From contig NZ_JAGHRA010000007.1 in the NCBI RefSeq assembly GCF_017744015.1, positions 124,001 through 188,000 on the forward strand: 64,000 nucleotides of DNA, in the 5' to 3' direction. Position 1 is the first letter of the stretch, and each line of letters begins with the position of its first letter. Made by a program: the position numbers and the translations under genes. The notes beneath the pieces are model-generated. The model had not been told where the DNA came from. It saw only the letters and a list, made by a program, of their open reading frames with translations, and searched no databases. Positions 1-64,000 of the stretch are shown here, piece by piece. The DNA is from Paracoccus sp. R12_2. GTDB taxonomy: Bacteria; Pseudomonadota; Alphaproteobacteria; Rhodobacterales; Rhodobacteraceae.

Positions 1-2172
1 CTTGGCAAGATTGGCTTCGATATCGCCAAGCGTCGCGACCCGCAGCGTTGTGGCCATCGCGCTGGCCGTCACCCCAAGCTGCGCCGCGATGTCGGACTTG
101 GGCAGGATCTGGATCTCGGGGCGCTGCAGGCTGGCCGACGATGTCACGCCCTCCAGCGTCGGCAGTTGCCCCATGGCAGCGGCCAGACGTTCGGCGGCAA
201 GGGCCGCGCCGTCTTCGGTATCGCCCAGCACGTTGATCGTGAAGTCGTTCTCGCCATTCTCGTTCTGGAAATTGATCCGCATGTCCGGCAGATCGGCCAG
301 GCGCTGTTTCAGTTCCGCCTCCAGCGTGAACTGCGACCGTTCCCGTGTCTCCTTGCTGCCATAGTTGATCATGACCCGCGAATGGGTCACGTCCGATCCG
401 TCGCTGTAGGCGAAGACCGATTTCACCTCGGGGGTGCCTTCGATCCGGCGGGTCACGCGGCGGGCGGCGTCCTCGGTCTCAAGGATGGTCGATCCCGGAG
501 GCATCTCCAGCTCGATCTGGCTGCGGCCCACATCCTGCGCCGGAATGAACTCTGTCGGCAGCAGCGTCGCGGAATAGATCGAGACCGCAAAGATCCCCAC
601 GCCGCCCAACAGGGTCAGCCCGCGATGACGCATCGTCCAGCGACAAACTGCCATCAGGCCGCGCATCACCATCCCGTCCGCGCGCCCTTCGTCATGCACC
701 ACGCCGCGCATGAAATAGGCCGACATCATCGGCGTGATGATCCGCGCCACCAGCAGCGAGAACAGCACCGACACGGCGACCGTCAGCCCGAACTGCTTGA
801 AATACTGCCCCGGAATACCGCCCATGAAGCTGACCGGCGCGAACACCGCGACGATCGAAAAGCTGATCGCGATGACCGTCAGACCGATTTCGTTGGCGGC
901 TTCCTCGCTGGCCTCATAGGGCGGCGCACCCATGCCGATATGCCGGACGATATTCTCGATCTCGACGATGGCATCATCGACAAGGATGCCGGTCACCAGG
1001 GTGATCCCCAGCAGACTGATGCCGTTCAGCGTGAAGCCCAGCCACTGCATCACGAAAAAGGTCGGAATGATCGACAGCGGCAGTGCGACGGCGGCGATCA
1101 GCGTGGCGCGCCAGTTGCGCAGGAACAGGAACACCACGATCACCGCCAGCGCCGCGCCCTCGTACAGCGTTTCCATCGCGCTGTGATAGCTTGCGGCGGT
1201 ATAGGTCGAGGAATCGTCGATCAGCGTGATCCGGGTATTGGCATGACGCTGGCGGATTTCCTCCAGCTTGGCCTTGGTGGCGTCGCCCGCCGCCAGATCG
1301 GATTCGCCGCTTCCGCGATAGACGCCGAACGCGACCACCGGCTGGCCGTCCAGCAATGCAAAGCTGCGTTCGTCGCTGGCGCCGTCGATCACGTCACCCA
1401 GTTGGTCCAGACGGATCGTGCGTCCTGCGGCAATGGCGATGGGACTGGCAGCAAGCTGGGCGACGGTATCCGCCGATCCCAGGGTGCGGATCGAATATTC
1501 GGTGCCGGCCAGATCACCGCGACCGCCGCCCATGTCGATATTCTTGGCGCGCAGCTGGTCCGAGACATCGGCAGCGGTCAGACCATGCGCCAACAGGCGG
1601 TCGGGGTTCAGTTCGACCTTGATCTGCCGCTCGGCCCCGCCGATCCGGGTCGTCCGGGCGACGCCATCCACGTTGGACAATTCCCGACCGATCACATCAT
1701 CGACGAACTTCGACAGCGCCTCGATCGACTGGGTCGGGTCGCTGACCGCATAGGTCAGGATCGGAAACCCGGTCACATCGACCCGCTGAACGATCGGTTC
1801 GCTGATACTGTCGGGCAGTTCGGCCCGCACGTTCGAGACCGCGTCCTTGACATCGTTCACGGCCCGGTCGCTGTCGGTTTCAAGTTCGAACTCGACGGTG
1901 ATGCTGGCACTGCTGTCCGTCGCGGTCGAGGTGATATGGCGGACCCCCGTGACCGACGCGATGCTGTCCTCGACCGGCTGGATGACCTGGCTTGTCAGTT
2001 CGGCCGGCGCGGCACCGGGTTGTTCGATGCTGACACTGACGATCGGCAGGTCGATGTTCGGCATGGCGGTCACGGGCAGCCGGCTGAAGCTGAACAGCCC
2101 CACCACGACCAGAACCAGGAACAGCGCGATGGGCGGAACCGGGTGCCGGATGGACCAGGTGGACATGTTCAT
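1..2172 (-). CDS. RND efflux pump inner-membrane permease, C-terminal part cut off by window edge
   Basis: Proton-driven inner-membrane subunit of a tripartite RND (HAE1/AcrB-type) efflux system. The first 724 codons are present; the family is about 1,000-1,050 residues, so roughly 300 are missing to the left. The ATG at 2172 overlaps the stop of the fusion-protein gene (ATGA). The start reads MNMSTWSIRHPVPPI, followed by a first membrane helix and the porter-domain motif MPNIDLPIVSVSI. Near residue 400 the motif GILVDDAIVEIENI holds the paired aspartates of the proton relay. It is translated directly behind the fusion protein. The substrate cannot be read from sequence. No outer-membrane channel gene is seen here. 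Confidence 0.93.
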   Translation of the reverse strand, partial: MNMSTWSIRHPVPPIALFLVLVVVGLFSFSRLPVTAMPNIDLPIVSVSIEQPGAAPAELTSQVIQPVEDSIASVTGVRHITSTATDSSASITVEFELETDSDRAVNDVKDAVSNVRAELPDSISEPIVQRVDVTGFPILTYAVSDPTQSIEALSKFVDDVIGRELSNVDGVARTTRIGGAERQIKVELNPDRLLAHGLTAADVSDQLRAKNIDMGGGRGDLAGTEYSIRTLGSADTVAQLAASPIAIAAGRTIRLDQLGDVIDGASDERSFALLDGQPVVAFGVYRGSGESDLAAGDATKAKLEEIRQRHANTRITLIDDSSTYTAASYHSAMETLYEGAALAVIVVFLFLRNWRATLIAAVALPLSIIPTFFVMQWLGFTLNGISLLGITLVTGILVDDAIVEIENIVRHIGMGAPPYEASEEAANEIGLTVIAISFSIVAVFAPVSFMGGIPGQYFKQFGLTVAVSVLFSLLVARIITPMMSAYFMRGVVHDEGRADGMVMRGLMAVCRWTMRHRGLTLLGGVGIFAVSIYSATLLPTEFIPAQDVGRSQIELEMPPGSTILETEDAARRVTRRIEGTPEVKSVFAYSDGSDVTHSRVMINYGSKETRERSQFTLEAELKQRLADLPDMRINFQNENGENDFTINVLGDTEDGAALAAERLAAAMGQLPTLEGVTSSASLQRPEIQILPKSDIAAQLGVTASAMATTLRVATLGDIEANLAK

Positions 2173-3398
2173 GGCTGGCGCCCCCCCTCGGCAGCCGGGT
2201 CGGCCAGACTGGCGGATTCATTGGCGGGGGCGGCCTGTGCGTCGGACGATTCCACCGGCACGGCGCTGACCTGATCGCCATCGCGGAAGAATGCCCCGGA
2301 CCGCGCGATCACCTGTTCGCCGTCGCGAAGACCCGACAGGATTTCGCGCTTGCCGTCCCACAGCAGCCCGGCACGGACCTCGCGCGTTTCGACGACACCG
2401 TCCCTGACCACCTGAACCCGTTGCCCACCCGCATCCGACAGCACCGCCGTCGCCGGAACCGCGACGGCGTCGCGGCGTGCGGTGATGATCCAGCCGCTGG
2501 CGAACAGCCCGGTCCTCAGACCCGGATGCGGTTCAAGCGACACACGCATCAGGCCAAGCCGCGTGACCGGATCGACCGATGCCGGGATCAGTCGCACCGA
2601 ACCGCCGATATCCCCCAGCCCCGCGACATTTATCTCGGCGGGGTCGCCGACCGACAGGCTGCGCAGGGCGGTCTCGATCACCTCGGCCTCCATCTCGACG
2701 GATCCGTTGGCGATCATCATGAACAACGGCTCGGCCGAGCCGCCCGACAGCGCGCCAAGTTCGGCGTTGCGCCCAACGACCAGCCCCGCGACCGGGGCCG
2801 CGATTTCCGCCCGATCAAGGTTCAGCCGGGCAATGCTGCGGGCGGCGTCGGCCTGGGCCAGCGCGGCCTGCGCCAACGCCAGCCCATCGCCTGCCGATGC
2901 AGCGCTTGCCCGCGCGTTGGCCTCGGCTGCGACCGCCTGATCCAGGGCTGCCTGCGACGCATTGCCGCCCTGACGCAGCCGCTGCGCCCGCTCTAACGAG
3001 GTTCTAGCCTGCGTCAGCGACGCCTCGGCACTGTCGATATTGCTGCGGGCCTGGCTGACGCCGGCCTCGGCGCGCTGATATTCCGCCTCGGCCTGCGCCA
3101 ACTGCGCCGACAGCGTGTCGGTGGACAGTCGCGCCAGCACCTGCCCCTTTTCGACCGTGTCCCCGGCCTCGGCGAGGATCTCGGTGATCTCGTAGCCGCT
3201 GACGCGCGGATAGACCTGCACCTGCTGACGCGCGACCAGTGTGCCCGAAACCGGCACGCGGGCCTGCATCTCGGTCGTGACGGCAGATGCGACCGTAACC
3301 GTCGGAATGCTGCGCTGAACCGCCTCGTCGCTTTCCTGCGACAAGGCGGAACCGGCCATGGCGGCCACGGCAAGAAGCGTGAACAAGATGTTTCGCAT
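2169..3398 (-). CDS. RND efflux periplasmic membrane fusion protein (HlyD/AcrA family)
   Basis: 409-residue periplasmic adaptor linking the downstream RND permease to an outer-membrane channel. I place the start at 3398 (MRNILFTLLAVAAMAG), which gives a clean signal peptide and an AGGGAAAG ribosome site just upstream; a longer reading frame extends to 3434. After the signal come the biotinyl-lipoyl half motif (VYPRVSGYEITEILAEAGD), a long alpha-helical hairpin rich in Ala, Gln and Glu (about residues 85-190), the second lipoyl half and a beta-barrel. The stop overlaps the permease start, so the two form an operon. No dedicated regulator is adjacent. Confidence 0.93.
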   Translation of the reverse strand: MRNILFTLLAVAAMAGSALSQESDEAVQRSIPTVTVASAVTTEMQARVPVSGTLVARQQVQVYPRVSGYEITEILAEAGDTVEKGQVLARLSTDTLSAQLAQAEAEYQRAEAGVSQARSNIDSAEASLTQARTSLERAQRLRQGGNASQAALDQAVAAEANARASAASAGDGLALAQAALAQADAARSIARLNLDRAEIAAPVAGLVVGRNAELGALSGGSAEPLFMMIANGSVEMEAEVIETALRSLSVGDPAEINVAGLGDIGGSVRLIPASVDPVTRLGLMRVSLEPHPGLRTGLFASGWIITARRDAVAVPATAVLSDAGGQRVQVVRDGVVETREVRAGLLWDGKREILSGLRDGEQVIARSGAFFRDGDQVSAVPVESSDAQAAPANESASLADPAAEGGRQP

Positions 3399-3580
3399 CG
3401 AAGCTTTCCCTGCCTGCGGTTCCTGACCGATCATTCAGACGCCGCGCCCCGCGTCAATCTGCGACACGGCGGCACGGGCATTGTCTTCACCCGACCGTTA
3501 CCGTTCAGGGGTGCATCCGCCCGCACGGACGACCTTGCAACCGGTGCCGGCGTGATGCCGCGTGTCGTCGCAGAACGGGA

Positions 3581-4351
3581 TCAGAAACTGACCTCGACAC
3601 CCGGCAGCTTCAGTTCGTTTATCAGATCGCGCAGTTCCTGACGCGCGGCGATATTCGACATCGACAGCTGTTCCGTCCCGATGTCCTTCAGGTCCAGCAG
3701 GGTCAGCCCGCGCGGGAACAATTCGCGAAAGATCACCCGTTCGGAAAACCCCGGCGCGACGCGAAAACCGATCCGCTTCGACAGCGTGGCCAGCGCGCCG
3801 CCGACCTTGCGCTTGTTGTGCATCGCCTGTGTTCCCAGACGGTTGCGCAGCACCAGCCAGTCGATCGGTCCGGCCCCCGCCTCGGCGCGCATCTGCCGTG
3901 CCGCCCAGACCATCTCGGCATAGATCGACGGACCCAGAACCTTCCCTTCGGGCGTCAGTCTCGCCAGCAGGTCGAAATCCACGAAACTGTCGTTCATCGG
4001 CGTCAGCAGCGTATCGGCGACCGTATGCGCCATCTGGCTGAGCTGGGTGTGCGAGCCAGGACAATCCAGCAGAATGAAATCGCATGATGCATCAAGCTCG
4101 GTCAGCGCCGGGGTCAGGGGATCGTTGCCCTGACCCAACTGCCCGATCACCGGCATCGGCAGGTCCAACCCTTCTCGTTTGACGAAGGCGGCGCGGTTCT
4201 CAAGGTAACGGCCGAAACTGCGCTGACGCACATCCAGATCCAGCCCGCCCACGCGGTGGCCAATCCGTGCCAGCGCCGTGGCGACATGCATCGAGGTCGT
4301 GGACTTGCCCGAACCACCCTTTTCGTTGCCCACAACGATGATATGCGCCAC
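3581..4351 (-). CDS. mipZ: MipZ-like division-plane positioning ATPase
   Basis: ParA/MinD-superfamily P-loop ATPase of 256 residues. In alphaproteobacteria MipZ forms a gradient from ParB-parS at the poles and blocks FtsZ assembly away from midcell. The deviant Walker A NEKGGSGKST lies at the N-terminus, followed by GLDLDVRQRSFGRYLENR, a signature of MipZ rather than chromosomal ParA, and a Walker B-like FILLDCPG. The start is a GTG at 4351 with a GAGG ribosome site six bases upstream. It is monocistronic here, with no parB partner adjacent. Length is close to the Caulobacter protein (about 270). Confidence 0.9.
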   Translation of the reverse strand: MAHIIVVGNEKGGSGKSTTSMHVATALARIGHRVGGLDLDVRQRSFGRYLENRAAFVKREGLDLPMPVIGQLGQGNDPLTPALTELDASCDFILLDCPGSHTQLSQMAHTVADTLLTPMNDSFVDFDLLARLTPEGKVLGPSIYAEMVWAARQMRAEAGAGPIDWLVLRNRLGTQAMHNKRKVGGALATLSKRIGFRVAPGFSERVIFRELFPRGLTLLDLKDIGTEQLSMSNIAARQELRDLINELKLPGVEVSF

Positions 4352-4448
4352 CGCCCGCCTCGTTCCTGCCCCAGATATCGGGCGGACCCTAACGAGTGCG
4401 TGAGGTGATGAAAAGCGGCTGTTTTCAGACCCGCGCGCGGCCTGACGT

Positions 4449-5348
4449 TCAGCCTTCCTCGCCCTTCAGAAGCAACGCCAGCGCGAAAAGCGTCATGGCG
4501 ATACCGGGAAGGATGACTGCGCCGGGCAGGCCGGTGCCGAACGCGGCTTCCAGAACGATGACCCATACCGGGGTCAGATAGGTATAGGCCATCACCTTCG
4601 CCGCCGGCAGCCGCAAGGTCGCGAACTGCACCAGCACGAAAGTCACTGAACTGGCAAAGACCGAAACATAGATCAGCGTGATCCAGACGATCGGTGGCAG
4701 ATTGCCCCAATCCGTGCCGAGGATCGCCGGAGCCCCCCAAGTCAGCAGCAGGATCGCCCCTGCGATCAGCGTCCCCAGCGAAAAGACCAGCGGCGTTTCC
4801 CCGCGATTCAGCTTGCGCACAAGCGGCGTGTAGAACGCATGCGCCGCGCAGCCGACCAGATAGATGGCCTCGCCGCGTCCGAATTGCAGACGGGCCATCG
4901 CCGTCAGATCGCCGCGAAAGATGACCCATAACGCCCCCAGCCCGCCCAGGATCAGCGCCCCGGCGATGCGCAGTGTCAGACGTTGCCGCATCAGCAGCCA
5001 TCCAAAGCCCGCGGCCATCAGCGGGGTCAGGGTGAAGACCGCAGCGGCGCTGACAGGCAGCGCCGTCTTCAGCCCTTGGAACATCAGCACGAAATAGCTG
5101 GTGAACACGGCCCCCAGAAGAAGATAGCGCCACGGTGCGCGAAACGAGTGACGCGGCACGCCGCGCCCGGCCAGCACGACACCACCGATCACCCCCGCCG
5201 CGATCACGAAGCGCGCGGCGTTGATCGCGGCCGGATCTATCAGGTTCGCCGCCCGCGATCCCAGAGAGAACGAGCCCGCCACAAGCCCCGAGAACAACAG
5301 CATCGCGGCGTGGCCGCGCAATCCTTCGCGGCGTGCGGCCAGCGTCAT
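4449..5348 (-). CDS. EamA-family drug/metabolite exporter
   Basis: 299-residue integral membrane protein of the DMT superfamily with two EamA repeats (about ten helices). The start at 5348 (MTLAARREGLRGHAAMLLF) overlaps the stop of the preceding EamA gene by ATGA, which argues against the longer upstream reading frame. The internal duplication is visible as two hydrophobic halves, the second beginning near residue 155. It is the third gene of an operon with a CxxC peroxidase-like enzyme and a second EamA protein. The substrate is unknown; members export amino acids, purines or other metabolites. Confidence 0.88.
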   Translation of the reverse strand: MTLAARREGLRGHAAMLLFSGLVAGSFSLGSRAANLIDPAAINAARFVIAAGVIGGVVLAGRGVPRHSFRAPWRYLLLGAVFTSYFVLMFQGLKTALPVSAAAVFTLTPLMAAGFGWLLMRQRLTLRIAGALILGGLGALWVIFRGDLTAMARLQFGRGEAIYLVGCAAHAFYTPLVRKLNRGETPLVFSLGTLIAGAILLLTWGAPAILGTDWGNLPPIVWITLIYVSVFASSVTFVLVQFATLRLPAAKVMAYTYLTPVWVIVLEAAFGTGLPGAVILPGIAMTLFALALLLKGEEG

Positions 5349-6274
5349 GCGCGCGCGCCCAGCAAACGCCCGTCGATCAGGGCAAGCCCCGCGCCGATCA
5401 GCCCGATCCCCATGACATGCGCAATCCCCAGGGTTTCGCGAAGAAACAGCCAACCCAGAAGGATCGCCGAGACCGGGACCAGGAACGTGACCAGCGAGAT
5501 GTTCGTGGCCCCCGCACGCGCCAGCACCCGGAAATACAGCACATAGGCCAACCCCGTGCAGATCACCCCCAGCACGCCCACAGCCAGCCATGCCTGCCCC
5601 GGCGCGGCCGCGGGCCAACCGTCGAATACCAAGGCGCAGGGCAGCAGGATGACGCTTGATCCGGTCACCATGCCGGCGGCTGTCACCACGGGATCGACGC
5701 CCATCGTCCGGAACCGTCGCCCGAAGACGCTGGCGAACGCATACGAGATCGCAGCGCCCAGCACCGCCAGCTGCGGCCAGACCGCATGTCCGACCCCGGC
5801 CAGGCTGTCCAGCCCGATCATGACGGCGACGCCCCCCAAACCCAGGACGACCCCGGCCAGCTTGCGGATGCTGGCGCGTTCATCGGCAAGAACAAGCCCC
5901 GAGACGATCACCGTCCACAGCGGCGTTGTGGCGTTCAGGATCGAGGCAAGGCCCGATGGGATCTGCGTCTGCCCGAAGACGATCAGCGAAAACGGCACGG
6001 CATTGTTCAGCACGCCCATGATCAGGAACGCAGCCCAGATGCGCGGATCGCGCGGCGCGTGGCGGCCGGTGGCAACCACGATCAGCCACAGCACCAGCGC
6101 AGCAACCGATACGCGCACCGCCACGATGGTCAGCACCGGCAATCCGGTCACGGCGATCGCGACCAGAAAGAACGATCCGCCCCAAACCAGCGACAGCAAA
6201 CCCAGTTGCAGCCAGTCCGCCGCCGCCATCCGGGCCGAGATCCCCGCCGGCGCGGTCACCTGTGGCGGTCTCAT
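5345..6274 (-). CDS. EamA-family drug/metabolite exporter
   Basis: 309-residue DMT-superfamily membrane protein with two EamA repeats. The first repeat carries the typical LSLVWGGSFFLVAIAV entry helix, and the second starts near residue 165. It overlaps its neighbours on both sides by ATGA (6271-6274 and 5345-5348), so it is translationally coupled in a three-gene operon. Two tandem EamA paralogues may work as a pair or have distinct substrates; the sequence does not say which. They are clearly different proteins, not a recent duplication. Confidence 0.9.
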   Translation of the reverse strand: MRPPQVTAPAGISARMAAADWLQLGLLSLVWGGSFFLVAIAVTGLPVLTIVAVRVSVAALVLWLIVVATGRHAPRDPRIWAAFLIMGVLNNAVPFSLIVFGQTQIPSGLASILNATTPLWTVIVSGLVLADERASIRKLAGVVLGLGGVAVMIGLDSLAGVGHAVWPQLAVLGAAISYAFASVFGRRFRTMGVDPVVTAAGMVTGSSVILLPCALVFDGWPAAAPGQAWLAVGVLGVICTGLAYVLYFRVLARAGATNISLVTFLVPVSAILLGWLFLRETLGIAHVMGIGLIGAGLALIDGRLLGARA

Positions 6275-6846
6275 TCCCGCCCCATCATGTAGAATTCGTC
6301 GTTCGGACGGATGTCTGCGGCATTCACCAGCCGGTTCGACATTGCGAAGAACGCCGCGATCGCGGCGATGTCCCAGATCTCGTCGGCATCGAAGCCTGCC
6401 TCGCGCAGCGCCAGATGATCGGTATCATCGACCTGCTGCGCGTTCAGCGCGACCTTTTCGGCATAGTGCAGCATCGCGCGTTCGCGTGCGCTGATATCGG
6501 CCTTGCGCCAGTTGACCGCGATCTGGTCCGCGATACGTGGGTTCCGCGCGCGGATCCGCAGGATCGCACCATGCGCGACGACACAATATTGACACTGGTT
6601 CAGGCCGCTTGTGGCGACCACTATCAATTCGCGCTCGGCCTTGGTCAGTCCCTCGTCCTTGTCCATCAATGCATCGTGATAGGCAAAGAAGGCGCGGAAT
6701 TCTGCCGGGCGGTGCGCCAGGGCCAGAAAGATGTTCGGCACGAAACCGGACTTCTCGGACACTTTCGCGATTGCCTGCCGGATGTCCTCGGGCAGGGTCA
6801 TCGGATCGGGAACGGAAAATCGGCTGATGGGATGGGCGTCGGTCAT
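6271..6846 (-). CDS. Peroxidase-related enzyme, AhpD/carboxymuconolactone decarboxylase-like
   Basis: 191-residue all-helical protein of the AhpD-like superfamily. The core motif is LIVVATSGLNQCQYCVVAHG near residues 73-92: a CxxC redox pair followed by a histidine, the alkylhydroperoxidase active-site pattern. The start at 6846 (MTDAHPISRF) is preceded by GAGGAGA, a strong ribosome site, so I rejected a longer frame beginning at 6963. It heads the operon with two EamA exporters and may take part in detoxification of a peroxide or electrophile. The exact reaction is unknown. Confidence 0.85.
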   Translation of the reverse strand: MTDAHPISRFSVPDPMTLPEDIRQAIAKVSEKSGFVPNIFLALAHRPAEFRAFFAYHDALMDKDEGLTKAERELIVVATSGLNQCQYCVVAHGAILRIRARNPRIADQIAVNWRKADISARERAMLHYAEKVALNAQQVDDTDHLALREAGFDADEIWDIAAIAAFFAMSNRLVNAADIRPNDEFYMMGRE

Positions 6847-6975
6847 CGGTTTCTCCTCGGGGCGGCAATCTGCGTCAGGCCGCGACAAGATGGAACCCGT
6901 CCGGCCCAAGGCTGTGCATGGCAGGATCAGGTCTGCGGCGGGCGCAGGAAACGGGCGTGGCATTCGTCTGCATGA

Positions 6976-7836
6976 TCAGGCCTCGGCCATATCATTTCCT
7001 TGCAGCGCCGCCACCGCCGCCTGCACCTTCGATGTGCGGTGCAGATCGACATGGGTGACCAGCCACAGGGACGATTTCCATTCCGGCAGGCACATCACCT
7101 CGGTCAACCCGTCGGCGCGGCTGTCCGCCACGATGCCAATGGCAAGCCCCGCGCGGATGACCGCCTCGCGTGCCTCGGCGTCATTGCTGATCATCACGAT
7201 ATGGGCCGGCGGCACACGATCGGAAAGCCAGCGCATTACCGGGGCGCCATGGCTTTCCGGTCCCGGAAGGCAGAACCTGTGCCGTGCGACGTCAGCGACC
7301 GGACCATGGGCATCCAGATAGGCCGGCGCCGCGTAAAGCCGGTGACAGACCGGTTGCATCGGCCGGATCACATAGTCCGGTTCGGTCGGCTGCGCGCCAG
7401 CGCGGATCGCGACGTGGGCTTCGCCCGCGTCCAGCCGGAACAGCCGGGCATCGGTCACATAACGCAGCCGCAATCCGTCATGGCGGCGCAAAAGCGCGTT
7501 CAGGCGGGGCATGACGAACCCGGCCAGTTCCGGCAGCGACGTGACGACAAGTTCGCCCTCGATCCGGTCGCCGGACCCGGCGATCTGCGCGGCCATCTGT
7601 GCGAATCGTTCATCTGCCGCGCCGCCCGCAACCAGCAGCGCCTGCCCGGCCTCGGTCAGCGCATAGCCGCGCGGGTGGCGCTGAAACAGCCGCGCACCAA
7701 GCTGCGTCTCCAGCGCGTCGATGCGTCGGATCACCGTCGCATGATGCACGCCCAATGCTTCGGCCGCGCCGCTGACAGTCCCGGCACGGGCGACCGCAAG
7801 CGCGACCCTGATATCGTCCCAGTTTTCCACCGTCAT
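6976..7836 (-). CDS. LysR-family transcriptional regulator
   Basis: 286-residue LysR regulator. The N-terminal winged helix-turn-helix is plain (TVSGAAEALGVHHATVIRRI, about residues 20-39) and is followed by the linker helix and a substrate-binding-like effector domain. It is divergent from the azoreductase gene with about 100 bp between the starts, the classical layout for a LysR protein controlling its neighbour. It also precedes the peroxidase-like/EamA operon on the same strand by 129 bp, so it may govern both. The inducer is unknown; a quinone or electrophile would fit. Confidence 0.9.
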   Translation of the reverse strand: MTVENWDDIRVALAVARAGTVSGAAEALGVHHATVIRRIDALETQLGARLFQRHPRGYALTEAGQALLVAGGAADERFAQMAAQIAGSGDRIEGELVVTSLPELAGFVMPRLNALLRRHDGLRLRYVTDARLFRLDAGEAHVAIRAGAQPTEPDYVIRPMQPVCHRLYAAPAYLDAHGPVADVARHRFCLPGPESHGAPVMRWLSDRVPPAHIVMISNDAEAREAVIRAGLAIGIVADSRADGLTEVMCLPEWKSSLWLVTHVDLHRTSKVQAAVAALQGNDMAEA

Positions 7837-7872
7837 GTGCGCCTCTGCACAGATCCTGCGCGACTATTGCTG

Positions 7873-7884
7873 TTTCGTTCGAAA
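7873..7884. promoter_or_regulatory. Candidate LysR operator between the divergent LysR gene and azoR
   Basis: The palindromic stretch TTTCGTTCGAAA lies in the 104-bp divergent intergenic region, 57 bases before the azoR start. It fits the loose LysR pattern of T and A boundaries around an interrupted dyad. Function is inferred from position only. Confidence 0.35.
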
Positions 7885-7940
7885 ACGCAACGCCCTAAGT
7901 CTGCCTTACAAGAATATCCCCTCCGCAAAGGACGACCGAA

Positions 7941-8528
7941 ATGAACATTCTTCATATCGACAGCGCCATCACGGGCGAGGCATCCGTTTCGCGCAAGCTG
8001 ACCGCCGATATCGTGGCCCGGCTGAAGGCCGCAAATCCGGACGCCGGCGTGACCTATCGCGACCTGAACAAAGGCGTTCCGGCAATCGACACCGACTGGT
8101 TCCACGCCGTGCGCATGGCACCTGAGGCACCGACAGATGACCAGAAACAGCTGATCGAAACCTCGAACGCCTATCTGGCGGACGTGCAGGACGCGGACGT
8201 GCTGGTGATCGGCTCGCCGATCTACAACTTCGCAATCACGGCGCAGCTGAAGAACTGGCTGGACCAGATCGCGCGCGCCGGACTGTCCTTCCGCTATACC
8301 GAAGCCGGTCCCGAAGGTCTTCTGACCGGAAAACGCGCCATCATCGCCTACACGTCGGCAGGCACCCCGATCGGGTCCGAGATTGATTTCGCCTCGGGTT
8401 ATCTTCGCCATATCCTGGGTTTTCTGGGGATCACCGATGTCGAATTCATCGCCGCCGACCGGCTTGCGATGGATCACGATGCCGGACTGGCACGCGCGCA
8501 AGAGGCCTTGGACCGGATCGCCGCGTGA
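7941..8528 (+). CDS. azoR: FMN-dependent NADH azoreductase
   Basis: 195-residue flavodoxin-like oxidoreductase of the AzoR family. These use FMN and NAD(P)H to reduce quinones and azo dyes by two electrons. The N-terminus MNILHIDSAITGEASVSRKL matches the family's phosphate-binding strand, and the FMN loop GSPIYNFAITAQLKNWLD near residues 90-107 is characteristic. Length is normal. It diverges from a LysR regulator, the usual control for this class, and is followed by a strong hairpin. Biological substrates are likely quinones; this is family knowledge. Confidence 0.93.
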   Translation: MNILHIDSAITGEASVSRKLTADIVARLKAANPDAGVTYRDLNKGVPAIDTDWFHAVRMAPEAPTDDQKQLIETSNAYLADVQDADVLVIGSPIYNFAITAQLKNWLDQIARAGLSFRYTEAGPEGLLTGKRAIIAYTSAGTPIGSEIDFASGYLRHILGFLGITDVEFIAADRLAMDHDAGLARAQEALDRIAA

Positions 8529-8583
8529 TCATCGCGGGAATGCCGGTCACGGCACGCAGCGGATCGTGACGACACATCCGGCA

Positions 8584-8606
8584 GGCGCGGCAAGGCTTGC
8601 CGCGCC
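8584..8606 (+). terminator. Hairpin after azoR
   Basis: GGCGCGGCAA pairs perfectly with TTGCCGCGCC around a three-base loop, 56 bases after the azoR stop, with a short T-rich tail (ATTCTTT). A probable intrinsic terminator. Confidence 0.6.
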
Positions 8607-8671
8607 GCCATTCTTTGATATCGCATCTGCCGGTTGGATGCCGGTCATGCCACTCGATTCGATGATCAATG

Positions 8672-8701
8672 CCGACGCGCGTTGACTCGGCGTCGGTTTT
8701 T
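8672..8701 (+). terminator. Intrinsic terminator upstream of ffh
   Basis: Stem CCGACGC / GCGTCGG with an 11-base loop, followed by TTTTT. It sits between azoR and ffh, insulating ffh. It could also end an unrecognised short transcript, since the azoR hairpin lies just before it. I see no convincing gene in 8529-8826. Confidence 0.7.
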
Positions 8702-8826
8702 CCCTATCAGAACCCGGAATTCCCGGAAGGACACCCCTTCCGGTCCCCGTATGCTGCGGGGATCGCCCCCCGTCAGCGCGTTGCGCCCACGGGGGCGAAA
8801 CTGCTTTGGACCTCAGGAGGCCCGCG

Positions 8827-10323
8827 ATGTTCGAGAATCTGTCCGACCGGCTTGGCGGCGTCTTCGACCGGCTGACCAAGCAGGGTGCGCTGTCCGAGGA
8901 TGACGTCACCGCCGCCATGCGCGAGGTACGCGTCGCCCTGCTGGAGGCCGACGTCTCGTTGCCGGTGGCACGCAGCTTCGTCAAATCGGTGACGTCCAAG
9001 GCGACCGGCGCGGCGGTCACGAAATCGGTCACGCCGGGCCAGCAGGTCGTCAAGATCGTTCATGACGAACTGATCAAGGTTCTGCAGGGCGACGAAGAGC
9101 CCGAGGCCCTGCGCATCGACAACCCGCCCGCGCCGATCCTGATGGTCGGCCTGCAGGGTTCGGGCAAGACCACCACGACGGCAAAGCTGGCCAAGCGCCT
9201 GAAGGATCGGGAAAAGAGACGCGTCCTGATGGCCTCGCTGGACACGAACCGTCCGGCGGCCATGGAACAGTTGGCCATCCTGGGCCAGCAGATCGGCGTC
9301 GATACCCTGCCGATCGTGCCGGGCCAGACCGCGACCCAGATCGCGCAGCGCGCCAAGCAGCAGGCCAGTCTTGGCGGCTACGACGTCTACATGCTGGACA
9401 CCGCCGGCCGTCTGCATATCGACCAGGTCCTGATGGACGAGGTTCAGGCGGTCCGCGACATCGCCAACCCGCGCGAGACGCTGCTGGTCGTCGATGGCCT
9501 GACGGGTCAGGACGCGGTGAATGTCGCGACTGAATTCGACGGCAAGGTCGGCGTTTCGGGCGTCGTGCTGACCCGGATGGACGGCGACGGGCGCGGCGGT
9601 GCCGCCCTGTCGATGCGCGCCGTGACCGGCAAGCCGATCCGCTTTGTCGGTCTGGGCGAGAAGATGGATGCGCTGGAAGGTTTTGACGCACAGCGAATCG
9701 CCGGTCGCATCCTTGGCATGGGCGATATCGTCGCGCTGGTCGAAAAGGCCCAGGAAGTGCTGGAGGTCGAGCAGGCCGAGCGCATGATGAAGCGGTTCCA
9801 GAAGGGTCTGTTCAACATGAACGACCTGAAGGGCCAGCTGGAACAGATGCAGAAGATGGGCGGGATGCAGTCCATCATGGGCATGATGCCGGGCATGCAG
9901 AAAATGGCCAAACAGGCCGAGGCCGCGGGCATGGACGACAGCGCCATTCGCCGCCAGGTCGCGCTGATCAATTCCATGACCAAGAAGGAACGCGCCAATC
10001 CCGCGATCCTGCAGGCCAGCCGCAAGAAACGCATCGCCGCCGGAGCCGGCATGGATGTGGCCGAACTGAACCGGCTGCTGAAGATGCAGCGGCAGATGGC
10101 CGACACGATGAAGAAGCTGGGAAAAATGGGCAAGGGTGGCATGCTGAAGCAGGCCATGCGCGCGATGACCGGCAAGGGCGGCGGCCTGCCTGACATGGAC
10201 AACATGGACCCGTCGAAGATGGCCGAGGCGACCAAGATGCTGCAGGACCCCAAGGGGCTGGGCGGCGATCTGTCCAAGGCCGGGCTGCCCGGTGGCCTGT
10301 CGGGCATGTTCGGCAAGAAATAA
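8827..10323 (+). CDS. ffh: Signal recognition particle protein Ffh
   Basis: 498-residue GTPase of the signal recognition particle, which with 4.5S RNA targets nascent membrane proteins to FtsY. The start at 8827 (MFENLSDRLGG) follows an AGGAGG at 8815-8820. The N domain is followed by the G domain with P-loop GLQGSGKTTT (near residue 108), DTNRPAA, DTAGR and TRMDGD, then the methionine-rich M domain from about residue 330, full of MM and GM pairs that bind signal peptides and RNA. The 4.5S RNA gene is not in this window. Its receptor gene, ftsY, is 30 kb away. Confidence 0.98.
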   Translation: MFENLSDRLGGVFDRLTKQGALSEDDVTAAMREVRVALLEADVSLPVARSFVKSVTSKATGAAVTKSVTPGQQVVKIVHDELIKVLQGDEEPEALRIDNPPAPILMVGLQGSGKTTTTAKLAKRLKDREKRRVLMASLDTNRPAAMEQLAILGQQIGVDTLPIVPGQTATQIAQRAKQQASLGGYDVYMLDTAGRLHIDQVLMDEVQAVRDIANPRETLLVVDGLTGQDAVNVATEFDGKVGVSGVVLTRMDGDGRGGAALSMRAVTGKPIRFVGLGEKMDALEGFDAQRIAGRILGMGDIVALVEKAQEVLEVEQAERMMKRFQKGLFNMNDLKGQLEQMQKMGGMQSIMGMMPGMQKMAKQAEAAGMDDSAIRRQVALINSMTKKERANPAILQASRKKRIAAGAGMDVAELNRLLKMQRQMADTMKKLGKMGKGGMLKQAMRAMTGKGGGLPDMDNMDPSKMAEATKMLQDPKGLGGDLSKAGLPGGLSGMFGKK

Positions 10324-10326
10324 TCC

Positions 10327-10863
10327 ATGACGACGACCGCCCCCCTTTCGGCTGACGCGCCGGTGCTGAAGACTCAGCGCCTGATCCTGCGCGTGCCAGA
10401 GGCGGGGGATCTTGCGGCATATGCGGCCTTCCTGGCCGACGCCGATGCATCACGCTTCTACGGCGGGCCGATGCGGCGGGATCAGGCCTATGGCGTGCTG
10501 TGCCGCGATATCGGCCACTGGCATCTGCGCGGCTTCGGCAAGTTCGCGATCATCCTTGACGGCAAGACCTTGGGCGGCTGCGGCATCGTTCATCCCGAAG
10601 GCTGGCCAAGCCATGAACTGACCTGGTGGCTGCTGCCCGAAGCGCGCGGCACCGGAATTGCGCAAGAGGCGTCGGCAGCGGTCCTGTCCTGGGCACGCGA
10701 CAGCCTTGGCTTGACCGAGGTCGAGACGCATTTTCGCGACGACAACATCGCCGCTTGCCGCCTGACGGAAAAGCTGGGCGGACGCAAGCTGCGTCGCGCA
10801 AAGTTTCCCGATGGTGCCGCGCGCGATGTCTATGGCATCTCGACGCTGGGGGCCGCGCGATGA
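10327..10863 (+). CDS. GNAT-family N-acetyltransferase (RimJ/RimL-like)
   Basis: 178-residue acetyltransferase of the GNAT fold, RimJ/RimL subgroup. It opens with LKTQRLILRVPEAGDLAAYA, typical of this subgroup, and has the acetyl-CoA-binding region with WLLPEARGTGIAQEA near residues 100-115. It follows ffh by three bases and overlaps the next acetyltransferase by ATGA, so it is part of the ffh-trmD transcription block. The acceptor may be a protein N-terminus or a small molecule; not determinable here. Confidence 0.88.
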   Translation: MTTTAPLSADAPVLKTQRLILRVPEAGDLAAYAAFLADADASRFYGGPMRRDQAYGVLCRDIGHWHLRGFGKFAIILDGKTLGGCGIVHPEGWPSHELTWWLLPEARGTGIAQEASAAVLSWARDSLGLTEVETHFRDDNIAACRLTEKLGGRKLRRAKFPDGAARDVYGISTLGAAR

Positions 10864-11408
10864 TCCTGCTGTCACCGACACCCATCCTGACCACCCGGCG
10901 ACTGACGCTGCGCGCGCCCATGGGCAGCGACTGGCCCGCGTGGCGCGATTTCGCGGCCAGCGACAGGTCGCGCTTTATCCGCCCCAAGGACAGCAACGAT
11001 GCCACGGCGTGGCGCGCGTTCGGGCACGTGATCGGCCATTGGGCGATGCGCGGCTGGGGCATGTTCGTCTTCTGCCTGCAGGGCGATGACACGCCGCTTG
11101 GCATGGCCGGACCTTGGTTCCCCGAGGGCTGGCCCGAACGCGAGATCGGCTGGACCGTCTGGTCGCCCATGGCCGAGGGCAAGGGCTATGCGTTCGAGGC
11201 CGCCCGCGCCGCGCGGGCGCACGCCCATGGCGCACTGGGATGGGATGGGGCCGTCAGCTATATCGCGCCCGACAATCGCCGTTCCATCGCGCTTGCCGAA
11301 CGCCTTGGCGCGACCCGCGACGATGCCGCGCCCGTACCGCACCCGGACGAACCCTGCCTTGTCTATCGCCATCCTTCCCCAGCCCCAAGCCAAGGAAGCG
11401 CAGCATGA
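10860..11408 (+). CDS. GNAT-family N-acetyltransferase (second, tandem)
   Basis: 182-residue paralogue of the preceding acetyltransferase. The N-terminus is [20 protein letters not shown], and the acetyl-CoA loop region is [17 protein letters not shown]. Its ATG overlaps the upstream stop, and its own stop overlaps the chorismate mutase start (both ATGA), so three genes are coupled. Tandem RimL-like acetyltransferases upstream of a chorismate mutase look like a conserved Rhodobacteraceae arrangement (recollection, not checked). Substrate unknown. Confidence 0.87.
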
Positions 11409-11713
11409 CCGATCCCGCGATCCGTGCGGCAAACCTGCTGAAGGAACACCGCGCCAGCATCGACCGGCTGGACGCGATCCTTGTCTATACCTTGGCCGAA
11501 AGGTTCAAGCACACCCAATCCGTCGGCCGCCTCAAGGCCGACCACGACCTTCCTCCGTCCGATCCCACGCGCGAAGCGCAACAGATCGAGCGGCTGGAAC
11601 GCCTCGCGCGCGAGGCCGATCTGGACCCGGAATTCGCGCGCAAATTCCTGAATTTCGTGATCGCCGAAGTGATCCGGCATCACGAGCAACATCAATCGCA
11701 GGCTGGGGCCTGA
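11405..11713 (+). CDS. Chorismate mutase, AroQ class
   Basis: 102-residue all-helical AroQ-type chorismate mutase converting chorismate to prephenate, the first step to phenylalanine and tyrosine. The long first helix [20 protein letters not shown] carries the substrate-binding arginine, and [23 protein letters not shown] provides the second Arg/Lys set. Length fits the monofunctional form. The ATG overlaps the upstream acetyltransferase stop. It lies 38 bases before rpsP, a recurrent neighbour in Rhodobacteraceae (from memory). Confidence 0.92.
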
Positions 11714-11751
11714 AGCCCCGCCAAATCAGCCATTTCAAAGGAGAAACTAGA

Positions 11752-12114
11752 ATGGCCGTCAAGATCCGTCTCGCCCGTGGTGGTTCCAAGAAGCGCCCCC
11801 ACTATGCCATCGTCGCCGCCGACACGCGCATGCCGCGCGACGGCCGCTTCCTGGAAAAGCTGGGCACCTACAACCCGCTGCTGCCCAAAGACAGCGAAGA
11901 CCGCATCAAGATGGATGTGGAACGCGTGCAGCACTGGCTGGCGCAGGGCGCCCAGCCCACTGACCGCATCGCGCGCTTCCTGGAAGCCGCCGGCGTGCGC
12001 GACAAGGCCGAGCGCAAGAACATGAAGAAGGCCGAGCCGGGCGACAAGGCCAAGAAGCGGGCCGAGGAAAAGGCCGCGAAAGCCGCCGCCCCGGCCGAAG
12101 AAGCGGCTGAATAG
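11752..12114 (+). CDS. rpsP: 30S ribosomal protein S16
   Basis: 120-residue small-subunit ribosomal protein. [20 protein letters not shown] is the unmistakable S16 N-terminus, and [13 protein letters not shown] follows. The C-terminus has an alanine/lysine/glutamate-rich extension of about 35 residues, common in alphaproteobacteria. An AAAGGAGA ribosome site precedes the ATG. It begins the rpsP-rimM-trmD-rplS ribosomal operon. Confidence 0.98.
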
Positions 12115-12116
12115 CC

Positions 12117-12284
12117 CTGTCTCGTGCTCTGAAGCTTGCCGCCGTTGCCGCGCTCCTGCTCGGCAGCGGCCTGATCGTGCAGTGCTGGCGCATCAACGAC
12201 CAAATCGACATCTGCCTCGATGACTCCGCCGTTCTGTCATACGATCCTGACGATCCAAGATGTGAGGAATGGTTTGACCGATGA
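12117..12284 (+). CDS. Small predicted exported or membrane-anchored protein between rpsP and rimM
   Basis: A 55-codon open frame that occupies exactly the gap between rpsP and rimM. It ends in TGA at 12282-12284, overlapping the rimM start region. The product begins [20 protein letters not shown] (a single hydrophobic segment) and continues with a short acidic tail containing IDICLDD and, 16 residues later, RCEEWFDR. A hydrophobic start followed by two cysteines in such a short tail resembles small uncharacterised Rhodobacterales proteins. There is no ATG, GTG or TTG in frame between the preceding stop (12108-12110) and the hydrophobic segment; the first usable codon would be CTG at 12117. 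The start is therefore uncertain and the gene is a candidate only. Confidence 0.5.
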
Positions 12285-12774
12285 TCGCATTTGCGTCGGC
12301 GCGATTGCCGGGGCCTTCGGGGTCAAGGGCGAGGTGCGGCTGAAAAGCTTCTGCGCCGAACCTTCGGACATCGCGGGCTACGGCCCGCTGACGACCGAGG
12401 ATGGCAAGCGCAGCTTTACCGTGAAGCTGACGCGCCCGGTCACCGGGGGGCTTGGCGCGCGCCTGTCGGGCGTGGCCACGCGCGAAGATGCCGAAGCGCT
12501 GAAGGGCACCACGCTGTGGGCCCCGCGCGCCGCCCTGCCCTCGCTGCCCGATGATGAATTCTACCATGCCGACCTGATCGGTCTGGAGGTCGTCGATACC
12601 GGCGGGCAGGTTCTGGGCCGCGTTCGCGCAATCTTCGATCACGGCGCGGGCGACATCCTTGAGGTTGTGGGCGGCCGTGACACGTTGCTGCTGCCCTTCA
12701 CCCGTGCGGTCGTGCCGACCGTGGACCTGACCGCCCGACGGATCGTCGCCGATCCCCCGGAAAGCGACGAATGA
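12274..12774 (+). CDS. rimM: 16S rRNA processing protein RimM
   Basis: 166-residue 30S maturation factor that binds S19 and aids assembly of the 30S head. The core reads [20 protein letters not shown], with the PRC-barrel C-terminal half around [19 protein letters not shown] choose the TTG at 12274 (giving MTDDRICVG) because GAGGA lies five bases upstream and family members start this way. A longer ATG frame from 12220 would add 18 unconserved residues. The stop overlaps trmD by ATGA. Confidence 0.93.
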
Positions 12775-13640
12775 CGGACGCTGCGAAGTCCCACGGCCGC
12801 CTGTCGATCCGGCCCAGCCTGCGGCCACGCGACCTGATGGCCGAGCCGCAGGTCGCAGGTGTCTGGACCGCCAGCGTCATCACCCTGTTCCCCGAGGCGT
12901 TTCCCGGCATTCTCGGCCTGTCGCTGACAGGCCGGGCATTGTCTCAGGGACTGTGGAACCTGCGCACGGTGCCCTTGCGCGAATTCGGCGTCGGCAGGCA
13001 CCGGAATGTAGACGACACCCCCGCCGGCGGCGGCGCGGGCATGGTGATCCGCGCGGATGTGATGGACGCCGCCCTGCGCGACGCCCGGCGGCACGCCGCT
13101 GGACCCGTCCTTTACATGTCCCCGCGCGGCAAACCCCTGACCCAGGCCCGCGCCCGCGCACTGGCCGACGGCCCCGGCGTGACCCTGATCTGCGGCCGTT
13201 TCGAAGGCGTGGATCAGCGCGTTCTGGACGCCCACGAGGTCGAGGAAATCAGCATCGGCGACTATGTCCTGACCGGCGGCGAGATCGCCGCTCAGGTCTT
13301 GATCGACGCGACGGTTCGCCTTATACCGCGCGTGCTGGGGAATCAGGACTCTCTGGCCGAGGAATCCTTTTCCATCGGCAATCGGGGCCTGCTCGAAGCT
13401 CCTCAGTACACGAAGCCCGCCCTGTGGGAAGGCCGCGAGATCCCGGATGTTCTTCTTTCGGGCAATCACGCGGCCATTCATGCTTGGCGGGAAACCGAGG
13501 CCGAAAGGCTGACCAAGGAACGCCGCCCCGACCTGTGGCGGGCATTTGCGGAAACGCAGATGGACCCGGCTAAGGACCGACAGCTCTCGGGCGCATCAGA
13601 CCAATCGCGGAATCACCGCGAGCATGACAAGGAACCCTAG
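12771..13640 (+). CDS. trmD: tRNA (guanine-N1)-methyltransferase
   Basis: 289-residue SPOUT-class methyltransferase that makes m1G37 in tRNAs reading CNN and related codons, preventing frameshifts. Recognisable motifs are [45 protein letters not shown] and the knotted SAM site [11 protein letters not shown]. Compared with E. coli TrmD (255 residues) there is an N-terminal leader of about 30 residues and a polar C-terminal tail. It is translationally coupled to rimM and two bases from rplS. Confidence 0.97.
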
Positions 13641-13642
13641 CG

Positions 13643-14020
13643 ATGAATCTGATCGCAGAACTTGAAGCCGAGCAGATCGCCGAGCTTGGCAAGACCATTC
13701 CCGATTTCAAGGCCGGCGACACCGTTCGCGTCGGCTACAAGGTGACCGAAGGCACCCGGACCCGTGTGCAGGCCTATGAAGGCGTCTGCATCTCGCGCAA
13801 GGGCGGCAACGGCATCGCAGCCAGCTTTACCGTGCGCAAGATCAGCTTTGGTGAGGGCGTCGAGCGGGTCTTCCCGCTGTATTCGACGAACATCGATGCG
13901 ATCGAGGTGGTGCGCCGCGGCAAGGTTCGCCGCGCCAAGCTGTACTATCTGCGCGATCGTCGCGGCAAGTCGGCCCGTATCGCCGAAAAAACCAACTACA
14001 AGCCCAAAGCCGGCGCCTGA
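13643..14020 (+). CDS. rplS: 50S ribosomal protein L19
   Basis: 125-residue large-subunit protein at the 30S/50S interface. Signature segments are [34 protein letters not shown] and [19 protein letters not shown]. An AAGGA ribosome site lies before the ATG, inside the end of trmD. It is followed after 11 bases by rpmE, forming the tail of the ribosomal operon. Confidence 0.98.
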
Positions 14021-14031
14021 GAGGTCCCCCG

Positions 14032-14253
14032 ATGAAAAAAGGCATTCACCCCGAATATCACATGATCGACGTCAAGATGACCGACGGAACGGTCTATCAA
14101 ACGCGCTCCAGCTGGGGCGCCGAAGGCGACACGCTGTCGCTGGACATCGATCCGACCACGCACCCTGCCTGGACCGGCGGCTCTTCGCGCCTGATGGACA
14201 CCGGCGGTCGCGTGTCGAAGTTCAAGAACAAATACGCGGGCCTCGGCTTCTGA
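14032..14253 (+). CDS. rpmE: 50S ribosomal protein L31
   Basis: 73-residue L31. It starts [20 protein letters not shown], typical of the family, and ends with [12 protein letters not shown]. None of the four zinc-binding cysteines of the C+ form are present, so this is the zinc-independent type in sequence, though its position with rplS is the usual one for alphaproteobacterial rpmE. A strong terminator follows. Confidence 0.95.
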
Positions 14254-14278
14254 TCCGCCCCACGGACGATACAGACGA

Positions 14279-14305
14279 AACGCCGCCCCCAAGGGCGGCG
14301 TTTTT
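14279..14305 (+). terminator. Intrinsic terminator after rpmE
   Basis: Ten-base-pair GC-rich stem (AACGCCGCCC / GGGCGGCGTT) with loop CCAA and a T run (TTTTT at 14301-14305). It ends the ribosomal operon and faces the convergent acyltransferase gene. Confidence 0.9.
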
Positions 14306-14315
14306 CATTCTGGCG

Positions 14316-15239
14316 TCAGGTCAGCAACGCCAGCACCGGACGGCGCCGTTCGGACCCCAGCCACCATGCGACCCCTAGCGCGACAGCCGCCACCACCAGC
14401 GCCTTGACGTTTCCGGACAAGCCAAAGCGGCTGGCCGAAATCATGATCAGGATATGGCTGAAATAGACGAACGCCGCCATCGATGCGATGCGTTTGCCGT
14501 CCCAACCCCCACTGGCTTGGCGCGCGCCAAGAAACAGCAAAGGCGCCGCCAGATAGAGGCTGAACAGGGTATCAACCCCGAAACCACCACCCGCTATCCG
14601 GAACCAGACCATACTTTCGACAGCGACCAGGATCAGCGCCAATGCGGGCCATTGCCAGCGTATCCTGGGCAGGGGCTCGGCAAGCGCCAGAAGATACCCC
14701 GTCGCAAAGAAGGGAAAGATCACGAACAGCCCGTTGCGGTAATAGTCCAACGACATCGTGACACGTCCCGACAGAACCAGCCATTGCAGGATCAGCCCGG
14801 TCAAGGCGCAGCTTGCGGCGACCAGCGCCAGCGGCACTGCACCCGCCCGATGCAGCGCGGCCACCAGCAACGCGCCGATCAGCAGTCCCGGCAGAAACCA
14901 CAGGTGAAAATAGCCGAACAGGACCGTCTGCAGGACATGCCCGACAGAGGTAAAGTCCGGCCCATAGATCGGCAGGTAGATGACCATCCACAGCGCATAG
15001 ACCGAAAGGATCCTCAGGGCATAGGCGCGCGCACGGCCCGACCGAAGCGCGCCCAGGAAGAAGAATCCGGCGATCAGGGCGAAGACCGGCACGGCAAGGC
15101 GAAAGATCCCGTTCACCAGCACCTGTTGCGCCACCGCGCCGATCCCGTCCGGGAATCCCGTGTGCAGCGCGATCACGCAAAGCGCCAGCACAAGGCGCAA
15201 AGGGTCGATCGCGCTGTTTCGGTTCGTCATCTGGGTCAT
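14316..15239 (-). CDS. Acyltransferase family 3 membrane protein
   Basis: 307-residue integral membrane protein of the acyltransferase-3 (OafA/WecH-like) family, which O-acetylates sugars of surface polysaccharides or similar acceptors. The first helix contains IDPLRLVLALCVIALHTGFP; the histidine after the first helix and the R-x10-H arrangement are family features. About ten hydrophobic segments follow. There is no fused SGNH domain. It stands alone, convergent with the ribosomal operon, and no polysaccharide genes are nearby, so the acceptor is unknown. Confidence 0.85.
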   Translation of the reverse strand: MTQMTNRNSAIDPLRLVLALCVIALHTGFPDGIGAVAQQVLVNGIFRLAVPVFALIAGFFFLGALRSGRARAYALRILSVYALWMVIYLPIYGPDFTSVGHVLQTVLFGYFHLWFLPGLLIGALLVAALHRAGAVPLALVAASCALTGLILQWLVLSGRVTMSLDYYRNGLFVIFPFFATGYLLALAEPLPRIRWQWPALALILVAVESMVWFRIAGGGFGVDTLFSLYLAAPLLFLGARQASGGWDGKRIASMAAFVYFSHILIMISASRFGLSGNVKALVVAAVALGVAWWLGSERRRPVLALLT

Positions 15240-15326
15240 CCGACCTCCGCTGTCTATCCAACCGGATAAACAGCCGAGGCGGGCCAGGGTTCACCTCGCT
15301 AAAAGCTGTCGGTCAAATTCCGCCCA

Positions 15327-17285
15327 TCAGGCCGCAGCGGCTCCCGGCTCGACCAGCGCCACGATGTCCATCATGATCGTGTTCAACTGGAAATCCTTTG
15401 GCGTGTAAACCCGCGTGACCCCCATCGCCAGCAAGCGTCGTGCATCTTCGTCGGGGATGATACCGCCGACGACAACCGGGGTCTTGCCCAGACCTGCCTC
15501 GCGCATTCGCGTCATCAGATCCTCGATCAGCGGAAGGTGGCTGCCCGACAGGATCGACAGCCCGACCACATGCGCTTCTTGTTCCTGCGCGCGGGCGACG
15601 ATCTGTTCGGGGGTCAGGCGGATCCCCTCGTAGGTGATGTCCATGCCGCAATCGCGGGCCCGAAAGGCGATCTGTTCGGCACCGTTCGAATGGCCGTCAA
15701 GCCCTGGCTTGCCGACCACGAATTTCAGACGGCGCCCCAGCCGGGCGCTGACCGCATCGACCGCCTCGCGGATCTCTTCCAATCCCTCGGTCCGGTTCGA
15801 CGGGCTGGCCGCGACGCCGGTAGGCCCGCGATACTCGCCATGCACCTCGCGCATCACGCCTGCCCATTCGCCGGTCGTCACCCCGGCCTTCGCCGCATCG
15901 ATGGATGCAGGCATGACGTTGCGCCCCTGCTGCGCGGCCGTGCGCAACGCCTGCAGCGCCGCACGGACGGCCTGCTCGTCGCGATCCGCCTTCCAGGCGT
16001 TCAGCCGGTCGATCTGGTCCTGCTCGACCTCTGGATCGACGACCATGATGCCACCATCGCCTGCCGTCAGTGGCGAGGGTTCGCCCTGCTGCCAGCGGTT
16101 CACCCCAACCACGACCGTCTCGCCAGCCTCGACCCGGTTCAGCCGTTCGGCATTCGCCTCGACCAACCGCGATTTCATGTAGTCGATGGCGGCGATCGCG
16201 CCGCCCATCTCGTCCAGCAGGCGCAATTCATCGCGCGCGCCCTGTTTCAGTTCGCCGACCTTGGCCTCGATCGCCGGGTTGCCGTCGAACAGGTCGGCAT
16301 ATTCCAGAAGATCCGTCTCATAGGCCAGGATCTGTTGCATCCGCAGCGACCATTGCTGATCCCATGGGCGCGGCAACCCCAGCGCCTCGTTCCAGGCAGG
16401 CAACTGCACGGCCCTGGCTCGTGCGTTCTTGGACAATGTGACGGCCAGCATCTCCAGCAGGATGCGATAGACGTTGTTTTCGGGCTGCTGTTCGGTCAGG
16501 CCAAGGCTGTTGACCTGCACACCATAGCGAAAGCGGCGGAACTTCGGGTCTTCGATCCCGTACCGCTCGGCCGTGATCTCGTCCCACAATTCGGTAAAGG
16601 CGCGCATCTTGCACAACTCGGTCACGAAGCGGATGCCTGCGTTCACGAAAAAGCTGATCCTGCCAACCATGGCCGGGAAGTCGGCCTCGGGCACCTTGGT
16701 CTTCAGGTCGTCCAGCACGGCGATGGCGGTGGCCAGCGCGTAGGCCAGTTCCTGCTGCGGCGTCGCCCCGGCCTCTTGCAGGTGATAGGAACAGACATTC
16801 ATCGGGTTCCATTTCGGCAGATGTTCGCGGGTATAGGCCGCGACATCCGTGATCATGGCAAGGCTAGGCTTGGGCGGGCAGATATAGGTGCCGCGCGACA
16901 GGTATTCCTTGATCAGGTCGTTCTGCACCGTGCCCTGCAGCCGGGCGATGTCGGCGCCCTGCTCCTCGGCGACAGCGATATACAGCGACAGAAGCCATGG
17001 CGCCGTCGCGTTGATCGTCATCGAGGTGTTCATCTGTTCCAGCGGGATCTGATCGAACAGCGCACGCATGTCCCCCAGGTGGCAGACCGGCACACCGACC
17101 TTGCCGACCTCGCCCCGGGCAAGGATATGGTCGCTGTCATAGCCGGTCTGGGTGGGCAGATCGAAGGCCACCGACAAGCCGGTCTGACCCTTGGCAAGAT
17201 TGCCGCGATACAGCGCGTTCGATTTCTCGGCGGTCGAATGGCCCGCATAGGTGCGGAACAGCCAGGGTTTGTCCTTCTCGGCCAT
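15327..17285 (-). CDS. ecm: Ethylmalonyl-CoA mutase
   Basis: 652-residue coenzyme-B12-dependent mutase converting (2R)-ethylmalonyl-CoA to (2S)-methylsuccinyl-CoA in the ethylmalonyl-CoA pathway of acetyl-CoA assimilation. The N-terminal barrel includes LFRTYAGHSTAEKSNALYR and FDLPTQTGYDSDH; the C-terminal B12 domain has VGKPGLDGHSNGAEQIA, containing the DxHxxG lower-ligand motif. The all-in-one single chain of about 650 residues and the AGHSTAEKSNALY segment distinguish Ecm from methylmalonyl-CoA mutase and isobutyryl-CoA mutase. An AAGGAA ribosome site precedes the ATG. It is monocistronic; other pathway genes (ccr, mcd, mcl) are not in the window. Confidence 0.92.
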   Translation of the reverse strand: MAEKDKPWLFRTYAGHSTAEKSNALYRGNLAKGQTGLSVAFDLPTQTGYDSDHILARGEVGKVGVPVCHLGDMRALFDQIPLEQMNTSMTINATAPWLLSLYIAVAEEQGADIARLQGTVQNDLIKEYLSRGTYICPPKPSLAMITDVAAYTREHLPKWNPMNVCSYHLQEAGATPQQELAYALATAIAVLDDLKTKVPEADFPAMVGRISFFVNAGIRFVTELCKMRAFTELWDEITAERYGIEDPKFRRFRYGVQVNSLGLTEQQPENNVYRILLEMLAVTLSKNARARAVQLPAWNEALGLPRPWDQQWSLRMQQILAYETDLLEYADLFDGNPAIEAKVGELKQGARDELRLLDEMGGAIAAIDYMKSRLVEANAERLNRVEAGETVVVGVNRWQQGEPSPLTAGDGGIMVVDPEVEQDQIDRLNAWKADRDEQAVRAALQALRTAAQQGRNVMPASIDAAKAGVTTGEWAGVMREVHGEYRGPTGVAASPSNRTEGLEEIREAVDAVSARLGRRLKFVVGKPGLDGHSNGAEQIAFRARDCGMDITYEGIRLTPEQIVARAQEQEAHVVGLSILSGSHLPLIEDLMTRMREAGLGKTPVVVGGIIPDEDARRLLAMGVTRVYTPKDFQLNTIMMDIVALVEPGAAAA

Positions 17286-17424
17286 CGCAATTCCTTGGCA
17301 ACAATATTTCAGTTGATACCCGGATACAGAAACAATGATGCGTCGTCAATTCGCCGCATCGCGGCAATACCACGGAAAAATGCTGCGACTGCGCCATTGC
17401 CGACGATGCAGGATGCACGAATCA

Positions 17425-17454
17425 TTCGGCGGGCGACTGACATCGCCCGCCGAA
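17425..17454 (-). terminator. Hairpin ending the ectoine operon
   Basis: Perfect 12-bp stem TTCGGCGGGCGA / TCGCCCGCCGAA with a six-base loop, 23 bases past the doeB stop and before ecm. It lacks a long T run, so it may terminate or protect the long transcript's 3' end. Confidence 0.6.
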
Positions 17455-17476
17455 CACCGAAAGCCTGTGTCCTCGT

Positions 17477-18466
17477 TCAGAGCGTCGCGATGACCGCAAC
17501 GCAGTCGCCGGACTGGATCAGCCCCGGAAAATGGCGCGCCGCGATGACTCCGTCGCGATTGGCCGTGACCTCGACCGGCGCGACGCCGGTCCGGTCGGGC
17601 GGCCAGATCTGCGCGATGGGCTGACCCGCCTTCACCTGATCGCCCAGATCGGCCAGAGGGTGCATCAGCCCATCGCGCGTGGCGAAATGGAAGCAATCAC
17701 CATCCGGCATGTCCAGCATCACGCTGTCTTCCGGGCATTCGATCCGACCGGACAGAATCCCGGCGTGGCGAAGCACGTTTCTTGCGCCCCGGATCGCGAT
17801 CTCGGCCGAACGCGCCGTCGCGGTGCCACCGCCGCCCAGCTCGGTCGTGACGAAGACCTTTCCCTGCGCCTCGACCGTGGTGTCGAACATGCCGACACTG
17901 TCGATTTCCAGCATCATCATCGTATAGGGCGCGCCGAACGCCCGAACCGCCTCGACGCATTTCGCCTGCTGGTCCTTGTCGTCCAGATAATGCGCGGCCG
18001 CATAGGGAAGGAAATCCAGCGTCTTGCCGCCGGAATGATAGTCCAGCACGATGTCCGACATCGGAACCAGCACATCGGCAAAGTAATGGGCGATCTTCTG
18101 GCTGACGGTGCCATCAGGCCGCCCCGGGAAGGCGCGGTTCAGGTTGACCTGATCGATCGGGCTGACCCGCGTTCCCGTGCGAAACGCGGGGTAGTTCATG
18201 TAGGGAACGATGATGACGCGACCGCTGACGTCCTGGGGCTGGATTTCCCATGACAGCGCCTGCAGCGCGATCGGACCTTCGTATTCATCGCCGTGATTGC
18301 CCCCCGTCAGAAGGGCGGTCGGCCCCTTGCCGTTGGCGATCACGGTGATCGGGATCATCACGCTGCCCCATGCGCTGTCGTTGCGCGAATAGGGCAGACG
18401 CAGAAAGCCGTGATGCTTGCCCTTGGCGTCAAGATCGACGGTCGGAGTGATCGGATTCACGCTCAT
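17477..18466 (-). CDS. doeB: N-alpha-acetyl-L-2,4-diaminobutyrate deacetylase
   Basis: 329-residue zinc carboxypeptidase-like (AstE/AspA, M14) deacetylase that turns N-alpha-acetyl-2,4-diaminobutyrate, the product of ectoine ring opening, into diaminobutyrate and acetate. The zinc-site motif is GGNHGDEYEG (H58, E61) with the third ligand H144 in DYHSGG. The start at 18466 overlaps the doeA stop by ATGA; the longer reading frame upstream is doeA in another frame. It is the last gene of the ectoine operon. Also called EutE in Ruegeria. Confidence 0.93.
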   Translation of the reverse strand: MSVNPITPTVDLDAKGKHHGFLRLPYSRNDSAWGSVMIPITVIANGKGPTALLTGGNHGDEYEGPIALQALSWEIQPQDVSGRVIIVPYMNYPAFRTGTRVSPIDQVNLNRAFPGRPDGTVSQKIAHYFADVLVPMSDIVLDYHSGGKTLDFLPYAAAHYLDDKDQQAKCVEAVRAFGAPYTMMMLEIDSVGMFDTTVEAQGKVFVTTELGGGGTATARSAEIAIRGARNVLRHAGILSGRIECPEDSVMLDMPDGDCFHFATRDGLMHPLADLGDQVKAGQPIAQIWPPDRTGVAPVEVTANRDGVIAARHFPGLIQSGDCVAVIATL

Positions 18467-19659
18467 TTCTTGACCAGCATGCGACGGGGAATGTTGCACA
18501 GCAGTTCCGGCTCGCGCTCGGTGATGACGATCGACTCGGTCGTCTCGTAGCCCCAGCCCTCCATCCACAGGCCGGTCATGAAATGGAACGTCATGCCGGG
18601 TTTCAGTTCGGTCTGGTCGCCGCGGCGAAGGGACATGGTGCGTTCGCCCCAGTCGGGCGGATAGGACAGGCCGATCGGATATCCGGTCCGGTTGTCCTTG
18701 ACGATGCCGTAGCGGTCCAGAACCGTGAAGAAGGCGTTCGCGATATCCTCGCAGGTGTTGCCCGCGCGCGCGGCGGTCAGGCCCGCCTCCATCCCTTCCA
18801 GAACAGCCTTTTCGGCGTCCAGCATCTCTTGCGGCGGCGTGCCAAGGAAGATCGTGCGCGACAGCGGCACATGATAGCGCTGATAACATCCCGCGATCTC
18901 GAAGAAGGTGCCTTCGTCCACCTTCATCGGCTGATCATCCCAGGTCAGGTGCGGCGCCGCCGCATCGGGACCCGAGGGCAGCAACGGCACAATGGCCGGA
19001 TAATCGCCGCCATGCTGCGACCATTCGTCGAAGCGCAGCCCCGCATCATAAATCTCGGCCACAAGGTCGCACTTACGCATGCCGACCTCGATCCGGTCGG
19101 CGATACGGCGATGCATCCGTTCCACGATCCGCGCCGCCTTGCGCATGTATTGCAGTTCCTTGGGCGTCTTGACCGCGCGCTGCCAGTTGACCAGCCCTGT
19201 GGCATCCAGAATCTGCGCCTCGGGCAGGCCATGGACCAGCCGCTCATGCGCCTTGGCGGAATACCAGTAATTGTCCATCTCGACGCCGATGAAACCGCGA
19301 TGCCAGTTGCGGTCGGCAAGCTGGGCCCACAGGTAATCCATCGGATGCCGCTCGACCGACTGCACGTAATAATCGGGATAGCCGATGATATTGTCGTCCG
19401 GCATCCAGACCGTGCGCAGCGCGCCCTGCGCGTCCTGGCCACGCCCGAACCAGATCGGCGGACCGTCCGGGCCGACGATCACGCATTGGTGGACATAGAA
19501 GGACCAGCCGTCATAGCCGGTCAGCCAGGCCATGTTCGACGGGTCGGAAACGATCAGCAGGTCCAGACCAAGCTTGGCCATGCTGGCGCGCGTCTTGCGC
19601 AGGCGTTCCTCGTATTCTTCGGTCGAGAAACGCTCGGGTGTCCTTTGCAGTTCAGGCAT
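18463..19659 (-). CDS. doeA: Ectoine hydrolase
   Basis: 398-residue M24 (pita-bread, Xaa-Pro-aminopeptidase-like) hydrolase. DoeA opens the ectoine ring to N-alpha-acetyl-L-2,4-diaminobutyrate. The N-terminal domain includes DLLIVSDPSNMAWLTGYDGW, characteristic of DoeA and its creatinase relatives. The C-terminal catalytic half has FFEIAGCYQRYHVPLSRTI. It begins immediately at the eutC end without a gap and overlaps doeB by four bases. Synonym EutD. Confidence 0.93.
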   Translation of the reverse strand: MPELQRTPERFSTEEYEERLRKTRASMAKLGLDLLIVSDPSNMAWLTGYDGWSFYVHQCVIVGPDGPPIWFGRGQDAQGALRTVWMPDDNIIGYPDYYVQSVERHPMDYLWAQLADRNWHRGFIGVEMDNYWYSAKAHERLVHGLPEAQILDATGLVNWQRAVKTPKELQYMRKAARIVERMHRRIADRIEVGMRKCDLVAEIYDAGLRFDEWSQHGGDYPAIVPLLPSGPDAAAPHLTWDDQPMKVDEGTFFEIAGCYQRYHVPLSRTIFLGTPPQEMLDAEKAVLEGMEAGLTAARAGNTCEDIANAFFTVLDRYGIVKDNRTGYPIGLSYPPDWGERTMSLRRGDQTELKPGMTFHFMTGLWMEGWGYETTESIVITEREPELLCNIPRRMLVKK

Positions 19660-20631
19660 TCATGTCTCGTGTGAAAACGCGGCAAGCGCGTGGGTGGCAA
19701 TGGCGGTGTCCTGCACGCCGGTGCCCGTCAGATCGGCAATGGTGATCTGGTCGGGTGAGGTACGGCCGGAATGGCGGCCGGTGATGATGTCGCCCAGTTC
19801 GGGGATCGGATCGCTGTCGCTCAGCAGCCCGGCATCCAGCGCCGCGCGCAGCTCTCCCATCAGTCTGGTCTGGCTGACACGGTCGGCGACATACAGGGAC
19901 GCGCGGTCAAGGCAGTGCGGATCCAGTTCGTTCTTGCCGGACTGATCGCTGCCCATGGCGGTGACGTGCTGGCCGGGGCGCAGCCATTCGGCGCGCAGGA
20001 TCGGCTGGCTGGCGGGGGTCGTGGTTACGATGACGTCGGCGAAAGCCGCGGCCTTTTCGGGGTCGGCCTCGGCCCGAACCACCATGCCATGATCCCGCGT
20101 CATGTCAGCCGCCAGCGCCTCGGCTTTTTGCGGATCGCGCGCCCAGATCACCGCCTGCTGGATCGGCCGGACCAGGGCCAGCGCCTGCAACTGCATCCGG
20201 GCCTGCAAACCGGCGCCGAAGATCGCGGCACGGCTGGCATCGGCGCGCGACAGGTGCCTTGCGGCCACACCGCCGGCCGCCGCGGTTCGCACATCGGTCA
20301 GATAGCCGTTGTCCAGCAAGACGGCCTGCACGCGCCCCGTGTCGGTGGACAACACCACCATCAGCCCCGATGTCGACGGCAGCCCCTTGCCGGGATTGTC
20401 GAAGAAGCCGGGTGACAGCTTGACCGCAAAGCCCGGCAGCCCCGGCACATAGGCGGTCTTCACGTCCAGTTCGCCGTTCACGTCGGGCATGTGCATCGAC
20501 AGGATCGGCGGCATCACGACGCCCCCCTTTGACAGGGTCGCGAATGCGTTCTCGATCACATCGATCGCGGTCGCGTCCAGATGGACGCGCTGGCGCAGCT
20601 GGTCTTCGGTGAGAATGCGGATATCGCTCAT
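19660..20631 (-). CDS. eutC: EutC, ornithine cyclodeaminase-like protein of hydroxyectoine use
   Basis: 323-residue NAD(P)-binding protein of the ornithine cyclodeaminase/mu-crystallin family. With EutA and EutB it is proposed to convert 5-hydroxyectoine to ectoine; the individual reactions are not fully settled in the literature I know. The substrate lysine region is VKTAYVPGLPGFAVKLSPGF, and the Rossmann motif is AAIFGAGLQARMQLQAL. Start and stop overlap or abut both neighbours (ATGA with eutB, zero gap with doeA). Confidence 0.9.
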   Translation of the reverse strand: MSDIRILTEDQLRQRVHLDATAIDVIENAFATLSKGGVVMPPILSMHMPDVNGELDVKTAYVPGLPGFAVKLSPGFFDNPGKGLPSTSGLMVVLSTDTGRVQAVLLDNGYLTDVRTAAAGGVAARHLSRADASRAAIFGAGLQARMQLQALALVRPIQQAVIWARDPQKAEALAADMTRDHGMVVRAEADPEKAAAFADVIVTTTPASQPILRAEWLRPGQHVTAMGSDQSGKNELDPHCLDRASLYVADRVSQTRLMGELRAALDAGLLSDSDPIPELGDIITGRHSGRTSPDQITIADLTGTGVQDTAIATHALAAFSHET

Positions 20632-21584
20632 GCCTCTCCCCTGACGATGGCGGCGTGGCGGCCGGGATCAATATTCTGGCCCGACAGGATCAGCACCAGC
20701 GGGCCGTCTTCGGCGCGCAGCTTGCCCGCGATGATGGCACCGGCGCCGACTGCCGCCGCGCCTTCCACGGTTTCGCCGTCCTCCAGCGCCAGATGACGGA
20801 CGCCTGCGGCAATCTCGGCTTCGGTCAGCAGGATGACCTGGTCCATCAGGTCGCGGCACATCGAAAAGGTCAGGCGATTTTTCAGGCCGACACCGCCGCC
20901 AAGGCTGTCTGCCAGGGTCTCAAGCTCTTCGACCTCGACCGGATGACCGGCCTTCAGACTGGCCGCCATCGCCGCACCGCGTTCCATGCTGATACCGATG
21001 ATGCGAATATCAGGGCGCAGTCCCTTCACCGCCAGCGCCACACCGGCCAGCAGACCACCGCCCGACAAGGGGACCGCGATGGTCGCGGCGTCGGGGATCT
21101 GGTCGAGGATCTCCAGTCCCAAAGTCCCCTGCCCGGCGATCACATCGGGATGGTCGAATGGCGGGATCAGCGCGAACCCCTCGTCCCGGCGCAGACGCCG
21201 CGCCTCTTCAAAGGCTTCGTCCTGGCTGGCGCCGATCACGCGGGCCTCGGCCCCCAGCGCCTCGATCGCCTGCAGCTTGTTCCTGGGCACCAGCCGCGAC
21301 ACGCATATGACAGCGGGCAGACCCAACTGTCGCGCCGCATGCGCCAGCGCGCGACCGTGATTGCCCGTCGATGCGGTCGTGACACCCGCCACATGCCCCA
21401 GCCGCGCCGCCGCATTCGAGGCACCGCGCAGCTTGAAGGCGCCGGTTTCCTGCCGGTGTTCGCATTTCAGCCAGACCGGGCCGCCGGCCAATCGGGACAG
21501 GCTGGCCGACGCCTTGACCGGCGTGATGCGGATCATGTCGCGGATGCGTTCGGCCGCCGTGCCGACATCTTCCAGTGTTACCAT
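20628..21584 (-). CDS. eutB: EutB, threonine dehydratase-like PLP enzyme of hydroxyectoine use
   Basis: 318-residue PLP fold-type II enzyme related to threonine/serine dehydratases. The PLP lysine is K51 in ETGAFKLRGASNA, and the phosphate-binding loop is PLSGGGLLAGVAL near residue 173. It belongs to the EutABC set needed to use 5-hydroxyectoine, probably removing the hydroxyl as water. It overlaps eutA by seven bases and eutC by four. Synthetic context distinguishes it from housekeeping threonine dehydratase, which carries a regulatory C-terminal domain absent here. Confidence 0.9.
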   Translation of the reverse strand: MVTLEDVGTAAERIRDMIRITPVKASASLSRLAGGPVWLKCEHRQETGAFKLRGASNAAARLGHVAGVTTASTGNHGRALAHAARQLGLPAVICVSRLVPRNKLQAIEALGAEARVIGASQDEAFEEARRLRRDEGFALIPPFDHPDVIAGQGTLGLEILDQIPDAATIAVPLSGGGLLAGVALAVKGLRPDIRIIGISMERGAAMAASLKAGHPVEVEELETLADSLGGGVGLKNRLTFSMCRDLMDQVILLTEAEIAAGVRHLALEDGETVEGAAAVGAGAIIAGKLRAEDGPLVLILSGQNIDPGRHAAIVRGEA

Positions 21585-22282
21585 GTGCGCACCTGAAACA
21601 GTTTGCCCGGCCCGGCAGCGGGAATGCGTGCGACATCCAGCATCGACCAGAACAGCGCGAGGTTGGAACTGACCACCGGCTTGCCAAGCGCCTTCTCGAT
21701 CCGCTCGATCACCGATACGGCGGGCAGCGCGGTGCAGGACATGAACAGGGCCTGCGCATCCGGGTGATCGGATTCCAGCGCGAAATCGACAATCTCGTCG
21801 CCTGACAGCAACGCCATGTCACGGTCGTCGGCATGGCCCATCGATTGCCGCGACACGACGCCCAGCCCGTTCGCCTCGAAGTGATCGCCGACCAGATCGG
21901 TGGTTTCGCGCAGATAGGGCGTCATCAGGGCGATCCGGTCGACCCCCAGCGCCTTGAAGCCGCGCAAGGCGGCGGCGACCGGCGTGCTGATCGGGGCGCG
22001 GTCGCCGATGGCGGTCTGCACCCCGTCGCCAAGCACTGCCGAGGCCGAGGTGCAGCCGAAGCCGATCCCTTTCAGTTCGACGCCGGGCACAAGCAGATCG
22101 GATGCCGCCTTCAGATGCGGCCCGGTCTTCTTCAGATTCTCGGCGGTGGTGGGATTGTCGAACGCGATCCGTGTCACGTGCAGGCGGCAGTCCTGCGGCA
22201 GCAGCCGCAGGGCGTCACCCTCGATCGTCAGATCGGTGGCAAGGGCAATCAGCCCAAAACGATTCAGATTGTCGCGCCACAT
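21578..22282 (-). CDS. eutA: EutA, arylmalonate decarboxylase/maleate isomerase-like protein
   Basis: 234-residue member of the Asp/Glu racemase superfamily (maleate isomerase/arylmalonate decarboxylase branch). The two expected active-site cysteines are C77 in GFGCTSAS and C183 in MSCTALPA. It is the first enzyme gene of the eutABC group for hydroxyectoine. A GGAGAGG sequence upstream serves as the ribosome site. It lies 18 bases after usp. Chemistry within the EutABC route is inferred. Confidence 0.9.
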   Translation of the reverse strand: MWRDNLNRFGLIALATDLTIEGDALRLLPQDCRLHVTRIAFDNPTTAENLKKTGPHLKAASDLLVPGVELKGIGFGCTSASAVLGDGVQTAIGDRAPISTPVAAALRGFKALGVDRIALMTPYLRETTDLVGDHFEANGLGVVSRQSMGHADDRDMALLSGDEIVDFALESDHPDAQALFMSCTALPAVSVIERIEKALGKPVVSSNLALFWSMLDVARIPAAGPGKLFQVRTW

Positions 22283-22300
22283 ACAGGATGCCGCCTCTCC

Positions 22301-22744
22301 TTACACGACCAGAACCGGACATTCCGCAAGGCCCGTGACCTTGTGGCTGACTGATCCCAGCAGATACCCTTCGGTTGATCCAAGCCCGCGCGAGCCCAGC
22401 ACGATCAGATCGCATTCCTTGTCATGCGCCATCGCGACGATGGTCCGCGCCGGCTGACCGGCCTTGATGAAGGCGCTGACCTTGGCAACCCCCGCATCCT
22501 TCGCATGGCTTTTCGCATAATCGGCCGCGTCACGCGCGGTCTGGCGCATGGTCTCGTCCAGATTGCCGCCGGGATCCATGCTGCCGCGCACCATCGATAA
22601 CGACGCCTCGAGCATCGAGTGATGGCGATAGACGGTCAGGATGATCACATGCGCGTCACACAGCTTCGCCAGTTCGGTCGCCTTCGTAAGCGCCCGTTCG
22701 GCCCCGCTGGACCCGTCATAGGGGACAAGGATCCTCTCGAACAT
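22301..22744 (-). CDS. Universal stress protein (UspA family) of the ectoine operon
   Basis: 147-residue UspA-domain protein. The ATP-binding motif GSRGLGSTEGYLLGSVSHKV near the C-terminus follows the G-2x-G-9x-GS pattern, so it likely binds ATP. A usp gene embedded right behind the TRAP transporter is a conserved part of ectoine clusters (known from Ruegeria and Halomonas, where the homologous TeaD influences transporter activity). The gap to uehC is nine bases. Confidence 0.9.
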   Translation of the reverse strand: MFERILVPYDGSSGAERALTKATELAKLCDAHVIILTVYRHHSMLEASLSMVRGSMDPGGNLDETMRQTARDAADYAKSHAKDAGVAKVSAFIKAGQPARTIVAMAHDKECDLIVLGSRGLGSTEGYLLGSVSHKVTGLAECPVLVV

Positions 22745-22753
22745 AACGGCCTC

Positions 22754-24043
22754 TTACTTGTTGAAGGCAAGGTCACGCAGGAACAGCGCGATCTGCGGGA
22801 AGAAGATCAGCAGCACCGCCGTTGTCAGAAGCATGATGATGAAGGGCGGCGTGCCCTTGACCACTTCGACATAGGGCCGCTTGAAGACCGCGATGGCAGT
22901 GAAGATGTCACAGCCGAACGGTGGCGTCGCGCTGCCGATGGCAACCTGCAGGGTGATGATGGTGCCGACCAGCACCGGGTCCAGTCCGACCGATTGCACC
23001 ACCGGCGCAAAGATCGGAACAAAGATCAGGATCACGACGATCGGGTCCACGAACATGCAGCCGACGAAGAACGCGATCGAGATGGTGAACAGGACGCCAT
23101 ACTGGCCCATCTCGTCGATGCCGATGCTGCCAAGGATATGCTGCGGGATCTGCGCGAAGCTGATCACATAGCTGAAGGCCGCACCCGCACCGACCAGGAT
23201 GAACACCACGGCGGTGATCAGGCCCGTCGATTTTGCGGTCGAATAAAGCTGCTTCAGCCCCATTTCGCGGAAGACGACCATCTCGAGAAACAGCGCATAC
23301 AGCACACAGGCCGCTGCCGCCTCGGTCGGCGAGAAGATCCCGCCATAGATGCCGCCGATGATGATCGCCGGGAAACCCAGCGGCCACAGCGCCCGCAAGA
23401 CCGCCTGCCTACGCTCGGCCCAGGTCGATTTGGGTAACGTGGGAACATTGTTCCGCAAGGCGTAGAAATAACTGTAGATCGAGAACATCACCAGGATCAG
23501 AAGCCCCGGCCCGATCCCCGCGATGAACAGTTCGGAAATCGAGGTGCCCGACACGACGCCATAGATGATCATGCCGATCGAGGGCGGGATCAGGAAGGCG
23601 ATGTCGGATGAATTCACGATCAGCGCAAGGATGAAGCTGTCGTTGTATCCGGCCTTCAGCATGCGGGGCCGCAATGGACCGCCGACCGCGACAACCGTCG
23701 CCTGCGTCGAACCGGACACCGCACCGAACATGGTGCAGGCCCCGGCCGTTGCAATCGCAAGCCCGCCCTTAAAATGACCGACGAACGACATGACCAGATC
23801 GATCAGGCGCGTCGCGGACTGCCCGCGCGTCATGATGTCGGCGGCGAAAATGAACATCGGCACGGCGATCAGGCTGGCGGGTCGGATACCGCCAAGGATC
23901 TGCTGCACCATCGTATCCAGCTGGCCGAAGCCGCCGAACAGTCCCACGAACCCGATCAGCGACCCCGCGATCAGCGGGATCATCATCGGAAAGCCCAACA
24001 GCAGAAGGACGATCATGGTGCCGAAAATCATCCACGTCATCAT
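22754..24043 (-). CDS. uehC: TRAP transporter large permease for ectoine/hydroxyectoine
   Basis: 429-residue DctM-type TRAP subunit with about twelve to thirteen hydrophobic segments; this subunit carries the sodium-coupled transport path. Typical segments are FGTMIVLLLLGFPMMIPLIAG at the start (abbreviated) and the conserved GAVSGSTQATVVAVGGPLRP. It follows uehB by three bases. The substrate assignment comes from the surrounding ectoine genes, not from this sequence alone. Confidence 0.92.
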   Translation of the reverse strand: MMTWMIFGTMIVLLLLGFPMMIPLIAGSLIGFVGLFGGFGQLDTMVQQILGGIRPASLIAVPMFIFAADIMTRGQSATRLIDLVMSFVGHFKGGLAIATAGACTMFGAVSGSTQATVVAVGGPLRPRMLKAGYNDSFILALIVNSSDIAFLIPPSIGMIIYGVVSGTSISELFIAGIGPGLLILVMFSIYSYFYALRNNVPTLPKSTWAERRQAVLRALWPLGFPAIIIGGIYGGIFSPTEAAAACVLYALFLEMVVFREMGLKQLYSTAKSTGLITAVVFILVGAGAAFSYVISFAQIPQHILGSIGIDEMGQYGVLFTISIAFFVGCMFVDPIVVILIFVPIFAPVVQSVGLDPVLVGTIITLQVAIGSATPPFGCDIFTAIAVFKRPYVEVVKGTPPFIIMLLTTAVLLIFFPQIALFLRDLAFNK

Positions 24044-24046
24044 GGC

Positions 24047-24700
24047 TCAGACCTCCTCTTCCGCACTGTCGTCATAGCCTTCAAGGGTACTGGTCGACAG
24101 CCAGATATCCTTGTCGATCAGGTTCTTGATGGCGGTCAGCCCGTATTGCAGCCCGGTCAGGAAAAACCCAAGCGGCGCCCAGACGATGATCCACCATTGC
24201 GGGATCTGCAGCGCCGGCAACAACCGCCCGCGCGACGCCTGGGAGAGCAAATAATCAACGGAATACCAGGTCAGCAGAAACATCGCAGCCGATGTCACGA
24301 CGGCGATGACGATCATCATCGTCTTGCGCATCCTGAACGGCATCGCATCGAAAAATGCCGACATACGGATATGCCGGCCATGGCGCGCTGCGTAGGAAAT
24401 GCCGGCGAAGGTGATCAGGATAATCAGGGCGCGATTCAATTCCTCGGAAAAGAACAGGCTTTCGCCGAAGACATAGCGCCCGACGACATTGGCCATGGTG
24501 TTCAGCGCCATCAGCAGCACGCCAATCGCCAGCAGGACGGCCTCGATCCGGGCGATCCCGACATCGATCACCCCCAACAGTCCCGGAAGACCGGATACAT
24601 ATTTGGAATCGTCGATGTCGTCTTCGTCAACGGCCGCCACTTCGGCCGCCGCGATCACGTCCGGATCGGGTTTCGGGGCATGCTTGTCGTCAAGAGTCAT
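24047..24700 (-). CDS. uehB: TRAP transporter small permease for ectoine/hydroxyectoine
   Basis: 217-residue DctQ-type subunit with four membrane helices. I start it at 24700 ([14 protein letters not shown]), preceded by AAGGGA, rather than at an upstream in-frame codon. It has an acidic, charged N-terminal tail of about 45 residues before the first helix, longer than most DctQ proteins, and a cytoplasmic acidic end (DDSAEEEV). The conserved [15 protein letters not shown] segment is in place. Confidence 0.9.
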
Positions 24701-24749
24701 GGCCGCTGTCCCTTGTGCTGGGCGATAAAGGGCTGCTGTCAGGATCCGG

Positions 24750-24768
24750 CCGGCCGTCTGGCGGCCGG
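24750..24768 (-). promoter_or_regulatory. Intercistronic hairpin between uehA and uehB
   Basis: Stem CCGGCCG / CGGCCGG around TCTGG in the 140-bp gap between the binding-protein and permease genes. Such hairpins commonly give partial termination or 3' protection, so that the periplasmic binding protein is made in excess. Confidence 0.5.
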
Positions 24769-24840
24769 ACCCCATCGCGTCACATCGTCAGGCGGCCGTG
24801 ACCAGGCACGATCGCTGACCCAATCAGGGTCCGGCTTGGC

Positions 24841-25860
24841 TTACCCTTCGGAACCGCCCGCTGCGGCTTCGAGGTCGGCCTTCATCTGGTCCAGGATCTC
24901 CTGCGCCTGATCCCCACCGATCTCGAGATACTCGGCTTCGACCTCTTCTGCCGTGTCCTTGAACGGCGCGCGCTGTTCCTCGGTCAGTGAGGTGATGGTC
25001 ATGGACGGCTTGGCCTCCATGATCTTTTCCAGCGAGGTTTCGGTCAGCCCGTCCTGATACTCGACGATATAGTCGAACGAGGCGTCGATGGCGTTCTGGA
25101 CGACTTCCTTGTCCTCGTCGGACAGACCGTCAAAGAACTCCTTGTTGGCCATGACCGCGGTCGTGAAGTTGTTGTGGCCTGCACGCGTGATGTAGTCGGT
25201 CACCTCGTACATCTTTGTCGACTCGATGAAGAAGGCAGGGTTTTCCTGACCTTGAATGATGCCGGTCTGCAGCGCGCCATAGACCTCGCCCCAAGGCAGC
25301 GGCGTCGGCGTGGCGCCGAATGCCTGATAGCTTCCCACCAGCAGCGGGTTGGTCATGACCCGGAACTTCACCTCGTTCAGGTCTTCGGGGCTGGTCACCT
25401 CGTTGGTCGTGGTCATCATGACCTCGCCCTCGGGGAACATCGTCAGCAACTCCAGGCCCTGCTCCGCGTAGAGCGGCGGGAACAGTTCGTTGATCGCCTT
25501 CGAGGTGCGGAAGAACTCCACCAGCGTGTCCTGATCTTCAGGCAGCAGGTAGGGCACGAAGAACACCTGCGCCTCGGGGATCAGCGCGCCGGTAAAGCCG
25601 GGCGACTGGTCCACGAACTGCAGGATGCCCGACTGGGCCTGTTCCATGATATCCGCGGACTCGCCAAGCGTTCCGAACGGGAACAGCTGGATTTCGTGAT
25701 CGGAATTGGCCTCGACCTCTTCCTTGAACTTCTGGGCGAACTTGCCCTGCACCTCTTCCATCGCCTCTTCAAAGGCGTAGCGCCAAGTGTCGGCCATCGC
25801 GCCACCCGCACCCAGAATGAGGGCGGCAAGGCTGGCGGCGGTGATTGTCTTGTAGGTCAT
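24841..25860 (-). CDS. uehA: TRAP transporter periplasmic ectoine/hydroxyectoine-binding protein
   Basis: 339-residue DctP-type extracytoplasmic binding protein. Start 25860 gives MTYKTITAASLAALILGAGG and a signal peptide cut after AMA. An AGGAGGT ribosome site lies just upstream. Mature features include FPFGTLGESADIMEQAQSG and the conserved TRAP arginine segment LNEVKFRVMTNPL, where the arginine binds the substrate carboxylate. It is the first gene of the uptake operon, 159 bases from enuR. Confidence 0.92.
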   Translation of the reverse strand: MTYKTITAASLAALILGAGGAMADTWRYAFEEAMEEVQGKFAQKFKEEVEANSDHEIQLFPFGTLGESADIMEQAQSGILQFVDQSPGFTGALIPEAQVFFVPYLLPEDQDTLVEFFRTSKAINELFPPLYAEQGLELLTMFPEGEVMMTTTNEVTSPEDLNEVKFRVMTNPLLVGSYQAFGATPTPLPWGEVYGALQTGIIQGQENPAFFIESTKMYEVTDYITRAGHNNFTTAVMANKEFFDGLSDEDKEVVQNAIDASFDYIVEYQDGLTETSLEKIMEAKPSMTITSLTEEQRAPFKDTAEEVEAEYLEIGGDQAQEILDQMKADLEAAAGGSEG

Positions 25861-25962
25861 GATACCTCCTGTTTGTGGGGCCTTGTGACGCGGCACGTCC
25901 TTGGCCTCCGGGTTTCAGGATTCGGGAGGTTGTCCCGATCTGTCTGACTCGCACAGTTCTGA

Positions 25963-25975
25963 GCAACCGCGTTGC
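25963..25975. promoter_or_regulatory. Candidate EnuR operator upstream of uehA
   Basis: Inverted repeat GCAAC-CGC-GTTGC in the enuR-uehA gap, about 13-25 bases downstream of the start point predicted from the promoter at 25995-26023. A repressor bound here would block uehA transcription. The assignment rests on position and symmetry. Confidence 0.45.
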
Positions 25976-25994
25976 AAGTCAATTCATATATTAA

Positions 25995-26023
25995 ATCATG
26001 ACAATTTTGCCCGAGGGTGTCAA
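25995..26023 (-). promoter_or_regulatory. Predicted uehA promoter
   Basis: TTGACA (-35, 26018-26023 read on the minus strand), 17-base spacer, CATGAT (-10, 25995-26000). The -35 overlaps the enuR stop codon, so the uptake operon can be expressed separately from enuR. The -10 is a weak match, which suits regulated expression. Confidence 0.5.
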
Positions 26024-27420
26024 ACAGCCCCCTGTCCAAAGGCCCGCAGCGCACCGATTTCACCAGGCAGAATTGTCGCCAGAACATGCAGCGCATCCTC
26101 CAGTTCGCGCTGGCTGACGCCCCCCAGACACAACCGCAGCGCGGGTCGCCGGTCGATGACCGCAAAGCCCGAACCGGGGGCCAGCGCGATGCCCCGCGCC
26201 AGTGCCGCATGCAGCACAGCCTGTTCGTCTGTCCCTTCGGGCAGCGGCATCCAGCGATGCAGGCCATGGTTGAAGCCAAGGCTGGCACTGCCCAGAATGC
26301 GCTGCGCCATCCTGTTGCGGGCCAGCAACTCGGTCCGTTGGGCAATCAGGATCTGGCCCGCGACACCGCTGTCGATCCAGTCGGCGGCGATTTCGGCGAC
26401 CATCGGCGTTGCCATCCATGCAACCGAAAGGTGACGATTCAATGCCCGCTCTGCCAACGATTCGGGCAGTGCGAGAAACCCCAGCCGCAGTCCCGGCGAC
26501 AGGCATTTCGTCAGGCCGGTGAAATAGAAGCTGCGCTCGGGGGCAAAGCTTGCGACCGGCGGCGGCCGTCGCGGCGCGACCGGACCCAGCACGTCGCTTT
26601 CGATGATGATCAGCCCGCATTCGGCGGCGGCTGCGGCCAGCTCCTCGCGGCGTTCGCGATCGACGATGCGCGCCTCGGGGCCTCCGCCCGAGGGCAGCAG
26701 GAACACCGCACGCAACTTGCGACCCGGCATTCGCGCGGCAGCGATCAGCGCATCGGGCAGCATCCCGCGCGCATCACAGGCGATGCCGCGAAGACGCAGA
26801 TTCAGGTGACGGATCGCGGGCTTCAGGGTGTGGCAGGTCACACTTTCCGTCGCGATCTCGTCGCCCGGCTGTGCGGCGCTCATCAGCGCGATCACAAGCG
26901 CCGGCGTGCAGCCGTTTGTCAGCAGGATGCGCTGCGCCGGCACCACGACGCCACATCTGGCAAGCCACGCGGCGGCGATGCCCGAATAGGCGGACAACCC
27001 CTGACGGGGACGAAACGACCAGATCGCGTGTTCGGGGGGGCGTTCGGCAAAACGCCGCATCGAATCCTGCCAGGCGCGGACGATCATCGGCAGCCGCACG
27101 GGCGTCATCATCGACAGATCGACGGGCCGCGCATCCACCCCTGCCCTGAACCATGGCACCTCAAGCGTTTCGCGGGGTCCGGATTTGACGAAGCTGCCGC
27201 GCCCCACCTCGCCCGAGATGAGATCGGCGCGAATCAGCTCCTCATATGCGCGGCTGACGGTCTGGACGGACACACCCAGTCGCCACGCCAGATCGCGATG
27301 CGGCGGCAGCCGGTCGCCCGGACGCAGGCTGCCCGCGTCGATGGCGGCGGCAATCCCTTGGGCCAGACTGCGATAGGCAGGCCGGGTGATATCCTCTCGT
27401 CTCAGCGGCCAATGCGACAT
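26020..27420 (-). CDS. enuR: EnuR, MocR/GntR-type PLP-dependent regulator of ectoine catabolism
   Basis: 466-residue MocR-type regulator: an N-terminal GntR winged helix (about residues 15-80, DRLPPHRDLAWRLGVSVQTV) joined to a fold-type I aminotransferase-like domain. The PLP lysine is K305 in FTGLTKCLSPGLRLG, close to K302 reported for Ruegeria EnuR. In that system EnuR represses the cluster and responds to N-acetyl-diaminobutyrate and diaminobutyrate. The start at 27420 (MSHWPLRRED) is preferred to one seven codons upstream. It lies directly upstream of uehA and diverges from asnC. Confidence 0.92.
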   Translation of the reverse strand: MSHWPLRREDITRPAYRSLAQGIAAAIDAGSLRPGDRLPPHRDLAWRLGVSVQTVSRAYEELIRADLISGEVGRGSFVKSGPRETLEVPWFRAGVDARPVDLSMMTPVRLPMIVRAWQDSMRRFAERPPEHAIWSFRPRQGLSAYSGIAAAWLARCGVVVPAQRILLTNGCTPALVIALMSAAQPGDEIATESVTCHTLKPAIRHLNLRLRGIACDARGMLPDALIAAARMPGRKLRAVFLLPSGGGPEARIVDRERREELAAAAAECGLIIIESDVLGPVAPRRPPPVASFAPERSFYFTGLTKCLSPGLRLGFLALPESLAERALNRHLSVAWMATPMVAEIAADWIDSGVAGQILIAQRTELLARNRMAQRILGSASLGFNHGLHRWMPLPEGTDEQAVLHAALARGIALAPGSGFAVIDRRPALRLCLGGVSQRELEDALHVLATILPGEIGALRAFGQGAV

Positions 27421-27448
27421 ACGCCCAGATTCGCCAAGCAACAGGCGC

Positions 27449-27464
27449 TTGTCCAGATTGACAA
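27449..27464. promoter_or_regulatory. Inverted repeat between divergent enuR and asnC
   Basis: TTGTC-CAGATT-GACAA in the 72-bp divergent gap. A candidate site for AsnC, EnuR or both. Its half-site GACAATT also occurs just inside the uehA promoter (26000-26006). Function is inferred from position. Confidence 0.35.
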
Positions 27465-27492
27465 TTCACGGCGCTGGGGAAAGAAGCGAATC

Positions 27493-27972
27493 ATGAACCC
27501 TGTACGCCTTGACGATCGTGACATCGCCATCCTCGCGACGCTGTCGCGCGAAGGGCGCATTTCCAAGACTGAACTTGCCGCCCGCGTGAACCTGTCGCCG
27601 ACACCTTGCTGGGAACGGATGAAGCGGCTGGAAAAGGCCGGGCTGATCGTCGGCTACCGGGCCGAGATCGACCTTTCGGGCCTGGGCCCGCATGTCCTTG
27701 TCTTCGTGACGGTCGAACTCGACAGCCACCGTGCCGAGAGCTTTCAGATCTTTGAACGCACCGTCGCACGGATGGACGAGATCACCGGTTGCTGGGCGAT
27801 CGGCGGCGGCTACGACTATCTGATGCAGGTCGTTGCGGTCGATGTCGGGGCATTCCAGACGCTGATGGACGGATTGCTGGAAAGCCGCGCCGGGGTTCGC
27901 CGCTATTTCAGCTATATCGTCACCAAGCCGGTGAAGAACCTGCCGCCTGCCCTTGCCATTCTTGGTGTCTGA
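27493..27972 (+). CDS. asnC: Lrp/AsnC-family regulator of the ectoine cluster (DoeX/AsnC)
   Basis: 159-residue Lrp/AsnC regulator: N-terminal helix-turn-helix (ISKTELAARVNLSPTPCWER, about residues 24-43) and a C-terminal RAM effector domain (VFVTVELDSHRAESFQIFER). The ATG at 27493 is used; the very long open frame running in from the left is antisense to enuR. Ectoine clusters typically carry this second regulator, named AsnC or DoeX, which activates in response to pathway intermediates. It leads the plus-strand arm asnC-ssd-atf. Confidence 0.92.
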   Translation: MNPVRLDDRDIAILATLSREGRISKTELAARVNLSPTPCWERMKRLEKAGLIVGYRAEIDLSGLGPHVLVFVTVELDSHRAESFQIFERTVARMDEITGCWAIGGGYDYLMQVVAVDVGAFQTLMDGLLESRAGVRRYFSYIVTKPVKNLPPALAILGV

Positions 27973-28123
27973 CCCTTCGTCTTGCCCGGTTCGCGCGGTT
28001 GCCGGACAGAGAGAGTTCCAGAAAATTCGTGCATATCCAGCGGATTTCTCTGCCGGTCGCGCGTGGTTTGGTGAAATCCTCTGCCGGGCAGGATGCATCT
28101 AGGTCGCAACAAGGAGGTGCGCG

Positions 28124-29584
28124 ATGCTAGACGATCTGTCTTCCCAACTGACCGACAAGATTACCGATCCCGGACTGCTGCCCGGCCGTGGCGATTTCGC
28201 AGGCGAAGGTCGGCTGGCGGTGCGCGACCCGGCGACCGGCGAACTGGTGGCGCAGGTTGCCATCAGCGACGCGACCGGCGCACGCGATGCCGTCGATGCC
28301 GCGCAGCAGGCATTCTGGCAGTGGTCCGCGATGCTGCCCCAACACCGTGCCCAGATCCTGCATCGCTGGCACGCGATGATTCTCGAGGCCAAGGAAGATC
28401 TGGCCCGGATCATGGTCGCAGAGCAGGGCAAGCCGATCAGCGAGGCCCGCGGCGAGATCGACTATGCCGCCAGTTTCGTGACCTTCTATGCCGAAGAGGC
28501 GCTGCGCCCGAATATCGAAGGCGTCACCAGCCACTTGCCCGATGCCGAGATGGAGCTGTGGCGCGAGCCTGTCGGGGTGGCCGCACTGGTCACGCCGTGG
28601 AACTTTCCCTGCGCGATGATCACCCGCAAGGCCGCCGCCGCGCTTGGCGCGGGCTGCACGGTGGTCATCCACCCGTCCGCGGAAACGCCGCTGTCGGCGC
28701 TGGCGCTGTCGGAACTGGCGCGCCGCGCGGGCTTTCCCGAAGGCGTCGTCAACACGGTGATCGGGGACGCCGCGACGATCGTCGGCGAATGGACGCGCGA
28801 TGCCCGCGTGCGGGCGCTGTCCTTCACCGGCTCGACCGAGGTGGGGCGGCTTCTGTATCGCCAGTCCGCCGACACCGTGAAGCGACTGGTGATGGAACTG
28901 GGCGGCCATGCCCCCTTCATCGTCTTCAAGGGTGCCGATATCGATCGCGCCGTGACCGAAGCGGTCAAGGCGAAATTCGCGACCTCGGGTCAGGATTGCC
29001 TTGGCGCGAACCGCTTCTACATCCATCGCCCGATCTACGACGAGTTCTGCGCCAAGTTCACCGCGGCGGTCGAAAAACTGACCCTGGGCAACGGCATGCA
29101 GGATCCCGATATCGGGCCGCTGATCCATGACCGGCAGATCGACAAGCAGAATACCCATGTGCAGGATGCGCTGTCCAAGGGCGCGAAGCTGCTGTGCGGC
29201 GGCGGCGTGGACGAGGAAAAGGGGCCGCTGTTCTTCAAGCCGACCGTTCTGGCCGATGTCACCGACGAGGCTGCGATCATGTCCGAGGAAACCTTCGGCC
29301 CGGTCGCCGCGCTGAGCGTGTTCGACGACGAGGAAGAAGTCTTCGCCCGCGCGAATGCGACCGAATACGGGCTTGTGGCCTATGTCCACAGCCTTGATCC
29401 GCGCCGGATCTACCGCGCGACGCGGGCGCTGCAATATGGCATGGTGGCCGTGAACCGCACCAAGGTCACCGGCGCGCCGATCCCCTTCGGGGGCATGAAA
29501 CAATCCGGGATCGGCCGCGAGGGCGCCCGGCAAGGCCTCGAGGCCTTTACCGAAATCAAGTATGTCTGCCGCGATTGGGGATGA
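28124..29584 (+). CDS. ssd: Aldehyde dehydrogenase of ectoine catabolism (aspartate-semialdehyde oxidation)
   Basis: 486-residue NAD(P)-dependent aldehyde dehydrogenase, succinate-semialdehyde dehydrogenase-like. The catalytic glutamate is E258 ([10 protein letters not shown]) and the catalytic cysteine C292 ([10 protein letters not shown]). In this context (DoeC role) it oxidises aspartate semialdehyde to aspartate, the last step of ectoine degradation. A perfect AAGGAGGT ribosome site precedes the ATG. The 151-bp gap after asnC may hold its own promoter. Substrate preference between succinic and aspartic semialdehyde cannot be decided from sequence. Confidence 0.9.
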
Positions 29585-29595
29585 AAGGAAAAAAT

Positions 29596-30966
29596 ATGCT
29601 GACGAATGACGAACTGGCGAAATGGGATCGCGAGAACTTTTTCCACCCCTCGACCAATCTGGGTCAGTTCGCGCGGGGCGATGCCCCGCAGCGGATCGTG
29701 ACCGGCGGTGAGGGCGTCTTCATCACCGACCGCGACGGCAACAGGCTGCTGGACGGGTTCGCAGGGCTTTACTGTGTCAACGTGGGTTATGGCCGAAAGG
29801 AAATCGCCGAAGCCATCGCCGATCAGGCGCGCGAGCTATCCTATTACCACGCCTATGCGGGACATGGTTCGGAAGCCAACATCACCCTGTCCAAGATGGT
29901 CATGGACCGGGCGCCCGAAGGCATGGCGCGGGTCTATTTCGGCCTTGGCGGATCGGACGCGAACGAAACGAACGTCAAGCTGGTCTGGTATTACAACAAC
30001 ATCCTTGGCCGCCCCGAAAAGAAGAAGATCATCAGCCGCTGGCGCGGCTATCACGGATCGGGGCTGATGACCGGATCGCTGACCGGGCTGGAGCTGTTCC
30101 ACAAGAAGTTCGACCTGCCGCTGAGCCAGGTGATCCATACCGAGGCGCCCTATTACTATCGCCGTCCGGACCTGAACATGTCCGAGGCCGATTTCGTCGC
30201 CCATTGCGTTCAGAAGCTGGAAGACCTGATTGCCGCCGAGGGCGCCGACACCATCGCAGCCTTCATCGGCGAGCCGGTCCTGGGTACCGGCGGCATCGTG
30301 CCGCCCCCCGCAGGTTACTGGCCGGCGATCCAGAAGGTGCTGGACAGGCATGACATCCTGCTGATCGCGGATGAGGTCGTGACCGGCTTTGGCCGTCTGG
30401 GCAGCATGTTCGGCAGCGATCACTACGGTATCAAGCCTGACCTGATCACCAGCGCCAAGGGCCTGACCAGCGCCTATGCGCCGCTGTCGGCCAGCATCGT
30501 CGGTCAGCGCATGTGGGACGTGCTGGTCAAGGGTTCGGACGAATACGGTGTCCTGGGCCACGGGTGGACCTATTCGGCCCATCCGATCGGCGCGGCGGCG
30601 GGAATCGCAAACCTGAAGCTGATCGACGATCTGGGTCTGGTGAAGAACGCCGGCGAAACCGGAAACTATTTCTGGCAGACCATGCGCGATCAGGTCGGCG
30701 GGCACGCCAATGTCGGCGAGGTTCGCGGCGAAGGCATGCTGTGCGCGGTCGAACTGGTCGCCGACAAGGACAAGCGTCAGTTCTTCGACGCTTCCGAAGG
30801 CAAGGGGGCCAAGGTCGTGGCGGCGATGCTGAAGCGCGGCGTCATCGCGCGGGCCATGCCGCAGGGCGACATTCTGGGCTTTGCCCCGCCGCTGTGCCTG
30901 TCAAGGGCCGAGGCGGATCAGATTGTGTCGGTCACGAAGGATTCGATCGCCGAGGTTCTGGGCTAG
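29596..30966 (+). CDS. doeD: Diaminobutyrate transaminase of ectoine catabolism
   Basis: 456-residue class III PLP aminotransferase (omega-amino acid type), called Atf or DoeD in ectoine clusters. It converts 2,4-diaminobutyrate to aspartate semialdehyde. The PLP lysine is K288 in [17 protein letters not shown]; the aspartate binding the PLP nitrogen lies in [14 protein letters not shown] start at 29596 ([10 protein letters not shown]), 7 bases after AAAGGAAA and beyond the ssd stop; an ATG at 29575 inside ssd is less likely. A terminator follows. Confidence 0.92.
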
Positions 30967-31007
30967 TTCGTCGCGGGATCATCGCATCCCCACGATCCGA
31001 TCAACGC

Positions 31008-31035
31008 AAGGGGCGGCCTGTTCAGGTCGCCCCTT
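31008..31035. terminator. Terminator hairpin between atf and the convergent MocA gene
   Basis: Thirteen-base stem AAGGGGCGGCCTG / CAGGTCGCCCCTT (one G-T pair) with a two-base loop, followed on the plus strand by CTTCTTCC. It overlaps the end of the convergent gene and can serve both directions. Confidence 0.65.
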
Positions 31036-31576
31036 CTTCCTTGGCCAGATCATCCGGCGTGTCGATATCGACAAGACGCCCGGGCGCCGACACAAGCGCA
31101 TCGGTCGGAAGGTCGCGGATCAGCTGTCCCGCGCCGCGATCGCCGGTCAGCCCGCACAGGCGGTCAAGCCAGCTTGACGGAAAACACGCGGGCGGCATCG
31201 GCCGACCATCGTCGCTGCTTGCGGCGGGACAGTCATCCGTGGTCGCGTCAAGGATACGGTCCAGATGACGACTGTCGATGAACGGCATGTCGGCCAACGT
31301 GATCAGCAGCCGATCGGGGCGCCGCAGTGCCGCCAGACCGGCGCGAAGACTGTCGGATTGCATGCCGGGCACGATCCGCAGGATCTTGAACCCGTCAAGA
31401 TGCGGCACCAGGGCGGGGTTGGCGATCACGGCCAGACGCTGGTCCAGCGCCGTGTCTCGCATCGCCTGGGCGGCATATGCGATCAGGGGTTTGTCCCGCA
31501 GCGATGCCAGCAGCTTGTCGTCGGCACCGAAGCGGCGCGAAGCCCCGGCGGCCAGCAACAGCCCGGCGCGGATCAT
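31022..31576 (-). CDS. MocA/MobA-like molybdenum cofactor nucleotidyltransferase
   Basis: 184-residue NTP-transferase. The N-terminal nucleotide-binding signature is AGLLLAAGASRRFGADDKLL, and TLADMPFID carries the metal-binding aspartate. In molybdenum hydroxylase clusters this protein (MocA type) adds CMP to molybdopterin to make the cytosine dinucleotide cofactor used by this enzyme family. It overlaps xdhC by ATGA and is the last gene of the five-gene molybdenum hydroxylase operon. Confidence 0.88.
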   Translation of the reverse strand: MIRAGLLLAAGASRRFGADDKLLASLRDKPLIAYAAQAMRDTALDQRLAVIANPALVPHLDGFKILRIVPGMQSDSLRAGLAALRRPDRLLITLADMPFIDSRHLDRILDATTDDCPAASSDDGRPMPPACFPSSWLDRLCGLTGDRGAGQLIRDLPTDALVSAPGRLVDIDTPDDLAKEEGAT

Positions 31577-32397
31577 CCGAATTCCTGTTCATAGGCGGCA
31601 AGAATTTCGGTAAGAACCGACGCGGCCAGCAGTTTCGGTTCGCGCACGGGTGCGACGACCCCGATCGGCCCACGCAGCCGGACCAGTTGCGCCTCGGTCA
31701 GCCCCGCCTCTCGCAATGCTGCAAGACGGGCAAGCTGGGCGCGGCGCGATCCCAGCGCACCGACATAGAATGCAGCTGATTGCAGTGCCGCCTTCAAGGG
31801 GGCCAGTTCGCGGTCATGATCGTGAAACAGGGTGACCACGGCCGTATGCTGATCGACCGGCACCGCCTGCGCGCCAAGATGACAGTCCAGTCCCAGGCCG
31901 CGCAGCATTCCTGCCAATGCCTCAGCCTCGTCGCCATTGCCGTGGATATGCACGGCGCAGGGGGGCGGAAGGGTCAGATGAAAGCCCGAATCCCGCGGCC
32001 CGTGCCGACCTGAGGGGTCGCGGGCTGCGCGCCCGGTCGTCAGATCCACGGTCCATTGACCGGTCGTGCGGACGCGTCGGTCGTTCATGACATCATTCAA
32101 CCAGTCGGGGTCGGGATTGCGGATCAAAGCGATTTCGACCGTGCCGCCACAGGGCAAGGGCAGGTCGACCGGCCCGCCGACCCCATAGATCAACCGCTTG
32201 ACCGGATCGGGACCTTCAAGATGGGCGGCGATGTCGGCATCGATGCACCCCGCCCCCAGACGGCCGATACGGCTGCCGTCCGGCCACAGCGCCATCACCG
32301 CGCCGGGGCGACGCGGAAACCCGCCTTCGGCCCGGATCAGCAAGGCAAGCGCGCCACCCGGCCGCACCGCTAGCGCAACGAATGGGTCGGTGATCAT
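31573..32397 (-). CDS. XdhC-family molybdenum cofactor insertion/sulfuration factor
   Basis: 274-residue XdhC/CoxI-family protein with the N-terminal XdhC_CoxI segment (GAGCIDADIAAHL) and the C-terminal Rossmann domain (ALGSRRAQLARLAALREAGL, the typical 'GSRR' motif). Such factors bind the cofactor, help sulfurate it and hand it to the hydroxylase. I place the start at 32397 ([10 protein letters not shown]), overlapping the cytochrome stop by ATGA, rather than at codons upstream. Coupled to mocA downstream. Confidence 0.88.
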   Translation of the reverse strand: MITDPFVALAVRPGGALALLIRAEGGFPRRPGAVMALWPDGSRIGRLGAGCIDADIAAHLEGPDPVKRLIYGVGGPVDLPLPCGGTVEIALIRNPDPDWLNDVMNDRRVRTTGQWTVDLTTGRAARDPSGRHGPRDSGFHLTLPPPCAVHIHGNGDEAEALAGMLRGLGLDCHLGAQAVPVDQHTAVVTLFHDHDRELAPLKAALQSAAFYVGALGSRRAQLARLAALREAGLTEAQLVRLRGPIGVVAPVREPKLLAASVLTEILAAYEQEFG

Positions 32398-33008
32398 CCC
32401 GGACATGGTTGCCCCGCTGCGCCCCATTTCAGGACGTCGTCAATATGGGATTGCAGGTCACCGGGCGCGGGCTGACGCCCGCCTCCCGGCGCGAACCCCC
32501 AGGCAACAAAACCACCATGCGCGGCATCGTCGCGAAGATGTTCGGCCAGCTGGATCCAGTCGCGGCCGCCATTGCGGGCGGGATCCGACATCTGCGCGCA
32601 GATCTGGGCACTGCTTTGGCCGAACCAGATCATCTCGACCGGCGCCAACTGCCAGTCGATCATCGCGGCGGGCGCGTCGTTCGGCCCGTTTGCCGGCGCG
32701 GACGAGGTGACGTGGCAGGTGGTGCAGGGCAGTGTCTCGGCCCCGATCCGGCTGTCGCCCGCGTCGATATTCATGCCGTGCGGCCCGGTCTGCGGATATT
32801 CGGGGCCGGACCACATCGGGACATTGTCCGCACCGACATGGCAATTCGCGCATCTGGGATGCGAGACCACGGCATGAACACGATCCCACGCGGCCAGCCC
32901 GTCCTCGCGGATGACCGACCCTTCCTGGGGCGGTGCCACGACGGATGACATGACCTCGGCCCCGGCGGGGTGAACAAGCAATAACAGGACAAGCGCGGCG
33001 CGGATCAT
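32394..33008 (-). CDS. Di-haem c-type cytochrome linked to a molybdenum hydroxylase
   Basis: 204-residue periplasmic protein with a signal peptide ([16 protein letters not shown]) and two CxxCH haem sites, CANCH near residue 53 and CTTCH near residue 96. It does not look like a standard class I cytochrome; I do not recognise the fold. Placed between the large subunit and xdhC with ATGA overlaps, it probably accepts electrons from the hydroxylase's iron-sulfur clusters and passes them to the respiratory chain, as cytochrome subunits do in other periplasmic IorAB-like enzymes. Confidence 0.82.
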
Positions 33009-35242
33009 ACGAAACGAACTTTCCGGGACAATGGCAGTTCCCGGATGCGCTGCCCGGTGGCCGCGAAAATCGCGTTGGCCAAGGCCGGCGCGGCAGGCGG
33101 CACACCGGGTTCGCCCAGCCCACGCAGCGGGCCGTTTTCCAGAAGACGGACTGTGATTTCGGGTGCCTGATGCAGGCGCATCGCCTGATACTCGTGAAAG
33201 TTCGTTTGTTCGGGCACATGATCGCGGTAGGTCAGTTCGCAGTTCATCGCGTGACCCAGACCGAACAGCATCCCGCCGGACAGCTGCGCCTGGGCGTTCA
33301 CCGGATCAAGGACCGTGCCGATATCGGCGACCGCGAAAGCACGCGTGATCCGCATCCCCTTCGCTGTGTCCGCCACGTCGACGACCTGGGCGCAAGGCAC
33401 CCCGAAGGACAGGCAGAACGCGACCCCTCTGCCGCGTCCCTGCCCTGCCGCGCGGCCCGTCCATCCCGAGATTTCGCGCAACTCGTTCAGCACTCGGCGT
33501 GACACATCGTGACTACACAGGTCGATCATGCCCTGCAGCGGATCAAGATCGGCAGCCGCGAAAAGTTCGTCCAGAAAGCACCCATGCAGAAACCCGTTGC
33601 CGGATGCCCCGACCGAGCGCCAGCTGCTGACCGGAAACACCTCATCCGCGCGATGGCCGGTGACGCGATAGTTCGGGATCGCCAAGGGCTGATCGCCTGC
33701 ACCAGCCGTGATCGTTGCGTCAGGTCCCGGCAGGGCGCGCCAGACGCGACCGAACCACGATGCCGTGACGGAAGGCGTGGCGATGGCCAGATCAAGCGCC
33801 ACGATCTGCCCATTCGCGACCCGCCCCCGGCCACGCGCGATCTGCGCCGGGCGCGGCTGATCATGGGCGAAATCCTCCTCGCGCGACCAGATCATCTTCA
33901 CCGGACGGCCAGGCACCGATTGCGCGATCTGAACCGCTTGCAGGATGAAATCAAGTTCCAGCCGCCGGCCGAAACTGCCGCCGATCATCTGGTTGTGAAC
34001 CTGGATGCTGTCTTCGCCAAGCCCGGTCAGCGCGGCCACCTTTGCGACGACGAAATCGGGGATCTGCGTGCCGGTCCAGATCTCGCACTGGCTGTCGGTG
34101 ATGCGGACGGTGGCATTCATCGGCTCCAGGGGCGCGTGGGCAAGGAACGGAACACGGTACTCGGCCTCGATCACGGCTCCCGCCGCCAGGGCGTTCTCGA
34201 CGTCACCGATTTCGCGGGGTCGGCTGTCGATCTGCGCCGTGTCCAGCGCCGCTGTCAGGCCGTCCCAGACCGCCTGCTGATCGCCGGGAAGATCTGGGAA
34301 CGCCCAGTCGATGGTGATCGCCTGCAGTGCCTGCATGGCACGCCAGGTATTGTCGGCGACGACGGCAATCCCGTCCCTGATCGGGACGATCGAATGAACG
34401 CCGCGCATCCCCTTGGCAGCCGCCGCCTCGACCTTCGCGACGCTTGACCCCGCCGGCGCGGCCCTGACCGATGCATAAAGCATCCCGTCAAAAGCAAGAT
34501 CGATGCCGTATCGCTGGGTGCCGGTAGATTTCGCCACGATATCGGCCCGCTGGACGGGCTTGCCCAGTATCCGCCATTGAGAGGGTGCGCGCAGCACGAC
34601 ATCCTGCACCGGCACGATGGACGCCGCTTCGGCGGCCAGTTCGGTATAGGGAATGCGCTGGCCATCGGGCAGGATGACATTGCCGTCGCCGGTGCGAAGA
34701 TCCGCGCGGGACAGACCTTCGCGCATCGCCGCGGCCTGTTTCAGTGTCTCGCGCGCGACTGCGCCTGCGCTCCGCAGTTTCTCGAACCCGTCCGGCACGG
34801 ATGATGAACCGCCGGTGATCTGCAGCCCCAGCAGGCGCGCCGGCACGTCCGACCCGGCCCGGAGCGTCTGCGCAAGCCAGCCGGTATCAGTCGGATCGAT
34901 GGGCAGATTTTCCTGCAGCAGCGCGGTGTTGTAGTAGGTCTTGCTGACGGGACCGGGCTCGATGCGCGCGCCGGCCGGGTCGATATCCAGTTCCTCGGCA
35001 ATCAGCGCGGCCTGGATCCAGCGCGCGCCCTGACCCTTGTCCGCGCGCGGCGCGATCAGCGTGATGCCCGATGCGTCGATCAGGACATAAGGGTTCAACG
35101 CATCGGTGCCGGGCGACAGGCCCTTCGCGAAAGGATCGGGCAGCGGGCGGGTATAGCGCCACGCACCGAATGCCACACCGCCCGCGATCGCGACCGATCC
35201 GACCAGAAAGCCGCGTCGCGCGATGCGTCCCGCCCGCGACAT
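33005..35242 (-). CDS. Molybdopterin-binding large subunit, isoquinoline 1-oxidoreductase/aldehyde oxidase-like
   Basis: 745-residue molybdenum-binding subunit of the xanthine oxidase family, IorB branch. The start at 35242 gives [20 protein letters not shown], a twin-arginine signal, so the folded enzyme is exported. Within are [16 protein letters not shown] (cofactor binding) and the C-terminal [17 protein letters not shown], which holds the conserved active-site glutamate. A TGATG one-base overlap couples it to the iron-sulfur subunit. IorB-type enzymes lack the FAD subunit and use cytochromes, matching the neighbouring di-haem protein. The substrate (N-heterocycle or aldehyde) is unknown. 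Confidence 0.9.
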
Positions 35243-35700
35243 CAGCCTGTCGCCAGACGGCGCGCGGCATCGTGGATCGCAGCGCGGATGCGGGGATAGG
35301 TGGCACAGCGGCAAAGATTGGCCGACATGATGCGGTCGATCTGCGCGTCATCAGGTTCGCCCTGCAGGGCCAGCATCGCGGCGGCGGACATGATCTGGCC
35401 CGATTGGCAGTAACCGCATTGCGCGACCTGATGATCTATCCAGGCCTGCTGGACCGGGTGCGGCGCATCGGGCGTGCCGAGACCTTCGATGGTGGTGACC
35501 TCGCCGCCGACATCCGCCAGCGCGATCTGGCACGACCGGACCGCCACGCCATCGATATGGACCGTGCACGCTCCGCATTGGGCAATGCCGCAGCCATATT
35601 TCGTGCCCGTCAGCCCCAGGATATCGCGCAGCACCCAAAGCAGCGGCATCCCGGCTTCGGCGTCGATCTGGTGGCGTTGTCGGTTGACGGTCAGTTCCAT
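35242..35700 (-). CDS. [2Fe-2S] small subunit of the molybdenum hydroxylase
   Basis: 152-residue two-cluster iron-sulfur protein of the IorA/CoxS type. The plant-ferredoxin-like cluster is held by CGIAQCGAC and a downstream cysteine; the second by CGYCQSG and CRC. It carries electrons from the molybdenum site outward. No signal peptide is visible, so it should be carried across by the Tat signal of its partner. It is the first gene of the operon; the gap of 68 bases to the rpmG terminator must hold the promoter. Confidence 0.93.
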
Positions 35701-35768
35701 GATCGCAAGCTAGGCAACCCGCAGGGCGGTCGCAAGACGGCTGCGATGCGCCAGACCCGAAAACGACG

Positions 35769-35795
35769 AAAAGGCCGCTGCCATATGGCGCGGCC
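35769..35795 (-). terminator. Terminator after rpmG
   Basis: On the minus strand GGCCGCGCC pairs with GGCAGCGGCC around ATAT (one bulged A), followed by TTTT. It ends rpmG 27 bases beyond the stop. Confidence 0.75.
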
Positions 35796-35821
35796 CTGCA
35801 ATCCGTCAAGACAGGAAGATC

Positions 35822-35989
35822 TTACTTGATCTTGCCTTCCTTGTATTCGACATGCTGACGCACGACCGGATCGTATTTGCGAACCGTCATCTTTTCGGTC
35901 ATCGTCCGTGCGTTCTTCTTGGTCACATAGAAGTGACCGGTGCCGGCCGTCGAGTTCAGCCGGATCTTGATGGTCGTCGGCTTCGCCAT
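35822..35989 (-). CDS. rpmG: 50S ribosomal protein L33
   Basis: 55-residue ribosomal protein. The start [20 protein letters not shown] and the end [14 protein letters not shown] are typical of the cysteine-free, zinc-independent L33 of alphaproteobacteria. The segment [20 protein letters not shown] is invariant in the family. AGGAGC lies before the ATG. It is monocistronic with its own terminator. Confidence 0.97.
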
Positions 35990-36140
35990 GGTCTTCGCTC
36001 CTGCTTCGGGGAAAGTCGCAGCATGCGAGACCCCGTGGAATTCGTTGGAACCCGCCTTCTATCCGCGAGGCCTATAGAGTCAACCGTGAATCGCTGAAAA
36101 TTTCGGCGATTCGTGGTCTGCATGGCTGCCATGCAGTTGT

Positions 36141-36524
36141 CGCGCGGAGGGCCTGTAAGCCGGATTCTGTGCCCCCGACATTCTGCCGGGGCGATGACCA
36201 TTCCTCTGGCCCGGCCGTTACCGACCGGATCAAGCTGCCTACCCGGACCTGCTGGGGCAAGGCGGCCCTGCGGGGTTGCCCCCGCGCGCGGTCCCTATTC
36301 GGCATTGCTCCCGGTGGGGCTTGCCATGCGGGCACTGTTGCCAGCCCCCCGGTGGGCTCTTACCCCACCGTTTCACCCTTGCCGCTGCGGACAGCGGCGG
36401 TCTGTTCTCTGTGGCGCTTTCCCTGGGGTTGCCCCCGCCGGGCGTTACCCGGCACCGTCGCCTCATGGAGTCCGGACTTTCCTCGACGACTTTCACCGCC
36501 GCGGCCATCCGGCCCTCCGCGCGA
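36141..36524 (-). ncRNA. rnpB: RNase P RNA (class A)
   Basis: Catalytic RNA of ribonuclease P, which matures tRNA 5' ends. Read on the minus strand it has the universal 5' core GAGGAAAGTCCGGACTCC and, near the 3' end, CAGAATCCGGCTTACAGGCC. The termini pair (CGCGCGGAGGGCC with GGCCCTCCGCGCG), which sets the ends to within a few bases. Further conserved pieces are GGGTAACGCC and AACGGTGGGGTAAGAGC. Protein open frames across this region are spurious. Confidence 0.96.
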
Positions 36525-36528
36525 GGCT

Positions 36529-36557
36529 GATATGGCGCGCGCGACAGCCGCGGTCAA
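36529..36557 (-). promoter_or_regulatory. Predicted rnpB promoter
   Basis: On the minus strand TTGACC (36552-36557), a 17-base spacer, and CATATC (36529-36534). Transcription would begin about seven bases further, right at the 5' end deduced for rnpB. Confidence 0.65.
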
Positions 36558-36622
36558 TGGGGCGCAGCCCCCGTCACGCAAGATGCACGGCTTGCCACGG
36601 GGTGTTTTCGCAAGAAGGAAGA

Positions 36623-37261
36623 TCAGACCGTGGCAATCGCCGCGGCGCAGCGGCGGTCGTCGGCGGTCTCGGGCCCGCGCGCCCATGGCCGAAACCGCAG
36701 GCGGAACGCCGCAAGGCGAATTTCGGGATCGCAGGGTGGATAGCCGATCCTGTCGAGGCTTTCCGACAGAGGCCGTGCCGCCGCATCCGGCCCCGGCCAT
36801 GTCGCATGCCCCTGAAGGGCCAGCCGTTCCCAGTCGAACCGCGGGCCGGGATCGGATTTTCGACCGGGCGCCATGTCCGAATGCCCGATGACCGCATCCG
36901 CACCGATCTGCCAGCGCGAACGGATCGCGTCCAGCAGATCAACCAGCGCATCCATCTGCGCCGCCGCAAAGGGCCGGTCACCGGGATTGACGATCTCGAT
37001 GCCGATGCTGCGGGAATTGACGTCGTCGCGGCCCTGCCAGGATCCATCGCCGGCATGCCATGCGCGTCTGTCCTCGGGGACCAGCGATTCGACGGTGCCG
37101 TCCTCGTCGATCAGCCAGTGCGCGCTGACCTCGGACGAGGGATCACACAGACGGTCACGCGCGGATGTCGCATCCGCCATGCCGGTATAGTGTAGCACGA
37201 CCATCTCGGGGCGCTGGCCCCTGCGATCGCCGTGATTCGGACTGAGGCCTGTCGATGTCAA
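36623..37261 (-). CDS. N-acetylmuramoyl-L-alanine amidase (AmpD/AmiD type)
   Basis: About 212 residues with an amidase-2 (T7 lysozyme-like) domain that cleaves the bond between MurNAc and the peptide, in peptidoglycan recycling. Zinc and catalytic residues are visible in VVLHYTGM (first His), RRAWHAGDGSWQGR (His) and VIGHSDMAPGRKSDPGPRFDW (His and Asp; motif quoted in part). No signal peptide is seen, which favours a cytosolic AmpD-like role. I favour the TTG start at 37261, a TTGA overlap with the upstream lipoprotein stop; GTG at 37300 is the alternative. Confidence 0.85.
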   Translation of the reverse strand: MTSTGLSPNHGDRRGQRPEMVVLHYTGMADATSARDRLCDPSSEVSAHWLIDEDGTVESLVPEDRRAWHAGDGSWQGRDDVNSRSIGIEIVNPGDRPFAAAQMDALVDLLDAIRSRWQIGADAVIGHSDMAPGRKSDPGPRFDWERLALQGHATWPGPDAAARPLSESLDRIGYPPCDPEIRLAAFRLRFRPWARGPETADDRRCAAAIATV

Positions 37262-37833
37262 AGCTGCGATTGGCGGAAGGGTGCGGGATCCCAGCCGCAC
37301 ACGAAGCCGTCGCCATCCGGATCCATGCCGCGCGGATCCTGACGCGGCCCACCAGCAGCAAGGAATGCCGTCTGTGCATCGTTGTCGCTGGCAAAACCTG
37401 CGCAGGCGCGCGCCGCCTGAGCGGCGGACGCGCCGGATCGACCGTAAATCGCCGTTCCCGGAGCATGATCGACCGCAAAGGCGTAGCGGACCAGAACCGG
37501 CGTCGTGCCGGGATAGGGTCCGCTGGATGTGGTCGGCAGCATCGCCTTGGGGGCGATCTGCGTCGGCGCCGCCGCGGCGCGCCGCGCGCCGACGCCCATC
37601 GTGGCGGGCACCGGCACAGGCGATTGCCCGGCGATGTCCTCGGGGGTCGGCGCCTTGGCCGGCAACGTGATCGGGATGGTCTGCGGCGCGTTCTGATCGG
37701 TGGTCAGGGCAATCTCGCGCGCCGCCCGGTATTCACCATAGCGGGAAGCGCCGAACTGATAGTTCGGATTCCAGCCCAAATGCTCGCCACAGCCGGCCAG
37801 CGCCAGCACCGAAATCAACACCCAGCCGCGCAT
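37258..37833 (-). CDS. Predicted lipoprotein with C-terminal DPDGDGxxC (Excalibur-like) motif
   Basis: 191-residue exported protein. The start MRGWVLISVLALAGCGEH gives a lipoprotein signal with lipobox LAGC. A proline/alanine-rich low-complexity middle separates this from the C-terminus, which reads GMDPDGDGFVCGWDPAPFR, a calcium-binding Excalibur-like motif paired with an earlier cysteine in ARACAGFAS. Function is unknown; by neighbourhood (amidase downstream, four-base overlap) it may act at the cell envelope. The start at 37833 is preferred over codons upstream. Confidence 0.75.
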   Translation of the reverse strand: MRGWVLISVLALAGCGEHLGWNPNYQFGASRYGEYRAAREIALTTDQNAPQTIPITLPAKAPTPEDIAGQSPVPVPATMGVGARRAAAAPTQIAPKAMLPTTSSGPYPGTTPVLVRYAFAVDHAPGTAIYGRSGASAAQAARACAGFASDNDAQTAFLAAGGPRQDPRGMDPDGDGFVCGWDPAPFRQSQL

Positions 37834-37867
37834 ATTGCCTCCGCCAACCGTTCCATTCTTTGGGAAC

Positions 37868-39352
37868 CTACCACCAGCGCTGCGGCTTGACCACAAATCC
37901 CGCGGCGCGTTCCAGAACCAGCGCCTGATTCAGCAGTTCGCCCTCTTCGAAGGGTCTGCCGATCAGTTGCAGCCCCAGCGGCAGGCCCTGCTTGTCCTGC
38001 CCGACCGGGACCGAGATGCCCGGCAGACCGGCAAGGTTCAGCGTGACCGTAAACACGTCCTGAAGATACATCGCGACAGGGTCCGAATTGTCCATCGCCC
38101 CCAAGGCGAAAGCAGCCGATGGCGTTGTCGGCGCCAGGATCGCGTCGATGCCGTCCGCATACGCCGTGTCGAAATCGCGCTTGATCAGCGCACGAACCTT
38201 GCGGGCGCGGTTGTAATAGGCGTCATAGAAGCCTGCCGACAGCACATAGGTGCCGATCATGATGCGGCGCTGCACCTCGGGGCCGAAACCCTCGGCGCGG
38301 GTCTTTTCATACATCTCGACGATCCCGTCGCCCTGCCCCAGCCGGGCGCGGCGGCCATAGCGCACGCCGTCATAGCGCGCGAGGTTCGAGGACGCCTCGG
38401 CCGGCGCGATGACGTAATAGGCAGGCAGCGCGTATTTCGTGTGCGGCAGGCTGATATCGACGATCTCGGCCCCGGCATCGCGCAGCATGTCGGCACCCTT
38501 GTCCCACAGCGCGGCGATATCGTCGGGCATGCCGTCGATGCGGTATTCCCGCGGAATGCCGATCTTCTTGCCGCGGATATCGCCGGTCAGCAGCGATTCG
38601 TAGTCCGGCACCGGCAGATCGGCGCTGGTCGAATCCTGCGGATCGACAGATGCCATGGCGCCCAGCATGATCGCCGCGTCGCGCACCGTCTTGGTCATCG
38701 GCCCTGCCTGATCCAGCGAACTGGCATAGGCGATCACGCCCCAGCGACTGACACGGCCATAGGTCGGGCGCAGGCCGACCGTGCCGGTGAACGCCGCGGG
38801 CTGACGGATCGAGCCGCCGGTATCGGTACCGGTCGCACCAAGGCACAGATCCGCTGCCACGGCCGCAGCCGATCCGCCCGACGATCCGCCTGGCGTCAAC
38901 TCCTGACCATCGGCCCCTTTCCATGGGTTCACCGCGCGGCCATAGCAGCTGGCCTCGTTGGTGGACCCCATGGCGAATTCGTCCATGTTCAGCTTGCCCA
39001 GCATCACCGCGCCGGCATTCCACAGATTCTGCGTGACGGTGGATTCGTATTCGGGGGTGAAGCCGTCCAGAATGCGGCTCGCCGCCTGGCTGGGCACGCC
39101 CTTGACGCAGAATACATCCTTGATGCCGACAGGAATGCCGGTCATCGCGACCGCATCGCCCGCCCTGATCCGCGCATCCGCCGCACGGGCCATTTCGGCG
39201 GCCTTCTCGGGCGTGCCGTGAACAAATGCGTTCAGCGGCCCCGATGCCCCGATCGCCCCAAGGCAGGCCTCGGTCAGTTCGACCGATGTCACCTCGCCGC
39301 CGGACAGGGCGTCCCGCGCGTCGGCAATGGTCAGTGTGTTCAGGTCGCTCAT
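37868..39352 (-). CDS. gatA: Asp-tRNA(Asn)/Glu-tRNA(Gln) amidotransferase subunit A
   Basis: 494-residue amidase-signature subunit that releases ammonia from glutamine for transamidation of mischarged tRNA. The Ser-cisSer-Lys triad is K78 ([10 protein letters not shown]), S157 in [11 protein letters not shown] and nucleophile S181 in [10 protein letters not shown]. Length and motifs match GatA rather than a general amidase. Its ATG overlaps the gatC stop (ATGA). gatB is not in this window, a usual separation in Rhodobacteraceae. Confidence 0.96.
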
Positions 39353-39636
39353 TCCACCACCTTCGGCACCGCAAAGAACCCCTCTCGGGCGTCGGGCGCG
39401 TTCGCCAGGATCTTGTCGGGCATCCCGCCCGTCGTCACGACGTCCTCGCGCCGTTTCAACCGCATCGGAATCACCCCGGTCATCGGCTCGACTCCCTCGA
39501 CATCGACCTCGTTCAGCTGCTCCATGAATTGCAGGATTCCGCTAAGTTCGCGCGCCAGCGCCGGCAGCGCCTCATCCTCGACCGCGATGCGCGCCAGATG
39601 CGCGACCTTGCGGGCCTCGTCCTCGGTGATCGACAT
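39349..39636 (-). CDS. gatC: Asp-tRNA(Asn)/Glu-tRNA(Gln) amidotransferase subunit C
   Basis: 95-residue subunit that wraps around GatA and GatB to stabilise the complex. It begins [19 protein letters not shown], the conserved GatC N-terminus, and contains [19 protein letters not shown]. It is translationally coupled to gatA. The 79-bp gap to the divergent AEC gene holds the promoters for both directions. Confidence 0.95.
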
Positions 39637-39715
39637 GGCTTTCCCTTTCGTTCAGCGGCGGTTTACAAGCCCGCGACAGAGGCTGCAAGAAGCCCGCTGA
39701 TCCGCAAGGAACGTC

Positions 39716-40663
39716 ATGCAAGCTGCCCTATCGATCCTTCCCGTGATTGCGCTGGTCGCCTTGGGACATGCCGCGCGGCGCTGGAACCTGATCGCGCCGC
39801 AGAACTGGCCCGGCATCGAACAGCTTGGGTTCCGCATCCTGTTCCCGGCAATCCTGCTGACTTCGATCTACCGGTCGGAACTGACCATCGGTGCGCTGGG
39901 TCAGTACCTGCTGACGCTGGTGATTGCCTTTGGCACCACCGGCGCGCTGGCATTGGCCCTGCGGCGACCGTTGCGATTGAACAATCCGCGCACCAGCTCG
40001 ATGTTCCAAGGCGCGATGCGGTTCAATTCGCTGCTGATCCTTGCGGTCGCGGCACAGGGTCTGGGACCGCGTGCCCTCAGCGATCTGGCGGTGGCCTTTG
40101 CGTTCCTGATCCCCACTTTCAATATTGCGGCGATCATCTCGCTGACGCTGTTTCCGCCCGAGGACGCCTCTCGGCCGCGAACGACCGGCCCGCAGGTCGT
40201 TGGTCGCATCGGTGCCGAGGTTCTGCGCAACCCGCTGGTGCTGTCCTGCGTCGCGGGGCTGGCGCTGAATCTCAGCGGCATCCAGCTTGCGCCGTGGATC
40301 ATCGCGCCGCTGGACTGGCTGGGACAGGGGGCGCTTGCCGTGGGGCTGCTGACGGTGGGTGCGGGGATCCAGATCCGGCGCCTGTGGCAAAGCGACCCGG
40401 CCATGTGGATCGGCGTCGCGATGCGGCTGCTGCTGTGTCCGGCGCTGTTTCTGGGGGTCGCGGTTCTGATGGAGCTGCCCGGCGGCCAGCTTGCCTCGGG
40501 CCTTCTGGCAACGGCGGCGCCCGGCGCCCCGGTCGGCTATATCCTTGCGCGGCAGATGGGCGGTGACGCTGAATTCTATGCCGACATGTTCACCTGGCAG
40601 ACGGTTCTTTCAGCGCTGACCCTGCCCTTGTGGCTTGTTCTTGCAGGTTCGCTTAGCGGTTAG
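39716..40663 (+). CDS. AEC-family transporter (auxin efflux carrier type)
   Basis: 315-residue membrane protein of the AEC (auxin efflux carrier/malonate transporter) family with about ten helices. The start is MQAALSILPVIALVALGHAA, and typical segments are LFPAILLTSIYRSEL and AFAFLIPTFNIAAIISL. Bacterial AEC proteins export organic acids or similar anions; the substrate is not deducible. It stands alone, divergent from gatCA and just before tRNA-Glu. Confidence 0.88.
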   Translation: MQAALSILPVIALVALGHAARRWNLIAPQNWPGIEQLGFRILFPAILLTSIYRSELTIGALGQYLLTLVIAFGTTGALALALRRPLRLNNPRTSSMFQGAMRFNSLLILAVAAQGLGPRALSDLAVAFAFLIPTFNIAAIISLTLFPPEDASRPRTTGPQVVGRIGAEVLRNPLVLSCVAGLALNLSGIQLAPWIIAPLDWLGQGALAVGLLTVGAGIQIRRLWQSDPAMWIGVAMRLLLCPALFLGVAVLMELPGGQLASGLLATAAPGAPVGYILARQMGGDAEFYADMFTWQTVLSALTLPLWLVLAGSLSG

Positions 40664-40717
40664 AAACACCCCGGCCAGCAGGCCTGAAAAAATTCGCCGG
40701 GGCGTCCAAAATTCCCC

Positions 40718-40746
40718 TTGCGCCTATCGGCCGCTTTGCCTAAACA
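40718..40746 (+). promoter_or_regulatory. Predicted tRNA-Glu promoter
   Basis: TTGCGC, 17 bases, TAAACA, ending 41 bases before the tRNA. The same TTGCGC-N17-TAAAC layout stands before tRNA-Thr (57040-57068). Confidence 0.65.
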
Positions 40747-40787
40747 CCGCTCCACGCCGCCGGGTCGCCCGGAAGCGTTCAGAAAGT

Positions 40788-40862
40788 GGCCCGTTCGTCT
40801 ATCGGTTAGGACGCCAGGTTTTCAACCTGGAAAGAGGGGTTCGATTCCCCTACGGGCTGCCA
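40788..40862 (+). tRNA. tRNA-Glu (anticodon UUC)
   Basis: 75 bases with encoded CCA. The acceptor strand GGCCCGT pairs with ACGGGCT, the anticodon stem is CCAGG/CCTGG with loop TTTTCAA giving anticodon TTC, and the T arm contains GGTTCGATTCC. The start codon-free flanks and a promoter upstream support it. Confidence 0.96.
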
Positions 40863-40975
40863 CTTCCCTTGCAGATCAGATAATTGGCGTGCTTGCGCGG
40901 AATGTGCGCGTGGCATCGGCATGCGATGACAAACGCGCTTTTCCGGGCGCGCATCCGGCCGCTGCGGACTATCGA

Positions 40976-42052
40976 CTACAGGCCGACAAGGGCGCGCGCG
41001 AACTCTTCCGCGTCGAATGCATCCAGATCGTCGATCTGTTCGCCCACGCCGATCGCATGGATCGGCAGGCCGAACCTGTCGGCCAGCGCGACCAGCACGC
41101 CACCACGCGCCGTGCCGTCCAGCTTGGTCATCACAAGACCCGAGACATCGGCCAGCTTGCGGAATGTCTCGACCTGGCTCAGCGCGTTCTGCCCGGTCGT
41201 CGCATCCAGCACCAGAAGCGTGTTGTGCGGCGCCGAGGGGTCTTTCTTGCGGATCACGCGGACGATCTTGGCCAGTTCTTCCATCAGATCCTGACGGTTC
41301 TGCAGCCGCCCTGCCGTGTCGATCATCAGCAGATCCGCGCCTTCCGCCTCGGCCCTCGTCATCGCGTCGAAGGCGAGGCTGGCAGGATCGGATCCCTGCG
41401 CGGCCACCATGACCGGAACGCCCGCCCGCTGACCCCAGACCTGCAACTGCTCGACCGCGGCCGCACGGAACGTATCGCCCGCGGCAATCACGACATTCTT
41501 GCCAGCCGCCTTGAACTGGCTTGCCAGCTTGCCGATGGTGGTGGTCTTGCCGGACCCGTTCACACCGACAACCAGCACCACTTGCGGCTTTCTGGGATAC
41601 AGCGGCAAAGGCTTGGCCACCGGCGTCATGATCCGCGCAATCTCGGCCGCCAGCAGCTGCTTCAGCTCGGTCGAGGACACCCGCCGGCCCATCCGGCCTT
41701 CGGCGATGTTGGCCGTCACCCGCAACGCGGTCTCGACGCCCAGATCGGTCTGGACCAGCATATCCTCCAACTCTTCCAGCATCTCGTCGTCCAGCGCCCG
41801 GCGCGGCTCGTCGGGGGCTGACGCGTCGCCGCGTCTGAACAGCCGTCCGACCAGACCGGACGATTGCTGCGGTGCAGGTTGGTCGGGCGCAGAAGTTGGT
41901 GAAGGCTCGGCTGGTGCTTGCGCCTGATCGTCGGCAGGCACTACTGCCCGATCATCCGCAGGTGCGCCGTCGCCGACGATATCGTCCAGCCCCTCGCCGA
42001 TTTTCGAGGATGAGCGGGTCAGCCGCTCGCGCAGTTTCGTGAAGAACGACAT
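40976..42052 (-). CDS. ftsY: Signal recognition particle receptor FtsY
   Basis: 358-residue SRP receptor GTPase that docks Ffh-ribosome complexes at the membrane. The NG domain shows GVNGSGKTTTIGKLA (P-loop, near residue 172), DTFRAAAVEQL, DTAGR and MTKLDGTARGG. The acidic, alanine/proline-rich N-terminal A domain is short (about 75 residues), as in many alphaproteobacteria. It is monocistronic here, next to tRNA-Glu. The 113 bases between the tRNA and its end show no further gene. Confidence 0.97.
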   Translation of the reverse strand: MSFFTKLRERLTRSSSKIGEGLDDIVGDGAPADDRAVVPADDQAQAPAEPSPTSAPDQPAPQQSSGLVGRLFRRGDASAPDEPRRALDDEMLEELEDMLVQTDLGVETALRVTANIAEGRMGRRVSSTELKQLLAAEIARIMTPVAKPLPLYPRKPQVVLVVGVNGSGKTTTIGKLASQFKAAGKNVVIAAGDTFRAAAVEQLQVWGQRAGVPVMVAAQGSDPASLAFDAMTRAEAEGADLLMIDTAGRLQNRQDLMEELAKIVRVIRKKDPSAPHNTLLVLDATTGQNALSQVETFRKLADVSGLVMTKLDGTARGGVLVALADRFGLPIHAIGVGEQIDDLDAFDAEEFARALVGL

Positions 42053-42168
42053 GTCCGCATCCTTTTCCTGCGCGCGAACCTAGTCGGTCTTGCCGCCAAG
42101 GAAAAGCCGCCAGCGGCTTTCCAGACCGCCGAAGGCCCCCTGTCGCACGACGCGCATTCGGACACAGC

Positions 42169-43779
42169 CTAGCCGCGCATCGACCTGAACAGCCCTGCAA
42201 GATGCTGGGTCGATGGATCGTGACCGGGCGCAGCCTCGCCCTTCAACAGCGGCTCGACCTTCAGTGCCAGTTCCTTGCCCAGTTCAACGCCCCACTGGTC
42301 GAAACTGTTGATCCCCAGGATCACACCTTCGACAAAGACCCGATGTTCATAAAGCGCAACGATCTGCCCCAGCGCAAAGGGCGTCAGTTGCGGGATGAGA
42401 AGGGTCGTCGAGGGACGGTTGCCGGGGAACACCCGGTGCCGCGCCTGCCGATCCAGTTCAGCGCCTTCCAGCCCCTTGGCCTGCATCAGCGCCCGCGCCT
42501 CATCCAGCGTGCGACCGCGCATCAGCGCCTCGGACTGGGCAAGACAGTTGGCGGCCAGCAGGATGTGGTGATGGGCCAGTTCGTCCTCGTGTCCGCGCGC
42601 GGCCAGAATGAATTCGCACGGCACCGGCATCGTGCCCTGATGGATCAGCTGATAGAAGGCATGCTGTCCGTTGGTCCCCGGCTCGCCCCACACGACGGGG
42701 CCGGAAACGGTGGGCAGGTCGCTGCCGTCCATCGCCACGCGCTTGCCGTTCGATTCCATCTCTAGCTGTTGCAGATAGGCGGGCAGCCGGATCAGGCGAT
42801 TGTCGTAGGGCAGCACCGCGCGGGTCGGATAGCCGCAGACCTGATGGTGCCAGATGCCGACCAGCGCCAGCAGCACCGGCAGGTTCTCGGCCAGCGGCGC
42901 GCTGCGGAAATGCGCGTCCATCGCGGCGCCACCGGCAAGAAAGTGGTCGAAATCATCGGGACCGACAGCGATCATCAGCGACAGGCCGATCGGCCCCCAC
43001 ATCGAATAGCGTCCGCCCACCCAGTCCTCGAAACCGAAGACGCGCGATTCGTCGATGCCGAAAGCGGCAGTCTTGTCGATGGCGGAAGACAGCGCCGCGA
43101 ACTGCGCCGCCGGCGCGGACACCGTCTTCGCCATCCACTCGCGGGCGGTTCGGGCGTTGGTCATCGTCTCGATCGTCGTGAAGGTCTTGGACGCGACGAT
43201 CACCAATGTCGTCTCGGGGTTCAGCCCGGCCAGAGTGTCGGCGATGTCGGCTCCGTCGACGTTGCTGACGAAATGCGCCCGAGGCCCGTCGTGATAGGGC
43301 GCCAGCGCAAGCGTCGCCATGAACGGGCCCAGATCCGAACCGCCGATGCCGATATTCACGATATCGGTGATCCTACCGCCCTGCCCCCGATATGCCCCCG
43401 AACGCACATCGCGCGCAAACGCCGACATCCGCTCATGGGTCGCGCGCACGGCGGGCATCACATCCTGACCATCAACGACGACGCTGCCCGACAGATTGCG
43501 CAGGGCCGTGTGCAGGACGGCGCGACCCTCGGTTTCATTGATCCTTTCGCCGGTGAACATCGCCTCGCGACGTTCCTCGATCCGGGCATCTTGCGCCAGT
43601 TCCAGCAGCAGGCCGCGCACATCCGCATCGATCATGGTCTTGGAATAATCAAAGACCAGTTCATCAGCTTCCACGCAGAAATCGCGCGCGCGGGCGGGAT
43701 CGGCTTCGAACAGATCGTCGATCCGTGCGGTGTCCTGCGCAGCGCGGTGGGCTTTCAGGCGGGTCCAGATATCGTTCAT
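42169..43779 (-). CDS. pgi: Glucose-6-phosphate isomerase
   Basis: 536-residue enzyme interconverting glucose-6-phosphate and fructose-6-phosphate. Signature regions are [49 protein letters not shown] and [12 protein letters not shown]. Length is typical. It is the last gene of zwf-pgl-pgi (ten-base gap to pgl), so fructose-6-phosphate can be fed back into the Entner-Doudoroff route in a cycle. Confidence 0.97.
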
Positions 43780-43789
43780 CTCAATCCTC

Positions 43790-44467
43790 TCATTCCGCCC
43801 AGTGGACGGTCGCCTGATCCAGGAACGCCCGGATCGGCGCGTCGATCGGGTCCATTTTCTGCGCCCGTTCCAGCGCTTCGCGCTTTTCGGGGCCCATGAT
43901 CAGCAGATGCGTGTGGATCGCATTCGACAGCACCGGTCGGGTCAGGGTGATGCGCGGCTCGTCAGCGCCTTCGGCGCGGATCGCCATCACCGGCGGCGCG
44001 GTGGCTGACAACGCCTCGGCCAGATGGTCGGCGCCCGGAAACAGGCTGGCGGTGTGCATGTCATTGCCCATCCCCAGCAACATGACCGTGATCGGCAGAT
44101 AGGGGGTCAGCATCCCCGACAGCTTGTCGGTCGCGTCATCGGGCTGTCCATCGCCGGTATAAAGATCGATGTAATTCGCGTCCTGCGCACGATCCTTCAG
44201 CAGATGCCTGCGCAGCAACCGACTGTTCGAGCGCTTGTGATCGCCATCTACCCAGCGTTCGTCGCCCAGAAACACCGTCACGCGGCCCCAGTCGATATCG
44301 GTACCGCTGAGCGTTTCGAAAACCTGCGTTGGCGAGGTGCCACCGGGCACGCACAGGCTTGCCCGTTCACTACTGCGCAGATGCTGCGCAAGCTGCGATG
44401 CCATCCGGTCCGCCAATGACAGCGCCAGCATGTCCCGATCGGGATATTCCACGAAATCCATGCTCAT
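43790..44467 (-). CDS. pgl: 6-phosphogluconolactonase
   Basis: 225-residue hydrolase of the NagB-like (DevB) type that opens 6-phosphogluconolactone to 6-phosphogluconate. Motifs are [15 protein letters not shown] and [19 protein letters not shown]; the [17 protein letters not shown] segment includes the active-site histidine, with N where many members have G-D/E. The start at 44467 overlaps the zwf stop (ATGA); longer upstream frames are zwf in another frame. Confidence 0.95.
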
Positions 44468-45915
44468 GACCTGATCTCCCTCCAGCGCCGGTTGTCGCGA
44501 TGCATCAGGCGCAGCGCCTCTTCCGGGCCGGACGAACCCGCATCGTAAGGCTCGGGGCGGCGCTTGCTGTCTTCCCACGCCTCGATGATCGGATCTGTCC
44601 AGGCCCACGCGGCCTCGACCTCGTCGCCGCGCATGAACAGCGTCTGATTGCCGCGGATGACATCCATGATCAGCCGTTCATAGGCATCCGGCATGTCGGC
44701 CCCCTCGGCCCCCAGCGCGTCCGCGAAGGACATATCCAGCGGCACCTGCACCAACCGCATCCCGCCCGGACCCGGCTCCTTGATCATCACCTTCAGGTTC
44801 ATACCCTCATTGGGTTGCAGGCGGATGACAAGTTCATTGGCCTTCGGCGCGCCGGTGTCGTCGAAGATCGAATGCGGCGGTTCCTTGAAGGTGATCGCGA
44901 TCTCGCTGGTGCGCGCGCGCAGCTTCTTGCCGGTGCGCAGATAGAAGGGCGTGCCCTGCCAGCGCCAGTTCGAGATGCGGACCTTCATCGCGACATAGCT
45001 TTCGGTCCGCGAATCGGGGTTTTCGCTATCCTCAAGATATCCGGTCGATTTGCCGTCGGCCTGATATTGGCCGCGCACGATATCGCCCGGCTCCAAGGAT
45101 TCCAGCGCCCGGATCACTTTCAGCTTTTCGTCGCGCACGGCATTGGGGTCAAAGTGATAGGGCGGCTCCATCGCGATCAGGCAAAGAAGCTGCATCATGT
45201 GGTTCTGGACCATGTCCCGGATCGCACCGGACTTGTCGTAATAGCTGCCTCGACCGGCCACGCCCACCGTCTCGGCCACGGTGATCTGCACGTGATCGAC
45301 ATACTGCGCGTTCCAAAGCGGTTCGAACAGCACATTGGCGAAGCGGACGGCCATCAGGTTCTGAACCGTTTCCTTGCCCAGATAATGGTCGATCCGATAG
45401 ACCTGCTGTTCGTGGAAATGCTGGGCCAGCATCTGGTTCAGCGCGCGGGCCGAGGCCAGATCGCGACCGAACGGCTTCTCGACCACAACACGGCTGTCAT
45501 CGTCGGCGATGCCGTGGCTGGCCAGACGTTCGGCCAGATCGCCGAACAGCGATGGCGCGACCGAGAAATAGAATGCATGCACCGCACCGTCGCGCATCCG
45601 GGATTTCAGCTCTTGCCAGCCTCCGTCACCCTTGGCGTCGATGGCGACATAGCCCAGCAATTGCAAGAATTGCACAAGCCTGGGATCGTTCTTCTTGACG
45701 CCCGCGAACTCGACGATGGCCTTGCCTGCCTCGTCGCGGAACTGGTCGTCGTCCTGCTGCGTGCGAGCAGCGCCGATGATCCGGGACGTTTCGGGAATTT
45801 GCCCTGCCACGAATCGCCGGAACAGACCCGGCAGGATCTTGCGGTGGGCCAGATCGCCCGTGGCACCGAAGATCACAAGATCGAAATCATCGACCGGAAT
45901 GACACGAGAGACCAT
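44464..45915 (-). CDS. zwf: Glucose-6-phosphate 1-dehydrogenase
   Basis: 483-residue NAD(P)-dependent dehydrogenase making 6-phosphogluconolactone, the entry to the Entner-Doudoroff and pentose-phosphate routes. FGATGDLAHRK is the coenzyme site and YRIDHYLGKETVQN the active-site signature. I choose the ATG at 45915 (MVSRVIPVDD) because GGAGG lies six bases upstream; in-frame codons further upstream fall inside the promoter. It heads zwf-pgl-pgi and has a palindromic operator over its -10 box. Confidence 0.96.
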   Translation of the reverse strand: MVSRVIPVDDFDLVIFGATGDLAHRKILPGLFRRFVAGQIPETSRIIGAARTQQDDDQFRDEAGKAIVEFAGVKKNDPRLVQFLQLLGYVAIDAKGDGGWQELKSRMRDGAVHAFYFSVAPSLFGDLAERLASHGIADDDSRVVVEKPFGRDLASARALNQMLAQHFHEQQVYRIDHYLGKETVQNLMAVRFANVLFEPLWNAQYVDHVQITVAETVGVAGRGSYYDKSGAIRDMVQNHMMQLLCLIAMEPPYHFDPNAVRDEKLKVIRALESLEPGDIVRGQYQADGKSTGYLEDSENPDSRTESYVAMKVRISNWRWQGTPFYLRTGKKLRARTSEIAITFKEPPHSIFDDTGAPKANELVIRLQPNEGMNLKVMIKEPGPGGMRLVQVPLDMSFADALGAEGADMPDAYERLIMDVIRGNQTLFMRGDEVEAAWAWTDPIIEAWEDSKRRPEPYDAGSSGPEEALRLMHRDNRRWREIRS

Positions 45916-45950
45916 GCTGTCCTCCATACGGTTGGCTTGAGCCATATCTC

Positions 45951-45979
45951 TTGTTAGCGTTAACAGCAATCTGCTTCAA
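45951..45979 (-). promoter_or_regulatory. Predicted zwf promoter with LacI-like operator
   Basis: On the minus strand TTGAAG (45974-45979), 17 bases, TAACAA (45951-45956). The palindrome TGTTAGCGTTAACA at 45952-45965 covers the -10 region, so a bound repressor would block it. The edd promoter carries the same type of site. Confidence 0.65.
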
Positions 45980-46515
45980 CCTTTCAGTGCGCGGGCAAGC
46001 CTTGGCAGGCGGCTGCGCTTCAGCATCCCCGCGACATCCATCTGCCCGCCCATCCGTTCTGCCTTCTCATGCGCCTGCCGCACCGCAGTGGCGACCGCCT
46101 GCGGATCAGCCGCTTGAAGCGACAGAAGCAATGCATCGGGATGGATCGCGCGAAGCCCCAGCGACCCCATGATCCCGCGCGGAAAATCCCGCAGATTGGC
46201 GGTAACGATCTGGTCCGCGCCACCGGCAAGTGCCGCTTCGATCACATGCCTGTCGGCGGGATCGGGAAGGTTCAGGTCGATCACACGGCTGCCATCATCG
46301 GGCATCTCGGCGTTGGGAAAGCGGTCGCGCAGCAGCGCGATCTCGGCCCCTGAGATGGCCGCCTGATCGGCGCCAAGCCGTGCCGCCGCGTGACGCCATT
46401 CGGCCAGGATCCGCGGTGACCACAGCGGCACGAACAGCCCTGCCGCGGCGAGGGCGATCAGGATCTCGCGCAGGATCGTCGGGAACAGCACGTTGGCGTC
46501 CAGAACCGCTCTCAT
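45976..46515 (-). CDS. PIN-domain protein (putative ribonuclease)
   Basis: 179-residue PIN-domain protein. The start MRAVLDANVLFPTILREIL carries the first conserved aspartate; DLNLPDPADRHVIEAAL and GADQIVTANLRDF carry the others expected at a magnesium nuclease site. The ATG at 46515 overlaps the rlmI stop (ATGA). No antitoxin-like gene is adjacent, so it need not be half of a toxin-antitoxin pair; its coupling to an rRNA methyltransferase instead hints at RNA metabolism. Target unknown. Confidence 0.8.
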   Translation of the reverse strand: MRAVLDANVLFPTILREILIALAAAGLFVPLWSPRILAEWRHAAARLGADQAAISGAEIALLRDRFPNAEMPDDGSRVIDLNLPDPADRHVIEAALAGGADQIVTANLRDFPRGIMGSLGLRAIHPDALLLSLQAADPQAVATAVRQAHEKAERMGGQMDVAGMLKRSRLPRLARALKG

Positions 46516-47708
46516 CCGTCCAGCCGGAAGAACAGCGATTTGAGATAACCGGTTTCCGCCAATTGCGGCAGCGTCGGATGATCCGGACCAGCCTGTCCGG
46601 TGTGGATCAGCACGCCGCGCCGCCCGCCCCGGCCAATCCCGCGCGCACTGACATTGCGGAACTGCGTCAGATCGGCCGCGTGCGAGCAACTGCACAGCAC
46701 CAGATATCCGCCCGGCGCAACCAGCGGCGCGGCCAGCTTTGCGACCCTTTCATAGGCCCGCAGCCCGGCATCCAACGCCTGTTTGGACGGTGCGAAGGCC
46801 GGCGGGTCGCACACCACAAGACCGAATTTGCGACCGTCCGCGGCCATCTGCTCCATGGCCTTGAACGCATCCGCCTGCACCGTCTCCAGCCGGTCTGCGG
46901 CGCCCATCGCCTGCGCACCCCCGACCGCAAGCTGCAAGGCCGGGGCACTGCCATCTACGCAGGTCGCACGGTCTGCGCCTGCGGCAAGCGCGGCAAGGCC
47001 GAACCCACCGACATGGCTGAATACATCCAGCATCTCGACGCCCGTTGCCAGGCGCTGCGCGAAGGCGTGGTTGGGTCGCTGATCGAAGAACAGCCCGGTC
47101 TTCTGCCCGCCCATCAGATCGGCCAGATAGGTCGCGCCATTCATCGTGACAGAAATTGGTGCCTCGGGGGCAGTCCCCCGCAGCACTTCCATCCGCTCGG
47201 CCAGCCCCTCCAGCCCGCGCGCCCTGCCTTGCCCGTTCAGAATGACGGTTTCGACTTTCGTGACCGCAATCAGGGCCTCGGCGATACGGTCTGCCATGGC
47301 ATCGGCCCATGCCGCGTTGGGCTGGATCACCGCAGTATCGCCGAAACGGTCAATGACCAGCCCCGGCAGACCGTCGGCCTCGGCATGGATCAACCGATAG
47401 AACGGCGCATCATACAGACGTTCCCGCATCGCCAGCGCACGCGACAGGCGACCGGCGATCCATGCCCCATCGATGCAGGCCGCCGGATCGCCATCCATGA
47501 CCCGCGCGACGATCTTCGATACCGGATTGACCGTGACCAGGGCAAGCGCCCTGCGCTCGGCGTCCTCGAGCACGGCGAATCCACCCGGTTCAAACGCGCG
47601 CGTGCGTCGATCAAGCACCACCTCGTCGGCGAAGACCCATGGAAATCCGTGACGGATTGCCTGCGGCCTCGATTTCGGGCGCAGACGAATGACGGGAAGC
47701 TCGTGCAT
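46512..47708 (-). CDS. Class I rRNA methyltransferase, RlmI/RlmK-like with PUA domain
   Basis: 398-residue SAM-dependent methyltransferase: N-terminal PUA-like RNA-binding domain (LRPKSRPQAIRHGFPWVFAD), central EEHEE-like linker, then a Rossmann methyltransferase with VFSHVGGFGLAALAAGA (SAM site) and CDPPAFAPSK, the NPPF-like motif of the RlmI family. E. coli RlmI makes m5C1962 in 23S rRNA; the exact target here is inferred. Start 47708 (MHELPVIRLR) is preferred. Coupled to the PIN gene. Confidence 0.9.
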   Translation of the reverse strand: MHELPVIRLRPKSRPQAIRHGFPWVFADEVVLDRRTRAFEPGGFAVLEDAERRALALVTVNPVSKIVARVMDGDPAACIDGAWIAGRLSRALAMRERLYDAPFYRLIHAEADGLPGLVIDRFGDTAVIQPNAAWADAMADRIAEALIAVTKVETVILNGQGRARGLEGLAERMEVLRGTAPEAPISVTMNGATYLADLMGGQKTGLFFDQRPNHAFAQRLATGVEMLDVFSHVGGFGLAALAAGADRATCVDGSAPALQLAVGGAQAMGAADRLETVQADAFKAMEQMAADGRKFGLVVCDPPAFAPSKQALDAGLRAYERVAKLAAPLVAPGGYLVLCSCSHAADLTQFRNVSARGIGRGGRRGVLIHTGQAGPDHPTLPQLAETGYLKSLFFRLDG

Positions 47709-47815
47709 GGCATAGGTCCTTTCGCGCCCTGATCTGACATGCCGCCCCTGCCTGCACAAGCGCCAGACGCACCCATGTCGATCGGCTGCCGGCGAGAAAC
47801 GGCAAGACGCAACGG

Positions 47816-47844
47816 TTGAACTGTTATCGCTAACGGCCTATAGT
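47816..47844 (+). promoter_or_regulatory. Predicted edd promoter with LacI-like operator in the spacer
   Basis: TTGAAC (47816-47821), 17-base spacer, TATAGT (47839-47844). The spacer contains the palindrome TGTTATCGCTAACG (47822-47835), a close match to the zwf operator. Confidence 0.7.
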
Positions 47845-47871
47845 GGCCCCAAAGCCAGAGGAGGCCGCCAG

Positions 47872-49674
47872 ATGACCCTTCATTCCAGCATCGACCGCGT
47901 GACCGACCGCATCCGAGAGCGTTCGCGCAACACGCGTGACAGCTATCTGAAAAAAATCGCTCGCGCCGCCGAAGACGGGCCGCGCCGCGCGCATCTGTCC
48001 TGTGGCAACCAGGCCCACGCCTATGCAGCGATGGACGACAAGGATGACATGGCGACGACCCGCAAGCCGAATATCGGGATCGTCACCGCCTATAACGACA
48101 TGCTGTCGGCGCATCAGCCCTATGAACGTTTCCCGGACCTGATCCGTCGTGCGGGACACGCGGCAGGCGCGACGGTGCAGGTCGCGGGCGGCGTGCCCGC
48201 GATGTGCGACGGCGTGACGCAGGGACGGCCGGGGATGGAGTTGTCGCTGTTCTCGCGCGACGTGATCGCGCTGGCCGCCGGCGTGGCGCTGTCGCATGAC
48301 TGCTTCGATTCGGCGCTTTACCTTGGCGTCTGTGACAAGATCGTTCCGGGGCTGGTCATCGCCGCCGCGACCTTCGGTCATGTGCCGGCGGTGTTCATTC
48401 CGGCCGGACCGATGCCTTCCGGCCTGCCCAATGACGAGAAAAGCAAGGTGCGCCAGCAGTTCGCCGCCGGCGAGGTGGGGCGCGACGCGCTGATGGCCGC
48501 AGAGATGGCATCCTATCATTCGCCGGGTACCTGCACCTTCTACGGCACCGCGAACAGCAACCAGATGTTGATGGAGTTCATGGGGCTGCATCTTCCGGGG
48601 TCCAGCTTCGTGAACCCAAACACCCCCCTGCGCGAGGCCCTGACCGTGGCGGGCGTCGAACGCGCAGCCGCGATCACCCGGCTTGGCAACGATTATCTTC
48701 CCGCTGGCGACGTTCTGGATGAAAAGGCCTTCGTCAACGGGATCGTCGGACTGATGGCGACCGGCGGTTCGACCAATCTGGTCATGCATCTGCCCGCGAT
48801 GGCCCGTGCAGCCGGCGTGCTGCTGGATATCGAGGATTTCCACGACATTTCGGAATCCGTGCCGCTGATGGCGCGGGTCTATCCGAACGGGCTTGCCGAT
48901 GTTAACCATTTCCACGCCGCCGGCGGTCTGGGCTACATGATCGGGCAGCTTCTGGAAGCCGGACTGATGCACCAAGATGTGAAGACAATCAACGGCACCG
49001 GCATGGACGGATATACAGCCGAACCCCGGCTGGACGGCGAACGAATTCGCTGGGAAGCCGGCTCGACCGACACGCTGAACGACAGGATCCTGCGTCCTGT
49101 CAGCGACCCGTTCGCCCGCACCGGCGGACTGAAGCAGCTTGACGGAAATCTTGGCCGGGGCGTCATCAAGATCAGTGCGGTTGCCGAAGAGCGCCACGTG
49201 ATCGAGGCCAAGGCTCGCGTTTTCAGCGACCAAGAGCAGGTCAAGACCGCCTTCCGGGCCGGAGAGTTCACCGAAGACACGATCGTCGTGGTCCGTTTTC
49301 AGGGACCGCGCGCCAATGGGATGCCTGAACTGCATTCGCTGACGCCCACGCTGGCGGTCCTGCAGGATCGCGGCCTTAAGGTCGCGCTGGTCACGGATGG
49401 TCGCATGTCGGGCGCATCGGGCAAGGTGCCGGCCGCCATCCATATCTCGCCCGAGGCATCGACCGGTGGCCCGCTGGCCCGCGTCCGTGACGGCGATGTC
49501 ATCAGGCTGGACGCCACGATGGGCACGATCGATTGCCTGGCCGAGGATTTCGACACCCGCAAAGCCGTCGCTTTCGACCCGGCATCCAGCAGCGAGGGCA
49601 TGGGCCGCGAGATGTTCGCGGCATTCCGCGCGGTGGCAGGACCGGCGACCGAAGGCGCCGGGGTGGTCGTCTAG
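47872..49674 (+). CDS. edd: 6-phosphogluconate dehydratase
   Basis: 600-residue iron-sulfur dehydratase of the IlvD/Edd family, making 2-keto-3-deoxy-6-phosphogluconate. Cluster-binding segments are HLSCGNQAHAYAAMDD, GGVPAMCDGVTQGRPGMELS and SPGTCTFYGTANSNQM; the C-terminal part has DGRMSGASGKVPAAIHISPE. GAGGAGG precedes the ATG. The aldolase gene eda, often adjacent, is not found next to it. Its stop overlaps the convergent methyltransferase stop by four bases. Confidence 0.96.
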   Translation: MTLHSSIDRVTDRIRERSRNTRDSYLKKIARAAEDGPRRAHLSCGNQAHAYAAMDDKDDMATTRKPNIGIVTAYNDMLSAHQPYERFPDLIRRAGHAAGATVQVAGGVPAMCDGVTQGRPGMELSLFSRDVIALAAGVALSHDCFDSALYLGVCDKIVPGLVIAAATFGHVPAVFIPAGPMPSGLPNDEKSKVRQQFAAGEVGRDALMAAEMASYHSPGTCTFYGTANSNQMLMEFMGLHLPGSSFVNPNTPLREALTVAGVERAAAITRLGNDYLPAGDVLDEKAFVNGIVGLMATGGSTNLVMHLPAMARAAGVLLDIEDFHDISESVPLMARVYPNGLADVNHFHAAGGLGYMIGQLLEAGLMHQDVKTINGTGMDGYTAEPRLDGERIRWEAGSTDTLNDRILRPVSDPFARTGGLKQLDGNLGRGVIKISAVAEERHVIEAKARVFSDQEQVKTAFRAGEFTEDTIVVVRFQGPRANGMPELHSLTPTLAVLQDRGLKVALVTDGRMSGASGKVPAAIHISPEASTGGPLARVRDGDVIRLDATMGTIDCLAEDFDTRKAVAFDPASSSEGMGREMFAAFRAVAGPATEGAGVVV

Positions 49675-51248
49675 CCGGCGCGCAGATCTTCTAGGGCAAG
49701 CGATGCCTCGCCATCGGACGGGTCCAGCGCCACAAGCTGTTCGCAGGCACGCAGCGCGCGATCGTTCAGCCCGGCCCGGCGACAAAGTTCGACGATCCGC
49801 TTCAACTGGCGCGGCCGGTCAGGGGCAGGAAAAAGCCTGACCGCGCTTTCGGCAACCGAGATCGCCTCTTCGATCCGCCCCTGCGACTGCAGGAAATGCG
49901 ACAATGCATTGGCGACCACACGGCTACGCCCGTTCTTTTCGGCAAGCCGGTCTTGAAGCATGCGTTCCGAAGTCGCGATATCGCCGAGCGTCTTGTGGGT
50001 CCGCGCCAAACCCACCAGCAAGTGATCGTTGTCAGGATAGTGAGAAACCCCTTCCTGATAGGTTTGGCACAATCGTTCCATGTCACCCTGCGCGCGCAAT
50101 CGACGAACGGCGAATTCGAAGTATCGCCGGTCTGTGCAGCCCATGCTTGCGAGACGGGCGATGATCGGATCCAGTTCCTCTTCATCGCGAAACTGCATCA
50201 CCATGCGTGCAAAATTCAGCAGACCACCCTCATGCGCCGCAGGGTCAGCCAGCACCTCCTCCATCTGCCGCATGGCCAGAACGGCGCGGCGGTGATCAGG
50301 CTCGAATGCGAAGTTGGACGGATAATCATTGTCGCCCAGTTCAAGGATCAGACCATCTCCGAAGGCGGCCATTCCCAGCACATGTCTGGCAAATTCGTGG
50401 ATCGGCGCGTCGGGATAATGGACCGCGATCTCGCGATGATCGATCTGCACGAACAGGTCGTGTATCAGCCCAAGATCGTCCGGCCATCCTTCGACAAACA
50501 GCACACCGGTTTCGCAGGCCTCATTGATGGCCTTGGAAAGATCGGCGACCGAGTGGATATCGGCACCGCGCAGCCGCGGCACCGCCGCGTCCGCGGCGGA
50601 CCGCGCAAGGATTGCACGATGCGTGCAGGCGGTTGGCCCGGCGCCGTCCGCACCTCCCTTGTGCACCACGACGATATTGTGAAATCGCTCTAGCGACACG
50701 ACATCGCCTGCCGATCCCGAAGCAAGACGTTGCAGCCATTCCGCGAAGAACCCGACACTGTTCGGCTGTTGCAGTTGCAGCGAGCCCCCGAGCCGGGGAA
50801 TGAACGCGGTCTGGACATCCTCAACGATATAAACGCCTTGCTGCTTAAGCCGGGGATACAGTATTCCGAACGTTTCGACGACATGTTCGTTGCGATGACT
50901 GCCGTCGTCCAGAACGATATCGAAGGGGCCCCTTTCCCTCACAACCGCTTCTAAAAACGCGGAATCGATCTGGCTGCCTTGCATGATGCTGACTCGCGGG
51001 CCCAGATCCATTGTCTTCTTCTGGATATCGATCCCGGTGATCTGCGCTTCGGGAAAATAGTCCCGCCATACCTCGAGCGACTCGCCGCCGCGATTCTCGT
51101 CACCATAACCTCCGACTCCGATCTCGAGCATGCTGAGGCGCTGGCCCCGCCGCGCAGACAGAAGTTCGTGATAATTCGGCGTATAGTCGTGATAGCCGAA
51201 CTTGTCGGTCCCATAGAGGATCGCAAGGCGCGAAAGCGGATCTATCAT
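49671..51248 (-). CDS. Macrocin O-methyltransferase-like domain fused to TPR repeats
   Basis: 525-residue two-part protein. Residues 1 to about 200 resemble MycE/TylE-type SAM-dependent sugar O-methyltransferases: DKFGYHDYTPNYHELLSARR, LEIGVGGYGDENRGGESL, DIVLDDGSHRNEHV and GVYIVEDVQTAF. The last 170 residues form TPR-like repeats (GLARTHKTLGDIATSERMLQ and following). A middle region of about 150 residues is unrecognised. The ATG at 51248 has GGAG five bases upstream; a GTG at 51254 is also possible. It stands alone, not in a polyketide or glycan cluster, so the natural acceptor is open. It may act on a surface polysaccharide or glycolipid. Confidence 0.8.
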   Translation of the reverse strand: MIDPLSRLAILYGTDKFGYHDYTPNYHELLSARRGQRLSMLEIGVGGYGDENRGGESLEVWRDYFPEAQITGIDIQKKTMDLGPRVSIMQGSQIDSAFLEAVVRERGPFDIVLDDGSHRNEHVVETFGILYPRLKQQGVYIVEDVQTAFIPRLGGSLQLQQPNSVGFFAEWLQRLASGSAGDVVSLERFHNIVVVHKGGADGAGPTACTHRAILARSAADAAVPRLRGADIHSVADLSKAINEACETGVLFVEGWPDDLGLIHDLFVQIDHREIAVHYPDAPIHEFARHVLGMAAFGDGLILELGDNDYPSNFAFEPDHRRAVLAMRQMEEVLADPAAHEGGLLNFARMVMQFRDEEELDPIIARLASMGCTDRRYFEFAVRRLRAQGDMERLCQTYQEGVSHYPDNDHLLVGLARTHKTLGDIATSERMLQDRLAEKNGRSRVVANALSHFLQSQGRIEEAISVAESAVRLFPAPDRPRQLKRIVELCRRAGLNDRALRACEQLVALDPSDGEASLALEDLRAG

Positions 51249-51332
51249 AAGCACTCCAGATCATTCTCTTCACCAGCATGCCCTCAGCTACCGCCAGATG
51301 AAAGACGGGGAATTGTCGCCGCCGCTTGCCCG

Positions 51333-52196
51333 TCAGGCTGCGGCGGCAACCTCGCACACGGCGCGACGCAGGTAGCCTGCGAAATCGGCAGCCAGGCATC
51401 GCGCGGGACCGTCCGCGACATAGACATTCAACCAGGTCGGCGGCAGCGGGGGCAAAGCGCCGCCGTGATCGATCGCCTCAAGACCCGGATGCGCGATGCC
51501 GCGCGGCAGGATCGTAATGCCGAGATCAGCCGCGGCCAGCACCCGCCAGGTATCCTTGCCCCCGTCGCTGACAGTCTGCAGCCATTCGATCCCCGCCTTG
51601 TCCAGCGCCGCCAGCCCCACCGGGGTATAGGCGCATTGCGGGGAATTCGCGATCGGCAGGGGACGTTGCGTCCAGACCTTTCCGCCCACCGCGCCCACCC
51701 AGGCCAGATCCAGCTTGGCCAGATGGATCGCACCCGGCGGCGCCTCGAATTCGGTGGTCAGGATCACATCATGATCGCCGCGCTTCATCTCGACCCGCAA
51801 ATCCTTGCTGCGTCCATCATTGATGATCAGGTCAATTCCCGCGTTATCCTGACGAAAGGCACGCACGGCCTGCGCCACCCGGTTGAACAGCCAGTCGCTG
51901 GTCAGGCCCACGCGCAGACGCCCCTCGGGGCGCCGCCCGGTAAAGCGCGCCATGATCGCGTCGTTCAACGCGACCAGCTTGCGCGCCTCCATCAGCAGCT
52001 CGGTGGCGAAGTCCGACAGCACCACGCCACGCCCCTGCTTGACCAGCATCGCCTGTTCGAACACATCCTCAAGGCGCTTCATCTGCATCGACAACGCGCT
52101 TTGCGTCATGTTCAGCGCCTCGGCCGCGCGGGTGACCGCCCCGTATTCGGCGACGGCCTGAAGTGACCGCAGCGTTGCGATGTCCAGATTCCGCAT
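51333..52196 (-). CDS. LysR-family transcriptional regulator
   Basis: 287-residue LysR regulator with the N-terminal helix-turn-helix GAVTRAAEALNMTQSALSMQ (about residues 18-37) and an effector domain. It is closest in style to the group that includes regulators of small DUF1127 neighbours in Rhodobacteraceae. It diverges from the DUF1127 gene across 137 bp that contain two inverted repeats. Inducer unknown. Confidence 0.9.
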   Translation of the reverse strand: MRNLDIATLRSLQAVAEYGAVTRAAEALNMTQSALSMQMKRLEDVFEQAMLVKQGRGVVLSDFATELLMEARKLVALNDAIMARFTGRRPEGRLRVGLTSDWLFNRVAQAVRAFRQDNAGIDLIINDGRSKDLRVEMKRGDHDVILTTEFEAPPGAIHLAKLDLAWVGAVGGKVWTQRPLPIANSPQCAYTPVGLAALDKAGIEWLQTVSDGGKDTWRVLAAADLGITILPRGIAHPGLEAIDHGGALPPLPPTWLNVYVADGPARCLAADFAGYLRRAVCEVAAAA

Positions 52197-52208
52197 AGTT
52201 CAATTCCC

Positions 52209-52220
52209 CTGATGCATCAG
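52209..52220. promoter_or_regulatory. Palindrome near the LysR start, possible autoregulatory site
   Basis: Perfect 12-base palindrome CTGATGCATCAG, 13 bases before the LysR start codon on the divergent side. Confidence 0.4.
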
Positions 52221-52292
52221 ATCAAAACCATTCGTTTCAACAATAGGCGAGGATGATCTATATATCAACTATCCGCAGCAATCAGGCGGATA

Positions 52293-52311
52293 CCATCACC
52301 ATTCATGATGG
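52293..52311. promoter_or_regulatory. Inverted repeat upstream of the DUF1127 gene
   Basis: CCATCA-N7-TGATGG, 23 bases before the DUF1127 start. Its arms share TGATG with the palindrome at 52209-52220, so both may bind the same LysR protein. Confidence 0.45.
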
Positions 52312-52333
52312 TTCAGATCACCGGAGTTGAACA

Positions 52334-52564
52334 ATGGCACAGAAATCTCAAGCAATGCTGCGTGTCTTGACCGGGCGCGGCATCATCCCCCGCCCGAACT
52401 GGCTGGAACGGCTGTTGACGACATTCGACAAGCGTCCGGTCGATATCGAACTGAGCAGCCTCAGCGATCAGATGCTGGAAGATATCGGCGTTACCCGCGC
52501 CGAAGTGGAAGCCGAGATGCGGCGCCCCGCGTGGGACGCGCCGCTGCATTGGCGCCGGGCCTGA
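52334..52564 (+). CDS. DUF1127 small protein
   Basis: 76-residue protein ending in the DUF1127 pattern: SSLSDQMLEDIGVTRAEVEA. Such short arginine-rich proteins are abundant in alphaproteobacteria and have been linked to phosphate, polyamine or RNA metabolism. The N-terminal 35 residues (GRGIIPRPNWLERLLTTF) are typical in spacing. It diverges from a LysR regulator that probably controls it. The segment is convergent with the low-molecular-weight phosphatase gene. Confidence 0.85.
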   Translation: MAQKSQAMLRVLTGRGIIPRPNWLERLLTTFDKRPVDIELSSLSDQMLEDIGVTRAEVEAEMRRPAWDAPLHWRRA

Positions 52565-52608
52565 CTCTGATCCCGCCATCGCCGCCCGATTGCCGTCTTC
52601 GTGCGACC

Positions 52609-53073
52609 CTAGGCTGCTGTGGCTGGCGCGCCGAATCTTTCGATCATCTTGGACCGGATCTGGTCGCGTGTCTGCCGATACGCGGCCAGCTTCGCGTCGC
52701 GCCCCTCGGCAAGGCCGGTCGGATCCATGATCGGCCAGTACTCCACGTCCAGATGGAACAGTCGCGTCATCTCCAGCGCAAGACGTTGGCTGGCGGGCGA
52801 AAGGGCGACGATCAGGTCGAAGCCGCCCAGATCGTCGCCCCAGTCCTGCATCTCTTCGAAACTGCGACTGCGGTGGTTTTCCAGCTGCACCCCGATCTCG
52901 TCGCAGACCGCGACCGCGAATCCGTCAATTTCCATGTCGTTCTTGACGCCTGCCGATTGCACGTAGGCAGCGCGTCCATAGAATTTCTTCATCATCCCCT
53001 CGGCCATGGGCGAGCGGATGGCGTTGTGATCGCAGCAGAACAGGATCGAGTGGGGAATCTTGTCCTGCGGCAT
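52609..53073 (-). CDS. Low-molecular-weight phosphotyrosine phosphatase-like protein
   Basis: 154-residue LMW-PTPase/arsenate reductase-fold protein. The active-site P-loop is CCDHNAIRSPMAEG, fitting C-x5-R-S with the nucleophile at about C14. The general-acid aspartate lies in WPIMDPTGLAEG. This subgroup, found behind hisD and UPF0262 in Rhodobacteraceae, is uncharacterised and need not act on tyrosine phosphate or arsenate. It lies four bases after the UPF0262 gene as the last gene of the operon. Confidence 0.87.
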   Translation of the reverse strand: MPQDKIPHSILFCCDHNAIRSPMAEGMMKKFYGRAAYVQSAGVKNDMEIDGFAVAVCDEIGVQLENHRSRSFEEMQDWGDDLGGFDLIVALSPASQRLALEMTRLFHLDVEYWPIMDPTGLAEGRDAKLAAYRQTRDQIRSKMIERFGAPATAA

Positions 53074-53077
53074 CGGG

Positions 53078-53560
53078 TCAGGCCTGCTGCGGTATCAACG
53101 CACAAATCAGCGTAAACAGGCGCCGCGCCGTGTCGATATCCAGTTCGGCCTTGCCCTCAAGACGCTCCTGCAGGGTTCGGGCACCCTCGTTGTGGATCCC
53201 GCGCCGGGCCATGTCGATCGCCTCGATCTGGGCGGGGGGAAGCTTTTTCACCGCATCGAAATAGCTTTGGCAGATCTGGAAATAGTCCTTCACCACCTGC
53301 CGGAAAGGCCCAAGTGACAGGTGAAATTCCGCCACCTTCTCGGCCGCTTCGGTCGAGACGTCAAAGACCAGGCGCCCTTCGCGGATCCCCAGGTCCAGAA
53401 CGAACGGCCCTTCGGGAACCGGCTGGCCATCGCGTCCCGGTATCCGGAAGCTGTTGTCCTCGATCAGGTCGAAGACCGCGACACGGCGTTCCTGCTCCAT
53501 CTCGGGCGTGGCGGGTGGGATTGCGGAATCGTCGATCTCGACGCGGATCAGGCGGCTCAT
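53078..53560 (-). CDS. UPF0262 family protein
   Basis: 160-residue conserved protein of unknown function. It begins MSRLIRVEIDDSAIPPATPE and has EQERRVAVFDLIEDNSFRI, the conserved core of UPF0262. It is found almost only in alphaproteobacteria and almost always next to hisD. The ATG overlaps the hisD stop by ATGA. A role linked to histidine synthesis is possible, from conserved neighbourhood alone. Confidence 0.9.
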   Translation of the reverse strand: MSRLIRVEIDDSAIPPATPEMEQERRVAVFDLIEDNSFRIPGRDGQPVPEGPFVLDLGIREGRLVFDVSTEAAEKVAEFHLSLGPFRQVVKDYFQICQSYFDAVKKLPPAQIEAIDMARRGIHNEGARTLQERLEGKAELDIDTARRLFTLICALIPQQA

Positions 53561-54870
53561 TCCGTTCCCCCTTCATTCAGACGGGCCAATCGCGCCTCGA
53601 CGGACGCGCCATGAGCCTGCAACCCCTCGGATGCCGCAAGTCGCATCGCCGCCGGTCCGATCGCGGCAAGCGCGCCGGGCGTCAGATGCGCCATCGTTGT
53701 CCGTTTCAGGAAATCCAGCACCGACAACCCGGACGAAAATCGTGCGGATCGCGCCGTCGGCAGGACATGATTGGGACCGCTGACATAGTCTCCGACAGCC
53801 TCGGGCGTATAAGCCCCCAGAAAGATCGCGCCGGCATGGACGCAGTCGCGGGCCAGCGCCTCGGGATCGTTGACGCACAGTTCCAGATGCTCGGGCGCCA
53901 CGCGGTTCGACAAGGCCGCTGCTTCCGCCAGATCGCGCGCGACAATGATCGTGCCATAATCACGCCAGCTTGCGGACGCGATGGCTGCGCGCGGCAGGTC
54001 CGGCAGGATCCGATCCACCGCCTTCGCAACCTCGTCCGCCAGGCCTGTGTCCGTGGTAACGAGGATGGATTGGGCATCGGCATCATGTTCGGCCTGTGCC
54101 AGCAGATCCAGTGCCAGCCAGTCAGGGTTCTGCGTGCCCTCGGCGATCACCAGCACCTCGGAAGGCCCGGCAATCATGTCGATGCCCACGCGACCGAAAA
54201 CCTGTCGCTTCGCCGCCGCCACATAAGCATTGCCGGGACCGGTGATCTTGTCCACCGGGGCGATCGTCGCCGTGCCATAGGCCATCGCCGCGATCGCCTG
54301 TGCCCCGCCGACCCGATAGATCTCATCGACCCCTGCCAGCCGCGCGGCCAGCAGCACAAGCGGATTGACCACGCCATCGGGCGTCGGCACGCAGATCACC
54401 AGCCGTTTGACCCCGGCAACCCGCGCGGGAATGGCGTTCATCAGCACCGAGGACGGATACGCCGCCTGCCCGCCGGGAACATACAGTCCCGCAGCGGCCA
54501 CCGGGGACCATCGCCAGCCAAGCGTCGCCCCCTCGGGATCGGTCCAGCTTGCATCTTCTGGCATCTGACGGGCGTGATAGGCACGGATCCGTTCAGCGGC
54601 CAGCGACAGGGCGGCACGATCCTCGGCCGACACCCGGGCGATGTGATCGTCGATTTCTTCGGCCGGGAAGCGAAGCCGATCGGGCGTCAGATCAAGCCGG
54701 TCGAAACGAGTGGTCAGTTCGCACAGCACGGCGTCGCCGCGCGCGCGCACATCCGCGATGATGGCGGCCACAACGTCGTTCACATCGGACGAATCCTCGC
54801 GCTTGGCCGACAGCATGGCCGAAAAGCGGGTTTCGAAATCGGGATCGGTGGTGTTCAGCGTGACCGGCAT
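53557..54870 (-). CDS. hisD: Histidinol dehydrogenase
   Basis: 437-residue zinc dehydrogenase performing the last two oxidations of histidine synthesis, histidinol to histidine. Motifs are PGGQAAYPSSVLMNAIPA, RVGGAQAIAAMAYGT, VDKITGPGNAYVAAAKRQVF and GPNHVLPTARSARFSSGLSV, which holds zinc and catalytic histidines. Length is standard. It follows the DUF2948 gene after 158 bases with no clear terminator. Confidence 0.97.
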   Translation of the reverse strand: MPVTLNTTDPDFETRFSAMLSAKREDSSDVNDVVAAIIADVRARGDAVLCELTTRFDRLDLTPDRLRFPAEEIDDHIARVSAEDRAALSLAAERIRAYHARQMPEDASWTDPEGATLGWRWSPVAAAGLYVPGGQAAYPSSVLMNAIPARVAGVKRLVICVPTPDGVVNPLVLLAARLAGVDEIYRVGGAQAIAAMAYGTATIAPVDKITGPGNAYVAAAKRQVFGRVGIDMIAGPSEVLVIAEGTQNPDWLALDLLAQAEHDADAQSILVTTDTGLADEVAKAVDRILPDLPRAAIASASWRDYGTIIVARDLAEAAALSNRVAPEHLELCVNDPEALARDCVHAGAIFLGAYTPEAVGDYVSGPNHVLPTARSARFSSGLSVLDFLKRTTMAHLTPGALAAIGPAAMRLAASEGLQAHGASVEARLARLNEGGTE

Positions 54871-55028
54871 CTGGATTTCCTTGCAACCCGATCTTGTTAA
54901 CGGGTCGGCCCGTCCGCCTCAAGGCGCAAGCAAGGCCCGGAAATCAGAGGCGCAGAACGAAAATCACGACCACGCCGTCAGATTGCCCACGGAGCCGTGG
55001 ATCGCCAAGCATCTTGGACCGGGCCCGC

Positions 55029-55505
55029 TCAGTCCGGATGCGCAGGCGCCTTGCCGGAGGGTGCAAAATACGGGCGCGTCACGTCGCGCAGCTCGACATT
55101 GATGCATTCCGCATCGGCCGCCAGCGTGCCATCGCCCGCGAAATCCAGCAGCAACCGTCCGGTGCCGTCCTGTCCCGGCCGCCAGGTCAGCGCCAAAAGC
55201 GCCAACACCGTGTCGGCATCACGGTCGATGCCATCGCTTTGCAACCGCTGGACATCGTTCACGATCAACAACGCTCGCACACGCTCGAAGGGGCGCCCGT
55301 CGGCGCGCGCCTGATCGGCGTCTTCCCAGCGGAACCGGTTGACCAGCAAGGCCAGCCGGCGCGCCTTGGGGTCATAGCTGATCTCGCTGGCCGGCAGGAT
55401 CGCGTCTTGCACCAGCGTGGACATGATCTTCAGGTCATCCTCGTCAACCGCCAGCAGGGCCAGCGGGCGGGGATCGGCGTCACGAAACCGGGCATCCTCG
55501 GTCAT
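55029..55505 (-). CDS. DUF2948 family protein
   Basis: 158-residue conserved alphaproteobacterial protein of unknown function. Recognisable stretches are DADPRPLALLAVDEDDLKIM, VQDAILPASEISYDPKARRL and LLIVNDVQRLQSDGI. It lies three bases after murA, the usual neighbour. No signal peptide or membrane segment is visible. Confidence 0.88.
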   Translation of the reverse strand: MTEDARFRDADPRPLALLAVDEDDLKIMSTLVQDAILPASEISYDPKARRLALLVNRFRWEDADQARADGRPFERVRALLIVNDVQRLQSDGIDRDADTVLALLALTWRPGQDGTGRLLLDFAGDGTLAADAECINVELRDVTRPYFAPSGKAPAHPD

Positions 55506-55508
55506 GGT

Positions 55509-56780
55509 CTATTCCTCCTTCAGCCGCTCGACATGCGCACCCACGCCGCGCAGCTTGCGCACGACATGTTCGTATCCGCGGTCAAGATGATAGACCCGGC
55601 TGACGGTGGTCTGCCCGTCGGCGGCCATCCCGGCCAGAATCAGACTGACCGAGGCGCGCAGATCGGTCGCCATGACCGGTGCCCCGCGCAGCTTGTCCAC
55701 CCCGGTGACGACCGCCTGGCCGCCATGCACCTCGATCCGCGCCCCCATCCGCATCAGTTCAGGCGCATGCATGAAGCGATTCTCGAAGATTGTCTCCTCC
55801 AGCACGCTCTTGCCCTCGGCAAGGCACATCAATGCCATGAACTGTGCCTGCAGATCGGTCGGAAATCCCGGAAACGGCGCGGTGGTGACATCCACGCTGC
55901 GCACCCTGCCGTTGCGTCGCGCGACCTTCAGACCGCGCGGCGTTTCTTCGACACTGATTCCGGCCTCGTCCAGCTTTTCACAGAATGCCGCCAGCAGATC
56001 GATGCGGCCGCCCAGACACTCGACTTCGCCGCCACACATCGCCGGTGCCAACATATAGGTGCCCAGTTCGATCCGGTCGGTCACGACGGGATGGGTCGCG
56101 CCGCGCAGCGTCTGAACGCCCTCGATGGTGATCGTGCCCGTGCCCTCGCCCTCGATCTGCGCCCCCATTGCCCGCAGGCATTGTGCAAGATCGACGATCT
56201 CAGGCTCGCGGGCCGCGTTCTTCAGGACCGTCGTGCCCCGTGCCAACGTGGCAGCCATCAGCGCATTCTCGGTCGCGCCGACCGAAACCAGCGGAAACTC
56301 GAACACGGCCCCGCGCAAACCGCCCGACGGCGCCTTGGCGTGAACATAGCCGTCGCGCAGGTCCAGTTCGGCGCCCATCGCCTCCAGCGCCCGCAGATGC
56401 AGATCCACCGGACGCGCGCCGATGGCGCAACCGCCGGGCAGCGACACCTCGGCTCGGCCATCGCGCGCAAGCATAGGACCCAGAACCAGGATCGAGGCCC
56501 GCATCTTGCGCACGATATCATAGTCCGCGCGATGACTGGCCAGATCATGGCTGGACAGCGCCAGCACCTGACCATCCTGCAGGCTGGCGACTTCAGCCCC
56601 AAGGCTTTGCAGCAATTCGGTCATGGTCCGGATATCAGACAGCCGGGGCGCATTGGTCAGCGTCAGCGGCTGGTCGGTCAGCAGGGTCGCCGGCATCAGG
56701 GCAAGGCACGCGTTCTTCGCGCCCGCAATTGGGATCTCGCCCTTCAAGGGGCCGTTCCCGTGAACGATGATCTGATCCAT
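55509..56780 (-). CDS. murA: UDP-N-acetylglucosamine 1-carboxyvinyltransferase
   Basis: 423-residue enzyme of the first committed step of peptidoglycan synthesis, adding enolpyruvate to UDP-GlcNAc. The start [20 protein letters not shown] and the active-site loop [19 protein letters not shown] are diagnostic. Loop residue C118 is the fosfomycin-reactive cysteine, so the enzyme is predicted to be fosfomycin-sensitive. The C-terminal [18 protein letters not shown] is also conserved. It starts at the base after the small upstream gene's stop. Confidence 0.97.
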
Positions 56781-56951
56781 CTAGCTGTCGTCCTTGCCTG
56801 TATCCTCGCGCGGGGACTGTTGTTCCGACGTCGCCTGCTCGGCGCGCGCGCGCGCCTGCGCCTTGCGCCGCTGAAGATTCGCACGCAGCGCCGCCCGCAG
56901 CCGCTGTTCGCGCGTCTTGCCGTCGGAATTGTCGTTATTGCCACCGCTCAT
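56781..56951 (-). CDS. Small charged protein upstream of murA
   Basis: 56-codon gene directly abutting murA. The product starts MSGGNNDNSDGKTREQRLRA and continues with a basic helical stretch rich in Arg, Lys, Ala and Gln, ending in an acidic tail (EDTGKDDS). No membrane segment. Small polar proteins of this kind precede murA in related genomes (recollection). Zero spacing suggests co-translation. Function unknown. Confidence 0.72.
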   Translation of the reverse strand: MSGGNNDNSDGKTREQRLRAALRANLQRRKAQARARAEQATSEQQSPREDTGKDDS

Positions 56952-57039
56952 TCCGCCCTGTTAGCGCCGGTCGCGACCACAGTCCAGCAAAGCTCGCGCC
57001 CGCCCGCGCGCAGATCCGTGAAAAATCGCCCGGTCCCCC

Positions 57040-57068
57040 TTGCGCGCTGCCCTGCCATTGTCTAAACG
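57040..57068 (+). promoter_or_regulatory. Predicted tRNA-Thr promoter
   Basis: TTGCGC, 17 bases, TAAACG, ending 14 bases before the tRNA. It shares its layout with the tRNA-Glu promoter. Confidence 0.6.
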
Positions 57069-57082
57069 CCCCATCACCCGGC

Positions 57083-57157
<75 letters not shown>

Positions 57158-57282
57158 TGGTTCTTCCCGAGATATCAAGAAGTCCCGCGCATACCGAAGG
57201 GCTGGCGGAACGCGGCACGACACCGGCGTTCTGCACCAAGGCCCTTCAGATGGCCGCCCTATCAAGGACAAGACTTCAGCCA

Positions 57283-57603
57283 TCAACCAGATTCGCTTGA
57301 AGGTAACTGCTGATGTCCGCCGCCGATCAGGGAAGACCGGTTGATGATGAATTCAAGGTATTCGGCATGGTCGTTGCCGTCAAAGCGTGACGAAAAGCGG
57401 GCGCGGGCGATGGCATCTGCCACGGCAACGGCGCCATGGTTGTGGGCGGGCAGTGGCGCCACGCAGTGCCGCTTGGATGTCAGATGAGAGCAGACAGGAG
57501 AACGAATATATAATTCAATGCCGTCAATTTCGGGATGCCTTGTCCGCGGGTCGACTTCCGTGATCGAAAAGGCAGAACCACTGCCTTCAATCAGCAATGG
57601 CAA
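57283..57603 (-). pseudogene. Coding fragment between tRNA-Thr and tniQ
   Basis: An open frame of about 106 codons without an ATG start (first codon TTG immediately after a stop). Its last 60 codons, reading HNHGAVAVADAIARARFSSR and then FDGNDHAEYLEFIINRSSLI, have strong GC third-position bias and look like the C-terminus of a real protein. The upstream part, from about 57470, is AT-richer and may be transposon end sequence. I do not recognise the family. It could be the tail of a gene broken by insertion or a small intact gene. Confidence 0.4.
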
Positions 57604-57720
57604 TAATCACAAAGATCTGCCGCTGGCGCAGATAATTTCGAAGCAACATCAACAACAGGCCAAACAGTCCGGCAGTTCGCCCTGCCCTTTTTCTCAGATA
57701 GCGTTGCCTCACCGCGCACA

Positions 57721-57751
57721 TGACAAAGCCGGCGCGTAGCCGGCTTTGTCA
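57721..57751 (-). terminator. Perfect hairpin downstream of tniQ
   Basis: TGACAAAGCCGGC and GCCGGCTTTGTCA form a 13-bp perfect stem around five bases, beginning 11 bases after the tniQ stop. It is a plausible terminator for the tns operon, though without a T run. The TGACA/TGTCA tips could also belong to the transposon end. Confidence 0.55.
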
Positions 57752-57761
57752 GATCATGGAT

Positions 57762-59555
57762 TTACGCAACGTCGGCGCGTCGAAAGATCATTGTGCTACG
57801 TAATCCCAACGGGAGCGGCAGCGCGCCATTGGAGATCTGATGGTTAAACTCGTCGTCAGCTGATCGACCCGACCGTTCGGCCAGCTCGTTCAGGGAGACA
57901 TATGCTGCCTGAAATTCCTCAAGCGATTTTCTGCAGCTGTACTTACCGCCTCTGATGCTGACGCTCTTACGCTTCGTAGGTGGCGCAAGAAAGCCAGCTT
58001 GCCGCAGGCAATAAACTGTTGGCCTGCTGATTTTTAGAAGCCGAGCAACGCTCCATGAGGATGCAACAGGCTCTTGGGCCCGGCGGTAGATACCGTTCAG
58101 AGAGCCTGGATGAACCCGAAATGCTCGGAAATTTTCAGCATGAGCGCCTTCGAAATATAATGGAATGCGATGCTCAAGGATGAACTCCGTGAGTGAGGCG
58201 ATAGTCACGCCACGCCGGCGCGCGGCGGTGGAGATATCAATGAGGTCCTTGGTAGCGTCGGCTGGCTTGGCAAAAGCCCTGAACCGTTCAAGAAATTCGT
58301 CCAGATCCTCCCTTCGGTAGTTGGTTGACCTTTTCCCATATTCCGATTGCTTTGGGATGAGCCCGTGGCTTGCCAGTCGCGCAAGCACCACCGTTTCAAC
58401 ACCAAGCAACGCCGCGGCTTCCTTCGCGCTCAGACGCATGCCGATCTCGGCGACGATGTCGTTGAGCAGGGCTGTTGGGATATAGCGCGTCAGCGTGTAA
58501 TACCTGTTCTGAGCATCCGCCTTGGCCATCCCCATAGTGGCAAGTTTGTGACCCAGCCTGTGGTGAGGAATGCCGAACACTTGCTTTGCCGTCGACAAAG
58601 AGTGAACCTGCTGCTCCGGACAAGGCTTTCCGAGAACAATTGACCCCCTCGTGACGGGAAAGTGTTCGAATATAAAATCCCGAACAACGTCGCGCACAAC
58701 GTCAAAATCCCGATCATCATCACGAGAGCGCAGCCAGTCGAAGAATACGCCGTAGTGCGACCGGTAGAGTTTTTCTCCCACCGGATGAGAATCCTGGATT
58801 TCTTTGAGCTTTTGACGCAACGCCTCCGGACCCCCGCGAAGGATGCTCAAGGCAGCGGTGCCGGCCGCTGCCCATTGGGCGTCCCGAAGTTCCGCTCGCT
58901 TTACCCTTGGTCCCAAGGTCAGAAGCGCGCCAAGCATCTCGCAAGTCTGCGCTGCAATATGAAACAGCAAGCGGTCCAGCCAGCTTTGACCGGGTCCGTT
59001 CTGGATTCGATCGGTCAAATACCTCTCCAGTTCCAGATCCTGAGGCACAGCTAGATCACCGGCTGTCGGTCTAAAGCCGTCGAGCATGGGTATGTGATCG
59101 AAGCAATCATTGCCGTTTTTTGGCTTGGGAACGGTGACGAGGTGGCACCCATGTGTCTGGCAGGTGCGGATCGCCGAGAGTTGCCAGACCCCATGATGGA
59201 CGATTTGTGTCGTGTTGCGCACCTCGCTAATACACATGGGGCAAATCCGAAGCGTTGTCCGTATAAACCCTGTGAATTTGATGCGTTCGTTACCGAGTCG
59301 AAACCAACCCGGTTCAATCAGGGAAGGTGTTGCCGCTTGCAGCGGGACGGGGTCGATATCGCCCAGAACTGCCAACCTTTGGATTTCGACCGGATCGCCG
59401 TTCACAAGCGCGAAGTAATCGATCCCAGTGTCCGAACAGAAGGTGATCATCCGCGGCACTCCATTCCGCCGCGCCAGGCGAGAGGCGAAGGATGTCGCGG
59501 ATTCCCCCACAATCGTGGGGACTGTCAACGGTAGCGGTTTTGTTGCCGTGAACAT
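57762..59555 (-). CDS. tniQ: TniQ/TnsD-like target-site selector with extended C-terminus
   Basis: 597-residue TniQ-family protein. The N-terminus has GESATSFASRLARRNGVPRM, matching the TniQ opening motif, and a zinc-finger with C105-x2-C108 (ICPMCISE) and C132-x2-H135 (TCQTHGCHL). The C-terminal half (about residues 318-550) contains three or four helix-turn-helix-like units, such as LSAKEAAALLGVETVVLARL and WSVARLLKISRPTVYCLRQ. Plain TniQ proteins are shorter; the length matches TnsD, which binds a fixed attachment site. The start at 59555 overlaps the tnsC stop by one base (TGATG). Placement behind tRNA-Thr suggests the tRNA region is the target. Confidence 0.88.
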   Translation of the reverse strand: MFTATKPLPLTVPTIVGESATSFASRLARRNGVPRMITFCSDTGIDYFALVNGDPVEIQRLAVLGDIDPVPLQAATPSLIEPGWFRLGNERIKFTGFIRTTLRICPMCISEVRNTTQIVHHGVWQLSAIRTCQTHGCHLVTVPKPKNGNDCFDHIPMLDGFRPTAGDLAVPQDLELERYLTDRIQNGPGQSWLDRLLFHIAAQTCEMLGALLTLGPRVKRAELRDAQWAAAGTAALSILRGGPEALRQKLKEIQDSHPVGEKLYRSHYGVFFDWLRSRDDDRDFDVVRDVVRDFIFEHFPVTRGSIVLGKPCPEQQVHSLSTAKQVFGIPHHRLGHKLATMGMAKADAQNRYYTLTRYIPTALLNDIVAEIGMRLSAKEAAALLGVETVVLARLASHGLIPKQSEYGKRSTNYRREDLDEFLERFRAFAKPADATKDLIDISTAARRRGVTIASLTEFILEHRIPLYFEGAHAENFRAFRVHPGSLNGIYRRAQEPVASSWSVARLLKISRPTVYCLRQAGFLAPPTKRKSVSIRGGKYSCRKSLEEFQAAYVSLNELAERSGRSADDEFNHQISNGALPLPLGLRSTMIFRRADVA

Positions 59556-60505
59556 CAGCGTTTCTCCCGTGAGAAGACCTGCCGCGCATCGATCCGGTAA
59601 AAATCGGGTATGACGAACGGGTTGAACGCGTCGTCGCAAGCGGTCCGCAGGTGATAGGCGCGGGCAAAATCCTGGGATGCGAGCTGGCGGGCTCCTCTGA
59701 GAAACGCCTGTTCGATGGCTGCCAGCGTCAGCTCGATAACCAAGCCAAACTGATTGGCTGCCGCGTGGATCAGCCGTTCGCCATGTGCCAGCTCGACAAT
59801 GTCAGGGGCGGGCGTCAGTCCTGCGCGCTTGCAGTAGTTTTCCACGAGATCCAGCACGTCATTGCCATGCGCAACCGGTGACAAGCTGTTAAAATGCACC
59901 GTCTGCATCCGCCGCGCCAGTTGCGGGTCATGGTTCAGGATGTCCTCCAGCTCCGGCGTGCCTGACAGAATGATCCCGACCGGCCATTCGGGGTCCGTCA
60001 TCAGCGTTTTCAGCATCGAGGCCACGGCATTCAATTCGTGTTTCGTGCCCCTTGATGCCAGATCCTGAGCCTCGTCCAGATGAACGAACAGCACCTGCCG
60101 CTCCTTCAGGTGATGCCGGACCAGGTCCCAGATGTACCAGGCCTGCCGTTCTGAGCTGATCTGAAAGCCCAAGGCGCGCAGCAAGGTGTAGCCGACAAAT
60201 TTCAGCGTTGCCGGCGATGGCACGCGAAGGCTGATGATCGGCGCATCCCAATGCCGTGTCGTCGACAGCAGTTGGCCAACGCCGGCGATGAGATGAACCA
60301 TCGCCGCGCTCTTTCCAGTGCCCGACGGACCGGACAATGCCAGCCCGTGGGCTTCGCTCGTGCGGCCGGCGTCGAGATCGGAAAGGCGCTTTGCGAGGAG
60401 CATGGCGAGGGACGCCTCCAGCGGCAAGAAGCGCTCGTGGTGAACAAAATGGTCCCGAAGCGCGGCTACTTTCTCGGCGGCTTTGCGAATATTGTCATTG
60501 CTCAT
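59555..60505 (-). CDS. tnsC: TnsC/TniB-like AAA+ transposition regulator
   Basis: 316-residue AAA+ ATPase connecting target selection to the transposase. Walker A is GPSGTGKS at residues 59-66, and Walker B is VLFVHLDEAQDL with D144 and E145. SGTPELEDILNHDPQLARRMQ is the sensor and arginine region typical of TniB/TnsC. The start at 60505 (MSNDNIRKAA) follows a GGAGATT ribosome site and overlaps tnsB by 11 bases. It is much shorter than Tn7 TnsC (555 residues) and near TniB in size. Confidence 0.9.
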   Translation of the reverse strand: MSNDNIRKAAEKVAALRDHFVHHERFLPLEASLAMLLAKRLSDLDAGRTSEAHGLALSGPSGTGKSAAMVHLIAGVGQLLSTTRHWDAPIISLRVPSPATLKFVGYTLLRALGFQISSERQAWYIWDLVRHHLKERQVLFVHLDEAQDLASRGTKHELNAVASMLKTLMTDPEWPVGIILSGTPELEDILNHDPQLARRMQTVHFNSLSPVAHGNDVLDLVENYCKRAGLTPAPDIVELAHGERLIHAAANQFGLVIELTLAAIEQAFLRGARQLASQDFARAYHLRTACDDAFNPFVIPDFYRIDARQVFSREKR

Positions 60506-62630
60506 CGTCAAATCTCCAGCGGTTGCGGCGTTCACGCGCGGGCGGTGATTGGTCATGGTGGTCAGTGGCGGGATCGGAAGGCTTACCTGCGCGCGGCACG
60601 ATCTGGATACCGTCAGAGAGGGGATCCGAAGAGGGGCGGGCATGCCCGAGGCGCTCGGCATCGGAGCGCAAGGGGAAGTGCAGTGCGGATTGATTGCGCT
60701 CCACGTCCAGGTTGGTGACGTGGAACGGCGTCAGTTCACGCAGCGCAAAAGCACGCCGGTTGATTTCCGAAATCCGCTCGATCGCCCGGCGGACCATCGG
60801 CGCATCCAGCTCGGCATTCCGCCGGTGCTTGAGGCGGAGAGTCCGGGTGGCTTCCTGAAGCTCGTCATAGCTGACATCGTCGAAGCCGCTCTGATTGGCC
60901 ATGGCGGGATGCCATGTTGCGCCCACCTTGACGGCGATCCAGCCCATATCCCGCAGATCGGCGCGGATTTCGACATTGCGTTCCGGCGCGTGCAGGAACG
61001 CCTCGCGCAGCGCCTCGCAGCTATAGGTCAGGCCCGCAAACAGAACCCCGTCGCCGCGCAACGTCCGCTGCAATGGCCTGCCGAAAGCTTTGCGCAAGGC
61101 AAGGCCATCGGGAATCGGTGGTGTGCCGTGCTCGGCGACCAGGCGCGACCACGCCTGGTTGGGTGTTTCCCCACCGAGTGATCCGTGGGGCTCATGGTGG
61201 TAAATATCGACGACATAGGTCAGCAGAATCCTGATCAGGTCGTCGTCGCAGAGGCACGCCAGCTGCTCCGATGGATAATCGCCGCGCTCAATGGTGTCAA
61301 AGAAGGTGCGGCCGACCAGCAGCGGCATGAGCCGGTGCCCATAGGTGCGGAAGAAGGTTTCAATGTGACCACGAAGCCAAGGCAGGCCAGCAGGCGGAAG
61401 ATGCGCGGTGATCCCGAGCGACGACACGGTGCCTTGAAACTCATCGGAGACGAAGGCACCGCCTTGGTCCGTCACCAATGTCGCGATGCCACCACGATGG
61501 TGCCACGTGCTTTCGCATCCTGCCGCCTGTGCGATCAACGTCTTGTCGATGAAAATATCCCGCAGTGCCTTGATCGCATCGCCCGCGTTTGGTGTCTCGG
61601 CCAGACGCATGGAGAGAATACACCGGGTCGCACAATCGATGGCGACGTAGAGCCATCGGCGCCCAGCCTCGAACCGCTCCTGTCTCTCGGGCGGAAGATG
61701 ATCCCAGATGCCGGTCAAGGTCAGCAGCGAGATCACATCGAGCCGGTTTTCATCCATTTCGACACGTTCCAGCGGCTGCTGGACATCGGTGCCGTTCTCG
61801 TAAAGCGTGAACTTCGCATTTGCTGCCGCCGTACCATAGCGCTTGGCATGCACGTAGTAAGGGTCGGCCAGTGCCAGACGGCGCCTGACGCTTTGCCGCG
61901 ACGGAACCACCAGCTCGGGCAGACCCGCGTCAACCCTGCGTCTATTTTCCTGGCGGAAGAGTTCCAGCGTGTCGGCAACCGCTTGGGATTTGCTGGGGCG
62001 CTGCGTGTCGGCATAGAGTTCGATGACCTGATTCATCAGGGCTTCGGACCGATGGCTCCAACGCGGTGCGCGATTGCCGCAGCGATGGGTTTCAGGGATC
62101 AGCGCCACCGCAGAATACCCAGCCCGTTCATAGCACCGCACCCATTCGAAAGCGGTGCGGCTGCCGGGAAGCTTGCGGGTGATGATGTCGGCGCCCGGCC
62201 GGACGACCCTACCGCTGGCCTGCCCCTCACCGACGCGGCGGTGGATTTCGGCAGCCAACCTCTCCTTTTCCTTCAGGTATCCTTCGTGCGTGCGGTTGAT
62301 GAAGCCGAGCGATTCCAGATGCAGAAACGCATCGCAGAATGCCCTGCGCCAGATCACCAGGCGCCGAGCCACCTCACGCAACTCGTTGATGACATCGACG
62401 GGTTTGCGGCCGCGAATGTCCTGGGTTGTGCGATCGAAATAGCCGGCGATGTAGGTCGTATCCGGGCGGCGCAGCAGGGCAGTCAGTTCTTCATGCGAAT
62501 GACGTTCGGTGATTCCGGGTTGTCCGAGGCGCTCGAACAGCCCGCCCTTGTCGTCGATTTCCAGCGGGCGCATCGCAACGCCCCCTGTGGTGATCAGATC
62601 GGATTTGGAGAAGCGAAACCGGATCGTCAT
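60495..62630 (-). CDS. tnsB: TnsB/TniA-like DDE transposase
   Basis: 711-residue integrase-fold transposase of the TnsB/TniA/MuA group. The catalytic triad is D293 (RVEMDENRLDV), D388 (TLVTDQGGAF) and E424 (LRGHIETFF), spacing D-35-E. N-terminal helix-turn-helix regions for end binding precede the core, and a Mu-type C-terminal beta-barrel follows from about residue 530 (WIAVKVGATWHP). The C-terminal tail, rich in basic and polar residues (ARERRNRWRFDDEQ), is the part that contacts TnsC in relatives. The ATG overlaps the tnsA stop by four bases. Confidence 0.93.
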   Translation of the reverse strand: MTIRFRFSKSDLITTGGVAMRPLEIDDKGGLFERLGQPGITERHSHEELTALLRRPDTTYIAGYFDRTTQDIRGRKPVDVINELREVARRLVIWRRAFCDAFLHLESLGFINRTHEGYLKEKERLAAEIHRRVGEGQASGRVVRPGADIITRKLPGSRTAFEWVRCYERAGYSAVALIPETHRCGNRAPRWSHRSEALMNQVIELYADTQRPSKSQAVADTLELFRQENRRRVDAGLPELVVPSRQSVRRRLALADPYYVHAKRYGTAAANAKFTLYENGTDVQQPLERVEMDENRLDVISLLTLTGIWDHLPPERQERFEAGRRWLYVAIDCATRCILSMRLAETPNAGDAIKALRDIFIDKTLIAQAAGCESTWHHRGGIATLVTDQGGAFVSDEFQGTVSSLGITAHLPPAGLPWLRGHIETFFRTYGHRLMPLLVGRTFFDTIERGDYPSEQLACLCDDDLIRILLTYVVDIYHHEPHGSLGGETPNQAWSRLVAEHGTPPIPDGLALRKAFGRPLQRTLRGDGVLFAGLTYSCEALREAFLHAPERNVEIRADLRDMGWIAVKVGATWHPAMANQSGFDDVSYDELQEATRTLRLKHRRNAELDAPMVRRAIERISEINRRAFALRELTPFHVTNLDVERNQSALHFPLRSDAERLGHARPSSDPLSDGIQIVPRAGKPSDPATDHHDQSPPARERRNRWRFDDEQ

Positions 62631-63127
62631 GTCGCCACCTCCGTCAAAGCGGGACGGGTCCGGGCAAGTTGGCGCGCGGCCGCCGCAGCGGATGCGCGGT
62701 CAAGATGCCAATCCGTGACCAGCATCACCCGGTCGGCAAATTGCTTCGGTGTCGCGGCGGCGACCCTCTCCAGTTCGGAAAGGAAGTTCCGCGCGATGAC
62801 CCTTTGCATCGGCTTTACGGCCACAGCGATGCGTTCGCCGCCCGTCATTGTCACAAGGAAATCGAAGATATGCTTGGCCGGGCGGCCATCACGACCAACA
62901 TAATGCACGACGGGCGGCTGGTCCCAGATGTGCTGGATATCGTCACGCACCAAGGTCAGGCACAGGAAGGCATATTCCAGCGCGCTTTCGAACTGCAGGA
63001 TGCGCGGCCGGGGAAAGCCTGGCAGCTTGGCGACCATGGCGCCCCGGAGACTGGCCCGGGATCGGCGCGTTATCTTGCGGGTCGCGTGGCTCGGTTCCGG
63101 CCCGCGATAGATCAGGTTCTGGTTCAT
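62627..63127 (-). CDS. tnsA: TnsA-like endonuclease, short form
   Basis: 166-residue TnsA-type endonuclease that should cut the non-transferred 5' strands, allowing cut-and-paste transposition. The restriction-endonuclease fold residues are E47 in QFESALEYAF, D89 in KHIFDFLV and K105 in IAVAVKP. The residue two before the lysine, usually Q or E, is alanine here. The protein is far shorter than Tn7 TnsA (273 residues) and lacks most of the C-terminal TnsC-binding domain. Its ATG is the outer end of the tns operon. Confidence 0.85.
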   Translation of the reverse strand: MNQNLIYRGPEPSHATRKITRRSRASLRGAMVAKLPGFPRPRILQFESALEYAFLCLTLVRDDIQHIWDQPPVVHYVGRDGRPAKHIFDFLVTMTGGERIAVAVKPMQRVIARNFLSELERVAAATPKQFADRVMLVTDWHLDRASAAAAARQLARTRPALTEVAT

Positions 63128-63330
63128 GATGTTCGGAGCGCGCCTGCCACCGCCTCATGGGCGATGACGGCGCGATCTCCCCCTTTGGGATGTGTTGAAC
63201 AGCCCTGCCGGTCACCGCAACCGGCAGGTTGACTTTTTGTTCGACTCGGGGGATGAATGAGGTGTCGGCATCAATCGACATCCAAGAGGGGCACCTGTTC
63301 CAGCAGGGGTCCCTTTTTCATTTCCCGTTG
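63128..63330. other. Non-coding gap between tnsA and the Ner-like gene
   Basis: About 200 bases without a supported gene. It should hold the tns operon promoter (reading leftward) and the 3' end of the Ner-like gene. I find no clear TnsB-site repeats or terminator in it. Confidence 0.5.
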
Positions 63331-63573
63331 TCAGCTATGTCCGGTCTTCATGCCCTCCTCTGCCTCATAACGATCGGGAAAGAGCTGCTCCGGCGTGGTC
63401 CCAAGCTGGTCCGCGATCTCGCGCTGCACGCGGTGCGACCGACGGTAGCCTTGGCTGACCACGGTCACGCTGCTTTGCGAGATGCCGAGCGACCGGGCGA
63501 TCTTTGCCATCGACGAACCTACCAGCCGAAGCCGGCATTTGAGGATTTCATGGCCCTCGAGATCGACCTTCAT
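63331..63573 (-). CDS. Ner-like helix-turn-helix regulator
   Basis: 80-residue DNA-binding protein of the Ner/Nlp type, related to the Mu Ner repressor. The core is MAKIARSLGISQSSVTVVSQ and then GYRRSHRVQREIADQLGTTP, followed by EQLFPDRY, a Ner hallmark. The ATG at 63573 is preferred over TTG codons upstream. It diverges from the cargo gene at 63813 and is 203 bases upstream of tnsA on the same strand, so it probably represses the tns genes, itself, or both. Confidence 0.8.
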   Translation of the reverse strand: MKVDLEGHEILKCRLRLVGSSMAKIARSLGISQSSVTVVSQGYRRSHRVQREIADQLGTTPEQLFPDRYEAEEGMKTGHS

Positions 63574-63591
63574 GGGATGTAAGTCCTTGGT

Positions 63592-63683
63592 CTGCAGAGT
63601 TGCGCTGCGAATCAGAGATTCGGAAAATCGCCGTCTATGCAACAACTTCTGCGTTGGCTCTCATTTTTGCAGAGTTTGACTGG
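63592..63683. repeat. Pair of direct repeats upstream of the Ner-like gene
   Basis: CTGCAGAGTTGCGCTG (63592-63607) and TTGCAGAGTTTGACTG (63668-63683) match at 12 of 16 positions, one site close to the Ner start and one further out. Candidate operators for the Ner-like protein. Confidence 0.4.
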
Positions 63684-63812
63684 CAATACATCCGGCCAAA
63701 CTGAGAATTTATCACGACGCTCGGCTTATTTGGTGCTAACTTCACCGATATCCCCTGCATATAGGGCGATCGAGACCTTACTGCCTAGCCATCATACATT
63801 CCGGAGATTGGG

Positions 63813-64000
63813 ATGATTGGGTTGTCTGAAGAAGAAGTAACCGCTCTCGAGGCCGCCAAAGCGTCTGCGCTCGCCGCTCAGATTATTATTGATCGGCTGG
63901 TGAGAAAAAGCCGCGATGCTCGCCTGACCGAGATCCTTGCAAGAAAAACGGCCCGGCCTGCTGCCAAGCCGATGGTATTGCTGGAAAAGACCCCGGAACG
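63813..64000 (+). CDS. Start of an unrecognised cargo gene, cut by window edge
   Basis: An open frame from ATG 63813 (GGAG ribosome site ten bases upstream) running off the window after 62 codons. The visible product starts MIGLSEEEVTALEAAKASAL and is a predicted helix rich in Ala, Glu, Arg and Lys, with no domain I recognise. It diverges from the Ner-like regulator and is the first gene on the cargo side of the element. Confidence 0.6.
   Translation, partial: MIGLSEEEVTALEAAKASALAAQIIIDRLVRKSRDARLTEILARKTARPAAKPMVLLEKTPE

Follow-up and report, generated by a model that had tools for sequence, protein, structure and literature searches.

The tniQ gene of the window (the whole 64,000-nucleotide stretch of Paracoccus sp. 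R12_2 DNA that was analysed) probably encodes the target selector with which a Tn7-like transposon homes to the gene for tRNA-Pro(CGG), wherein a string of helix-turn-helix (HTH) units in the tail of the protein would read the tRNA gene. We assign this reading a probability of about 0.78. The element lands nine bases past tRNA-Pro, and therefore the HTH string probably reads that tRNA gene. A preliminary description of this DNA had proposed a tRNA gene as the target and had named tRNA-Thr. The mapped ends and the target duplications bear out a tRNA gene, which is well supported as the target of the element, and the gene concerned is that for tRNA-Pro(CGG) instead of tRNA-Thr.

In the proposed mechanism, the N-terminal TniQ domain would contact TnsC, as published for the TniQ family, and five winged HTH units of the MerR/BldC type would lie head to tail along the tRNA-Pro(CGG) gene, each reading about 9 bp. 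TnsC would bridge TniQ to TnsA and TnsB, which would join the element to DNA 9 bp past the tRNA 3' end, make a 5-bp duplication and place the tnsA-side end (the R-end) next to the tRNA.

The transposition operon and the tail of TniQ

The genes in this part of the window, and the parts of TniQ, are as follows.

57762-59555, minus strand: tniQ, 597 aa, probable target selector with a TniQ domain and five predicted winged HTH units (ORF, Pfam, AlphaFold2)
59139-59531, minus strand: TniQ domain, residues 9-139 (Pfam E 6.7e-16)
58440-58604, minus strand: predicted HTH unit 1, residues about 318-372, low model confidence (AlphaFold2, profile comparison)
58272-58436, minus strand: predicted HTH unit 2, residues about 374-428, best fold match BldC (Pfam HTH_17, fold search)
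58086-58259, minus strand: predicted HTH unit 3, residues about 433-490 (AlphaFold2, profile comparison)
57903-58067, minus strand: predicted HTH unit 4, residues about 497-551 (Pfam HTH_17, AlphaFold2, profile comparison)
57765-57902, minus strand: predicted HTH unit 5, residues about 552-597 (AlphaFold2; weak profile link, to unit 2 only)
59555-60661, minus strand: tnsC, a tniB-type AAA ATPase whose true start is probably inside the ORF (Pfam)
60495-62630, minus strand: tnsB, DDE transposase with rve and Mu-transpos_C (Pfam)
62627-63127, minus strand: tnsA-like endonuclease (Pfam E 0.00044, below the curated cut-off; weak NCBIfam match)
63331-63573, minus strand: Ner/SfsB-like HTH regulator, HTH_35 (Pfam)
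63813-64000, plus strand: start of the gene for a 241-aa HTH protein, divergent from the Ner gene and continuing to 64538 on the contig

Judged by its predicted gene content, the element is a Tn7-like transposon with a Ner-like regulator, a TnsA-like protein, TnsB, TnsC and TniQ. Pfam identifies TnsB, TnsC and TniQ in one operon, and the gene order is the same in relatives with complete operons. For TnsB, the Mu-transpos_C match lies above the Pfam cut-off (23 of 21.7 bits) and the rve match below it (28.3 of 32.6 bits). The region of the regulator gene (63103-63603) is 76-81% identical in DNA to loci L056 and L061, where TnsA is 44-49% identical, and this suggests exchange of a regulator module.

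The N-terminal TniQ zinc-finger part named in the preliminary description is present. The domain (PF06527) scores 59.7 bits against a curated Pfam cut-off of 27, and four residues (C105, C108, C132 and H135), which we take by analogy to be zinc ligands, are invariant across 22 aligned TniQ sequences, wherein the C..C..C..H pattern is kept. These aligned sequences, the window's protein included, all carry the TniQ domain (22/22) and mostly HTH_17 (17/22). There are relatives of the 597-aa protein in 60 of the 125 genomes of the genus, its own included (E<=1e-10). In a profile of the 22 sequences, conservation is nowhere high enough for scanning a sequence collection; viral contigs scanned with a closer TniQ alignment yielded 145 matching stretches and 0 relatives. 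A second TniQ in the source genome, on contig C9 (L002), is short (312 aa) and is without an HTH tail.

The tail appears to consist of five predicted winged HTH units of the MerR/HTH_17 (BldC/excisionase) type, two of which are recognized by Pfam and all five by structure prediction. Pfam and AlphaFold2 agree with the coordinates given earlier for HTH segments (near residues 318-345, 375-425, 440-485 and 500-550). The tandem array of three or four units described at that time stands as an array, and its number is revised to a predicted five, the unit at about 552-597 having been missed. With the whole protein as query, Pfam finds HTH_17 at residues 375-424 in two stretches (E 7.8e-13). When the tail is cut into five segments, HTH_17 is found in the second (1.1e-07) and the fourth (5.6e-06), both of which reach the Pfam cut-off, and segments 1, 3 and 5 match no Pfam family at E<=1.

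Structure prediction of the C-terminal half had been suggested as a check on the array, and it returned five consecutive helix-helix-wing units. The same five are predicted in both AlphaFold2 runs, one with the whole protein (6 sequences aligned) and one with residues 300-597 (4 sequences aligned). The predicted helix pairs lie at residues 320-327/331-340, 377-384/388-396, 441-447/452-461, 500-507/511-519 and 555-562/566-575, and successive units start about every 55-63 residues. Ten-residue means of pLDDT are 84-96 for unit 5 in both runs, mostly 65-92 with a dip to 56-57 for units 3-4, and 59-88 (whole-protein run) or 48-82 (tail run) for unit 2. Unit 1 and the N-terminal half of TniQ are poorly modelled, and overall model confidence is low (mean pLDDT 56.7 and 70.5; pTM 0.33 and 0.42).

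Profile comparison based on the 22-sequence alignment links units 2 and 4 strongly, at 95.8%, and gives moderate links for 2 and 3 (75.6), 1 and 2 (69.9), 3 and 4 (62.6) and 2 and 5 (52.9). The remaining links are weak (1-4, 17.3; 1-3, 14.7; 3-5, 4.0; 4-5, 1.9; 1-5, 0.7). Units score no higher than 5.0 against control segments, and among the controls only pairs designed to overlap exceed this value. With an 11-sequence alignment, only the link between units 2 and 4 is clear (79.9).

Unit 2 resembles BldC with a VIA Z of 7.6, where values below 8 can mean a common arrangement, an rmsd of 1.8 over 51 residues and a Foldseek probability of 0.99. Further matches among MerR-type winged HTH folds are Pukovnik Xis, RacA, SoxR, HiNmlR and RdfS (Foldseek, VIA-align); the VIA matches fall mainly on unit 2, and the absence of TnsD structures among them is no proof. 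Foldseek gave 0 matches at E<=0.001, and the top matches of the full model outside the HTH units are noise. A similar small domain is present in one I-F3 TniQ chain, 7u5e, at residues 334-391 (Z 4.8). Perhaps, therefore, the early units are part of a core common to TniQ proteins and the later units make up the extension.

There is no match to PF15978 (TnsD) in the 597-aa protein at E<=1 and none in the source genome at E<=0.001. The comparison with TnsD that had also been suggested earlier was made with a profile of six PF15978-matching proteins; only TniQ residues 14-160 align and the tail is without detected similarity, in what is a weak test for a fast-evolving tail. Among seven relatives with 41-65% overall identity to the window's TniQ, the tail diverges faster than the N-terminus, with 25-33% identity in unit 2 (residues 371-430) versus 60-99% in residues 1-95. 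Such rapid evolution of the tail would be expected if it determines specificity.

Two stretches align only to the C-terminal HTH part, L049:11992-12885 to residues 299-596 and L060:17516-17779 to residues 509-596, and they appear to be remnants or stand-alone TniQ tails. The tniQ gene is split, frameshifted or truncated in L064, L051, L043 and L065, in elements that are still at the tRNA site.

Element ends, target duplications and tRNA landing sites

The tniQ-side end of the element and the sequences next to it are as follows.

57598-57621, plus strand: L-end (tniQ-side end), TGGCAATAATCACAAAGATCTGCC (conserved terminus in relatives)
57593-57597, no strand assigned: 5-bp target duplication, AGCAA on the plus and TTGCT on the minus strand (the same 5 bp precede the R-end on contig C6)
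57555-57592, minus strand: degenerate R-end copy, 4-5 bp from the L-end (end-motif match)

Similarity to three relatives (G093, G014 and G053) ends at 57596-57598, and the L-end, written above from outside to inside, lies about 165 bp past the tniQ stop. It is likewise found about 165 bp past tniQ in L035, L036, L038, L042, L044, L048, L049, L123 and L124 and further out in L046, L047 and L051, and it was not found in L043, L045 and L050. A second end type, the R-end, has a consensus near TGATAAGAGGCAGATAGTTCTGCCTTTTTGATCA and occurs 5 bp beyond the L-end in several relatives as well as directly downstream of tRNA genes. The degenerate copy at 57555-57592 is likely a remnant of an older stacked element.

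In the source genome, the R-end pattern has one match at up to 2 mismatches, and the L-end pattern has one match with 0 mismatches and two more with 2 mismatches (reversed control, 1). There is a single tRNA-Pro(CGG) gene, on contig C6, and the only other match is tRNA-Pro(TGG). The R-end on C6 starts 9 bp after tRNA-Pro(CGG) and is preceded by TTGCT. Because contig C6 ends 4.26 kb past the R-end and contig C49 ends 8.0 kb past the L-end, the element most likely spans the two contigs; its continuity across C6 and C49 rests on the common 5 bp and on the uniqueness of the ends. The six elements for which both ends were located measure 13.3-36.7 kb. Like the HTH units, the following are read from sequence: the two ends, the orientation of the element, which tRNA it adjoins, the 9-bp spacing and the 5-bp duplications.

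Exactly shared flanks of 5 bp are found in five of ten neighbouring R/L pairs, whose ends have the form TG...CA. These duplications are TTGCT in the source genome, CCCGG in G014, CCCGA in G048, ATTCT in G118 and CCGAG in G038. The 5-bp flanks are unequal in the other five pairs (G054, G010, two in G069, and Tritonibacter). The outermost R/L pair of G069 does share its 5 bp (ATTCC), and Tritonibacter has the inner junction of G069 (CCCTG) too, which would fit a joint move of two stacked elements. Stacked elements, with exactly 5 bp between an L-end and the next R-end, are present at 7 junctions in 6 loci (L041, L044, L047, L051 and L123, and twice in L049). Thus, each insertion seems to rebuild the tRNA-adjacent landing site. 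Tn7 also makes a 5-bp target duplication.

A combined pattern of the tRNA-Pro 3' end and the R-end, for which the reversed-pattern control gave 0 matches, places an R-end after tRNA-Pro(CGG) in 18 of the 125 genomes of the genus; the spacing is 9 bp in all but one of them, where it is 10 bp. Three further R-ends at tRNA-Pro(CGG), in G073, G118 and G036, were missed by the exact pattern. When the R-end was searched without the tRNA in the query, it was found at 56 places in 40 of the 125 genomes with up to two mismatches, and the reversed control had no match among the matches listed. Thirty of these 56 loci were examined, and in 18 a tRNA 3' end lies 8-10 bp upstream: 12 are Pro(CGG), 4 Ala(GGC), 1 Arg(CCG) and 1 Pro(TGG). 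No tRNA is present in the stretch examined at the remaining 12, some of which are L-ends or stacked ends. We estimate roughly that a random site would lie 8-10 bp past a tRNA about 2 times in 100,000. The end of the element is thus at a fixed short distance past an intact tRNA gene, which is a feature of tRNA-homing Tn7-like elements.

On the tnsA side, eleven relatives were followed further outward, and an R-end is located 9 bp past tRNA-Pro(CGG) in seven of them (G014, G048, G054, G041, G118, G010 and G038). Two have tRNA-Pro(CGG) without a match to the R-end matrix (G063, G057), and in two neither was found (G053, G093). The R-end is also at tRNA-Pro(CGG) in L043, L040/L065 and L039 and at tRNA-Ala(GGC) in L049 and L123; the TniQ of a sister element at tRNA-Ala(GGC) is 46% identical. 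There are 17 elements in the genus whose TniQ is at least 41% alike, counting the window's own and leaving out the tail-only fragments of G063 and G043, and these loci were followed unequally far. Ten have the R-end at tRNA-Pro(CGG) and one at tRNA-Ala, and six show no R-end at a tRNA in the stretches examined (G053, G093, G119, G002, G033, G023). G002 does have an R-end at tRNA-Pro(CGG), on another contig.

Among more distant TniQ relatives (24-33% identity), seven loci carry a tRNA gene and, about 9-13 bp past it, an end-like sequence that starts with TG, as judged by eye; the tRNA is tRNA-Pro(CGG) in four, tRNA-Arg(ACG) in two and tRNA-Lys(TTT) in one. In L058 and L069, it lies on the tniQ side. 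No such sequence was seen by eye at Arg(TCT) in L054 or at Ser in L043.

Proposed reading of the tRNA gene

The tRNA-Thr gene named in the preliminary description (57083-57157) has its 3' end facing tniQ, 440 bp from the element end, and could on this ground be proposed as the gene read by TniQ. However, no end motif was found at its 3' end, the end that faces it is the L-end and not the tRNA-proximal R-end, and 0 of the 18 tRNA-linked R-ends among the 30 loci are at tRNA-Thr. Moreover, tRNA-Thr is present only in the window's own locus among 38 loci scanned, most of them within just 1.5 kb on each side of the match. The 440 bp between it and the L-end match the compared sequences at E<0.01 only through the degenerate end motif. 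It is the wrong gene because it lies 440 bp outside the far end, and the mapped ends rule it out as the homing site; we consider its reading by TniQ very improbable.

A tyrosine recombinase is encoded on the R side of the element, and it could be invoked in two ways. This FimB-like protein (L003:2793-3431, minus strand, on the continuation of the window's contig) has an inverted-repeat site upstream (ACTCTTTACA...TGTAAAGAGT). Its homologues, at 79-88%, are found in 7 other genomes of the 125 (G118, G014, G057, G048, G054, G041 and G063), where each adjoins an element of the window's kind or of a more distant related kind. Perhaps the recombinase places the element at the tRNA as integrases do, since tRNA genes are common integrase sites (PMC11406308, in part) and the recombinase with its site is beside such elements in 8 genomes, the source genome included. 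The 5-bp duplications, the TG...CA ends and the position of the element end 9 bp past an intact tRNA speak against such placement, and the elements of G010 and G038 occupy the same tRNA position with no such recombinase found. There is thus little room for this explanation. The other way would be that the 3' end of the recombinase gene is itself the target, given that the gene is 79-88% conserved beside elements whose TniQ proteins are 26-84% like the window's. However, the R-end is 3-28 kb beyond the recombinase, at tRNA-Pro(CGG), in G014, G048, G054, G041 and G118. The recombinase is therefore inside the element, and R-ends mapped beyond it rule out its gene as the target, so that the chance of this explanation is negligible.

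A less remote, though still unlikely, explanation is that the tRNA is read by another factor, either the 241-aa HTH protein or a host protein, and that the TniQ string only bends DNA or holds TnsC. A divergent gene for an HTH protein adjoins the Ner gene in the window and in relatives, and the winged HTH protein RdfS is described as binding without an apparent consensus motif (PMC11963761, in part). Yet homologues of the 241-aa protein were found in only 7 of 36 loci of the genus (L044, L047, L048, L056, L061, L064 and L066; tblastn E<=1e-5, a search that very divergent HTH proteins may escape), with one more further out in G054. In known elements, moreover, direct targeting is attributed to the long tail of TniQ/TnsD (PMC10293859, in part).

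Reading of the tRNA gene by TniQ is consistent with the pattern of conservation at the landing sites. The 77-bp tRNA-Pro(CGG) gene is identical at 18 sites, and variation is found in the spacer and in the 30 bp upstream, with a mean majority base of 0.64 in each. Thus, the selector should read inside the tRNA, with the caveat that tRNA genes are conserved for their own reasons too. Protomers of BldC line up head to tail on direct repeats of 9 bp and bend the DNA (PMC5859096, in part), and five units could accordingly cover about 45 bp of the 77-bp tRNA. What we infer is DNA binding by the HTH units, the tRNA gene as the DNA bound, and 9 bp for each unit.

A more specific and distinctly tentative possibility is that the five units act together as a modular, covalently joined reader of tRNA genes, with about 9 bp for each unit in a fixed order, and that sister elements were retargeted (to Ala, perhaps to Arg and Lys) by changes in the string. 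If so, the modular reader would be a natural, possibly decodable, protein-guided targeting array unlike TnsD, and it could direct transposition. The Ala-homing TniQ proteins form a separate lineage that differs throughout from the Pro-homing ones. Identity between the Pro and Ala groups versus identity within the distant Pro group is 58/77% for residues 1-95, 40/53% for unit 4 and 52/53% for unit 5, and in this comparison specificity is not assignable to particular HTH units.

Relation to known elements

Homing to tRNA genes guided by TniQ/TnsD (PMC10293859 and PMC11406308, in part) and tails with multiple HTH domains (PMC10293859, in part) have been published. The closest descriptions concern CAST I-D (CyCAST, tRNA-Leu) and CAST I-B2 (PmcCAST, tRNA-Val), which also home downstream of a tRNA under protein guidance (PMC10293859 and PMC11406308, in part) and have a long TniQ/TnsD with multiple HTH domains (PMC10293859, in part). 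CyCAST inserts around 30-33 nt past the tRNA end (PMC10293859, in part), whereas the distance here is 9 in 17 of 18 cases and 10 in the other. The two CAST types have a fused TnsA-TnsB (PMC11406308, in part), whereas the TnsA-like protein and TnsB are separate here. The present elements thus differ from those published in the 9-bp spacing, in a predicted MerR/BldC-type tail without detected TnsD similarity and in separate TnsA-like and TnsB proteins, and also in their alphaproteobacterial host group and in the use of at least two tRNA genes among sister elements. We found no paper on these Tn7-like elements of Paracoccus, Rhodobacter or Rhodobacterales in a search that left out most subscription journals.

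The tail units share their predicted MerR-like winged HTH fold with BldC, Xis and RdfS. BldC acts on direct repeats head to tail (PMC5859096, in part) and RdfS oligomerises (PMC11963761, in part). These are separate small oligomerising proteins, whereas five predicted units are covalently linked behind a TniQ domain here. Tn5053-type elements likewise combine a TniB-type TnsC and TniQ in one operon, but they are described as being without TnsA and as targeting resolution sites (PMC11406308, in part), whereas there is a TnsA-like gene and a tRNA site here.

These elements constitute a compact transposon family whose selectors differ in sequence and partly in the tRNA gene, while the spacing is nearly constant. 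Site reading by TniQ/TnsD tails thereby becomes open to tests in which domains are swapped between natural relatives. For a laboratory homing assay, the necessary information is given by the ends as mapped, the duplications and the 9-bp rule.

Tn7 TnsD, which acts at attTn7 (glmS), is alike in having an N-terminal TniQ domain and a DNA-reading tail, putative here, and in directing insertion next to a conserved gene situated beyond the right end (PMC11406308, in part). It is unlike the present protein in that the target here is a tRNA gene and in that the tail has no PF15978 match, with alignment confined to residues 14-160. The layout also differs from that of Tn7, since in G010 there are 18 kb between the R-end and the Ner gene, and the tns genes are thus near the L-end. 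After the R-end on contig C6, the stretch L163:10695-14266 carries apparent cargo, namely an Lrp-like regulator, a PLP-dependent lyase-like protein and a LysR-like regulator, all named by eye.
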